Virus record (IMG/VR): IMGVR_UViG_3300010354_000395
Coordinates: 1 to 29,965 of that record
Reading direction: 5' to 3' (one strand)
DNA from: a virus
Length of the DNA stretch: 29,965 bases
The translations under genes and the position numbers were made by a program. Of this stretch, positions 1 through 29,965 are shown piece by piece. Numbering within the stretch: the first letter of the stretch is position 1; every line of letters starts with the position of its first letter. The notes beneath the pieces are model-generated. The model did no database searches. It was not told the DNA's origin and saw only the letters and a program-made list of their open reading frames with translations.

Positions 1-94
1 ACTCCAATACTATCAATTTAAAGAGGATGTAGAGGATATGGTGCTTGATGCCCGTGCTATACTTGATGTATGTGATGAGTTGGAGAACCTATGA
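1..94 (+). CDS. 3' end of a small unknown protein (partial)
   Basis: An open frame runs in from the left edge (codons from base 2) and stops at TGA 92-94, giving about 30 visible residues ending in DVCDELENL. The visible part is acidic and probably helical. Its stop overlaps the ATG of the next gene (ATGA), the same arrangement as in the genes that follow, so it belongs to the same co-translated run. I do not recognise the family. Confidence 0.5.
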   Translation, partial: LQYYQFKEDVEDMVLDARAILDVCDELENL

Positions 95-267
95 CTGAAA
101 TCAAATACTATGTCAGTTGGAAATCAGATACTCAACGCACTCGTAAAGAAGCATATTTTGATACTCTCTGGGGTGCTGAAACGTGGTATAATGAAAAACT
201 CACAGAGGGTAAGAAACCAAAACTCTGGCAGGAAGAAACCACCACGATTTTGAGGAAACTGAAATGA
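91..267 (+). CDS. Small hypothetical protein, 58 aa
   Basis: This 58-residue frame starts at ATG 91, overlapping the previous stop, and ends at TGA 265-267, overlapping the ATG of the next gene. It begins MTEIKYYVSWKSDTQRTRKE and is rich in aromatic and charged residues, with no signal peptide or membrane segment. The tight overlaps on both sides are the main evidence that it is a real gene. Function is unknown. Confidence 0.6.
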   Translation: MTEIKYYVSWKSDTQRTRKEAYFDTLWGAETWYNEKLTEGKKPKLWQEETTTILRKLK

Positions 268-620
268 GTGAAGATATGCCTTGGGTGATTGGACTGACTG
301 ATGAAGAAGTCCAAGAACTTCGCAGTAAAAAACAAGAACTCACAGAATACGGCAAACAGAAAATCCGAGAACTTATGACTCACGAAGAAATGCTTGCTGT
401 TGCTGCACAACGAGAAGCAGAGAACAAAGCATTGGAAGCATTGGATAAACTCTATGATGAGAATGGTGATGCACTTCAACAACTTTCTGTGATTGAACGC
501 AGAGAACTCATCAACGAAGCACTTGAAGAACTCAACGCAATTGTATTGGGAGGACAAAATACCAGAGAGTTTTATCTTTCAGTGTCTCATATTCGTAATG
601 TATTAGAAAGATTGAAATGA
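264..620 (+). CDS. Hypothetical charged helical protein, 118 aa
   Basis: A 118-residue protein very rich in Glu, Lys and Leu, with long stretches such as LRSKKQELTEYGKQKIREL and REAENKALEALDKLYDENG that look alpha-helical or coiled-coil. It has no Cys motif, signal peptide or membrane segment. It overlaps its neighbours by four bases at both ends (ATGA), so it is translationally coupled in the small-gene operon. Function unknown. Confidence 0.75.
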   Translation: MSEDMPWVIGLTDEEVQELRSKKQELTEYGKQKIRELMTHEEMLAVAAQREAENKALEALDKLYDENGDALQQLSVIERRELINEALEELNAIVLGGQNTREFYLSVSHIRNVLERLK

Positions 621-997
621 CATACAAAGTTAGATACACTGGTTTTGGTCCATACAAAGATAAATTTGAGACAAACCAAATTCTAACAGTCAAAGAGATG
701 CTACCTTATGCCTGGCACGAAAACTTTACCTTTGAGGAAGTGGAAGGTGAGTATCACACGATTTTCTTTGAGGAGTTTGAGATGAGATTTCAAGAACCAA
801 CAAAATGGGAACTCTTCCTTGACGGGTTCCACGATTTCTGGTATGCTTTAGAGAGTTATGATACTATTGAGCACTTTCCCGATGACTTTTGGGAAGCACT
901 TTCTTCTGGATGGTATGATACTTACATCTATCCTTATGATGATATTTTCTACGGGCACATTCCTTCACCTGAACGCAAACTACGACTAGGACAATGA
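617..997 (+). CDS. Hypothetical aromatic-rich acidic protein, 126 aa
   Basis: A 126-residue protein with unusually many Tyr, Phe, Trp, Asp and Glu, for example WELFLDGFHDFWYALESYD. It appears soluble, with no membrane segment. ATGA overlaps join it to both neighbours. The composition suggests a compact acidic domain, but I recognise no family. Confidence 0.75.
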   Translation: MTYKVRYTGFGPYKDKFETNQILTVKEMLPYAWHENFTFEEVEGEYHTIFFEEFEMRFQEPTKWELFLDGFHDFWYALESYDTIEHFPDDFWEALSSGWYDTYIYPYDDIFYGHIPSPERKLRLGQ

Positions 998-1290
998 CTT
1001 ACAACCTTAATCCAGAAGCAAAAGCATTTTCTTATACGAGAGAGCAACTCTTTGAGTGTATCACTAAAATCGTAGCACATCCTCATAAGACCATCACAGA
1101 ACACGACCAATCCCGTGCCCTTGCTATTATGGTAGTTTTTGAAGATTATTTCTCAAACTTTTTAGAGAGTGATAATAATGGTTGTCACTATGTTTATGAA
1201 CGAGATGAACTGGACTTTGAGGATTTTGTAAGAGATAAACTTGGTCCCGAATACTGTTACCGTATTGATGCTGATGAGGTTTTGAAATGA
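994..1290 (+). CDS. Hypothetical protein, 98 aa
   Basis: A 98-residue soluble acidic protein (MTYNLNPEAKAFSYTREQLF...). It starts with ATGA overlap on the preceding stop and ends with an ATGA overlap onto the next start. No motif is recognised. A minus-strand frame covering the 3' half is taken as a shadow. Confidence 0.7.
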   Translation: MTYNLNPEAKAFSYTREQLFECITKIVAHPHKTITEHDQSRALAIMVVFEDYFSNFLESDNNGCHYVYERDELDFEDFVRDKLGPEYCYRIDADEVLK

Positions 1291-1469
1291 GTCGTTTTAC
1301 TGAAAATCCCGATGAAATCGTACTTCAAGACATTCAAATGTTTCATCTTGAAAGTATGAATGAACGCACCCTCTGGATTGGTGTGTATACCGAGGATGAT
1401 AAAATTTATCACTTGAATATTTCTGCGGATGGTGATAAACTGAAGTATTATTGGTCTCAAGAACAATGA
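1287..1469 (+). CDS. Small hypothetical protein, 60 aa
   Basis: A 60-residue frame (MSRFTENPDEIVLQDIQMFH...) with alternating hydrophobic and polar residues that suggest beta strands (TLWIGVYTEDDKIYHLNISA). It overlaps both neighbours at ATGA junctions. Function unknown. Confidence 0.65.
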   Translation: MSRFTENPDEIVLQDIQMFHLESMNERTLWIGVYTEDDKIYHLNISADGDKLKYYWSQEQ

Positions 1470-1633
1470 AAGTAACCGAACATAACATTACCAACTGGAA
1501 ACTGAGTGAAACTGAACTGAATGAACTCATCCGTCTTACAAAAGAAGAGATGAAAAAGCATTTGGATGATAAAGCAACCGAGTTGTTCTATGGTATGATA
1601 GTAGGTAAGCTCATCATTATGAAGAATGACTGA
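1466..1633 (+). CDS. Small hypothetical protein, 55 aa
   Basis: The chosen start is ATG 1466, which overlaps the upstream stop as ATGA like its neighbours. An in-frame TTG at 1451 would add five residues but has no support. The 55 residues (MKVTEHNITNWKLSETELNE...) form a likely helix followed by a hydrophobic stretch, FYGMIVGKLIIM. Function unknown. Confidence 0.65.
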   Translation: MKVTEHNITNWKLSETELNELIRLTKEEMKKHLDDKATELFYGMIVGKLIIMKND

Positions 1634-1823
1634 AACATTTAAACAAACCTGTGATAAACCTTACGACAGGCATCACTATAAGTTGGTGTATAGCAATGGT
1701 CAGTCCATTGTTTTAGAGGATTATATGAATGTTCAGGCACATTGGTTTCAAACACCAGAGCAGTTTTTAAGTCATATTGAAGTTCTTGATATTTCACAGA
1801 AAAAGAAAAAGGGGTTCAAATGA
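1626..1823 (+). CDS. Small hypothetical protein, 65 aa
   Basis: A 65-residue basic protein (MTETFKQTCDKPYDRHHYKL...) with a C-terminal Lys run (SQKKKKGFK). It overlaps the previous gene by eight bases and the next by four. The basic tail might contact nucleic acid, but that is inference only. No family recognised. Confidence 0.65.
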   Translation: MTETFKQTCDKPYDRHHYKLVYSNGQSIVLEDYMNVQAHWFQTPEQFLSHIEVLDISQKKKKGFK

Positions 1824-2014
1824 TTTCTATCTTTGACTTATTTCACGATGAGCGTCGTTATGGTTGGGTCGTAGACAAACGCTACGATTGGATCAATATG
1901 CTGAACAAAATGCAAAAGAATAATCCAAGACGATTTAAAGAGTTTCAGTATTCCCAAGAAACCATTTACCATCACCTAGATAGAGTACAACAGGAGCAAA
2001 ATCTTTACGACTGA
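1820..2014 (+). CDS. Small hypothetical protein, 64 aa
   Basis: A 64-residue protein rich in Tyr, Asp, Arg and Gln (MISIFDLFHDERRYGWVVDK...), soluble and probably helical towards its C-terminus. It starts at an ATGA overlap, and the next gene starts two bases after its stop. Function unknown. Confidence 0.65.
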   Translation: MISIFDLFHDERRYGWVVDKRYDWINMLNKMQKNNPRRFKEFQYSQETIYHHLDRVQQEQNLYD

Positions 2015-2016
2015 AT

Positions 2017-2394
2017 ATGAATCATTGTCAAAAAAAATGTATGGGATTTGACGGCAATCACGGTGGTTGTTGTACTATTTCCAATAGAGACTATATTATA
2101 GGCCCCATACCTGATGCTCAAGAAACATTAAAAAGAGTTCAAGAACAATTTCCTGGGGTTGAAATTACTTGGAATGATTTATTCATGACTTATGATGAAG
2201 GTAGTAAATTATTTCCAGAGAAAATTTTTTGGCAAGATAAAGACAACTATCCTTGTATGAGAGTAAATACACAAGACAAATCATTTCCTTGTGTATTCTA
2301 CAACATGCATTTAAAATGTTGTCAAATTCATAATAGCAAATCTATAGTTTGCTCAACATGGGTCTGCGATTATTTAAAATCAATTCAAGCATAA
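2017..2394 (+). CDS. Cys-rich protein, possible YkgJ-type metal-binding domain, 125 aa
   Basis: The 125-residue protein has two Cys clusters: C4, C8, C18 and C19 at the N-terminus, and a C-terminal cluster in CVFYNMHLKCCQIHNSKS followed by VCSTWVC. The spacing, with a CC pair near the N-terminus and a C-x-IH...S-x-VCS pattern at the end, resembles the YkgJ family of putative Zn/Fe-chelating proteins (PF03692). The match is by eye. No partner gene hints at its role. The other genes here overlap, but this one starts two bases after the previous stop, in AT-rich sequence. Confidence 0.7.
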   Translation: MNHCQKKCMGFDGNHGGCCTISNRDYIIGPIPDAQETLKRVQEQFPGVEITWNDLFMTYDEGSKLFPEKIFWQDKDNYPCMRVNTQDKSFPCVFYNMHLKCCQIHNSKSIVCSTWVCDYLKSIQA

Positions 2395-2416
2395 CAATTC
2401 TCTGGAGAAGTGTAAC

Positions 2417-2812
2417 GTGGGAATGTTTGATTACTTTCGTTCATCATATGATTTGGGGGAGCAGTTCACTAATGTAGTGTGTCAAACTAAAGACATCGAA
2501 GATGGTATTGGTGGCACAATGACTGACTACTGGTTAGACCCAGCTGGTCAATTGTGGTATCCAAGTTATATTGGCACACATGACTTTTGTGAAATCACAG
2601 AGGATGATGAGCGATATAATGACAAGGCAAGGTTTCTAAACTTTGAATGGATTCCAACTGGTGTGCATGGTAAGTATCAACCATGCTATATCACAAAGTA
2701 TATTGAAGTATATCCTGCAAACTGGCAGGGAAAATGGGAGGACTGGCCTAGATTGCGTTTACATTTAAAGTGTGGTAAACTTGTTGAGTATGAAGACATC
2801 ACTGGAAGATGA
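2417..2812 (+). CDS. Conserved-looking hypothetical protein, 131 aa
   Basis: A 131-residue protein starting MGMFDYFRSSYDLGEQFTNV, an opening I associate with a widespread but uncharacterised cyanophage protein. The GTG at 2417 is preferred because GGAGAAG at 2404-2410 is well spaced for it; the alternative ATG at 2423 (M3) would also work. It has many Tyr/Trp residues, a DYWLDPAGQLWYPSY segment and no membrane span. It overlaps the next gene by four bases. Function unknown. Confidence 0.75.
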   Translation: MGMFDYFRSSYDLGEQFTNVVCQTKDIEDGIGGTMTDYWLDPAGQLWYPSYIGTHDFCEITEDDERYNDKARFLNFEWIPTGVHGKYQPCYITKYIEVYPANWQGKWEDWPRLRLHLKCGKLVEYEDITGR

Positions 2813-2979
2813 CAACACGTAAATTTACTGACAAAAATGGTAATGAGTGGAGTTGGGAAGAAACTCCTGAAGTAAAAAAAGCAATTGAAGAACTTCATAA
2901 TGAAAATCGGTTTGCTGGTAACTATGAGGGGCCTTTGTATGCACCCCATCCTGAACTAAAAAATGGACAAAAAAACTAA
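2809..2979 (+). CDS. Small hypothetical protein, 56 aa
   Basis: The frame starts at ATG 2809, overlapping the preceding stop as ATGA, and ends TAA 2977-2979. It encodes 56 residues (MTTRKFTDKNGNEWSWEETP...) with a Trp-rich N-terminal turn and a charged helix. Its 3' end overlaps the next gene by 17 bases. Two minus-strand frames over this stretch are read as shadows. Function unknown. Confidence 0.6.
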   Translation: MTTRKFTDKNGNEWSWEETPEVKKAIEELHNENRFAGNYEGPLYAPHPELKNGQKN

Positions 2980-3130
2980 ATTGATTCTTGCTCTTCAACA
3001 AATAGAAAACATTTCTCATTTAGTAAGAGAAAATAATTATGAGGGATTTTTTACTTCTCATCTACTTCCTATTAAGTTCGAACTTGAACGCCAACTTACA
3101 TTAGAAAATCATGGAAAAAAAATTAGTTGA
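2963..3130 (+). CDS. Small hypothetical helical protein, 55 aa
   Basis: The frame runs from ATG 2963 to TGA 3128-3130 and encodes 55 residues (MDKKTKLILALQQIENISHL...), an amphipathic helix followed by an ELERQLTLEN stretch. It overlaps both neighbours by 17-20 bases. That is more than is usual here, so confidence is moderate. Function unknown. Confidence 0.55.
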   Translation: MDKKTKLILALQQIENISHLVRENNYEGFFTSHLLPIKFELERQLTLENHGKKIS

Positions 3131-3317
3131 CGATGCTTTCTATGTTGAGAAAAAGCGATATGGTTTATGGGATTCCACTGATAAAGATGGAAAGGGATTG
3201 GTCACATCTCTCACTGAAGACGAGTGTATTAAGGCGACCCGTTTTATCCTTAAAGGACGGCAGGAAGGTTTCTCTACGTCCAGAAATTATGAAGGTAAAG
3301 TAGGTGGCAAACTATGA
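3111..3317 (+). CDS. Small hypothetical protein, 68 aa
   Basis: A 68-residue soluble protein (MEKKLVDDAFYVEKKRYGLW...) with a likely beta-rich N-terminal half and a helix containing LTEDECIKATRFILKGRQ. This looks like a small protein seen in several T4-like cyanophages, but I know no function. The next gene begins with an ATGA overlap. Confidence 0.65.
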   Translation: MEKKLVDDAFYVEKKRYGLWDSTDKDGKGLVTSLTEDECIKATRFILKGRQEGFSTSRNYEGKVGGKL

Positions 3318-3532
3318 TTAGATTTATAAAATGGTTTTTTTCACCATCTAAAAAACCAATTATAGAGCATGTTGATGTATACAAAAAACTTGAGGAATTG
3401 GAGGATAGAATTAAAGTTCTTGAGGAAGAGAACATAGAGACAACTAACGCACTATATGAAACAACTAATTCTTTGGAGGCACGTATAGATATACTGACTC
3501 TAGAAAATTATTGGGGAAATGAAAATGTATGA
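3314..3532 (+). CDS. Coiled-coil protein with short basic/hydrophobic N-terminus, 72 aa
   Basis: Residues 1-11 (MIRFIKWFFSP) form a short basic and aromatic segment that could sit at a membrane surface. From about residue 22 to 68 there is a clear heptad-type coiled coil (LEELEDRIKVLEEENIETTN...). ATGA overlap joins it to the upstream gene and it overlaps the next by eight bases. It may oligomerise; the partner is unknown. Confidence 0.65.
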   Translation: MIRFIKWFFSPSKKPIIEHVDVYKKLEELEDRIKVLEEENIETTNALYETTNSLEARIDILTLENYWGNENV

Positions 3533-3698
3533 ACTTGATGACTTTGAAAAAGCACTTGCCCACTTTGGTACGCGAGTGGACATCATTATTGCTCTTGAAA
3601 TGGGCGGTAAAATTGATGGGCCAGCAGCATATAAAGAAATTAAAGCAGAACTTAAAGAACTCAAGCGAGCCAAAAAACAATACGGAAAGGATATGTAG
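3525..3698 (+). CDS. Small hypothetical protein, 57 aa
   Basis: This frame starts at ATG 3525 and stops at TAG 3696-3698. It encodes MYELDDFEKALAHFGTRVDI followed by an acidic/basic helix (KEIKAELKELKRAKKQYGKDM). It reads as a normal protein, whereas the overlapping frame (see 3616-3816) looks like a shadow until about base 3660. The zinc ribbon begins right at the stop of this gene, in another frame, so the two may be one gene broken or joined by a frameshift. Function unknown. Confidence 0.6.
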   Translation: MYELDDFEKALAHFGTRVDIIIALEMGGKIDGPAAYKEIKAELKELKRAKKQYGKDM

Positions 3699-3816
3699 TA
3701 AGTGTGGTGAGACCAAACCACTTGACAGCAAACACTACCAAGTAGTAAAATATTTTCGTAGTGGGTTGTCCTACCACTGCAATGATTGTAACAAACCAAA
3801 ACCCAGAGAAGATTGA
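3616..3816 (+). CDS. Zinc-ribbon protein, start uncertain, possibly frameshifted
   Basis: The 3' half of this frame encodes RICSKCGETKPLDSKHYQ, then a basic aromatic stretch, then CNDCNKPK: a two-knuckle C-x2-C...C-x2-C zinc ribbon typical of small phage and HNH-associated proteins. The first in-frame ATG near it is 3616, but residues encoded before about 3660 look like a shadow of the 3525-3698 gene. The stop is shared with the next start (TGATG at 3814-3818), which supports translation of this frame. Either it starts inside the upstream gene, or a shift in the A6 run at about 3671-3676 joins the two. Confidence 0.5.
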   Translation: MGQQHIKKLKQNLKNSSEPKNNTERICSKCGETKPLDSKHYQVVKYFRSGLSYHCNDCNKPKPRED

Positions 3817-4454
3817 TGACGGATTTCAACTACAAAAAGTATTCTCTTGAAAATCTTGAGAACTGGATGCACGATGCAATGTCCTGCAGTGAAGCAACTC
3901 CGCAAGAAATCTATGATGTCATTGTTGATGTTGTCAAAGAAAACTATTATTGTTATAAAGACCACACAAGCCGTGCATATGAACTGTTATCTAAATTAAA
4001 TGGTAATGGTAAAGGACACATCAAAGCGTATGATGATTGTGTAGATAAAGTTTTAAGTTGTGATAGTTACTGGGAAGAAAACTACAATCCAGAAGAATAT
4101 AAAGGTTCAACTGTAAGTAGTGTTCAGTATACCGAAGAAGAACTGAATGCGATGTGCGATAAGGCAGCATCAGATCAAGAGAAAGAGAAGTGTCGTGAAT
4201 ATAATCTGCGTGAAGCAGAGTATTATGATAAGAAGGCAAAACTTGATGCTGAATATGATAAAGTTGTGAAGTGGAGACTACCTGTTCAGCAAAAAATTGA
4301 AGAGGGTATTGATGATTATTATGTGCAGTTCCCTGACGATCTTTTGGAAGCAGCAAATCTCAAAGAGGGAGACCAAGTTGAGTGGGTAGATAATGGTGAT
4401 GGGTCTTACCTTCTTCGCAAGGTAACTAAACTACTTGGAATGGATGAGTGTTGA
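3816..4454 (+). CDS. Hypothetical protein with AbrB-like C-terminal segment, 212 aa
   Basis: The start is taken as ATG 3816, overlapping the previous TGA; an in-frame TTG at 3813 is less likely. Residues 1-60 (YSLENLENWMHDAMS...ATPQEIYDVIVDVV) look like an N-terminal helical module found in cyanophage proteins. Residues about 85-165 are charged helix. The last 40 or so residues (YYVQFPDDLLEAANLKEGDQVEW...DGSYLLRKV) fit the strand-helix-strand pattern of AbrB/SpoVT swapped-hairpin DNA-binding domains (antitoxin-type). DNA binding is inferred by pattern only; the partner or target is unknown. Confidence 0.75.
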   Translation: MTDFNYKKYSLENLENWMHDAMSCSEATPQEIYDVIVDVVKENYYCYKDHTSRAYELLSKLNGNGKGHIKAYDDCVDKVLSCDSYWEENYNPEEYKGSTVSSVQYTEEELNAMCDKAASDQEKEKCREYNLREAEYYDKKAKLDAEYDKVVKWRLPVQQKIEEGIDDYYVQFPDDLLEAANLKEGDQVEWVDNGDGSYLLRKVTKLLGMDEC

Positions 4455-4684
4455 TGTATACAATTCAGTTTCTTGCTCCATTTGTTGCAGGTCTATGTCT
4501 TGAAAACTTTATGGCAAAACAAGGTGAACTTTGCAATTTCAGAGATAAACCACAACATGTGGTAAAATATGATAAACCAAATCCAGAAGCTGCCTGTTAT
4601 CGTGACGGCATCTTCTACCCCCGTTGTAAAGACTTGGAGAACCCTAAAGTATGGCGCTATCACAATCTGTTGAAGAATCGTTGA
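4454..4684 (+). CDS. Hypothetical protein with hydrophobic N-terminus, 76 aa
   Basis: The start is taken as ATG 4454, overlapping the upstream TGA; an in-frame GTG at 4448 is possible. The N-terminus MYTIQFLAPFVAGLCLENFM is hydrophobic and could be a signal or membrane-associated segment. The rest is soluble with three further Cys residues. The end overlaps the next gene by 34 bases. Function unknown. Confidence 0.6.
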   Translation: MYTIQFLAPFVAGLCLENFMAKQGELCNFRDKPQHVVKYDKPNPEAACYRDGIFYPRCKDLENPKVWRYHNLLKNR

Positions 4685-4881
4685 AAGAAGCAGAACAATC
4701 ACTGCGAAACGCATTAGCATATGCTGCCCGTCAAGAACGTCCGATGGTTTGTAGTGTAATTGCTGACCTCATTAGTCGCATTGAGTCACTGCAAACAACT
4801 GATTCGATTCTAGACAAACTTGAAAATCGTAAACCAGGCGATTCTGGTTTCTTTGGAACTATGTTTGGTAAAGATATTTAA
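4651..4881 (+). CDS. Hypothetical helical protein, 76 aa
   Basis: A 76-residue protein (MALSQSVEESLKEAEQSLRN...) with two predicted helices and a Gly-rich end (GDSGFFGTMFGKDI). It is the last gene of the left-hand small-gene run; the NtcA-like palindrome begins two bases after its stop. It resembles a small conserved cyanophage protein of unknown function. Confidence 0.7.
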   Translation: MALSQSVEESLKEAEQSLRNALAYAARQERPMVCSVIADLISRIESLQTTDSILDKLENRKPGDSGFFGTMFGKDI

Positions 4882-4882
4882 A

Positions 4883-4900
4883 TTGTAACAAATGTTACAA
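4883..4900. promoter_or_regulatory. NtcA-like binding palindrome (GTA-N8-TAC)
   Basis: TTGTAACAAATGTTACAA is a perfect 8-bp inverted repeat with a 2-bp centre and contains GTA-N8-TAC (4885-4898), the consensus site of NtcA, the cyanobacterial nitrogen regulator. It lies just upstream of a -35/-10 pair; its centre is about 50 bp before the likely start of transcription, not the classical -41.5. Six fixed bases occur by chance several times in 30 kb, so the longer palindrome and the nitrogen-related context are what make it notable. Confidence 0.55.
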
Positions 4901-4906
4901 AATTAT

Positions 4907-4935
4907 TTGACTATATAACAACAATGAGGTATAGT
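4907..4935 (+). promoter_or_regulatory. Sigma70-type promoter before the riboswitch
   Basis: TTGACT (4907-4912) and TATAGT (4930-4935) are separated by 17 bp, one mismatch each from consensus. The predicted start at about 4941-4943 places the aptamer's first helix at the very 5' end of the RNA. The promoter follows the NtcA-like palindrome and is host-type, not T4-late type. Confidence 0.75.
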
Positions 4936-4941
4936 ACCTCT

Positions 4942-5042
4942 ACGTTCATCTGGAATTAACCAGACGGAAGTAAGCCGACTCGGAACGGAACGTTCATTCG
5001 GTATTCGCAAATACCGAACGCAAAAGCCGACTGAAGGAACGC
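4942..5042 (+). ncRNA. Glutamine-riboswitch-like leader (glnA / downstream-peptide type), tandem or composite
   Basis: The 5' part has CGTTCAT, a hairpin TCTGG/CCAGA (4949-4953/4960-4964), then ACGGAAGTA (4964-4972): the core of glutamine aptamers. GTTC (4944-4947) pairs with GAAC (4988-4991). A second unit starts directly after: GTTCAT (4992-4997), a 9-bp hairpin (4997-5005/5010-5018, loop CGCA), AGCCGACT, then GAAGGAACGC (5033-5042), whose GAAC pairs with GTTC 4992-4995. AGCCGACT occurs in both units (4973-4980 and 5025-5032). Unit 1 keeps the 5' consensus and unit 2 the 3' consensus, so this may be two aptamers or one with a large insertion. Known members of this class bind L-glutamine in cyanobacteria and cyanophages. 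Confidence 0.75.
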
Positions 5043-5073
5043 TCTTTAGCCTCAAAATTAAGGAGAAAACCTA

Positions 5074-5211
5074 ATGTCTAAAGTCGTATACCGTGGTATT
5101 GAATACGATACTGAAAAGCGTATCGCATATCAGCAGCAAATGATGCAACAACCCCAACAATACAACGAAACCTACCGTGGTGTTAAGTTTGTAAAGGAGG
5201 GGCACAAATGA
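5074..5211 (+). CDS. DUF4278 protein, PirA-like, 45 aa
   Basis: A 45-residue protein from ATG 5074, with a good ribosome-binding site (AAGGAG, 5060-5065, eight bases before the ATG). Two copies of the YRG-x-x-(Y/F) signature flank a Gln-rich linker: VVYRGIEYD at residues 4-12 and TYRGVKFV at 33-40, which defines the small cyanobacterial DUF4278 family. From memory, the cyanobacterial member PirA binds the PII signal protein and tunes arginine synthesis, and picocyanobacterial and phage relatives can sit behind glutamine riboswitches. The riboswitch-like leader and NtcA-like box here fit that. Binding to PII is inferred, not visible. Confidence 0.8.
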   Translation: MSKVVYRGIEYDTEKRIAYQQQMMQQPQQYNETYRGVKFVKEGHK

Positions 5212-5309
5212 ATACTTATTTTGTTCGTTACCTTAAGCAGAAAGCAAAAAGGGAACAACTTCTTAAACATGCACAATTAAATATGGCAAAGCAACCTCAA
5301 GTTGCTTGA
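5208..5309 (+). CDS. Small basic peptide downstream of the DUF4278 gene, 33 aa
   Basis: ATG 5208 overlaps the DUF4278 stop (ATGA) and is preceded by AAGGAGG (5194-5200). The 33-residue product starts MNTYFVRYLKQKAKREQLLK and is a strongly basic amphipathic helix. It ends five bases before a strong terminator, so it shares the riboswitch-controlled transcript. It is short, but the ribosome-binding site and overlap support translation. Function unknown. Confidence 0.65.
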   Translation: MNTYFVRYLKQKAKREQLLKHAQLNMAKQPQVA

Positions 5310-5314
5310 AGTTG

Positions 5315-5336
5315 GGAGGGGAAACCCTCCTTTTTT
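5315..5336 (+). terminator. Rho-independent terminator
   Basis: GGAGGG (5315-5320) and CCCTCC (5325-5330) pair around a GAAA tetraloop and are followed directly by six T. It closes the riboswitch/DUF4278 transcription unit. Confidence 0.92.
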
Positions 5337-5439
5337 AATAGGTATAAACTTGTAGGCATAAATTATTGTTAAGAAACCCACACAAATTTTATAGATAGTG
5401 ATAGAATACTTGAGGTGTTAGGGATGAAAGAAAACTTTT

Positions 5440-5448
5440 TGCTATGAT
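5440..5448 (+). promoter_or_regulatory. Extended -10 promoter element
   Basis: TGCTATGAT is an extended -10 box (TGn plus TATGAT at 5443-5448), about 24 bases before ATG 5472. No good -35 is seen 17 bp upstream. An identical nonamer occurs at 28374-28382. Confidence 0.55.
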
Positions 5449-5471
5449 ATTCTTAGTGCATGGAGGTCATT

Positions 5472-5648
5472 ATGCACAACTTAATTTCTTACAATCAACT
5501 TGCGGGTTGGGTTAAGCTTCAAAAAACGATTGATGAATTTACTGAACAAAACGAATTAATAAATGACTATTTTAATTGTTTAATTGAGTGTGATGAAAGT
5601 CAACAGAGTTGTAAAAGGATATGTAGGGAGATGTTGAATAACTTGTAA
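5472..5648 (+). CDS. Small hypothetical protein, 58 aa
   Basis: The start is taken as ATG 5472 because GGAGG (5462-5466) is five bases upstream; using the earlier ATG 5460 would put the ribosome-binding site inside the gene. The 58-residue product (MHNLISYNQLAGWVKLQKTI...) is acidic and helical with three Cys near the end. It is a single-gene unit with its own promoter and terminator, which suggests early, independent expression. Function unknown. Confidence 0.7.
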   Translation: MHNLISYNQLAGWVKLQKTIDEFTEQNELINDYFNCLIECDESQQSCKRICREMLNNL

Positions 5649-5655
5649 TATAAGC

Positions 5656-5682
5656 AGAAGGGGTTGATCCCCTTCTTTTTTT
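5656..5682 (+). terminator. Rho-independent terminator overlapping the next promoter
   Basis: AGAAGGGG (5656-5663) pairs perfectly with CCCCTTCT (5669-5676) around TTGAT, and a run of seven T ends at 5682. The loop contains the -35 hexamer of the next promoter. Confidence 0.9.
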
Positions 5683-5692
5683 GTGATAGAAT
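5664..5692 (+). promoter_or_regulatory. Sigma70-type promoter nested in a terminator
   Basis: TTGATC (5664-5669) and TAGAAT (5687-5692) are 17 bp apart, and TGA at 5684-5686 makes the -10 an extended one. The -35 lies in the loop and 3' arm of the terminator hairpin. The downstream ATG is at 5714, and the unit probably includes thyX. Confidence 0.65.
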
Positions 5693-5713
5693 CTTTTTAG
5701 ATAATTTTAATCT

Positions 5714-5902
5714 ATGGACAGAGATAAACTAAAACTAATTGTTCATAATCTTGAACTTCTTGTCAATTCTTTAAAGGAAGAAATTTGCTCTGACCCTCAG
5801 AGTTATCTTGAAAATCTGGATTATGAAAAAATAAAAACAGCTTTAACAGATTATGATGAAGTGTTTGAAGACGATGACGATTATCCCGATCAACTAAAAT
5901 GA
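5714..5902 (+). CDS. Small acidic hypothetical protein, 62 aa
   Basis: A 62-residue helical protein with a very acidic C-terminal stretch (DYDEVFEDDDDYPDQLK). It is the first gene behind the promoter at 5664-5692 and overlaps the thyX start by four bases, so it is probably coupled to thyX. No function is recognised; the acidic tail could mimic nucleic acid, but this is speculation. Confidence 0.7.
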   Translation: MDRDKLKLIVHNLELLVNSLKEEICSDPQSYLENLDYEKIKTALTDYDEVFEDDDDYPDQLK

Positions 5903-6546
5903 CAGTTAAACTTATTTCAATTACACCAGACGCAGAAAAGACAATGGCATATGTTGCCCGAGTCTCAAATCCTGCAAATCAGGAAAATGATAATTACGCT
6001 GGACTTCTGAAGTATTGCATCAAGCACAATCACTGGAGTGTATTTGAGCAGTCTTTTATGACTCTTGAGATTGAAACGAACCGTGGTATCGCAGCACAAA
6101 TTCTTCGCCACCGTTCATTTACATATCAAGAATTTTCACAGCGTTATGCTGATAGTTCTCTATTAGGAGATTATATTCCCATTCCAGATCTTCGCCGTCA
6201 AGATACTAAGAATCGTCAGAACTCTACAGATGACCTTGAAGGTTATTTGAAATTGAAGTTGCAGGCAGAAATTCAAGAGCATTTTGCGGAGGGTATGCGC
6301 CTCTACAAGCAACTTCTTTCACATGAGGTGGCAAAGGAGTGTGCTCGCTTTGTATTGCCCTTAGCGACGCCCACACGCATCTATATGTCTGGCTCGTGCA
6401 GGTCATGGATCCATTATATCAGTCTTCGTTCTGCAAATGGCACTCAAAAAGAGCATATGGATATTGCACTTGAGTGTAAGAAGATATTCACTGAACAGTT
6501 CCCATCTGTGGCAGAAGCGTTAGAATGGACTTCAGTTGAAAATTAG
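5899..6546 (+). CDS. thyX: Flavin-dependent thymidylate synthase ThyX
   Basis: A 215-residue protein with the ThyX signature RHR-x7-S: R70-H71-R72 ... S80 in ILRHRSFTYQEFSQRYA. The C-terminal GSCRSWIHYISLRSANGTQKEH segment matches the conserved substrate-binding part of the family. ThyX makes dTMP from dUMP using methylene-tetrahydrofolate, FAD and NADPH, supplying thymidine for phage DNA synthesis. The length is usual for the family. It is coupled by ATGA overlap to the preceding small acidic gene and stands ahead of phoH and the replication genes. Confidence 0.95.
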   Translation: MTVKLISITPDAEKTMAYVARVSNPANQENDNYAGLLKYCIKHNHWSVFEQSFMTLEIETNRGIAAQILRHRSFTYQEFSQRYADSSLLGDYIPIPDLRRQDTKNRQNSTDDLEGYLKLKLQAEIQEHFAEGMRLYKQLLSHEVAKECARFVLPLATPTRIYMSGSCRSWIHYISLRSANGTQKEHMDIALECKKIFTEQFPSVAEALEWTSVEN

Positions 6547-6560
6547 CTTTTAATTCCATT

Positions 6561-6591
6561 TTTGGGCGAAAAAAATCCCGGCAAATTTTTT
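6561..6591 (+). terminator. Possible weak terminator after thyX
   Basis: GGG (6564-6566) can pair with CCC (6577-6579) around an A-rich loop, with a T6 run at 6586-6591 a few bases later. The stem is short, so it may be only a weak stop or a structural element between thyX and the next unit. Confidence 0.3.
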
Positions 6592-6611
6592 ACACATATG
6601 GTTTGCAACTA

Positions 6612-6618
6612 CTAAATA
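6612..6618 (+). promoter_or_regulatory. Possible late-type promoter (CTAAATA)
   Basis: CTAAATA lies 21 bases before the ATG at 6640. It resembles the T4 late motif TATAAATA and the degenerate late motifs of cyanophages. It is AT-rich and short, so this is tentative. Confidence 0.4.
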
Positions 6619-6639
6619 ATCTTAAATTTATTACAAATT

Positions 6640-6888
6640 ATGGCAATATATCCTGTGGTAAATAAAACCACTGGTGAACAAAAAGAAATCAAATTAAGTG
6701 TTCATGAGTGGGATCAGTGGAAGAGAGATAATCCAGATTGGGAGCGAGATTGGTCTGATCCATCTACATATCCAAATTTTGGAGAAGTTGGTGAGGTTTA
6801 TGACAAACTCAAAAAATCTCATCCTGGGTGGAATGACGTGCTACATAGGGCATCAAAAATGCCTGGATCTAACGTAAAACCTATTTAA
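6640..6888 (+). CDS. Conserved cyanophage hypothetical protein, 82 aa
   Basis: An 82-residue soluble protein starting MAIYPVVNKTTGEQKEIKLS, rich in Trp and Asp (HEWDQWKRDNPDWERDWSDP). I recall this type of protein next to phoH in other T4-like cyanophages, without a known function. The opening YPVVNKTTGE looks like a small beta hairpin similar to the start of zinc-ribbon regulators, but there are no Cys residues. phoH starts 12 bases after its stop. Confidence 0.75.
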   Translation: MAIYPVVNKTTGEQKEIKLSVHEWDQWKRDNPDWERDWSDPSTYPNFGEVGEVYDKLKKSHPGWNDVLHRASKMPGSNVKPI

Positions 6889-6899
6889 GAACATTTTTT

Positions 6900-7652
6900 A
6901 TGGCAAGAAGAAAAAGAGGAGATCAACCAATCGGTGTCGGGCTAACTTCAAAACAAATGAAGAGAAAGAAACCGATAAACATTGATTTGATGAAGGATAT
7001 TGATCCTCTTACAGAAAATCAAAAATCTTTGTTCGAATCATATGAGAAAAACAAACACATTGTAGCATATGGTTGCGCTGGTACAGGTAAAACATTTATT
7101 ACACTATACAATGCGCTACAAGATGTTTTAGATGAAAGAACTCCTTACGAAAAAATCTATATCGTTAGGTCTCTTGTTGCCACTCGTGAAATTGGGTTTC
7201 TTCCTGGTGATCATGAGGATAAGTCTTCACTTTATCAAATTCCTTACAAGAACATGGTAAAGTATATGTTTGAGATGCCAGATGATGCATCATTTGAAAT
7301 GCTTTATGGTAATCTTAAGACACAAGGAACGATTAGTTTTTGGAGTACATCTTTCATTCGTGGAACTACTCTTGATAACGCAATCATTATTGTTGATGAG
7401 TTTCAAAACTTGAATTATCATGAACTTGACAGTATAATTACACGAGTTGGTGAAAATAGTAAGATTATGTTCTGTGGAGATGCTACTCAATCTGATCTTG
7501 TTAAATCCAACGAAAAGAATGGTATTGTTGACTTTATGAAAGTTCTTCGTATCATGCCTTCTATTGATATTATTGAATTCGGAGTTGATGATATTGTTCG
7601 CTCTGGTTTTGTGAAGGAATATATTCTTGCTAAAATGGAATTGAATCTATGA
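6900..7652 (+). CDS. phoH: PhoH-like P-loop ATPase
   Basis: A 250-residue PhoH-family protein. Walker A is GCAGTGKT at residues 58-65, Walker B lies in IIIVDEFQN at about 163-171, and a sensor-like KIMFCGDATQSDL follows. PhoH-like proteins are RNA-helicase-related ATPases, common in marine phages and linked to the Pho regulon in some hosts, though their role in infection is unsettled. The N-terminal 40 residues are basic. The stop overlaps the ATG of the exonuclease gene. Confidence 0.95.
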   Translation: MARRKRGDQPIGVGLTSKQMKRKKPINIDLMKDIDPLTENQKSLFESYEKNKHIVAYGCAGTGKTFITLYNALQDVLDERTPYEKIYIVRSLVATREIGFLPGDHEDKSSLYQIPYKNMVKYMFEMPDDASFEMLYGNLKTQGTISFWSTSFIRGTTLDNAIIIVDEFQNLNYHELDSIITRVGENSKIMFCGDATQSDLVKSNEKNGIVDFMKVLRIMPSIDIIEFGVDDIVRSGFVKEYILAKMELNL

Positions 7653-8326
7653 GTTTTATTCATTGTAATTATCTAGGTGATCTTGAACTAGAAAAGAAAG
7701 AACAAAATGGCATCCGTCTCTACAATCTTCCAAATGGAGCTTGGGTGCCTTCAATCACTTCAGTCACTTCATTTTATAATCGCCAAATCTTTATTGACTG
7801 GCGAAAACGTGTTGGACTTGAAGAAGCCAATCGAATTACCAAAAAAGCAACGGCAAGAGGAACTGATTTTCACCAAGTTTGTCAGGATTATCTTGAAAAT
7901 AAAGAACTGAATTGGGATAATTATCAACCAATGACAAAGTTTATGTTCTTTCATGCTAAACCGTATCTTGACAAGATAAATAATATTCATGCGATTGAAA
8001 GAACACTTTACTCTGAATACCTTGGACTTGCTGGTAGAGTAGATTGTATCGCAGAATATGATGGAGAATTAGCAGTCATTGACTTCAAAACTTCAGATAA
8101 AATCAAACCTGAAGCATGGATTGAAAATTATTTTGTCCAAGAAATGTTTTATGCTGCTGCTTATTTTGAACTAACTAAAATTCCTCCCATTAAACTTATT
8201 ACACTTATGGTGACTCCGGGAGGAGAAGTCAAAGTATTTGACAAAAGGAACAAAGGAGATTATATTAAGTTGTTAGTACGGTATATTAAAGAATTTGTAC
8301 ATCACAACACTACTAATGAACAATGA
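7649..8326 (+). CDS. RecB-family (PD-(D/E)xK) exonuclease
   Basis: A 225-residue nuclease of the RecB/Cas4/MGME1-like group. Visible motifs are RGTDFH (H75), AIERTL (E117), GRVD (D132), VIDFKTS (D145 and K147) and the QEMFYAAAYF helix (Q164) that marks RecB nucleases. It probably trims DNA ends in phage recombination or degrades host DNA. It lies between phoH and gp33, coupled to phoH by ATGA overlap. There is no helicase domain. Confidence 0.85.
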   Translation: MSFIHCNYLGDLELEKKEQNGIRLYNLPNGAWVPSITSVTSFYNRQIFIDWRKRVGLEEANRITKKATARGTDFHQVCQDYLENKELNWDNYQPMTKFMFFHAKPYLDKINNIHAIERTLYSEYLGLAGRVDCIAEYDGELAVIDFKTSDKIKPEAWIENYFVQEMFYAAAYFELTKIPPIKLITLMVTPGGEVKVFDKRNKGDYIKLLVRYIKEFVHHNTTNEQ

Positions 8327-8573
8327 ACTAGAAAAAGCATTCGAAAGTAAATTCTTCTGTCCGACTAAATTTGCACAAGAAATTGAAACTCTTGTTCATG
8401 GTCAAGAAAACTTAAGTTATATTGATGCAATTGTTTATTTTTGCGAAATGAATTCAATTGACATTGAATCTGTACCTAAACTTATTCCAAAACCCCTGAA
8501 GGAAAAAATTAAGTACGAAGCAATGCAATTGAATTTTCTTAAAAAAAGTTCTAGAGCTAAACTTCCTTTATGA
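8316..8573 (+). CDS. 33: Late transcription co-activator gp33
   Basis: The start is taken as ATG 8316 (MNNELEKAFESKFFCPTKFA), overlapping the exonuclease end; an in-frame TTG at 8295 is less likely. The 85-residue protein has the helical fold pattern and position of T4 gp33, directly upstream of gp59, although T4 has the order 59-33. In T4, gp33 bridges RNA polymerase and the sliding clamp so that gp55 sigma can fire TATAAATA promoters. Such promoters exist in this window, consistent with this role. The call is by position and resemblance. Confidence 0.7.
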   Translation: MNNELEKAFESKFFCPTKFAQEIETLVHGQENLSYIDAIVYFCEMNSIDIESVPKLIPKPLKEKIKYEAMQLNFLKKSSRAKLPL

Positions 8574-9172
8574 TCGTGACTCCTTTTGAAACATATAAAC
8601 ATTATTTGTCACTTAAAAATCATTTCACAAATCCAAAATACGACTTTTTCAGGTATGGTGCAAAGACTCGTGCCAGTATAGCCTCCTTCAATAAAAGGCG
8701 TGATAGGTATTGGTTTGAACGTGCATCCCGAAAGTATTCAGATAAGGAAGTTGTTGACTTTCTTGTGTCAAATTTCATAGCAGCAGATAATCCTCAAAGC
8801 TTATGGATTGGAGAAATTATCAATTCTGGAGAAAGGACTTACGCAGATTGGATGAGACGCCAACAGAGTTTGACGTACTTATTCAGAGAACAAAGCAGCG
8901 AATTGTTCTCGGAGACAAAATTAGACGATGCTTTGAACTGTTCCAAAGGTCATCCACCCGTTCTTAAGAAGTTCCTGAGCGGGAAAATTTCACTAGAAAC
9001 CCTAGTAATCTATGATAAAATATTCCTGTTCGGGAATGTGTTTGATAAGAAACTTTTGGACCCAGTGTGGGAAACCGTCAGTTTAAAAATCAAAAAATAT
9101 TCTCCGTTTCTAAATATCGATGTACAGCGTTATAAAAATATCGTGAAGGAAATTGTTCTAGGAGAAAAATGA
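8570..9172 (+). CDS. 59: gp59 helicase loader
   Basis: A 200-residue basic protein starting MIVTPFETYKHYLSLKNHFT. The opening (PFE-x-Y-x-x-YLxLKxHF), the YDFFRYGAKTRAS segment and the KYSDKEVVDFLVSNF helix match the T4 gp59 family. gp59 binds gp32-coated forked DNA and loads the gp41 replicative helicase, linking recombination to replication. Its length is slightly shorter than T4 gp59 (217). It sits between gp33 and gp32, coupled by ATGA overlaps on both sides. Confidence 0.88.
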   Translation: MIVTPFETYKHYLSLKNHFTNPKYDFFRYGAKTRASIASFNKRRDRYWFERASRKYSDKEVVDFLVSNFIAADNPQSLWIGEIINSGERTYADWMRRQQSLTYLFREQSSELFSETKLDDALNCSKGHPPVLKKFLSGKISLETLVIYDKIFLFGNVFDKKLLDPVWETVSLKIKKYSPFLNIDVQRYKNIVKEIVLGEK

Positions 9173-9507
9173 GTTTTTTTGATTCTGATATTGTTCGGGC
9201 AGAAATGGCAGAAATATCAAGACTTCAAGAAGAAGTCTATAGTGGTGTTCTGCAGTTTTATCATATGTCCAATGAAAAGAAATTAATTCATGTTAAACTT
9301 TTAGAACAACTGATAGACAAACAAAAAGTTCTTTATATGAGACTTAGTTTGTCTGATGATCCTGAAGCTCTTAAAATGAAAGAAAATATTCGTAATTCGG
9401 CATTAATGATGGGTCTACCTCCAGAAATGGACATGACCACGTTTTTTAATGAAATGACACGCATGTTGGAATTCATGAAAGAAAGGATTGACAAATCAGA
9501 GTTTTGA
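9169..9507 (+). CDS. DUF1825-like small helical protein, 112 aa
   Basis: An all-helical 112-residue protein beginning MSFFDSDIVRAEMAEISRLQ and ending FFNEMTRMLEFMKERID. The FFDS-x-IV opening, the central LLEQLIDKQKVLYMRLSLSDD segment and the closing helix resemble the cyanobacterial DUF1825 family, by eye and without alignment. It is inserted between gp59 and gp32, so a role in replication or recombination is possible but not shown. ATGA overlap couples it to gp59. Confidence 0.7.
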   Translation: MSFFDSDIVRAEMAEISRLQEEVYSGVLQFYHMSNEKKLIHVKLLEQLIDKQKVLYMRLSLSDDPEALKMKENIRNSALMMGLPPEMDMTTFFNEMTRMLEFMKERIDKSEF

Positions 9508-9563
9508 TTCTACAATAACGAAGTACACTCAAGCCAAATACGTACAAAATCCGAGGTAATCTA

Positions 9564-10481
9564 ATGTCTTTTGCAGATCTCAAAAAACAATCTTCTCTTG
9601 GTTCTCTTACACAGAAACTGGTCAAAGAAGTAGAGAAGATGAACACAACCACAAGTGGAGATGATGACCGTCTCTGGAAACCTGAACTGGATAAAACTGG
9701 TAATGGTTTTGCAGTGATTCGTTTTCTCCCTGCTCCAGAAGGGGAAGAACTTCCCTGGGTGAAAGTATATTCTCATGCTTTCCAAGGCCCTGGTGGTTGG
9801 TATATTGAAAACTCTCTGACTACGATTGGTCAGAAAGATCCTGTTTCGGAGCATAACCGTGAACTCTGGAACACTGGTAGTGAAAAGGATAAAGAAACTG
9901 TTCGTAAACAGAAGCGTAAACTGTCTTACTATTCCAACATTTATGTTGTAAAGGATCCCGTCAATCCTCAAAACGAAGGTAAAGTCTTTCTATTCAAGTA
10001 TGGTAAGAAAATCTTTGACAAGGTGATGGCAGCAATGCAACCTGAATTTGAAGATGAAACCCCCATCAATCCTTTTGATTTTTGGCAAGGTGCAAACTTC
10101 AAACTGAAGATTCGTAAGGTTGATGGTTATTGGAACTATGACAAGTCTGAGTTTGAGTCTCCTAGTCCTCTTCTGACTGATGATGATGCTCTCGAATCTC
10201 TTTGGAAGAAGCAGAATTCTCTCACGGATATTGTTTCTCCTCTACAATTCAAGTCTTATGAAGATCTTGAGAGGCGTCTGAAAATGGTTCTGGGTCAGAA
10301 GGCTCCTTCACGTCCTCGTCTGGATGCAGAAGTGGAAGATGAAGAGTATGTGCCTCAGGCAACTTACGAAGAATTGAGTGCGGGAAAGTCTGGTGGAACT
10401 CCATCAGTGGCACCTACATCCTCTTCTGATGAAGATGAAGACGACGCCCTTTCCTACTTCCAACGTCTTGCTGAAAGTTGA
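9564..10481 (+). CDS. 32: gp32 single-stranded DNA-binding protein
   Basis: A 305-residue gp32. The N-terminal B-domain is MSFADLKKQSSLGSLTQKLV (cooperativity); the core contains GPGGWYIENSL and KRKLSYYSNIYVVKDP...NEGKVFLFKYGKKIFDK, which align with T4 gp32's OB fold; the C-terminus is acidic (SSSDEDEDDALSYF), as needed for partner binding. It coats ssDNA in replication, recombination and repair. Unlike T4 gp32 it has no Cys at all, so the zinc site (T4 H64, C77, C87, C90) is lost; the equivalent loop reads KDPVSE. GAGG at 9553-9556 is the ribosome-binding site. Its stop abuts the gp53 stop on the other strand. Confidence 0.97.
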   Translation: MSFADLKKQSSLGSLTQKLVKEVEKMNTTTSGDDDRLWKPELDKTGNGFAVIRFLPAPEGEELPWVKVYSHAFQGPGGWYIENSLTTIGQKDPVSEHNRELWNTGSEKDKETVRKQKRKLSYYSNIYVVKDPVNPQNEGKVFLFKYGKKIFDKVMAAMQPEFEDETPINPFDFWQGANFKLKIRKVDGYWNYDKSEFESPSPLLTDDDALESLWKKQNSLTDIVSPLQFKSYEDLERRLKMVLGQKAPSRPRLDAEVEDEEYVPQATYEELSAGKSGGTPSVAPTSSSDEDEDDALSYFQRLAES

Positions 10482-11159
10482 TTATTCGTAAAGTCTAATA
10501 TTATCAGCTCTCTTTAGGGTTTCATTCATGTATTGAGTGGAACCCTCTTTATATGTCATGATTTCCTCTAAATCGTCAAAGACAATGTTGAGGAATTTTG
10601 GTTTTAAGATATAAATCGTTCTCTTTTCATTTTCAATTCTTTCTTCATACTCATAATTTGTTACAGGAACCGCAACATTATCTACTGTAACTTGAAGGTC
10701 TTGAAAAAAGTCATAATAACTTACACTCTGAGTTGAATCAACTTTAATACCCTTTGGAAAAATAACAATACCTTGACTATTCTTAACTTCGGATGATTCA
10801 TAATGATGAATACCACTGTAAAGAGTATCATAATCCCCGTATTTTTCTAGGAGATATGCATCATAGGCCTCCTGAGTCATTGGCCATTCATCTTGAACAT
10901 TCAGAATGTTATTTGCTAATAAAATAACCCAGTCTAGTGTTGCGTCTTTGTAGATTTCATATGCAACATTGTCTGGGCGATTGTTTCCTTTGATTTCGTA
11001 TTTTTCAAAAACTGAAACATCGTTGAGAATGTCGTCTCTGAGAACACCTTTTTTAAAGAGATTTTTTACAGCAATATAAGAATCAGAACTTTTGCTATCC
11101 GCGTTTGTTCTGTTCACATATTCGAAATTAGGTATATTGCGAAAGTATGGATTTGCCAT
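10482..11159 (-). CDS. 53: Baseplate wedge protein gp53
   Basis: A 225-residue minus-strand protein starting MANPYFRNIPNFEYVNRTNA. The YFRNIPNFEY opening, NVAYEIYKDATLDWVILLAN and the NILNVQDEWPMTQEAYDAYL segment are typical of T4-like gp53. In T4, gp53 clips the wedges together in the baseplate. A central insert (about residues 110-150) may be a LysM-like domain, as in gp53 relatives. It lies one base after gp48 on the same strand and ends exactly where gp32 ends. Confidence 0.85.
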   Translation of the reverse strand: MANPYFRNIPNFEYVNRTNADSKSSDSYIAVKNLFKKGVLRDDILNDVSVFEKYEIKGNNRPDNVAYEIYKDATLDWVILLANNILNVQDEWPMTQEAYDAYLLEKYGDYDTLYSGIHHYESSEVKNSQGIVIFPKGIKVDSTQSVSYYDFFQDLQVTVDNVAVPVTNYEYEERIENEKRTIYILKPKFLNIVFDDLEEIMTYKEGSTQYMNETLKRADNIRLYE

Positions 11160-11160
11160 T

Positions 11161-12510
11161 TTAGAAACCTATTTCTGTGTCTGGACCGTTAGATTTTGTC
11201 CCTTCACCATAGTCACTATTAAAGACTGGTTCAAGTTCTTGGAATTGCATTGTAATTTCATAAGAAACCATTGGGCCATCCCAAAATGTTGCATATTGCC
11301 CTTCTGGGGTATAATTGACTGTAAAGTTTTGAAGAGCACATTCTTTGAATTTATTTAGAAATTTATGCTCCTTATTTTGATGTAGATATGTAATTTTAAA
11401 TGTATGTGGTGACTTTACAAATAAATTTGATTCACTTTTTTGTGGTGCCATTCCTTGTTTAAAGAAACGAATGATTCCGATAATTTGTTTTGCTTCCGCT
11501 TCACTTCTTGCAGACATTTTAAATGTAAAATTAAAAGGTCTTAAAGTAGGACCACCAAATAATAATTCAAGATTGGGGTTTAAAACAGCGCCCGTAATTC
11601 TTGTAAGTAGTCCACCACCAGAACCAACAGCATCTGAAGTTATTGCTGCAGCTAATGCAGTCTTAACGTCACCAGAATTTTTTGAGGTAGTTCCAACAAC
11701 ATTTTCTAAAGCTTTCGTGAACCCCTCTCCACCAGCAGTAATACCACCAAGACCAATTTGACTCAATGCAATGTCTTTAGCAGTCATTGAATTATCACCC
11801 CATTGAGCAGCGGTAGTTTCACTAATACCTGCGGGAATAGGAAGAAAAACTCTACCAATTACATTCCTTTGTCCAGCCCTAGCGGAAGTATCAAATCCAA
11901 ATTGAGATTGATTAAATGTTGATGGTATGTATTCCAACATATCAAATCTAATTTTATCTTGTGGTGATGTATCAAGAGTCAATGGATATCTTAAAGAATT
12001 CTTTCCACCTTTTCCTGGAAATTCATTTCTACCAACTGATTTTCCTACAGCATCTTTCCACTGCTCATCAGTGGTTGTTGATTTTGATTGCTCATCTGAA
12101 GGTGTACCTGATGCAGTTTCTTTATTTTGAGCACTTGATGCTAATTTTTTTTGATCTTCTTTTGAAATACCTCCTACAGGTTTCGTTGTTGCAGAAACAA
12201 TTTGTTGTTGAGTGTTGTTTTTTAGAGCACCTTGTTCTAAAGATCTTTTTGCATCAGCACCAAGAATTTCTTTTCCATTAGAATCTTTTAAATATGTCCA
12301 GGTTTTCCCACCATCTTTTGTCGTTGCTGCAGGTATATAATTATTAGGATCCGAAGAATAATATAAAGTTGTAGTTCCTCCAGTTACTTTCCCACTAGAA
12401 TCTTTATCAACTTTAGTTGATGTCGCTGTAAAAATATTTGATTGATTTGTTCCAACTTTAGTCTGTATTGGATTACTATTAAATGAATCTAATGGTCCGA
12501 CAAATGCCAT
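11161..12510 (-). CDS. 48: Baseplate tail-tube cap protein gp48
   Basis: A 449-residue minus-strand protein. Residues about 60-150 form a low-complexity Ser/Thr/Lys/Gln-rich segment. The C-terminal third (LRPFNFTFKMSARSEAEAKQ, IIGIIRFFKQGMAP, FKITYLHQNKEHKFLNKFKE, then a YTPEGQYATFWDGPMVSYEI segment ending MQFQELEPVF) matches the gp48 tube-cap fold. In T4, gp48 with gp54 forms the platform on which the tail tube grows. CCTCCCC at 12518-12524 is its ribosome-binding site read on the minus strand. It is longer than T4 gp48 (364), mostly because of the low-complexity insert. Confidence 0.82.
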   Translation of the reverse strand: MAFVGPLDSFNSNPIQTKVGTNQSNIFTATSTKVDKDSSGKVTGGTTTLYYSSDPNNYIPAATTKDGGKTWTYLKDSNGKEILGADAKRSLEQGALKNNTQQQIVSATTKPVGGISKEDQKKLASSAQNKETASGTPSDEQSKSTTTDEQWKDAVGKSVGRNEFPGKGGKNSLRYPLTLDTSPQDKIRFDMLEYIPSTFNQSQFGFDTSARAGQRNVIGRVFLPIPAGISETTAAQWGDNSMTAKDIALSQIGLGGITAGGEGFTKALENVVGTTSKNSGDVKTALAAAITSDAVGSGGGLLTRITGAVLNPNLELLFGGPTLRPFNFTFKMSARSEAEAKQIIGIIRFFKQGMAPQKSESNLFVKSPHTFKITYLHQNKEHKFLNKFKECALQNFTVNYTPEGQYATFWDGPMVSYEITMQFQELEPVFNSDYGEGTKSNGPDTEIGF

Positions 12511-12516
12511 CAGAAT

Positions 12517-12524
12517 ACCTCCCC
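12517..12524 (-). promoter_or_regulatory. Strong ribosome-binding site of gp48
   Basis: On the minus strand the sequence reads GGGGAGGT just before the gp48 ATG at 12510. It is one of the strongest Shine-Dalgarno matches in the window and supports that start. Confidence 0.7.
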
Positions 12525-12534
12525 ATTAAAGAGG

Positions 12535-12569
12535 ATGTTTAGAATATATTTTTTTACTCTTCTAAACAT
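12535..12569. repeat. Inverted repeat between gp48 and the upstream minus-strand gene
   Basis: ATGTTTAGAA (12535-12544) is matched by TTCTAAACAT (12560-12569), a 10-bp perfect inverted repeat with a 15-nt T-rich loop. It lies in the only sizeable gap of the minus-strand cluster. There is no T-run placed for a typical minus-strand terminator, so it could be an RNA-processing hairpin, an operator, or a partial terminator. Confidence 0.6.
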
Positions 12570-12582
12570 TAGTATAAGGTTT

Positions 12583-12972
12583 TTATTTATTTAGACGAAA
12601 TTTAGCAAAGGGTATTTCGAGTAACTCATCAAGTTCAGTATAATCAATAACATGCAATTTTCCAGGAATTTCTTCCCAAGTGTATTGTCTTGGCATTCTC
12701 CAATGAAAATTAAATGCTTTAAATCCCCATCTTTCTAGTGAGATACATTCAATTAATGGATGTTGGTCATATTCAATGTCTGGAGTTTTTGGATTATAAA
12801 CAAACGTATAAAATTTACCTGGTTCTGGATATAAAACTTCTTTTTTAAAAATGTCCATGATGAGCAACATAAAATCCTCTGGATCATTTGTTCCTAACGT
12901 TTGAACTCTCTTTTTGAGTTCTTTAGTTCTTGCAGTTCCTGTTTTTGAATATTGTCCGAAACCTTCTGCCAT
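12583..12972 (-). CDS. Hypothetical protein linked to gp4, 129 aa
   Basis: A 129-residue minus-strand protein starting MAEGFGQYSKTGTARTKELK. It has a basic N-terminus and an aromatic, beta-rich middle (GKFYTFVYNPKTPDIEYDQH). It follows gp4 with a one-base overlap (TAATG), so it is co-translated, and it lies between gp4 and gp48. The conserved-looking WGFKAFNFHWRMPRQYTWEE segment suggests a structural or assembly protein, but I cannot name it. Confidence 0.8.
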   Translation of the reverse strand: MAEGFGQYSKTGTARTKELKKRVQTLGTNDPEDFMLLIMDIFKKEVLYPEPGKFYTFVYNPKTPDIEYDQHPLIECISLERWGFKAFNFHWRMPRQYTWEEIPGKLHVIDYTELDELLEIPFAKFRLNK

Positions 12973-13415
12973 TACTTAATACCTAATTCTTCTTCGGTAA
13001 TAATCTTAAATTCTATAAGTCTATCTGCACAAAATTCTTTAGCAGCTTTCCACTTTGCTTGATTGACCGCATAAGTTGTGCATTCATGTATGTATGACTT
13101 AGTAACTCTTGATTTCTTTTGTGGAGGTATAGTCTGTTTTTTAGGCTTAACTTCAATTACATATGTTTTAATTTGTCCTGTGGACTCTTTTACCTTTATA
13201 ATGAAGTCTGGAAAATAACGATGAATGCGATTATCCATTGGAGAGAGATAAGGTATCCAAAACTCTTCACTACCCCACTCTAAAATACTTTCATTAAGAT
13301 CGCACCAATGGCAAAACTTTCTTTCCCAACTACTACGACAAATAATATTATTTGGGTCACCCTTATATTTCTTGGGATATGATGGTTTGTATTTGCTTTT
13401 AATACTTTCTGCCAT
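12972..13415 (-). CDS. 4: Head completion protein gp4 (nuclease fold)
   Basis: A 147-residue protein matching T4 gp4 (also called gp50/65): YPKKYKGDPNNIICRSSWER, then the FCHWCDLNESILEWGSEE and YFPDFIIKVK segments, then VIEVKPKK. D70, E88 and K90 form a PD-(D/E)xK-type nuclease site like that of TnsA and T7 endonuclease I. In T4, gp4 is needed to complete filled heads before tail joining. It is the first gene of the minus-strand late cluster, 34 bp behind a TATAAATA promoter. Confidence 0.9.
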   Translation of the reverse strand: MAESIKSKYKPSYPKKYKGDPNNIICRSSWERKFCHWCDLNESILEWGSEEFWIPYLSPMDNRIHRYFPDFIIKVKESTGQIKTYVIEVKPKKQTIPPQKKSRVTKSYIHECTTYAVNQAKWKAAKEFCADRLIEFKIITEEELGIK

Positions 13416-13448
13416 TAAACCGACTACATAATATATAAGGTCAAAAAG

Positions 13449-13456
13449 TATTTATA
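13449..13456 (-). promoter_or_regulatory. T4-type late promoter (minus strand)
   Basis: Read on the minus strand, 13456-13449 is TATAAATA, the exact T4 late -10 motif, 34 bp before the gp4 ATG at 13415. It would drive gp4, the 129-aa gene, gp48 and gp53. The site overlaps the start region of the divergent plus-strand gene at 13458. Confidence 0.7.
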
Positions 13457-13457
13457 A

Positions 13458-14387
13458 ATGCCCTCCGCAAAGAGCGTATCACAAATTAAAGCAGCACTAT
13501 TGCATCCCGCAACGACTTCTCATTTTGAAGTACGAATTCCATTACCAACAAGTTTAAATGAAAAATATTTAAATGCTAACGGAATTAATCTTTCAAATAC
13601 TAGTCTAAGTAATTTGAATTTAATGTGTTGTGAAGCATCTCTTCCAGGTTCTAACTTAGCAACACTTGAATTGAATAATGATCATACTGGTGTTACGGAA
13701 AGACATGCATACCGTAGGGTGTATGATGATAGAATTGACTTAACTTTTTATGTAGATGCGAGATACTACCTACCAATTAAAGTATTTGAGACTTGGATGA
13801 AATATATCTCACAAGAAAGTGTATCTAAAAAGGAAGGAGGTCCAAATCAAAAATTATCTTCAGAAGCACCGAATTACTTTTATTCTTTTCAATATCCAGA
13901 TAAGTATGTCGTTTCTGGATTAACAGTTACAAAATTTGAAAAAAGTAGTCTTGGTGGAGTGAAAGGACAAAGAGATTTGGCAAGTACTTTAACCTATACA
14001 TTTGTAAGAGCATTTCCAATTAGTTTGTCTTCAATGCCAGTTTCTTATGAGTCTTCATCTTTGTTAAAATGTACAGTGAGCATGTCTTATACTAGATATT
14101 TGGTGTCTTCAACTGATCCCCCACTTGCTGAGGATAATAAGAATAGTGAACAACCATTATCAGTTGAAGAGCAGGCAGCGATTAATAGTGCCGGACCTGG
14201 ATTTACAGATCCAGAACTGGATAGAAGGGCAAGAGCTGCACTAGGAATTGGAGAATTTAATCCAAATCTTCAACGTAATATTAATGGTCAAATTCTTCCA
14301 CCAGATAATGCTCAATTCGATATTAATGGTAATGTAATTGATACTGGAGATAGACTCATAAACATTAATGAGTTTTCTGGTAGATAA
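13458..14387 (+). CDS. Tail-tube/baseplate protein, gp54-like (309 aa)
   Basis: A 309-residue protein. The middle (CCEASLPGSNLATLE, TERHAYRRVYDDRIDLTFYV, VFETWMKYIS) and the late segment AFPISLSSMPVSYESSSLLK have the pattern of the tail-tube fold shared by T4 gp19 and gp54, with the typical strand order and the FPxxL-S-x-P end. The neighbouring gp48 and gp53 favour gp54 (baseplate tube initiator) over the tube itself. Residues about 230-309 form an extra hydrophilic tail. The start ATG 13458 lies divergent to gp4. Confidence 0.6.
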   Translation: MPSAKSVSQIKAALLHPATTSHFEVRIPLPTSLNEKYLNANGINLSNTSLSNLNLMCCEASLPGSNLATLELNNDHTGVTERHAYRRVYDDRIDLTFYVDARYYLPIKVFETWMKYISQESVSKKEGGPNQKLSSEAPNYFYSFQYPDKYVVSGLTVTKFEKSSLGGVKGQRDLASTLTYTFVRAFPISLSSMPVSYESSSLLKCTVSMSYTRYLVSSTDPPLAEDNKNSEQPLSVEEQAAINSAGPGFTDPELDRRARAALGIGEFNPNLQRNINGQILPPDNAQFDINGNVIDTGDRLININEFSGR

Positions 14388-14394
14388 TAAACAT

Positions 14395-14417
14395 TAAAAA
14401 AGGGTCGATTGACCCTT
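14395..14417 (-). terminator. Terminator of the minus-strand membrane-protein operon
   Basis: AGGGTC (14401-14406) pairs with GACCCT (14411-14416) around GATT, with A14400-T14417 extending the stem. On the minus strand it is followed by a run of six T (from A14395-14400). It ends the two small minus-strand genes; on the plus strand it could also stop transcripts of the 309-aa gene, but less efficiently. Confidence 0.8.
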
Positions 14418-14529
14418 AGTTTGGAGTTGGGAGTTCTACTTTTACATGCTGAAGTGCTGTAAATAGAACTATTGTTCCACCATAAATCAAGAAAGGGAGT
14501 AAAAGTAACGAGAGAATCAAAGATTTCAT
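14416..14529 (-). CDS. Single-span membrane peptide, 37 aa
   Basis: The start is ATG 14529-14527, overlapping the stop of the 81-aa gene as ATGA. The product begins MKSLILSLLLLPFLIYGGTI, has one strongly hydrophobic span (about residues 3-25) and a short polar tail (HVKVELPTPN). It overlaps the first bases of the terminator. Its arrangement with another small membrane protein is reminiscent of holin/antiholin or spanin pairs, but no family match is claimed. Confidence 0.55.
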   Translation of the reverse strand: MKSLILSLLLLPFLIYGGTIVLFTALQHVKVELPTPN

Positions 14530-14771
14530 TTTTCTTTTTTGATTCCTTGTGACAGACCAATTGCACTGACAACACCAGTGAGACCATAAAGACCTCCCCA
14601 AAGACCCAACCAAAGAGAATTGTTTCGATGAATTTGAGAAACTTCTGGCGCTACTTTATGGTACTTGTATGCTGCGTCATATTCTTGAACATACCATACA
14701 AAACATGCCCCAGTTGCGACAGTAGTAACAGAGAGAGCAGAAGCAAGGTAAAAATTCAAAAGAGATTTCAT
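14526..14771 (-). CDS. Two-span membrane protein, 81 aa
   Basis: The start is taken as ATG 14771-14769, about 22 bases downstream of an extended -10 promoter; an upstream in-frame ATG at 14888 would start before the promoter. The 81 residues have two hydrophobic spans, LASALSVTTVATGACFVWYV (about 8-27) and LWLGLWGGLYGLTGVVSAIG (about 53-72), with a Tyr/Lys-rich loop between and a basic C-terminus (KKEK). The N-terminal MKSL matches that of the following 37-aa gene. Function unknown; a lysis role is a guess. Confidence 0.65.
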   Translation of the reverse strand: MKSLLNFYLASALSVTTVATGACFVWYVQEYDAAYKYHKVAPEVSQIHRNNSLWLGLWGGLYGLTGVVSAIGLSQGIKKEK

Positions 14772-14792
14772 TTGTTTGTTTGAACTGAAGTT

Positions 14793-14801
14793 ATTATAGC
14801 A
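14793..14801 (-). promoter_or_regulatory. Extended -10 promoter for the membrane-protein operon (minus strand)
   Basis: Read on the minus strand, 14801-14793 is TGCTATAAT, a perfect extended -10 box. It precedes ATG 14771. It is host sigma70-type, unlike the late promoters of the surrounding virion genes. Confidence 0.65.
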
Positions 14802-14855
14802 TGAACTCACATCCCTAAATTGAGGAAGTGGCCACTTTATCATCCGTCCATCTGC

Positions 14856-14863
14856 TATAAATA
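14856..14863 (+). promoter_or_regulatory. T4-type late promoter upstream of gp26
   Basis: TATAAATA is the exact T4 late -10 motif, 26 bases before the ATG at 14890. It should drive gp26, gp51 and the large tail genes in the late phase. Confidence 0.8.
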
Positions 14864-14889
14864 ATCGTACTGAACATCTATAGGACATT

Positions 14890-15609
14890 ATGCCTTTACC
14901 TAAGATTGCTACACCAACATATGAACTTGAATTGCCATCATCAGGAGAAACAATTCAATATAGACCTTTTCTAGTTAAAGAAGAAAAACTGCTTGTAATT
15001 GCTCTAGAGAGTGAAGATACAAAGCAAATTACAACAGCTATTAAAACAGTTATTAAAAATTGCATTCTCACTAAAAGTGTTAAAGTAGAGGCACTGCCTA
15101 CTTTTGATATTGAATATTTGTTTCTGAATATTCGCGGTAAATCTGTTGGAGAAGAACTTGAGATTAGTATTATTTGTCCTGATGATGGTGAGACTCAAGT
15201 TCCTGTAAAAATTAATCTTGATGATATTCAAGTGCAAAAAAGTGAAGAACATTCAAATCGAATCAAAATCGATGATTCTATTATGATGGAAATGAGATAT
15301 CCATCACTTGATCAATTCATCAAAAACAACTTCGATTTTAATGAAAAAAATGCAATGGATCAATCATTTGACTTGATTGGTTCATGTATCGATAAAATTT
15401 ATACTGAAGATGAAGCATGGTCTACGGCAGATGTAACAAAGAAAGAACTTTCTGATTTCCTAGAGTCGATGAATTCTTCTCAATTTAAAGGAATTGAAAA
15501 GTTTTTTGAAACGATGCCAAAACTTTCTCATACAGTTAAAGTTAAAAACCCAGTTACAGAAATTGAAAGTGAAGTTGTTTTAGAAGGGTTAGCATCTTTT
15601 TTCGCGTAG
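14890..15609 (+). CDS. 26: Baseplate hub assembly protein gp26
   Basis: A 239-residue protein starting MPLPKIATPTYELELPSSGE. The N-terminal GETIQYRPFLVKEEKLLVIA and C-terminal KLSHTVKVKNPVTEIESEVV segments are characteristic of the T4 gp26-type baseplate family. By position just before the tape-measure genes it is the likely counterpart of lambda G, a tape-measure chaperone. Its last codons contain T TTT TTC (15597-15603), in phase for a -1 shift into gp51 (see findings). It follows a perfect late promoter. Confidence 0.82.
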   Translation: MPLPKIATPTYELELPSSGETIQYRPFLVKEEKLLVIALESEDTKQITTAIKTVIKNCILTKSVKVEALPTFDIEYLFLNIRGKSVGEELEISIICPDDGETQVPVKINLDDIQVQKSEEHSNRIKIDDSIMMEMRYPSLDQFIKNNFDFNEKNAMDQSFDLIGSCIDKIYTEDEAWSTADVTKKELSDFLESMNSSQFKGIEKFFETMPKLSHTVKVKNPVTEIESEVVLEGLASFFA

Positions 15610-15627
15610 CAATGGTCCATATGGACC
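15597..15627 (+). promoter_or_regulatory. Candidate -1 programmed frameshift signal (gp26-gp51)
   Basis: The heptamer T TTT TTC (15597-15603) lies in the gp26 reading frame as X XXY YYZ, two codons before the TAG at 15607-15609. Ten bases later GGTCC (15614-15618) pairs with GGACC (15623-15627) around AUAU. A -1 slip continues with codons for R-V-A into the gp51 ATG frame with no stop, giving a fusion of about 303 residues. Confidence 0.65.
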
Positions 15628-15800
15628 TAGAAAATTATTTCCGTCTCAATTTTTCGTTGATGCAGTACCATAAATATTCATTAACGGAAATTGAGAATTG
15701 GATGCCTTGGGAAAGAGACATCTACGTTGCATTATTACAACAGCATCTTGAAGAAGAGCAATTAAAACAACAGCAGCAGATGAGCAATGCCCGTTTCTAA
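15612..15800 (+). CDS. 51: Baseplate hub assembly catalyst gp51 / tape-measure chaperone tail domain
   Basis: A 62-residue protein (MVHMDLENYFRLNFSLMQYH, then SLTEIENWMPWERDIYVALL and a Gln-rich end). The WMPWERD-x-Y pattern resembles tail-assembly chaperone C-terminal domains (lambda T, P2 E'). Position right after gp26 is the T4 gene order 26-51. There is no Shine-Dalgarno before ATG 15612, and that ATG lies at the foot of the GGTCC/GGACC hairpin, so it may be made by coupling or mainly as a gp26-gp51 frameshift product. It overlaps the next gene by 14 bases. Confidence 0.7.
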   Translation: MVHMDLENYFRLNFSLMQYHKYSLTEIENWMPWERDIYVALLQQHLEEEQLKQQQQMSNARF

Positions 15801-18333
15801 TCCAACAGAGACAATCGATTCAAGAATCTTAAGACTTATTGGTCTAGAAGATGTCTTTGACTTGGATTATGAAACATATTTGCTTCTTCTTAAGGAAGCA
15901 ATGGTTAAAGGTAGGATGACCAAAACAACAATTCCTACAGAAGAAATTGAATTGTTGACGAATGAATATAAAAGAGTAAAGAGTAAAAAGGACGCTGGAA
16001 GATTTCAAGTAAAAACTAAAAAAATAACGGCAAAATCTTTTACAATTGGTGGAAAAAAATTACCAGGAAGTAAAGAAACTAAAGCATTACCTGGAACTGG
16101 AATTGGTATTTCTCCTGTCTCAAAAAGTTTAGAAGATAATATTGCCACAATAACATCATCTGTGGTATCGATTGCAGATATTATGAGGCAGCAGGCAAAA
16201 GTAGCAAGTGATTCTGCTGCATATGATCGAAGGCAAGCAGAAAATGAAAAGAGAGCAGTTGCAGAAAGTAATTTAGAAAAAAGATTCGAAGGACTAAAAA
16301 AAGCAGCAGAAAAAATAATTGCTCCTGTAAAGGGAGTTCTAAGTAAGATTTTTGATTTTCTTACTAAAATTTTCTTTGGAAGAATACTTTATAAACTTGT
16401 AGAGTGGTTTGGAGACCCTAAAAACGCAAGTAAAGTAAAATCCATCATTCGTTTCATAGGAGATTGGTGGCCAGCATTATTGAGTTCTTATATTTTATTT
16501 GGTACATCATTCGGAAAATTTGTTAGAGGAACAGTAGGATTAATAGGAAGATTTATATTTCAAATAGGTCGAGTTGCCATACCACAACTCTTAAAACTCA
16601 TAAGAACACCTTTTGGTGCTGGAGCAGCGTTGTTTAGTGCAGGTGCTTTAATACCTGCAATGTTCCCAGATACAGTTAATAAACAAGAAAGCAAAACTCA
16701 AAATGCACCTGGAACAACTGAGGATAAAATAAGAAAACTTCAAGAGCAAAAAGCAAATCTCAATTTGCTCCAAAAAATGCAAGGAGTTGGTTCAGAAATT
16801 GATGAACAAATATCATCGTTAAAATCAGGACAAACAAAATCTTATGGATTTAGTGGTGGCGGATATAGTGGATATATAAGCGGACAAAAGGGAATAGATA
16901 AGATTCCTGCAATGCTTTCTGATGGTGAATTTGTAATGTCCCGTGGTGCTGTTCAAATGTATGGAACAGACACTCTTTCTGCAATGAACGCTGCTGGTGG
17001 TGGTACAAATAGACCTAGAATAATAAGTGGATTAACTTATGCTCAAGGTGGTGGTTATGTGGGTGAAGAAAAAAAAGAAAGAATAAAAGATCCACTTTTA
17101 GAGGGTAGAAAATTTTTAAGTGTAGGTTCAAACACACCTTTTGTTAAAGATCCAATAAGTGCAATTGGTCGATTCATTAAATTTAAGTTTGGGGCAGATG
17201 TTAATCAACGGTCAACATGGGGTATTCCAACACCTACATCTGGAACTCGCACTTCTGGCAGAACTTCCACAGGGTCTTTAATGAATGACCCAATAGGTGC
17301 TATTCAAAGAATCGTTAACAGTGTAACAGAAAAATCCCCAGATACATCATCAAGACCAAGTGCTGGTGGAAATCAATTTACTAGAGTAACCAGCGAAATT
17401 CAAAGGAGACTAGGTGGACTTAAAGGAAAACCTGGAGAAAAAAATATGTTCCAGGAGATAGGGGAAAAACTACGTGGCCCTGGTGCAGCAACTTATAGAG
17501 ATGCTGGTTCAATATATGCCAAACAAATGCTTGGTGGAATGGGTGGACCTATTAGTGAAAGAGATTTATCTGGAGAATCTCAACAAGAATTGCAGAAAGC
17601 AATTCAAAGAGCAAAAAAGAGAACATCGCAACAAATTAGAATAGAACAACAAAAATTAAATACTTTACTTCAAAATCCACCAAAACCAGGACAAGACAAG
17701 ACTAAATGGAATAATGCAGTCGCTACTCAAAGAAGTTTTCTTAAGAAATTTAAAGAGGGTGGAATACGAGTTCAGTACACTGATTATGCAGAAAATGGCA
17801 AGATGAGTAAGTCTGCTGAAAATGCCAAGAATATTCTTGGGCAATTTTGGGCATATGGTAGAGACAAAAAAATGGGTGGTGGATATCGTGTAGAAGACAA
17901 ATATGATTTTGATAAAATGAAAGACCCTATGGGGGTTTTATTTGGAAAAGGGAAAACAACACAACAAAGACTTCAAGCATTACACCAAATGAATCCTCTT
18001 AAAGGTGGTGGTGATGTTGATATGGTTCTTGGTGGAAAAAGAACTGCAGCAGAATCTTGGGGTCTTTCTGCAAGTAAAACTTTATTAGGCGGATTGTTTG
18101 GTGCATCTGGAAAACCAAAAGCGCAAATTGCATCACAAAAACCAAAAACAAAACCTGTAAAACCACCATCCAAATCTGGTCCGATGGTCATATATGGAAA
18201 AAATGATCCAAGAAGAAAACAAAAAGGACCATATAAATCTAGATTTGCAAGAAGTGGATCTGCAGTTCCAAAATTTAGTGCTTCTACTTCTGGATCTAGA
18301 ACTAAAACACAAACTTTAGGTTTGATGAGATAA
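15787..18333 (+). CDS. Large tail protein, probable tape measure (848 aa)
   Basis: An 848-residue protein. The N-terminal part is charged and helical; about residues 175-300 contain strongly hydrophobic segments (KIFDFLTKIFFGRILYKLVE, FIGDWWPALLSSYILFGTSF, GAGAALFSAGALIPAMFP), as in tape-measure proteins that form the channel in the host membrane. Residues about 355-410 carry the Gly-rich motif KIPAMLSDGEFVMSRGAVQM, common in phage tape measures. The rest is low-complexity, basic and Gly/Ser-rich. It directly follows the gp26/gp51 chaperone genes. T4's gp29 is the functional counterpart, but similarity to it is not visible by eye. Confidence 0.7.
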   Translation: MPVSNPTETIDSRILRLIGLEDVFDLDYETYLLLLKEAMVKGRMTKTTIPTEEIELLTNEYKRVKSKKDAGRFQVKTKKITAKSFTIGGKKLPGSKETKALPGTGIGISPVSKSLEDNIATITSSVVSIADIMRQQAKVASDSAAYDRRQAENEKRAVAESNLEKRFEGLKKAAEKIIAPVKGVLSKIFDFLTKIFFGRILYKLVEWFGDPKNASKVKSIIRFIGDWWPALLSSYILFGTSFGKFVRGTVGLIGRFIFQIGRVAIPQLLKLIRTPFGAGAALFSAGALIPAMFPDTVNKQESKTQNAPGTTEDKIRKLQEQKANLNLLQKMQGVGSEIDEQISSLKSGQTKSYGFSGGGYSGYISGQKGIDKIPAMLSDGEFVMSRGAVQMYGTDTLSAMNAAGGGTNRPRIISGLTYAQGGGYVGEEKKERIKDPLLEGRKFLSVGSNTPFVKDPISAIGRFIKFKFGADVNQRSTWGIPTPTSGTRTSGRTSTGSLMNDPIGAIQRIVNSVTEKSPDTSSRPSAGGNQFTRVTSEIQRRLGGLKGKPGEKNMFQEIGEKLRGPGAATYRDAGSIYAKQMLGGMGGPISERDLSGESQQELQKAIQRAKKRTSQQIRIEQQKLNTLLQNPPKPGQDKTKWNNAVATQRSFLKKFKEGGIRVQYTDYAENGKMSKSAENAKNILGQFWAYGRDKKMGGGYRVEDKYDFDKMKDPMGVLFGKGKTTQQRLQALHQMNPLKGGGDVDMVLGGKRTAAESWGLSASKTLLGGLFGASGKPKAQIASQKPKTKPVKPPSKSGPMVIYGKNDPRRKQKGPYKSRFARSGSAVPKFSASTSGSRTKTQTLGLMR

Positions 18334-18334
18334 G

Positions 18335-21223
18335 ATGGCAATTAATCCTCAAAAATTTTTACCAGCAGGAAAAACAGGTGGACCATTGGCAAAAATGTCC
18401 AAAAAACTTGTTAAAAGTTCCGCAGTTATTAGTTTATCCGAAAATTCTATAAAAAATATTGGCATAATAAAAGTAAAAGTTATAGAGGTTGAAAGCATAC
18501 TGAAAGGTACTCTTGCCTTACAAAAAAAGCAATTAGATAATAAGAAAAGAGTATCAAGTCAATCTAGAAGAGAAAAGATAGAATCAAATTTAGAAACGAA
18601 ACCAAAGGCAGAAAAAGGTGATGTTAAGATGCCAAAAGTCCCCGGTATGGGATTTTTAGATTGGGTTAAAAATTTTATAGGTAAAATCATTTTAGGATAT
18701 TTTGCGGTTAGGATGATTGACCATCTTCCAAAACTAATGCCATTTGTAAAAGTTATAGGAGGAGCAGCAGATTTTATTATCAATGTTGGAGGCAAACTTC
18801 TAGATGGATTAGTTACTTTTATTGATTGGGGATATAAAGCATATGATGTCACAAGAGGATTTGTAAAAAATCTGTTTGGCAATGATGGTGTAAAACAATT
18901 TGATCAATTATCTGGACTTTTAAATCAATTTTTAAATCTTGCACTCATTGCAGGAATGGTTGCTGCTGGGTCTGGTGGTGGAAGAGGAAGAGGTGGTGGA
19001 GGTGGAGGTGTAAAACCAAGACCAGGAACTGGAGGAAGACCTAAAGTAACGACAAGTGGTGGTGGTCGTGCTGGTGGTATTGATATCAGAAATCCATTAA
19101 GACAAAGACCCAAAGTAACTATGGGTCGTGGTGGAAATCGAGCACTTTTATCTTCCATCAGGCCCTTTTTAAAGAGAATTCCATTACCAATTGTTGCAGC
19201 ATTAATTGATTTTGGATTGTCCGTTGCACTTGGGGAAAATCCGGGAAGAGCAGCATTTAGAGCAATTGGAGCTGGTCTTTTAGGTGCAATCGGAGCGGCT
19301 GCAGGGTCAGTTGTTCCTGGAGCGGGGACTTTTATTGGTGGTTTACTAGGAGGAACGGCTGGAGATTTAGTAGGAGGAGCTTTATATGATTCATTTTTTA
19401 GCGGCAAATCAGCAACTCCAAAAACTCAAGGAAGAGCACAAGGGGGGAATGTTATTTCCAGGGGAGGAAAATTTGGAGGAGTTTCCAGAACCATTACAAA
19501 AGAAAATAGAGGTAAATATAAAAGATTAATCACAAAAAAACCTGGCAGAATTGAAATCAAACCAGGTGCTGATATTGGGGGAGAAGAAAAACTTTTTGGT
19601 TTATTTCCTAAACCAAAACTACCAGAGTTCATCAATCCATTTGGAGTCATTGAGAAAAGTGGAAAAGAATTAGGTAAAAGTGATTTCTTTGGGCCAATTC
19701 TTGCAATTACATCTAAAATTTTATTAGGACAAAAACCAAGCAATAGCGATTATAAAAACGTTGGACTTGGAATTAATCTTTTAATATCAAAAGGTATTCA
19801 AGATGGAAGATTAAAAGGTGGTGTAGCTGCTGCATTCGCTGAAGGTGGTTTTGTAGATCCACAAACACTTTCTGCAATATCTGATGGCGGAGATATAAGT
19901 GATTGGGTATCTGCTTCATTTAAAGATGCAACTGAAAGCAATGCCCAAAAGACATTAAGAGAAATTCAAGAGAATTTAAGATTAAAAAAAGAGGGTAATG
20001 GATCTGAAACAAAACCAACATCAGAAGAGGACGTACCAACAGGAACTGGGTCATTAACTGGCAATACAAACGCAGAAAAAGTTTTTAATTATCTTATTGG
20101 ATATGGGTTTACTGAACAAGCAGCCGCTGGTGTAATCGGAAACCTTATGCAAGAATCTGGAGTCAATCCCCAATCAAAACAACTTGGCGGAGGTCCCGGA
20201 AGAGGTATTATGCAATGGGGAACAGGTGCAGGTAGTGGTGGAAGATGGGATGCACTCGTTGCTTGGGCATCATCGTCTGGAAAAGATCCATGGAAATTAG
20301 ACACTCAAGTTGAATGGATGATGAAAGAAATGAAAAGTTATGGAACGTTGAATAGATTAAAGGGTGTCACTAATGTAAAAAAAGCAGTTGAAATATTTGA
20401 AAGTGAAATGGAAAAAGCAGGAACTCCAAACTATCCTAGAAGATATCAATATGCTGCTGATGCTTTGGCAAGTTTTGGAAAGGGTCGTGCTGGTGGTGGA
20501 AATTTTACAGGAGGAGGGACAGGGGCTGGATATGGCTCTGGTGGAGTTAAAATCGCAGGCGATTTGGGAGATTATTTGAAAGCAAATAGAGGTGAAATTG
20601 GAGTGACTGGAAGTATTCATCAGCACCCTAGACATCCAGGACAATCTAGAAGAAATTATTTTTCATATCATAACCAAAATAGAGCACTTGATATTGGTGG
20701 ATATGGGCCCAATCATCCAAGTTCAGGTGGAAGAGATGAGCAAGCACCAGTCATTAGAGCGTTATTATCATGGAACAAAAAAAATGGATATACTCCTGTA
20801 GAAATTATTCATGGCTCACCTGCATTTAAGGGGTTAGGAAAATATGAATCAGCTCCAAATGCTCTCCACTCAAATCACGTCCATGTTGCATATAAAAAAG
20901 GTGGAGAAACTTTAGGTTATCCTCACCTTGCATCAATTGCAGAAAATGGTCCAGAAATTGTTATTGATAATGATAGTGCGTATTCAAGTCCTGAAGCTAA
21001 AAATATGTTGCTTGCCATCAACCAAGCAAAAGGATACAAAGGTGTTATGGAAGCAATAAGACAATATGCTCCATATGATGCTTTGGCTCCACAAATGATT
21101 TTCATGCCAGAGACAAATGTTGGTAGTGACTATGATGGTGAACAAGATGAATCAATGATAGCGATGCAATCCGTTGGTGGAGAAAGTTCGAATCCGATGG
21201 ATGTTTTATACAAGGGTGGTTAA
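18335..21223 (+). CDS. Large tail protein with lysozyme and M15-like peptidase domains (962 aa)
   Basis: A 962-residue protein. Residues about 105-190 hold hydrophobic helices (FIGKIILGYFAVRMIDHLPK) like those of the preceding protein; about 210-265 is Gly/Arg-rich; about 290-350 is a long glycine-zipper hydrophobic stretch. Residues about 570-715 match the phage tail lysozyme type (GVIGNLMQESGVNPQ with the likely catalytic Glu, GRGIMQWG). Residues about 745-860 contain H-x-N-x-x-x-LDIGG and HSNHVHVAY, the H...D...HxH pattern of M15/LAS zinc peptidases. It probably cuts peptidoglycan during DNA injection and replaces the lysozyme domain T4 carries on gp5. It starts two bases after the preceding stop. 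Confidence 0.8.
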   Translation: MAINPQKFLPAGKTGGPLAKMSKKLVKSSAVISLSENSIKNIGIIKVKVIEVESILKGTLALQKKQLDNKKRVSSQSRREKIESNLETKPKAEKGDVKMPKVPGMGFLDWVKNFIGKIILGYFAVRMIDHLPKLMPFVKVIGGAADFIINVGGKLLDGLVTFIDWGYKAYDVTRGFVKNLFGNDGVKQFDQLSGLLNQFLNLALIAGMVAAGSGGGRGRGGGGGGVKPRPGTGGRPKVTTSGGGRAGGIDIRNPLRQRPKVTMGRGGNRALLSSIRPFLKRIPLPIVAALIDFGLSVALGENPGRAAFRAIGAGLLGAIGAAAGSVVPGAGTFIGGLLGGTAGDLVGGALYDSFFSGKSATPKTQGRAQGGNVISRGGKFGGVSRTITKENRGKYKRLITKKPGRIEIKPGADIGGEEKLFGLFPKPKLPEFINPFGVIEKSGKELGKSDFFGPILAITSKILLGQKPSNSDYKNVGLGINLLISKGIQDGRLKGGVAAAFAEGGFVDPQTLSAISDGGDISDWVSASFKDATESNAQKTLREIQENLRLKKEGNGSETKPTSEEDVPTGTGSLTGNTNAEKVFNYLIGYGFTEQAAAGVIGNLMQESGVNPQSKQLGGGPGRGIMQWGTGAGSGGRWDALVAWASSSGKDPWKLDTQVEWMMKEMKSYGTLNRLKGVTNVKKAVEIFESEMEKAGTPNYPRRYQYAADALASFGKGRAGGGNFTGGGTGAGYGSGGVKIAGDLGDYLKANRGEIGVTGSIHQHPRHPGQSRRNYFSYHNQNRALDIGGYGPNHPSSGGRDEQAPVIRALLSWNKKNGYTPVEIIHGSPAFKGLGKYESAPNALHSNHVHVAYKKGGETLGYPHLASIAENGPEIVIDNDSAYSSPEAKNMLLAINQAKGYKGVMEAIRQYAPYDALAPQMIFMPETNVGSDYDGEQDESMIAMQSVGGESSNPMDVLYKGG

Positions 21224-21245
21224 ATATAAGAAGGAGAAATAACTC

Positions 21246-22592
21246 ATGGCACAACAGTTAAACGTATCTAAGAAGGGTCAATCATCCTTCGTAACAAAAG
21301 CAGAAATTAAATCAAACAAAGATCCAAACAAGATTGTAAGTCTACTTGGTGGACTAGACACTCCTGGCCCACGTCTTGTTCGTATCATGTATTATGAAAG
21401 CATTCTTCAAGATACGGTAAAAGCTGAGGTGATGTTCGATGACACTGGCGGATCTATAGATAATAAATCAACGATTGAAGGTTTACCCCTAGTAGGAACT
21501 GAGGAAGTCAACCTAAAATTCAAAGACAATAATGAAAATGAGATTAAAGTTCAATTGTATGTGAATAAAGTTACTCCCACATATGAAGATACGCGCAAAT
21601 CCAGAGTTGCTATCAGTTTAGTTTCTGAAGAATTCTTGAAAAATGAACAAATCAGACTGAATATTCGTTTTGATGGTAAAATATCTAATCATATTCGAAG
21701 AATTTTAACTGATAAAAAGTTTTTAGGGACAAAAAAGAAGTTAGATATTGAGGAGACAGGTAATAATTATAATTTTATCGGAAACAATAGAAAACCATAT
21801 TATGCTTTAAATTGGTTATCCAAGGCATCAATACCTGGCAAAGATGGAAAGAAAGGAGATAGTGCAGGATTTTTCTTTTTTGAAACTTCTGAAGGATTTA
21901 AGTTCAAATCAATTGATGGTTTATTTGCACAAGAGAAGAAAAGATCATTGATTTATAATGAATCTACAGATAAAGATGGTAAAGTTCCATCCGGATATGA
22001 TGGAAAAGTTTTAGAACAACAAGCAGACAATGCAGTGAATGCTCAAGAAAAGTTTCAAATGGGCGCATATGGAACAAGATTAATTGTATTTGATCCATTT
22101 AACTGCTACTATGAAGTTGTTAAGCAAACAGCAGAAAGTTCTAAGAAAGGAACAAAACTTGCAGGAAAAGATTTGCCAAAATTAAATGATAAGTTTAAAA
22201 GTGATTTTACTCGCACAACTTATATGTTAATTGACAAGGGAACTCTTCCAACAGGTAGTACAAAACAACAAATTGAGAAATCAACAGAACAAAATTTCGA
22301 ATCCAAAAATGTTCTGAATCAAGCAATTCGTAGATACAATCAAATGTTTGCAGGTATGCAGACAATTACGATTGCTGGAGATTTTTCTTTACATGCTGGA
22401 GATGTTATCTTTTTAGATACACCAGGACTCAGACCAGAAAAAAATGATGAAGTCAATAAGGAATATGGGGGTCTATATATTATAGCTGATCTATGTCACT
22501 ACATTTCTTCAACTGAAACCTATACAAAACTAAACCTAGTGAGAGATTCTTTTGGAAGAAAAGGTAATCACACCAATCGCGTTCCACTATAA
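21246..22592 (+). CDS. Baseplate hub protein, gp27-like (448 aa)
   Basis: A 448-residue protein starting MAQQLNVSKKGQSSFVTKAE. It has the layout of the gp27/gpD/VgrG-type hub: an N-terminal beta barrel (VRIMYYESILQDTVKAEVMF), a helical middle (LVSEEFLKNEQIRLNIRF) and a C-terminal barrel (TITIAGDFSLHAGDVIFLDT, then YGGLYIIADLCHYIS). The MQTITIAGDFSLHAGDVI segment is typical of these second barrels. Position before the gp5-like gene fits. AAGGAG at 21231-21236 is the ribosome-binding site. Identity as gp27 is inferred from fold pattern and context. Confidence 0.65.
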   Translation: MAQQLNVSKKGQSSFVTKAEIKSNKDPNKIVSLLGGLDTPGPRLVRIMYYESILQDTVKAEVMFDDTGGSIDNKSTIEGLPLVGTEEVNLKFKDNNENEIKVQLYVNKVTPTYEDTRKSRVAISLVSEEFLKNEQIRLNIRFDGKISNHIRRILTDKKFLGTKKKLDIEETGNNYNFIGNNRKPYYALNWLSKASIPGKDGKKGDSAGFFFFETSEGFKFKSIDGLFAQEKKRSLIYNESTDKDGKVPSGYDGKVLEQQADNAVNAQEKFQMGAYGTRLIVFDPFNCYYEVVKQTAESSKKGTKLAGKDLPKLNDKFKSDFTRTTYMLIDKGTLPTGSTKQQIEKSTEQNFESKNVLNQAIRRYNQMFAGMQTITIAGDFSLHAGDVIFLDTPGLRPEKNDEVNKEYGGLYIIADLCHYISSTETYTKLNLVRDSFGRKGNHTNRVPL

Positions 22593-22594
22593 CA

Positions 22595-22813
22595 ATGACA
22601 GACAGAAGTATTCAACAGCATATTAATGATGATAAAGATATGCTAGAAAATCCAACAATTTCTCCACAAATGCGTCGTCATGTGGAAGATGAGTTAGATC
22701 ATCTTGAAAAATATCAAGCGAAACATCCTGATGAAGAGCATGATCCAACAGCATTTGAGATGTACTGTGATGAACATCCAGATGCATCGGAGTGTAGGAT
22801 TTACGAGGATTGA
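22595..22813 (+). CDS. cp12: CP12-like Calvin-cycle regulator, 72 aa
   Basis: The C-terminus, residues 53-72 (AFEMYCDEHPDASECRIYED), is nearly the canonical CP12 C-terminal motif: YC-D-E-x-P-x-x-x-EC-R-x-Y-(E/D)-D with Cys58 and Cys67 eight residues apart, forming the redox disulfide that binds GAPDH. The N-terminal part is an acidic/basic helix without the N-terminal Cys pair that binds PRK in full-length CP12. CP12 clamps GAPDH and PRK in an inactive complex; phage versions are thought to shut down carbon fixation and steer reducing power to nucleotide synthesis. Here it lies two bases after the gp27-like stop and five bases before the gp5-like start, so it is co-expressed with baseplate genes. 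Confidence 0.85.
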   Translation: MTDRSIQQHINDDKDMLENPTISPQMRRHVEDELDHLEKYQAKHPDEEHDPTAFEMYCDEHPDASECRIYED

Positions 22814-22818
22814 TTTAA

Positions 22819-24495
22819 ATGGAAGGTGGTTCTCTCTTTAATCCTGGATTTTTAGGCGCAAACTTTTTATGGTGGGTTGGTCAAGTTGCCGACGATTCCA
22901 CATGGAGAGAAAACTTAAAAGAAGGCAAACATAAAAGTAGTGGTGAAGTACCTGGATGGGGATATAGGTACAAGGTAAGAATCATTGGTCTTCATGATAA
23001 GGAAGAGGAAACAATTCCATCTGATCAACTTCCTTGGGCTCAAGTCATGTATCCCATAACTGCAGGTGGCGGTCAAGGTAGTTCTTATCAAACTCCTGCA
23101 ATTAAACAGGGAATGTTTGTTTTTGGATTTTTTCTAGATGGGCAAGACCAACAAGTTCCTGTAATCATGGGTGTGTTGGGAGCAAATCCCCAAATTCAAA
23201 AAACACCCAAAACCGCAGTGAATGGTGGTGAAAACTATACATCTCAGAGTGGTCATGGAAATCAATCACCAGATGCAACAAAAAAAGTAAAAGATAATGA
23301 TTTAGCAACTGAGAGACCATCAGGTACAAGTCAATCTGGAACTCCAACAGGAGGAAATAATCCAGCAAATCCACCCACACCAAATGCAGTTCCAACAAAA
23401 GAAAGTCCAGCAGCTCCACATCAACAAACTGCAGGTGATAAGAAGAAGGATAGAGTTTTAAAAAGAAAACATACCTTACTCTGTCCAGATCCAAATAAAA
23501 GTTCTCCGTTAAAAGGAGTTCAAACTGAAATTGAAAGAGTAACAAAAGAAATTGAAAAAATTCAAAAAGCAATACAAGATTATGAATCTGCAATAAGTGC
23601 GGGATTGAGTGTGATTGATAGTGCTATCAGTGCAATCAATCAAATTAATAGGATGCTTAAAGATGCTGCTTGTCAAATTGCAAAATTTTTACAAACAATC
23701 TATCAATTAATACAGGATTTCATATCTGACTTGTATACCAAAATTCTTCAACCATTATTCAAACTTACACCACCATCAACAAGAATTAAATGGCTTGAAA
23801 AATTAATAAAAGGATTAGAAATAATTTCTTGTATCTTCAATAAAATTGGATTATCATTATGCGATTCTGCAGAAAAAGCATTAAAAGATTCTCTTAAGAG
23901 AAAAAGTCAACAGTCTCCTCCACCACCAGAATATGCGGACAGATTTCCAGATATTCCTTGGTTAGTGAGAGATAATCATTATAATCCAACACCAGTTTGC
24001 TCTGTAGAAGAACTTGTTGGCAGTGTTCTTGGTGAAAATTTAAATGATATTGTACAAGGGTTTGATGCTGCCATTTCGCCAATTGTTGCAGACATTCAAA
24101 ACACTTTAGCAGGTGTTGGTGTAAATGACGGCGGAGCACAATCTCAATCTTCAGATCTTATCACACCATTAAATCTAGGTTCATTAAGTGTTTCTGGTCT
24201 TTTAAATACGGGTTCTTTAGGTGGTGGTGGGTTTGATATAGGAGCTGCACTTGGATTTGTAAGTGCAATCACATCATTCTTCTCATGTGATATTTTGCCA
24301 AAATGTTCGGCAAACGATACTCATACATTACAAGAAGGTGGTAGCGGAAAACCAGGAACTGATGAACCTAATCCAGTTGCTGTTGCACAAGTTGCACAAG
24401 AGAAATCTTTAGCACAAGCAACTGGTGGAGGAACTTTAACTGGCGCTGGAACAGCAGCAGAAGGAACATATGTTGTTCCCAATGATGTGGCATAG
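22819..24495 (+). CDS. 5: gp5-like baseplate hub protein with OB fold, no lysozyme domain (558 aa)
   Basis: Residues about 8-125 match the OB-fold domain of T4 gp5: ANFLWWVGQVADDSTW, YRYKVRIIGLHDKEEETIPS, QLPWAQVMYPITAGGG and VFGFFLDGQDQQVPVIMGVLG. T4 gp5 continues into lysozyme and a beta-helix; here instead comes a Pro/Thr/Asn-rich linker (about 130-205), a coiled coil (about 230-330), a Pro-rich segment and a Gly/Ser-rich end. It probably attaches to the gp27-like ring in the hub. The enzyme and needle parts appear to be encoded elsewhere in this cluster (18335-21223 and 25513-26058). Confidence 0.8.
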   Translation: MEGGSLFNPGFLGANFLWWVGQVADDSTWRENLKEGKHKSSGEVPGWGYRYKVRIIGLHDKEEETIPSDQLPWAQVMYPITAGGGQGSSYQTPAIKQGMFVFGFFLDGQDQQVPVIMGVLGANPQIQKTPKTAVNGGENYTSQSGHGNQSPDATKKVKDNDLATERPSGTSQSGTPTGGNNPANPPTPNAVPTKESPAAPHQQTAGDKKKDRVLKRKHTLLCPDPNKSSPLKGVQTEIERVTKEIEKIQKAIQDYESAISAGLSVIDSAISAINQINRMLKDAACQIAKFLQTIYQLIQDFISDLYTKILQPLFKLTPPSTRIKWLEKLIKGLEIISCIFNKIGLSLCDSAEKALKDSLKRKSQQSPPPPEYADRFPDIPWLVRDNHYNPTPVCSVEELVGSVLGENLNDIVQGFDAAISPIVADIQNTLAGVGVNDGGAQSQSSDLITPLNLGSLSVSGLLNTGSLGGGGFDIGAALGFVSAITSFFSCDILPKCSANDTHTLQEGGSGKPGTDEPNPVAVAQVAQEKSLAQATGGGTLTGAGTAAEGTYVVPNDVA

Positions 24496-24506
24496 GAGAA
24501 ATAACA

Positions 24507-25487
24507 ATGCAAATCGTCCCACCATCAATTGATAATATTAAAGTTGGATACATCAGTAGAACTGAGGGTTATGTTCATGATTTATCAATTGAGCAAGCAA
24601 ATGAGTATGAAAGGTTCAATCCAGGAACAACCTTTATTTTTGTTGATGGTGATAGAGAAATTAATTATCTGACAATTAATCAAGTAAATGAATTATCTGT
24701 CAAAGATTTATTAAGAACTGATGCATGTAATACTGATTTTCAACCTTGCGGTCCACCTAGAATTAACTTCTTTGATGGTGAAGGAATTGGTGCAAAAGCA
24801 AATCCAATTATAGATGCTAATGGCGTTATCATTGCTGTTGACGTTATTTCTGGAGGATTTGGATATTCAAGTCCACCAAGAGTACAAGTTATTGATGATT
24901 GTGATAATGGAAGTGGCGCAGTTCTTCAGGCAATTGTTGAACGGGGTGTTGTCATTGAAGTTATTGTTTTAGATGGCGGTAGGGGTTACTTACAATCAAA
25001 GCAATCTGCAAATTTTTCTTTGGGTACAGTTCCACAATACTTAGCCAGAGTTTGTTTGAAAAGAGTTCTTATTACAAATCCAGGAATTAACTATAACTGT
25101 AGTATCGATAGACTAGTAATATCTCCATCAAATGGAGCGACATTATCATACAGTTGCGATTCTTTTGGTAGAATCACAAGAGTCGATGTTGTAAGTAAAG
25201 GATGTTACCAAGAGTTGCCATCCATTTATATGGAAAGTGATACGGGTCTTAATGCTTCTTTTGTTCCAGTGTTTGAAATTACACGAGACCCAACAGAACC
25301 AGAATCACCCGATGATACTGTTATTAAAGTCTATGATTTGGTCGGACTAACACTTCAAGGATATATTGGTGGAAAGGAATATTATGGTAATGTTTATTTT
25401 GAAAATGGATTAAAGTATGCTGGAAGAAGAAATACTGGTGGAGTAGTCAGAGTTTATGATACCAAAAGAGAGAGTATATCTCAATAA
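24507..25487 (+). CDS. Structural protein with GGxGY repeats (326 aa)
   Basis: A 326-residue beta-rich protein. It contains several related turns: VDVISGGFGYSSPPRVQVI, IVLDGGRGYLQSKQ and VDVVSKGCYQELPSIYM, a repeat type common in cyanophage tail and fibre proteins. The N-terminal about 80 residues are helical and acidic, and the last 50 (VYDLVGLTLQGYIGGKEYYG...) form another strand-rich unit. A ribosome-binding site AGGAGAAAT lies just before ATG 24507. Position between the hub gp5-like gene and the spike gene suggests a baseplate or hub-tip role; no T4 counterpart is recognised. Confidence 0.7.
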   Translation: MQIVPPSIDNIKVGYISRTEGYVHDLSIEQANEYERFNPGTTFIFVDGDREINYLTINQVNELSVKDLLRTDACNTDFQPCGPPRINFFDGEGIGAKANPIIDANGVIIAVDVISGGFGYSSPPRVQVIDDCDNGSGAVLQAIVERGVVIEVIVLDGGRGYLQSKQSANFSLGTVPQYLARVCLKRVLITNPGINYNCSIDRLVISPSNGATLSYSCDSFGRITRVDVVSKGCYQELPSIYMESDTGLNASFVPVFEITRDPTEPESPDDTVIKVYDLVGLTLQGYIGGKEYYGNVYFENGLKYAGRRNTGGVVRVYDTKRESISQ

Positions 25488-25490
25488 ATA
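25483..25490 (+). promoter_or_regulatory. Late promoter candidate (AATAAATA)
   Basis: AATAAATA matches the cyanophage late consensus NATAAATA and lies 22 bases before ATG 25513. It overlaps the stop codon of the preceding gene. Confidence 0.55.
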
Positions 25491-25512
25491 TTAGAATCAT
25501 TCATCTTATTTT

Positions 25513-26058
25513 ATGGCAAGTAAAAGAAATTTTTGGACTCAAATAATGAGTGCTATGAATGGTGCTCTTTCTTTTGGGTCGTTGAGTCCAACTGGTGATG
25601 TAACGTCAAGTGTTGAACTTCAGGGGTTGGATGGAAGACATTTTATCGATTTAACGGAAGATGGAGTTCGCAAAGGTTGGACTACAATCAATGCTCCCGG
25701 TGCTATTCAATTAAATTCAGGCGAAGATTTGGAAAAAGGTCAAGATGGTCTTTTTCTCAATGCTGAAAATGGTGATGTAATTCTTAGAGCAAGGAATGGT
25801 AAAGTACGTATTGAAGGATTGGATGTTGAAATTACAGCGTCTGGTGCTGGCACGGAGGGATTTTGTGAAATCTTAGCAAATCAAGATCTAAAGATTACTG
25901 GAAAAAATATTACTTTGAATGGAAAGCAATCACTCAAGTTAATGTCAACTGGTGTTTTGACTTTAGATGGAAAATTAGGTATGCAAATACTTTCATCTAT
26001 GGTCAACGGCGCTTCATCTGCAACAAATTCAAGAAAAAAACCTGGTCAAATAAAATAA
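25513..26058 (+). CDS. Beta-helix spike/needle protein, gp5 C-terminal-like (181 aa)
   Basis: A 181-residue protein. Residues about 60-165 are short regular strand repeats rich in Gly, Asn and Asp (LFLNAENGDVILRARNGKVR, DLKITGKNITLNGKQSLKLM), the pattern of the triple-stranded beta-helix needle at the end of T4 gp5 and VgrG. The N-terminus (about 1-25) is helical. The C-terminus ends in a short basic tail (SRKKPGQIK). It probably forms the membrane-piercing needle as a separate protein. It is preceded by a late promoter candidate and followed by a fibre-type gene with a strong ribosome-binding site. Confidence 0.68.
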   Translation: MASKRNFWTQIMSAMNGALSFGSLSPTGDVTSSVELQGLDGRHFIDLTEDGVRKGWTTINAPGAIQLNSGEDLEKGQDGLFLNAENGDVILRARNGKVRIEGLDVEITASGAGTEGFCEILANQDLKITGKNITLNGKQSLKLMSTGVLTLDGKLGMQILSSMVNGASSATNSRKKPGQIK

Positions 26059-26067
26059 GGAGGAATC

Positions 26068-26739
26068 ATGGCTTTTCAATTTGATGAAACACACATTTAT
26101 GACGGACAACATTTGGTTTGTGGTGAAGATAAGATTCCAAAAGCATTGGGAGTAGGCCCACTAAAAACTCCAGGTTCTTCTTATGTTGAAGGTCCATTAC
26201 AAGTCGGTGATGTTAATGAATTTGCGATTGCAGAGGGTGCAACAATACTTGGGCAAGCATCAGGAAATCTAAAAATTCCAAGACCAATTTATGCCCTATT
26301 GGTAAAAACATATGCACGAATCAAAAGTTTTTTAAAAGTTGATACGCTGCTAACCGTCAAACTTATCAAATCAAAAATAATTTACACAGAAGTTTTAATG
26401 GCAAAAACCAAAAACTTCATTATTGACCACCCAACAAAAACAGGAACAAAATTAGTTCATGCATGTTTGGAAGGCCCAGAAAACGGAGTCTATTTTAGAG
26501 GTAGAATCAAAAATAAAACTGCAATCTATTTGCCAGAATATTGGGAAAAACTGGTTGATCCAACTACAATTACTGTTAGTTTGACACCTATTGGCGCACA
26601 TCAAAATATAATTGTAAAAAGAATTGCAGATAACGTAATTCATTTACAATCAAATGGTGGTATTCCAATTGATTGCTATTTTCATGTGTTTGCTACACGT
26701 ATTGATGTTTCAAGACTAGTAACGGAGATTGAAGAATAA
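26068..26739 (+). CDS. Tail fibre/tip protein with conserved C-terminal module (223 aa)
   Basis: A 223-residue protein preceded by AAGGAGG. Residues about 110-223 form a module starting KNFIIDHPTKTGTKLVHACL and continuing EGPENGVYFRGR...IYLPEYWEKLV...ITVSLTPIGAHQ. The same module is found in the next gene and, from memory, in many cyanophage tail-fibre-like proteins. The N-terminal half is beta-rich and Gly-rich. It ends one base into the next gene. The role is likely a structural adsorption or tip component; no receptor information can be read. Confidence 0.7.
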   Translation: MAFQFDETHIYDGQHLVCGEDKIPKALGVGPLKTPGSSYVEGPLQVGDVNEFAIAEGATILGQASGNLKIPRPIYALLVKTYARIKSFLKVDTLLTVKLIKSKIIYTEVLMAKTKNFIIDHPTKTGTKLVHACLEGPENGVYFRGRIKNKTAIYLPEYWEKLVDPTTITVSLTPIGAHQNIIVKRIADNVIHLQSNGGIPIDCYFHVFATRIDVSRLVTEIEE

Positions 26740-27560
26740 TGGCTGGGTTTCAATTTAAAAACTATGGAACATTTACAGGTCCACAAAGTTTAGGTGGTGA
26801 TTATAATTACGATGCTGTATCTTTTGAAATTGAACCATCTGTAGGATCTGGTGCTCCTAAGTGGTCAACAGATTTACCAACAGACACTTCTTTCCAACTT
26901 ACAGACCTTGCAATGGTTCTGTTTAATAATAGTGCAAATTATGTTGGTTTTTACTGTAATGGAGTTGCAACCCAACTAATGACACTTGCTCACAGTCAAG
27001 GTGAAATTCCAACATTTAGAATACAATCTAGAAATACTATTCTAAGTGGGCAAGTGCTTGTAAATGATAAAATTATTTGTAATGGACCTGTCATTGCAAA
27101 TGGAGTAATTACTGGAACAACAATTACACGACTTGATGCAGATATTGCTACTGCAAAGACATTACCAGCAAAATCATTTGACATTCCACATCCATCTAAA
27201 GAAGGACATCGATTGCGCCATGTTTCTTTAGAAGGTCCAGAAATTGGTGTTTATTATCGTGGAAAACTTGAAAATAAAAATATTATTGAACTTCCAGATT
27301 ATTGGGAAGGACTTGTCAACTCAGATACAATTACTGTAAACTTAACTCCTGTAGGTTGCTATCAAGAACTTTTTGTAGAAACAATCGATGAGTCTAAAAC
27401 CATCAAGATTAAAAATAGAGATGGAGAACTTATAAATTGTCATTATACAGTTTATGCGGAGAGAAAAGATTTAGCGAAGTTGGTCGTAGAGTATGAGGGA
27501 GAATCTCCAAAAGATTATCCTGGACAAGATTTTTTGAATTTAAACGTGGGAGATAAGTAG
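26739..27560 (+). CDS. Tail fibre/tip protein, paralogue of the preceding gene (273 aa)
   Basis: A 273-residue protein whose C-terminal half repeats the module of the preceding gene: SFDIPHPSKEGHRLRHVSLE, GPEIGVYYRGK, IELPDYWEGLV and ITVNLTPVGCYQ. The N-terminal half (FQFKNYGTFTGPQSLGGDYN and an FQLTDLAMVLFNN stretch) differs. The ATG overlaps the previous stop by one base. Probably a virion surface protein. Confidence 0.7.
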   Translation: MAGFQFKNYGTFTGPQSLGGDYNYDAVSFEIEPSVGSGAPKWSTDLPTDTSFQLTDLAMVLFNNSANYVGFYCNGVATQLMTLAHSQGEIPTFRIQSRNTILSGQVLVNDKIICNGPVIANGVITGTTITRLDADIATAKTLPAKSFDIPHPSKEGHRLRHVSLEGPEIGVYYRGKLENKNIIELPDYWEGLVNSDTITVNLTPVGCYQELFVETIDESKTIKIKNRDGELINCHYTVYAERKDLAKLVVEYEGESPKDYPGQDFLNLNVGDK

Positions 27561-27561
27561 A

Positions 27562-28356
27562 ATGGGATTTGCAAGTACAACACTCACTATTAATGAAATT
27601 TTAACAAACTCAAATACAGTTGGTGGTGCAGCGATTGTCGGTCCACTACCAGAAGCTATTGGTATTGCAAGTGAAACTGTTGCTAAATGGAAAGCGCCAT
27701 GCACTTCAGTTGATAACGCTGCTTTGACTTTGTTTAATAAAGTTAAGCAAAGACAATTGGATATTGCAACTGTTGGTGGAAATACTGGTCTTGCATCAGA
27801 TTGTTACAGTAAAAATATTGCACTTGGGACATTTATTCTTAATACACTTTATGGAGATTTAGTGAGTGGTATAGCAACTGCTTATGGGTCAACTTTTGGT
27901 ATTAATAATGGATCTGCAACCACTGTTATCTATGGTGTCATTAAATATGATACCTTGGAGGCGTATCGATATCCAAAATTAGAAACTTTAGATGCCTCTG
28001 GAGATAATCCTCTAGAAGGTGAAGGATATGTTAGTATTACGTCTTCAAATACTGGAATTGGTAAAATTACAACCTATACAAGAGGAGGTGGATCTTCTGC
28101 TGGAACAGTATTTGCATTTGCAGCTCCTGGATGCGCTGAGTACACTGGTATTGCAAATAGTCTCTCGTCTCTCAAAGCACAATATGATAGTGAATATGTT
28201 GGAATGGCAACTCATGTTAATAATGCAACCATATTGAAGGGATATAAACATTCAGCTCAGTTAGAATGGTGGTCTTTGAATAAATCTAGCAACAGTTTGA
28301 ATGTTGGCATCACATCAAATAATTCCATTTCCAATATCATTGCGTCATACCCTTGA
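27562..28356 (+). CDS. Virion structural protein (264 aa)
   Basis: A 264-residue Ser/Thr/Gly/Asn-rich protein starting MGFASTTLTINEILTNSNTV. It has Ala-rich helical stretches in the middle (NTLYGDLVSGIATAYGSTFG). It resembles a cyanophage structural protein of unknown role that follows the fibre genes; there is no T4 name. Its stop overlaps the -35 box of the following promoter. Confidence 0.65.
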   Translation: MGFASTTLTINEILTNSNTVGGAAIVGPLPEAIGIASETVAKWKAPCTSVDNAALTLFNKVKQRQLDIATVGGNTGLASDCYSKNIALGTFILNTLYGDLVSGIATAYGSTFGINNGSATTVIYGVIKYDTLEAYRYPKLETLDASGDNPLEGEGYVSITSSNTGIGKITTYTRGGGSSAGTVFAFAAPGCAEYTGIANSLSSLKAQYDSEYVGMATHVNNATILKGYKHSAQLEWWSLNKSSNSLNVGITSNNSISNIIASYP

Positions 28357-28382
28357 CACGGACCCCCTGACCGTGCTATGAT
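28353..28382 (+). promoter_or_regulatory. Sigma70-type promoter with inverted repeat in its spacer
   Basis: TTGACA (28353-28358) is a perfect -35, TATGAT (28377-28382) a near-perfect -10, 18 bp apart, with extended TGC (28374-28376). CACGG (28357-28361) and CCGTG (28371-28375) form an inverted repeat in the spacer that could be an operator. It drives the small genes and tRNA region. Confidence 0.8.
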
Positions 28383-28407
28383 ACCTAGGTAATCAACGGA
28401 CGACCGA

Positions 28408-28590
28408 ATGCAAGACGAGTACCTTTCACGCTGCGTTGTGGACCCTATCAAGCGTACAGTGTACCTGTACTCCAGTGAGGGGTCAGAAAAGCAAGTGACA
28501 TGTGATACGGTTGAAGAATTTATGAACGTGCTAGAGTTTGTTCGTGCTACAGTGGATGAAGAAACACTTTCATACGCAAATCCCCTATGA
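28408..28590 (+). CDS. Small hypothetical protein, 60 aa
   Basis: A 60-residue protein (MQDEYLSRCVVDPIKRTVYL...) beginning about 25 bases after the -10. Its codon choice is more GC-rich than that of the late genes around it (ACG CTG, GTG GAC), hinting at selection for early expression or a different history. Strand-rich N-terminus, helical end. ATGA overlap links it to the next gene. Function unknown. Confidence 0.7.
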   Translation: MQDEYLSRCVVDPIKRTVYLYSSEGSEKQVTCDTVEEFMNVLEFVRATVDEETLSYANPL

Positions 28591-28793
28591 GTCCATACAA
28601 AATTTCATACAAAGACCTCAAAGAGGAACCAGTTAAAACTACTCCAGAAAATGTAAAAGAGGCAAATGAAGCACTCTTTTCTGCAAAGTGGAATCTCCCT
28701 AAAGCAGCAAAACACTGCGGAATGTCACAAAAAGAAATGAAGTTGACATTCTGGGAGTTTATCAAGTATAATCCTATCACGTATCAAGCGTGA
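28587..28793 (+). CDS. Small protein with possible helix-turn-helix, 68 aa
   Basis: A 68-residue protein. Residues about 36-57 (NLPKAAKHCGMSQKEMKLTF) fit a helix-turn-helix, A-A-x-x-C-G-M-S-x-x-x-x, like those of small regulators and transposase-type proteins. It could bind DNA, perhaps near its own promoter, but no target is known. It ends seven bases before tRNA-Leu. Confidence 0.65.
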   Translation: MSPYKISYKDLKEEPVKTTPENVKEANEALFSAKWNLPKAAKHCGMSQKEMKLTFWEFIKYNPITYQA

Positions 28794-28800
28794 TTTTTAT

Positions 28801-28885
28801 GGGAGCGTGGCGGAACAGGTAGACGCACCGGACTTAAAATCCGTTGGGAGTTAATCCCGTGGGAGTTCGACCCTCCCCGTTCCTA
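28801..28885 (+). tRNA. trnL: tRNA-Leu (anticodon UAA)
   Basis: An 85-nt class II tRNA with a long variable arm. Acceptor GGGAGCG/CGTTCCT (28801-28807/28878-28884, with wobble pairs), anticodon loop CTTAAAA giving UAA, and T arm GGGAG TTCGACC CTCCC (28861-28877). The CCA end is not encoded. It reads UUA/UUG codons, which an AT-rich phage uses more than its host. Confidence 0.93.
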
Positions 28886-28909
28886 TTAGGAGTTTTAATT
28901 GACTCCTAA
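28886..28909 (+). repeat. Hairpin directly after tRNA-Leu, overlapping a CTAAATA motif
   Basis: TTAGGAGT (28886-28893) pairs perfectly with ACTCCTAA (28902-28909) around an 8-nt loop. There is no T-run after it, so it is not a standard terminator; it may help tRNA 3' processing. The right arm overlaps CTAAATA (28906-28912), a late-promoter-like motif before the gene at 28931. Confidence 0.6.
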
Positions 28910-28930
28910 ATAAACAAAAAACGGTTATCT

Positions 28931-29200
28931 ATGAAATATCGCATAGAAACTGCCTATTGTTGGTATAACAAAGGAACACAAATTGTTCTGATGTATTTTA
29001 TAAATGGAATTCCTTTTACATTTGATGAACTGCCACATACATCACTTCACACAACAGAAGTAGTAGAAGCAGCAAATCAAACGTTAGCATATGAACCAGA
29101 GGAACTTTATCGGTCATCTTTTTATCTGATAGACGAACTTTGCCACCCAATGCTTTTTGATGTAGAATTAGAAAATCCTGAATTATTGCCAGCAGATTAA
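28931..29200 (+). CDS. Hypothetical protein, 89 aa
   Basis: An 89-residue soluble acidic protein (MKYRIETAYCWYNKGTQIVL...) with a strand-rich N-terminus and a helical, Glu-rich C-terminal half. It stands alone between two tRNA genes; tRNA-Thr begins two bases after its stop codon. Function unknown. Confidence 0.7.
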   Translation: MKYRIETAYCWYNKGTQIVLMYFINGIPFTFDELPHTSLHTTEVVEAANQTLAYEPEELYRSSFYLIDELCHPMLFDVELENPELLPAD

Positions 29201-29201
29201 T

Positions 29202-29273
29202 GCCCTTGTAGCTCAGTGGTAGAGCGCGGCTTTTGTAAAGCCGATGTCGCAAGTTCAAATCTTGTCGGGGGCT
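29202..29273 (+). tRNA. trnT: tRNA-Thr (anticodon UGU)
   Basis: A 72-nt cloverleaf: acceptor GCCCTTG/CGGGGGC (29202-29208/29266-29272), D arm GCTC...GAGC, anticodon stem CGGCT/AGCCG with loop TTTGTAA (anticodon UGU), and T arm GCAAG TTCAAAT CTTGT. CCA is not encoded. It reads ACA codons, common in this AT-rich genome. Confidence 0.94.
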
Positions 29274-29293
29274 TGAGTTCGCAAAACTCCAAA

Positions 29294-29452
29294 ATGTCAT
29301 TAATATCACAAAGAGACCGACAACTTGCAATTGATGCACTTACCTGTTATGCTAGAGTTAAAGAAACTTTAGACTGGTCTGAGCAAGATAGAATGGAAGT
29401 TAATGCTCTGATTAATTGGATTAAATTGGAGTATCAGAAAAATGAAAATTAA
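29294..29452 (+). CDS. Small hypothetical protein, 52 aa
   Basis: The start is taken as ATG 29294 because the longer in-frame version from 29216 would begin inside tRNA-Thr. The 52 residues (MSLISQRDRQLAIDALTCYA...) form two likely helices. It overlaps the next gene by 11 bases. Function unknown. Confidence 0.6.
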   Translation: MSLISQRDRQLAIDALTCYARVKETLDWSEQDRMEVNALINWIKLEYQKNEN

Positions 29453-29606
29453 TCTCTGGTGGTGCAAAGATATGGGACAGTGGCGGTGGACTTTGTGTGA
29501 TGATGCTCGTCCAATTATTAAACAAGAATCAGGACAACAACCAAATTTGAGAGATGCAATGAATGACGTTGCAAATACGGTAGAATATATGTTGAATGAA
29601 AAGTGA
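29442..29606 (+). CDS. Small Trp-rich protein, 54 aa
   Basis: Runs from ATG 29442 to TGA 29604-29606. The start MKINLWWCKDMGQWRWTLCD is rich in Trp; a helical, acidic second half follows. Overlaps the next gene by 11 bases. Function unknown. Confidence 0.55.
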   Translation: MKINLWWCKDMGQWRWTLCDDARPIIKQESGQQPNLRDAMNDVANTVEYMLNEK

Positions 29607-29965
29607 GTATTATATTGATAAAGTCAGTAAAAAGGAAGCAGAAGAACTTTTACTGAAATATCACTATTTGAAAGACATCTCAAAAGGATTCAAAAGTGGT
29701 TATAATTATGGATTATTCAAGAAAAACGATTTCTGTCCACTAAAGATTGGTGGACTACTTGGTGTCATAATTTTTACTGGACTACCTGTCCCAGAAATTG
29801 CACAAGGAGCATTTGGATTAGAACGGAATGAACAACAAGGACTATTTGAACTTTCGCGCCTCTGCATCCACCCAGACACCCAATCTGTTGAGCATAATAT
29901 CACTTCTTGGTTTGTTTCAAGATCGATTAGACAGTTACGGAAGGATACTGAAGTTAAAGCAATCA
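29596..29965 (+). CDS. Mom-like GNAT-fold protein (partial, cut by the window end)
   Basis: The frame starts at ATG 29596 and is still open at the right edge (about 123 residues seen). After KEAEELLLKYHYLKD comes KIGGLLGVIIFTGLPVPEIA and FELSRLCIHPDTQSVEHNIT, then SWFVSRSIRQLRKDTEVKA. The strand-helix pattern, the HY-L opening, the G-x-x-x-F-G strand and the E-L-S-R-L-x-I-x-P segment resemble the Mom family (phage Mu adenine carbamoylmethylation) and related acetyltransferase-fold proteins. If right, it would modify phage DNA to resist restriction. The call is by pattern and the protein is truncated here. Confidence 0.5.
   Translation, partial: MKSEYYIDKVSKKEAEELLLKYHYLKDISKGFKSGYNYGLFKKNDFCPLKIGGLLGVIIFTGLPVPEIAQGAFGLERNEQQGLFELSRLCIHPDTQSVEHNITSWFVSRSIRQLRKDTEVKAI

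Follow-up and report, generated by a model that had tools for sequence, protein, structure and literature searches.

The stretch of DNA considered here (hereafter the window) comprises positions 1 to 29,965 of the IMG/VR virus record IMGVR_UViG_3300010354_000395. Near its middle lie two genes annotated as gp26 and gp51, followed by a putative tape-measure gene. The features of the gp26/gp51 junction and its surroundings are:

14890..15609, plus strand: gp26, putative short form of a tail assembly chaperone (TAC-N), 239 aa, with Pfam, PHROG and AF2-model fold matches
15583..15588, plus strand: GAAGGG, a Shine-Dalgarno (SD)-like candidate stimulator 8 nt before the heptamer, from anti-SD energies
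15597..15603, plus strand: T TTT TTC, a conserved slippery heptamer lying in phase
15607..15609, plus strand: TAG, zero-frame stop of gp26, read from the sequence
15603..15800, plus strand: -1 frame extension annotated as gp51, putative TAC-C domain, 65 aa after the slip, conserved and with PHROG matches
15612..15614, plus strand: ATG that could be read as the start of gp51 but is probably internal, variable and without an SD
15614..15627, plus strand: hairpin GGTCC-ATAT-GGACC, 10 nt after the heptamer, from folding and covariation
14890..15800, plus strand: predicted frameshift product gp26-gp51 (TAC-NC), 303 aa
15787..18333, plus strand: putative tape-measure gene into which the end of gp51 extends; its PHROG matches to tape measures are weak (e.g., phrog_3547, E 1e-5)

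The gp26 frame closes with the codons TCT (15595-15597), TTT (15598-15600), TTC (15601-15603), GCG (15604-15606) and TAG (15607-15609), leaving a single sense codon, GCG, between the heptamer and the stop. T TTT TTC is in the right phase because its first T is the third base of a codon, and TTTTTTC occurs in this phase only here in the ~24.5 kb of plus-strand genes of the window. The -1 frame is free of stops from 15603 up to the stop codon at 15798-15800, and the gp51 ATG at 15612 sits within it. The predicted 303 aa protein would thus consist of 238 codons through TTC and 65 codons in the -1 frame. The initial annotation had proposed this heptamer and its phase, the -1 position of gp51 with no intervening stop, and the GGTCC/GGACC hairpin with its 10 nt spacer, and each of these is present in the sequence at the positions given.

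Is this arrangement kept in relatives? A set of 80 IMG/VR loci with gp26 relatives (72-91% identity) was compared with the window; counting the window, 79 include the end of the gene, and in all 79 complete junctions T TTT TTC is in phase and the -1 frame open. Four further scans, with gp26 of S-RIM2, Pelagibacter phage HTVC008M, Vibrio phage VH7D and Sinorhizobium phage phiN3 as queries, gave 153 complete loci, some on the same contigs as the first set, and 152 of these carry T TTT TTC or T TTT TTT with an open -1 frame. The exception (L181) is 99% identical to HTVC008M, its frame ends early with no heptamer near the stop, and it seems to be truncated or mis-assembled. Merging identical junctions from both sets left 167 distinct, though related and non-independent, junctions, all of which keep the heptamer in phase (155 TTTTTTC, 12 TTTTTTT) and a -1 frame open into the gp51 domain. 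The same layout is found in isolate phages of Synechococcus, Prochlorococcus, Pelagibacter, Sinorhizobium, Agrobacterium, Aeromonas and Stenotrophomonas and in Vibrio VH7D; in this isolate comparison the heptamer is absent from T4, Vibrio K444/D510 and Salmonella SeF3a. The alignment across T4-like cyanophages suggested at the outset as a check thus finds heptamer and phase kept in every complete junction of this type.

What surrounds the heptamer is less constant. Among the loci of the further scans the zero-frame tail after it varies from 0 to 8 codons while the heptamer and the -1 frame stay the same, and the first zero-frame codon encodes Ala, Gly, Val, Ser, Glu, Gln, Thr or Asn or is a stop. 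Despite this varying residue, the first residue in the -1 frame is Arg in 136 of the 167 distinct junctions, and the -1 extension is conserved among relatives in both length and sequence. At six marine loci (L223, L242, L243, L245, L257 and L197) the gp26 frame continues 8 codons beyond the heptamer, so that the final part of gp26 and the C domain are encoded by the same bases in two frames.

Since all 167 junctions retain the heptamer and an open -1 frame and the gp51 ATG varies, a programmed -1 ribosomal frameshift is by far the best reading of the comparative data. Judged from sequence, such a frameshift very probably makes two forms of one tail assembly chaperone at this locus; it is in this sense that we infer the slip, its efficiency, the ratio of the two forms and their chaperone role.

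The alternative that survives best, improbable as it is, treats gp51 as a separate small gene, translated by termination-reinitiation at the ATG at 15612, with the SD-like site near the end of gp26 holding the ribosome close for coupling. The TAG stop is only 2 nt from this ATG, gp51 is annotated as its own CDS in GenBank records, and SD-like sites near gene ends have been proposed as coupling aids (PMC5009743); here, however, the SD-like site is 23 nt away from the ATG. The codon itself is present in 49 of the 79 close loci and missing from the other 30, where CTA, CTG, CTC, TTA or TTG is found instead. Among the 167 distinct junctions, 60 lack an ATG in the first 15 codons of the -1 frame, 35 lack any ATG, GTG or TTG there, and just 7 have a start codon with an SD tetramer. 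Anti-SD energies before the ATG average about -1 to +1.5 kcal/mol, which bears out the earlier remark that it has no Shine-Dalgarno sequence. Separate initiation would also leave the invariant heptamer and the fixed -1 phase unexplained. An independent gp51 start was rejected on these grounds, an unconserved start codon set against an invariant heptamer and phase, and the programmed frameshift is preferred. A different arrangement is found in Vibrio K444 and D510 (L085 ~2223 and L088 ~2139), which have no heptamer and in which the gp26 stop and the downstream start overlap as TAATG; these overlaps lend the separate-gene reading some support, and may represent a switch to translational coupling.

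Upstream of the heptamer, the strongest mean anti-SD pairing anywhere in gp26 falls in the 10-nt windows starting 15-18 nt before it (79 loci). The mean at this site is -7.0 kcal/mol vs. a gp26 mean of -0.40 (sd 1.72), and at no locus is the peak weaker than -5.0 kcal/mol. Across the distinct junctions, anti-SD energies of -4 kcal/mol or lower are reached in 160 of 167, as compared with 10% of control positions. The Glu and Gly codons that make up the site compensate for one another: GAA is accompanied by GGG in 21 of 22 cases, and GAG by any Gly codon. From the end of GAAGGG it is 9 nt to the first shift codon and 12 to the second, near the spacing known for -1 stimulation by SD-like sites, reported as 9-14 nt to the shift site (PMC5009743). 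The initial annotation did not mention this element, which on comparative sequence evidence appears to be a widespread stimulator.

The downstream hairpin has a different distribution. It folds with -8.3 kcal/mol (z -2.9), and its arms pair in 86% of cells. Each of the 5 pairs shows double-sided changes, amounting to 42 cells where shuffles give 14.3 (sd 7.1), and the hairpin exceeds every slid version. Within the window's clade its stability is ~3 kcal/mol beyond that expected from random synonymous -1-frame codons, the next best segment of the C domain reaching -0.9 against synonymous recoding. This extra stability is absent from distant loci, so the hairpin, which is short (5 bp) and missing from distant relatives, is specific to the window's own lineage. 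Tree-based independent-pairs tests of hairpin and SD covariation were not significant, with only 1-4 well-supported pairs and hence no power, and reliance was therefore placed on pair counts, slide controls and synonymous-codon randomisation. A larger stem at ~15650-15690 folds well in the window and was dropped as a part of the signal, the region showing just a mild gain in stability over synonymous recoding across relatives (mean z -0.8). We think it likely that the three parts of the cassette differ in history: the heptamer and the SD-like stimulator would be near-universal, and the hairpin would have been gained or kept by one cyanophage lineage, its stem being maintained by compensatory, often synonymous, -1-frame changes, perhaps tuning the chaperone ratio.

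These flanking elements also bear on a second alternative, in which slippage of RNA polymerase on the T6 run would yield altered mRNAs that encode the fusion. The site is indeed a homopolymer run, although six T is short for transcriptional slippage, and slippage by the polymerase would select neither C as the seventh base (155/167) nor an SD-like site nor a hairpin 10 nt downstream. With these three features unaccounted for this mechanism was rejected, and it is rated as highly improbable, below reinitiation. Least credible of all, to the point of being negligible, is a fortuitous heptamer, arising from a conserved Phe-Phe next to an unrelated frame: Phe237-Phe238 is invariant in the protein alignment and many Phe codons end in T anyway, but the second codon is fixed as TTC in 79/79 loci where TTC makes up only 29% of Phe codons in gp26, the third base of the preceding codon is T in 79/79 with Ser spelled both AGT and TCT, and every locus has an open, homologous -1 frame, so that this explanation too was rejected, disfavoured by the 79/79, 152/153 and 167/167 conservation. 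The TTT part by itself is unremarkable, because several other Phe positions in gp26 are also nearly all TTT. One such codon, at 15505-15507 (alignment column 207, in a KFFE motif), is TTT in 79/79, its neighbour being TTC or TTT.

What do the two proteins encode? gp26 matches the Pfam family T4_baseplate (PF12322, E 1.5e-75) and PHROG 150 (phrog_150). The C domain, to which the annotated 62 aa gp51 of the window is confined, matches phrog_634 (E 1e-27) and also the C-terminal positions 241-281 of phrog_150, which suggests that fused forms exist. In the AF2 model of gp26 (pLDDT 87.5), residues 1-86 have the HK97 tail assembly chaperone 2ob9 as top match in VIA-align (Z 8.0), followed by 3fgx (Z 8.0) and 3klu (Z 7.2), which we take to be YqbN-type phage chaperones, and the match after these drops to 4.8. 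The fold match is modest (Z near 8) and is owed to VIA-align, since Foldseek of the model against the PDB gave no significant match (E 0.86). A profile search of PDB sequences with gp26 returned nothing relevant, and an NCBIfam search no match. With an HK97 chaperone as best match of its N-terminal domain, gp26 would be TAC-N and gp26-gp51 TAC-NC, as in lambda G/GT, a comparison already drawn in the initial annotation and now supported by the fold. gp26 is accordingly predicted to have a TAC-like fold, from which a chaperone role may be proposed.

The programmed frameshift could operate as follows. A majority of ribosomes would terminate at the end of gp26 and release TAC-N (239 aa). Some, slowed by 16S rRNA pairing with GAAGGG and by the hairpin, would re-pair from TTT TTC to TTT TTT at 15597-15603 and continue in the -1 frame, and the product of the slip would be gp26-gp51 (TAC-NC), which would read ...LASFF-RVAMVHMDL... 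across the junction. By analogy with lambda G/GT, TAC-N may form a coat around the tape-measure protein, and TAC-NC may recruit tube subunits through its C domain.

The junction resembles lambda as well in that the slippery site lies close to where the first chaperone gene ends and the -1 extension runs on into the following frame; a putative tape-measure gene adjoins. The gene after gp51 is likely the tape measure, which would be encoded by 15787-18333 or by 18335-21223; the tape-measure matches of the downstream genes are weak, and the upstream gene is annotated as tail tube or tube initiator in some relatives. The lambda G/GT heptamer differs from T TTT TTC. Unlike lambda G/GT, the locus carries an SD-like site and a lineage-specific hairpin, and gp26 is larger at 239 aa. 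In phage Adele, whose TAC is of the Vandenendeviridae/Andersonviridae type, TAC-N likewise has a conserved poly-T slip site where it ends, and the -1 frame is open; the motif there is GTTTTT in place of T TTT TTC, and the phage families are different (PMC12846349).

A 2016 recoding review described G-T frameshifting as widely conserved "except T4" (PMC5009743). Against this older view, the present data support one in which T4-like cyanophages and their relatives make their TAC by a lambda-type frameshift. The initial annotation knew of no earlier description for T4-type gp26/gp51; according to citing papers (PMC10885494; PMC12846349), one was given by Vladimirov, Gautam & Davidson (2022, Virology 566:9-15). 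Going by these papers, the T4-like TACs of that study have the same chaperone role with a short TAC-N and a long TAC-NC, TAC-N genes of T4-like phages are known to contain poly-T slippery sites (PMC12846349), and some T4-like phages instead encode the fused form in a gene separate from the short one (PMC10885494). On the strength of these statements the core finding is classed as already known, and the window is a well-supported example, not a discovery. The literature search found no text on a cyanophage gp26/gp51 frameshift and reached Vladimirov et al. (2022) through citing papers only; relative to those papers, what is added here is the SD-like element, the hairpin that covaries and is confined to one lineage, and the extent of the conservation. 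The first two offer concrete mutant targets for how the chaperone ratio is set.

The gp26 and gp51 of T4 itself belong to the same families as those of the window. T4 differs in that the two genes are separate, gp26 lacks a heptamer at its end, and gene 26 is followed by gene 25. The abstract by Vladimirov, Gautam and Davidson (2022) reportedly states that T4 uses genes 26 and 51 and that frameshifting is conserved in several T4-like groups. The N part of T4 gp51 is gp26-like, a weak match with a score of 12.8 vs. 6.3 for the best of 200 shuffles, and its C part is gp51-like (16.5 vs. 7.8, again 200 shuffles). With both parts within one protein, T4 seems to encode the long form in a gene of its own. 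The window does not have such a separate, full-length gene 51 with a gp26-like N domain, its gp51 being 62 aa vs. 249 aa in T4. Salmonella SeF3a (Ackermannviridae, L090:1345-2402) has gp26 and a PHROG 9633 ORF with no recognisable slippery heptamer.

Among 16 annotated cyanophage, Pelagibacter and rhizobial-phage records examined, the slip is marked in none. Most enter gp51 as an independent gene, with start positions that differ; in some records it is trimmed to 90-96 nt and from others it is absent, as expected if the C domain has no start codon of its own. Cases of a C domain cut to this length or omitted in public phage records are L270:1407-1496, L094:2301-2396, L098 and L084.

Two tRNA genes lie towards the end of the window:

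28800-28886, plus strand: tRNA-Leu (TAA)
29202-29273, plus strand: tRNA-Thr (TGT)

The listed start of the ORF at 29216-29452 is probably not real, because it falls inside the tRNA-Thr gene.
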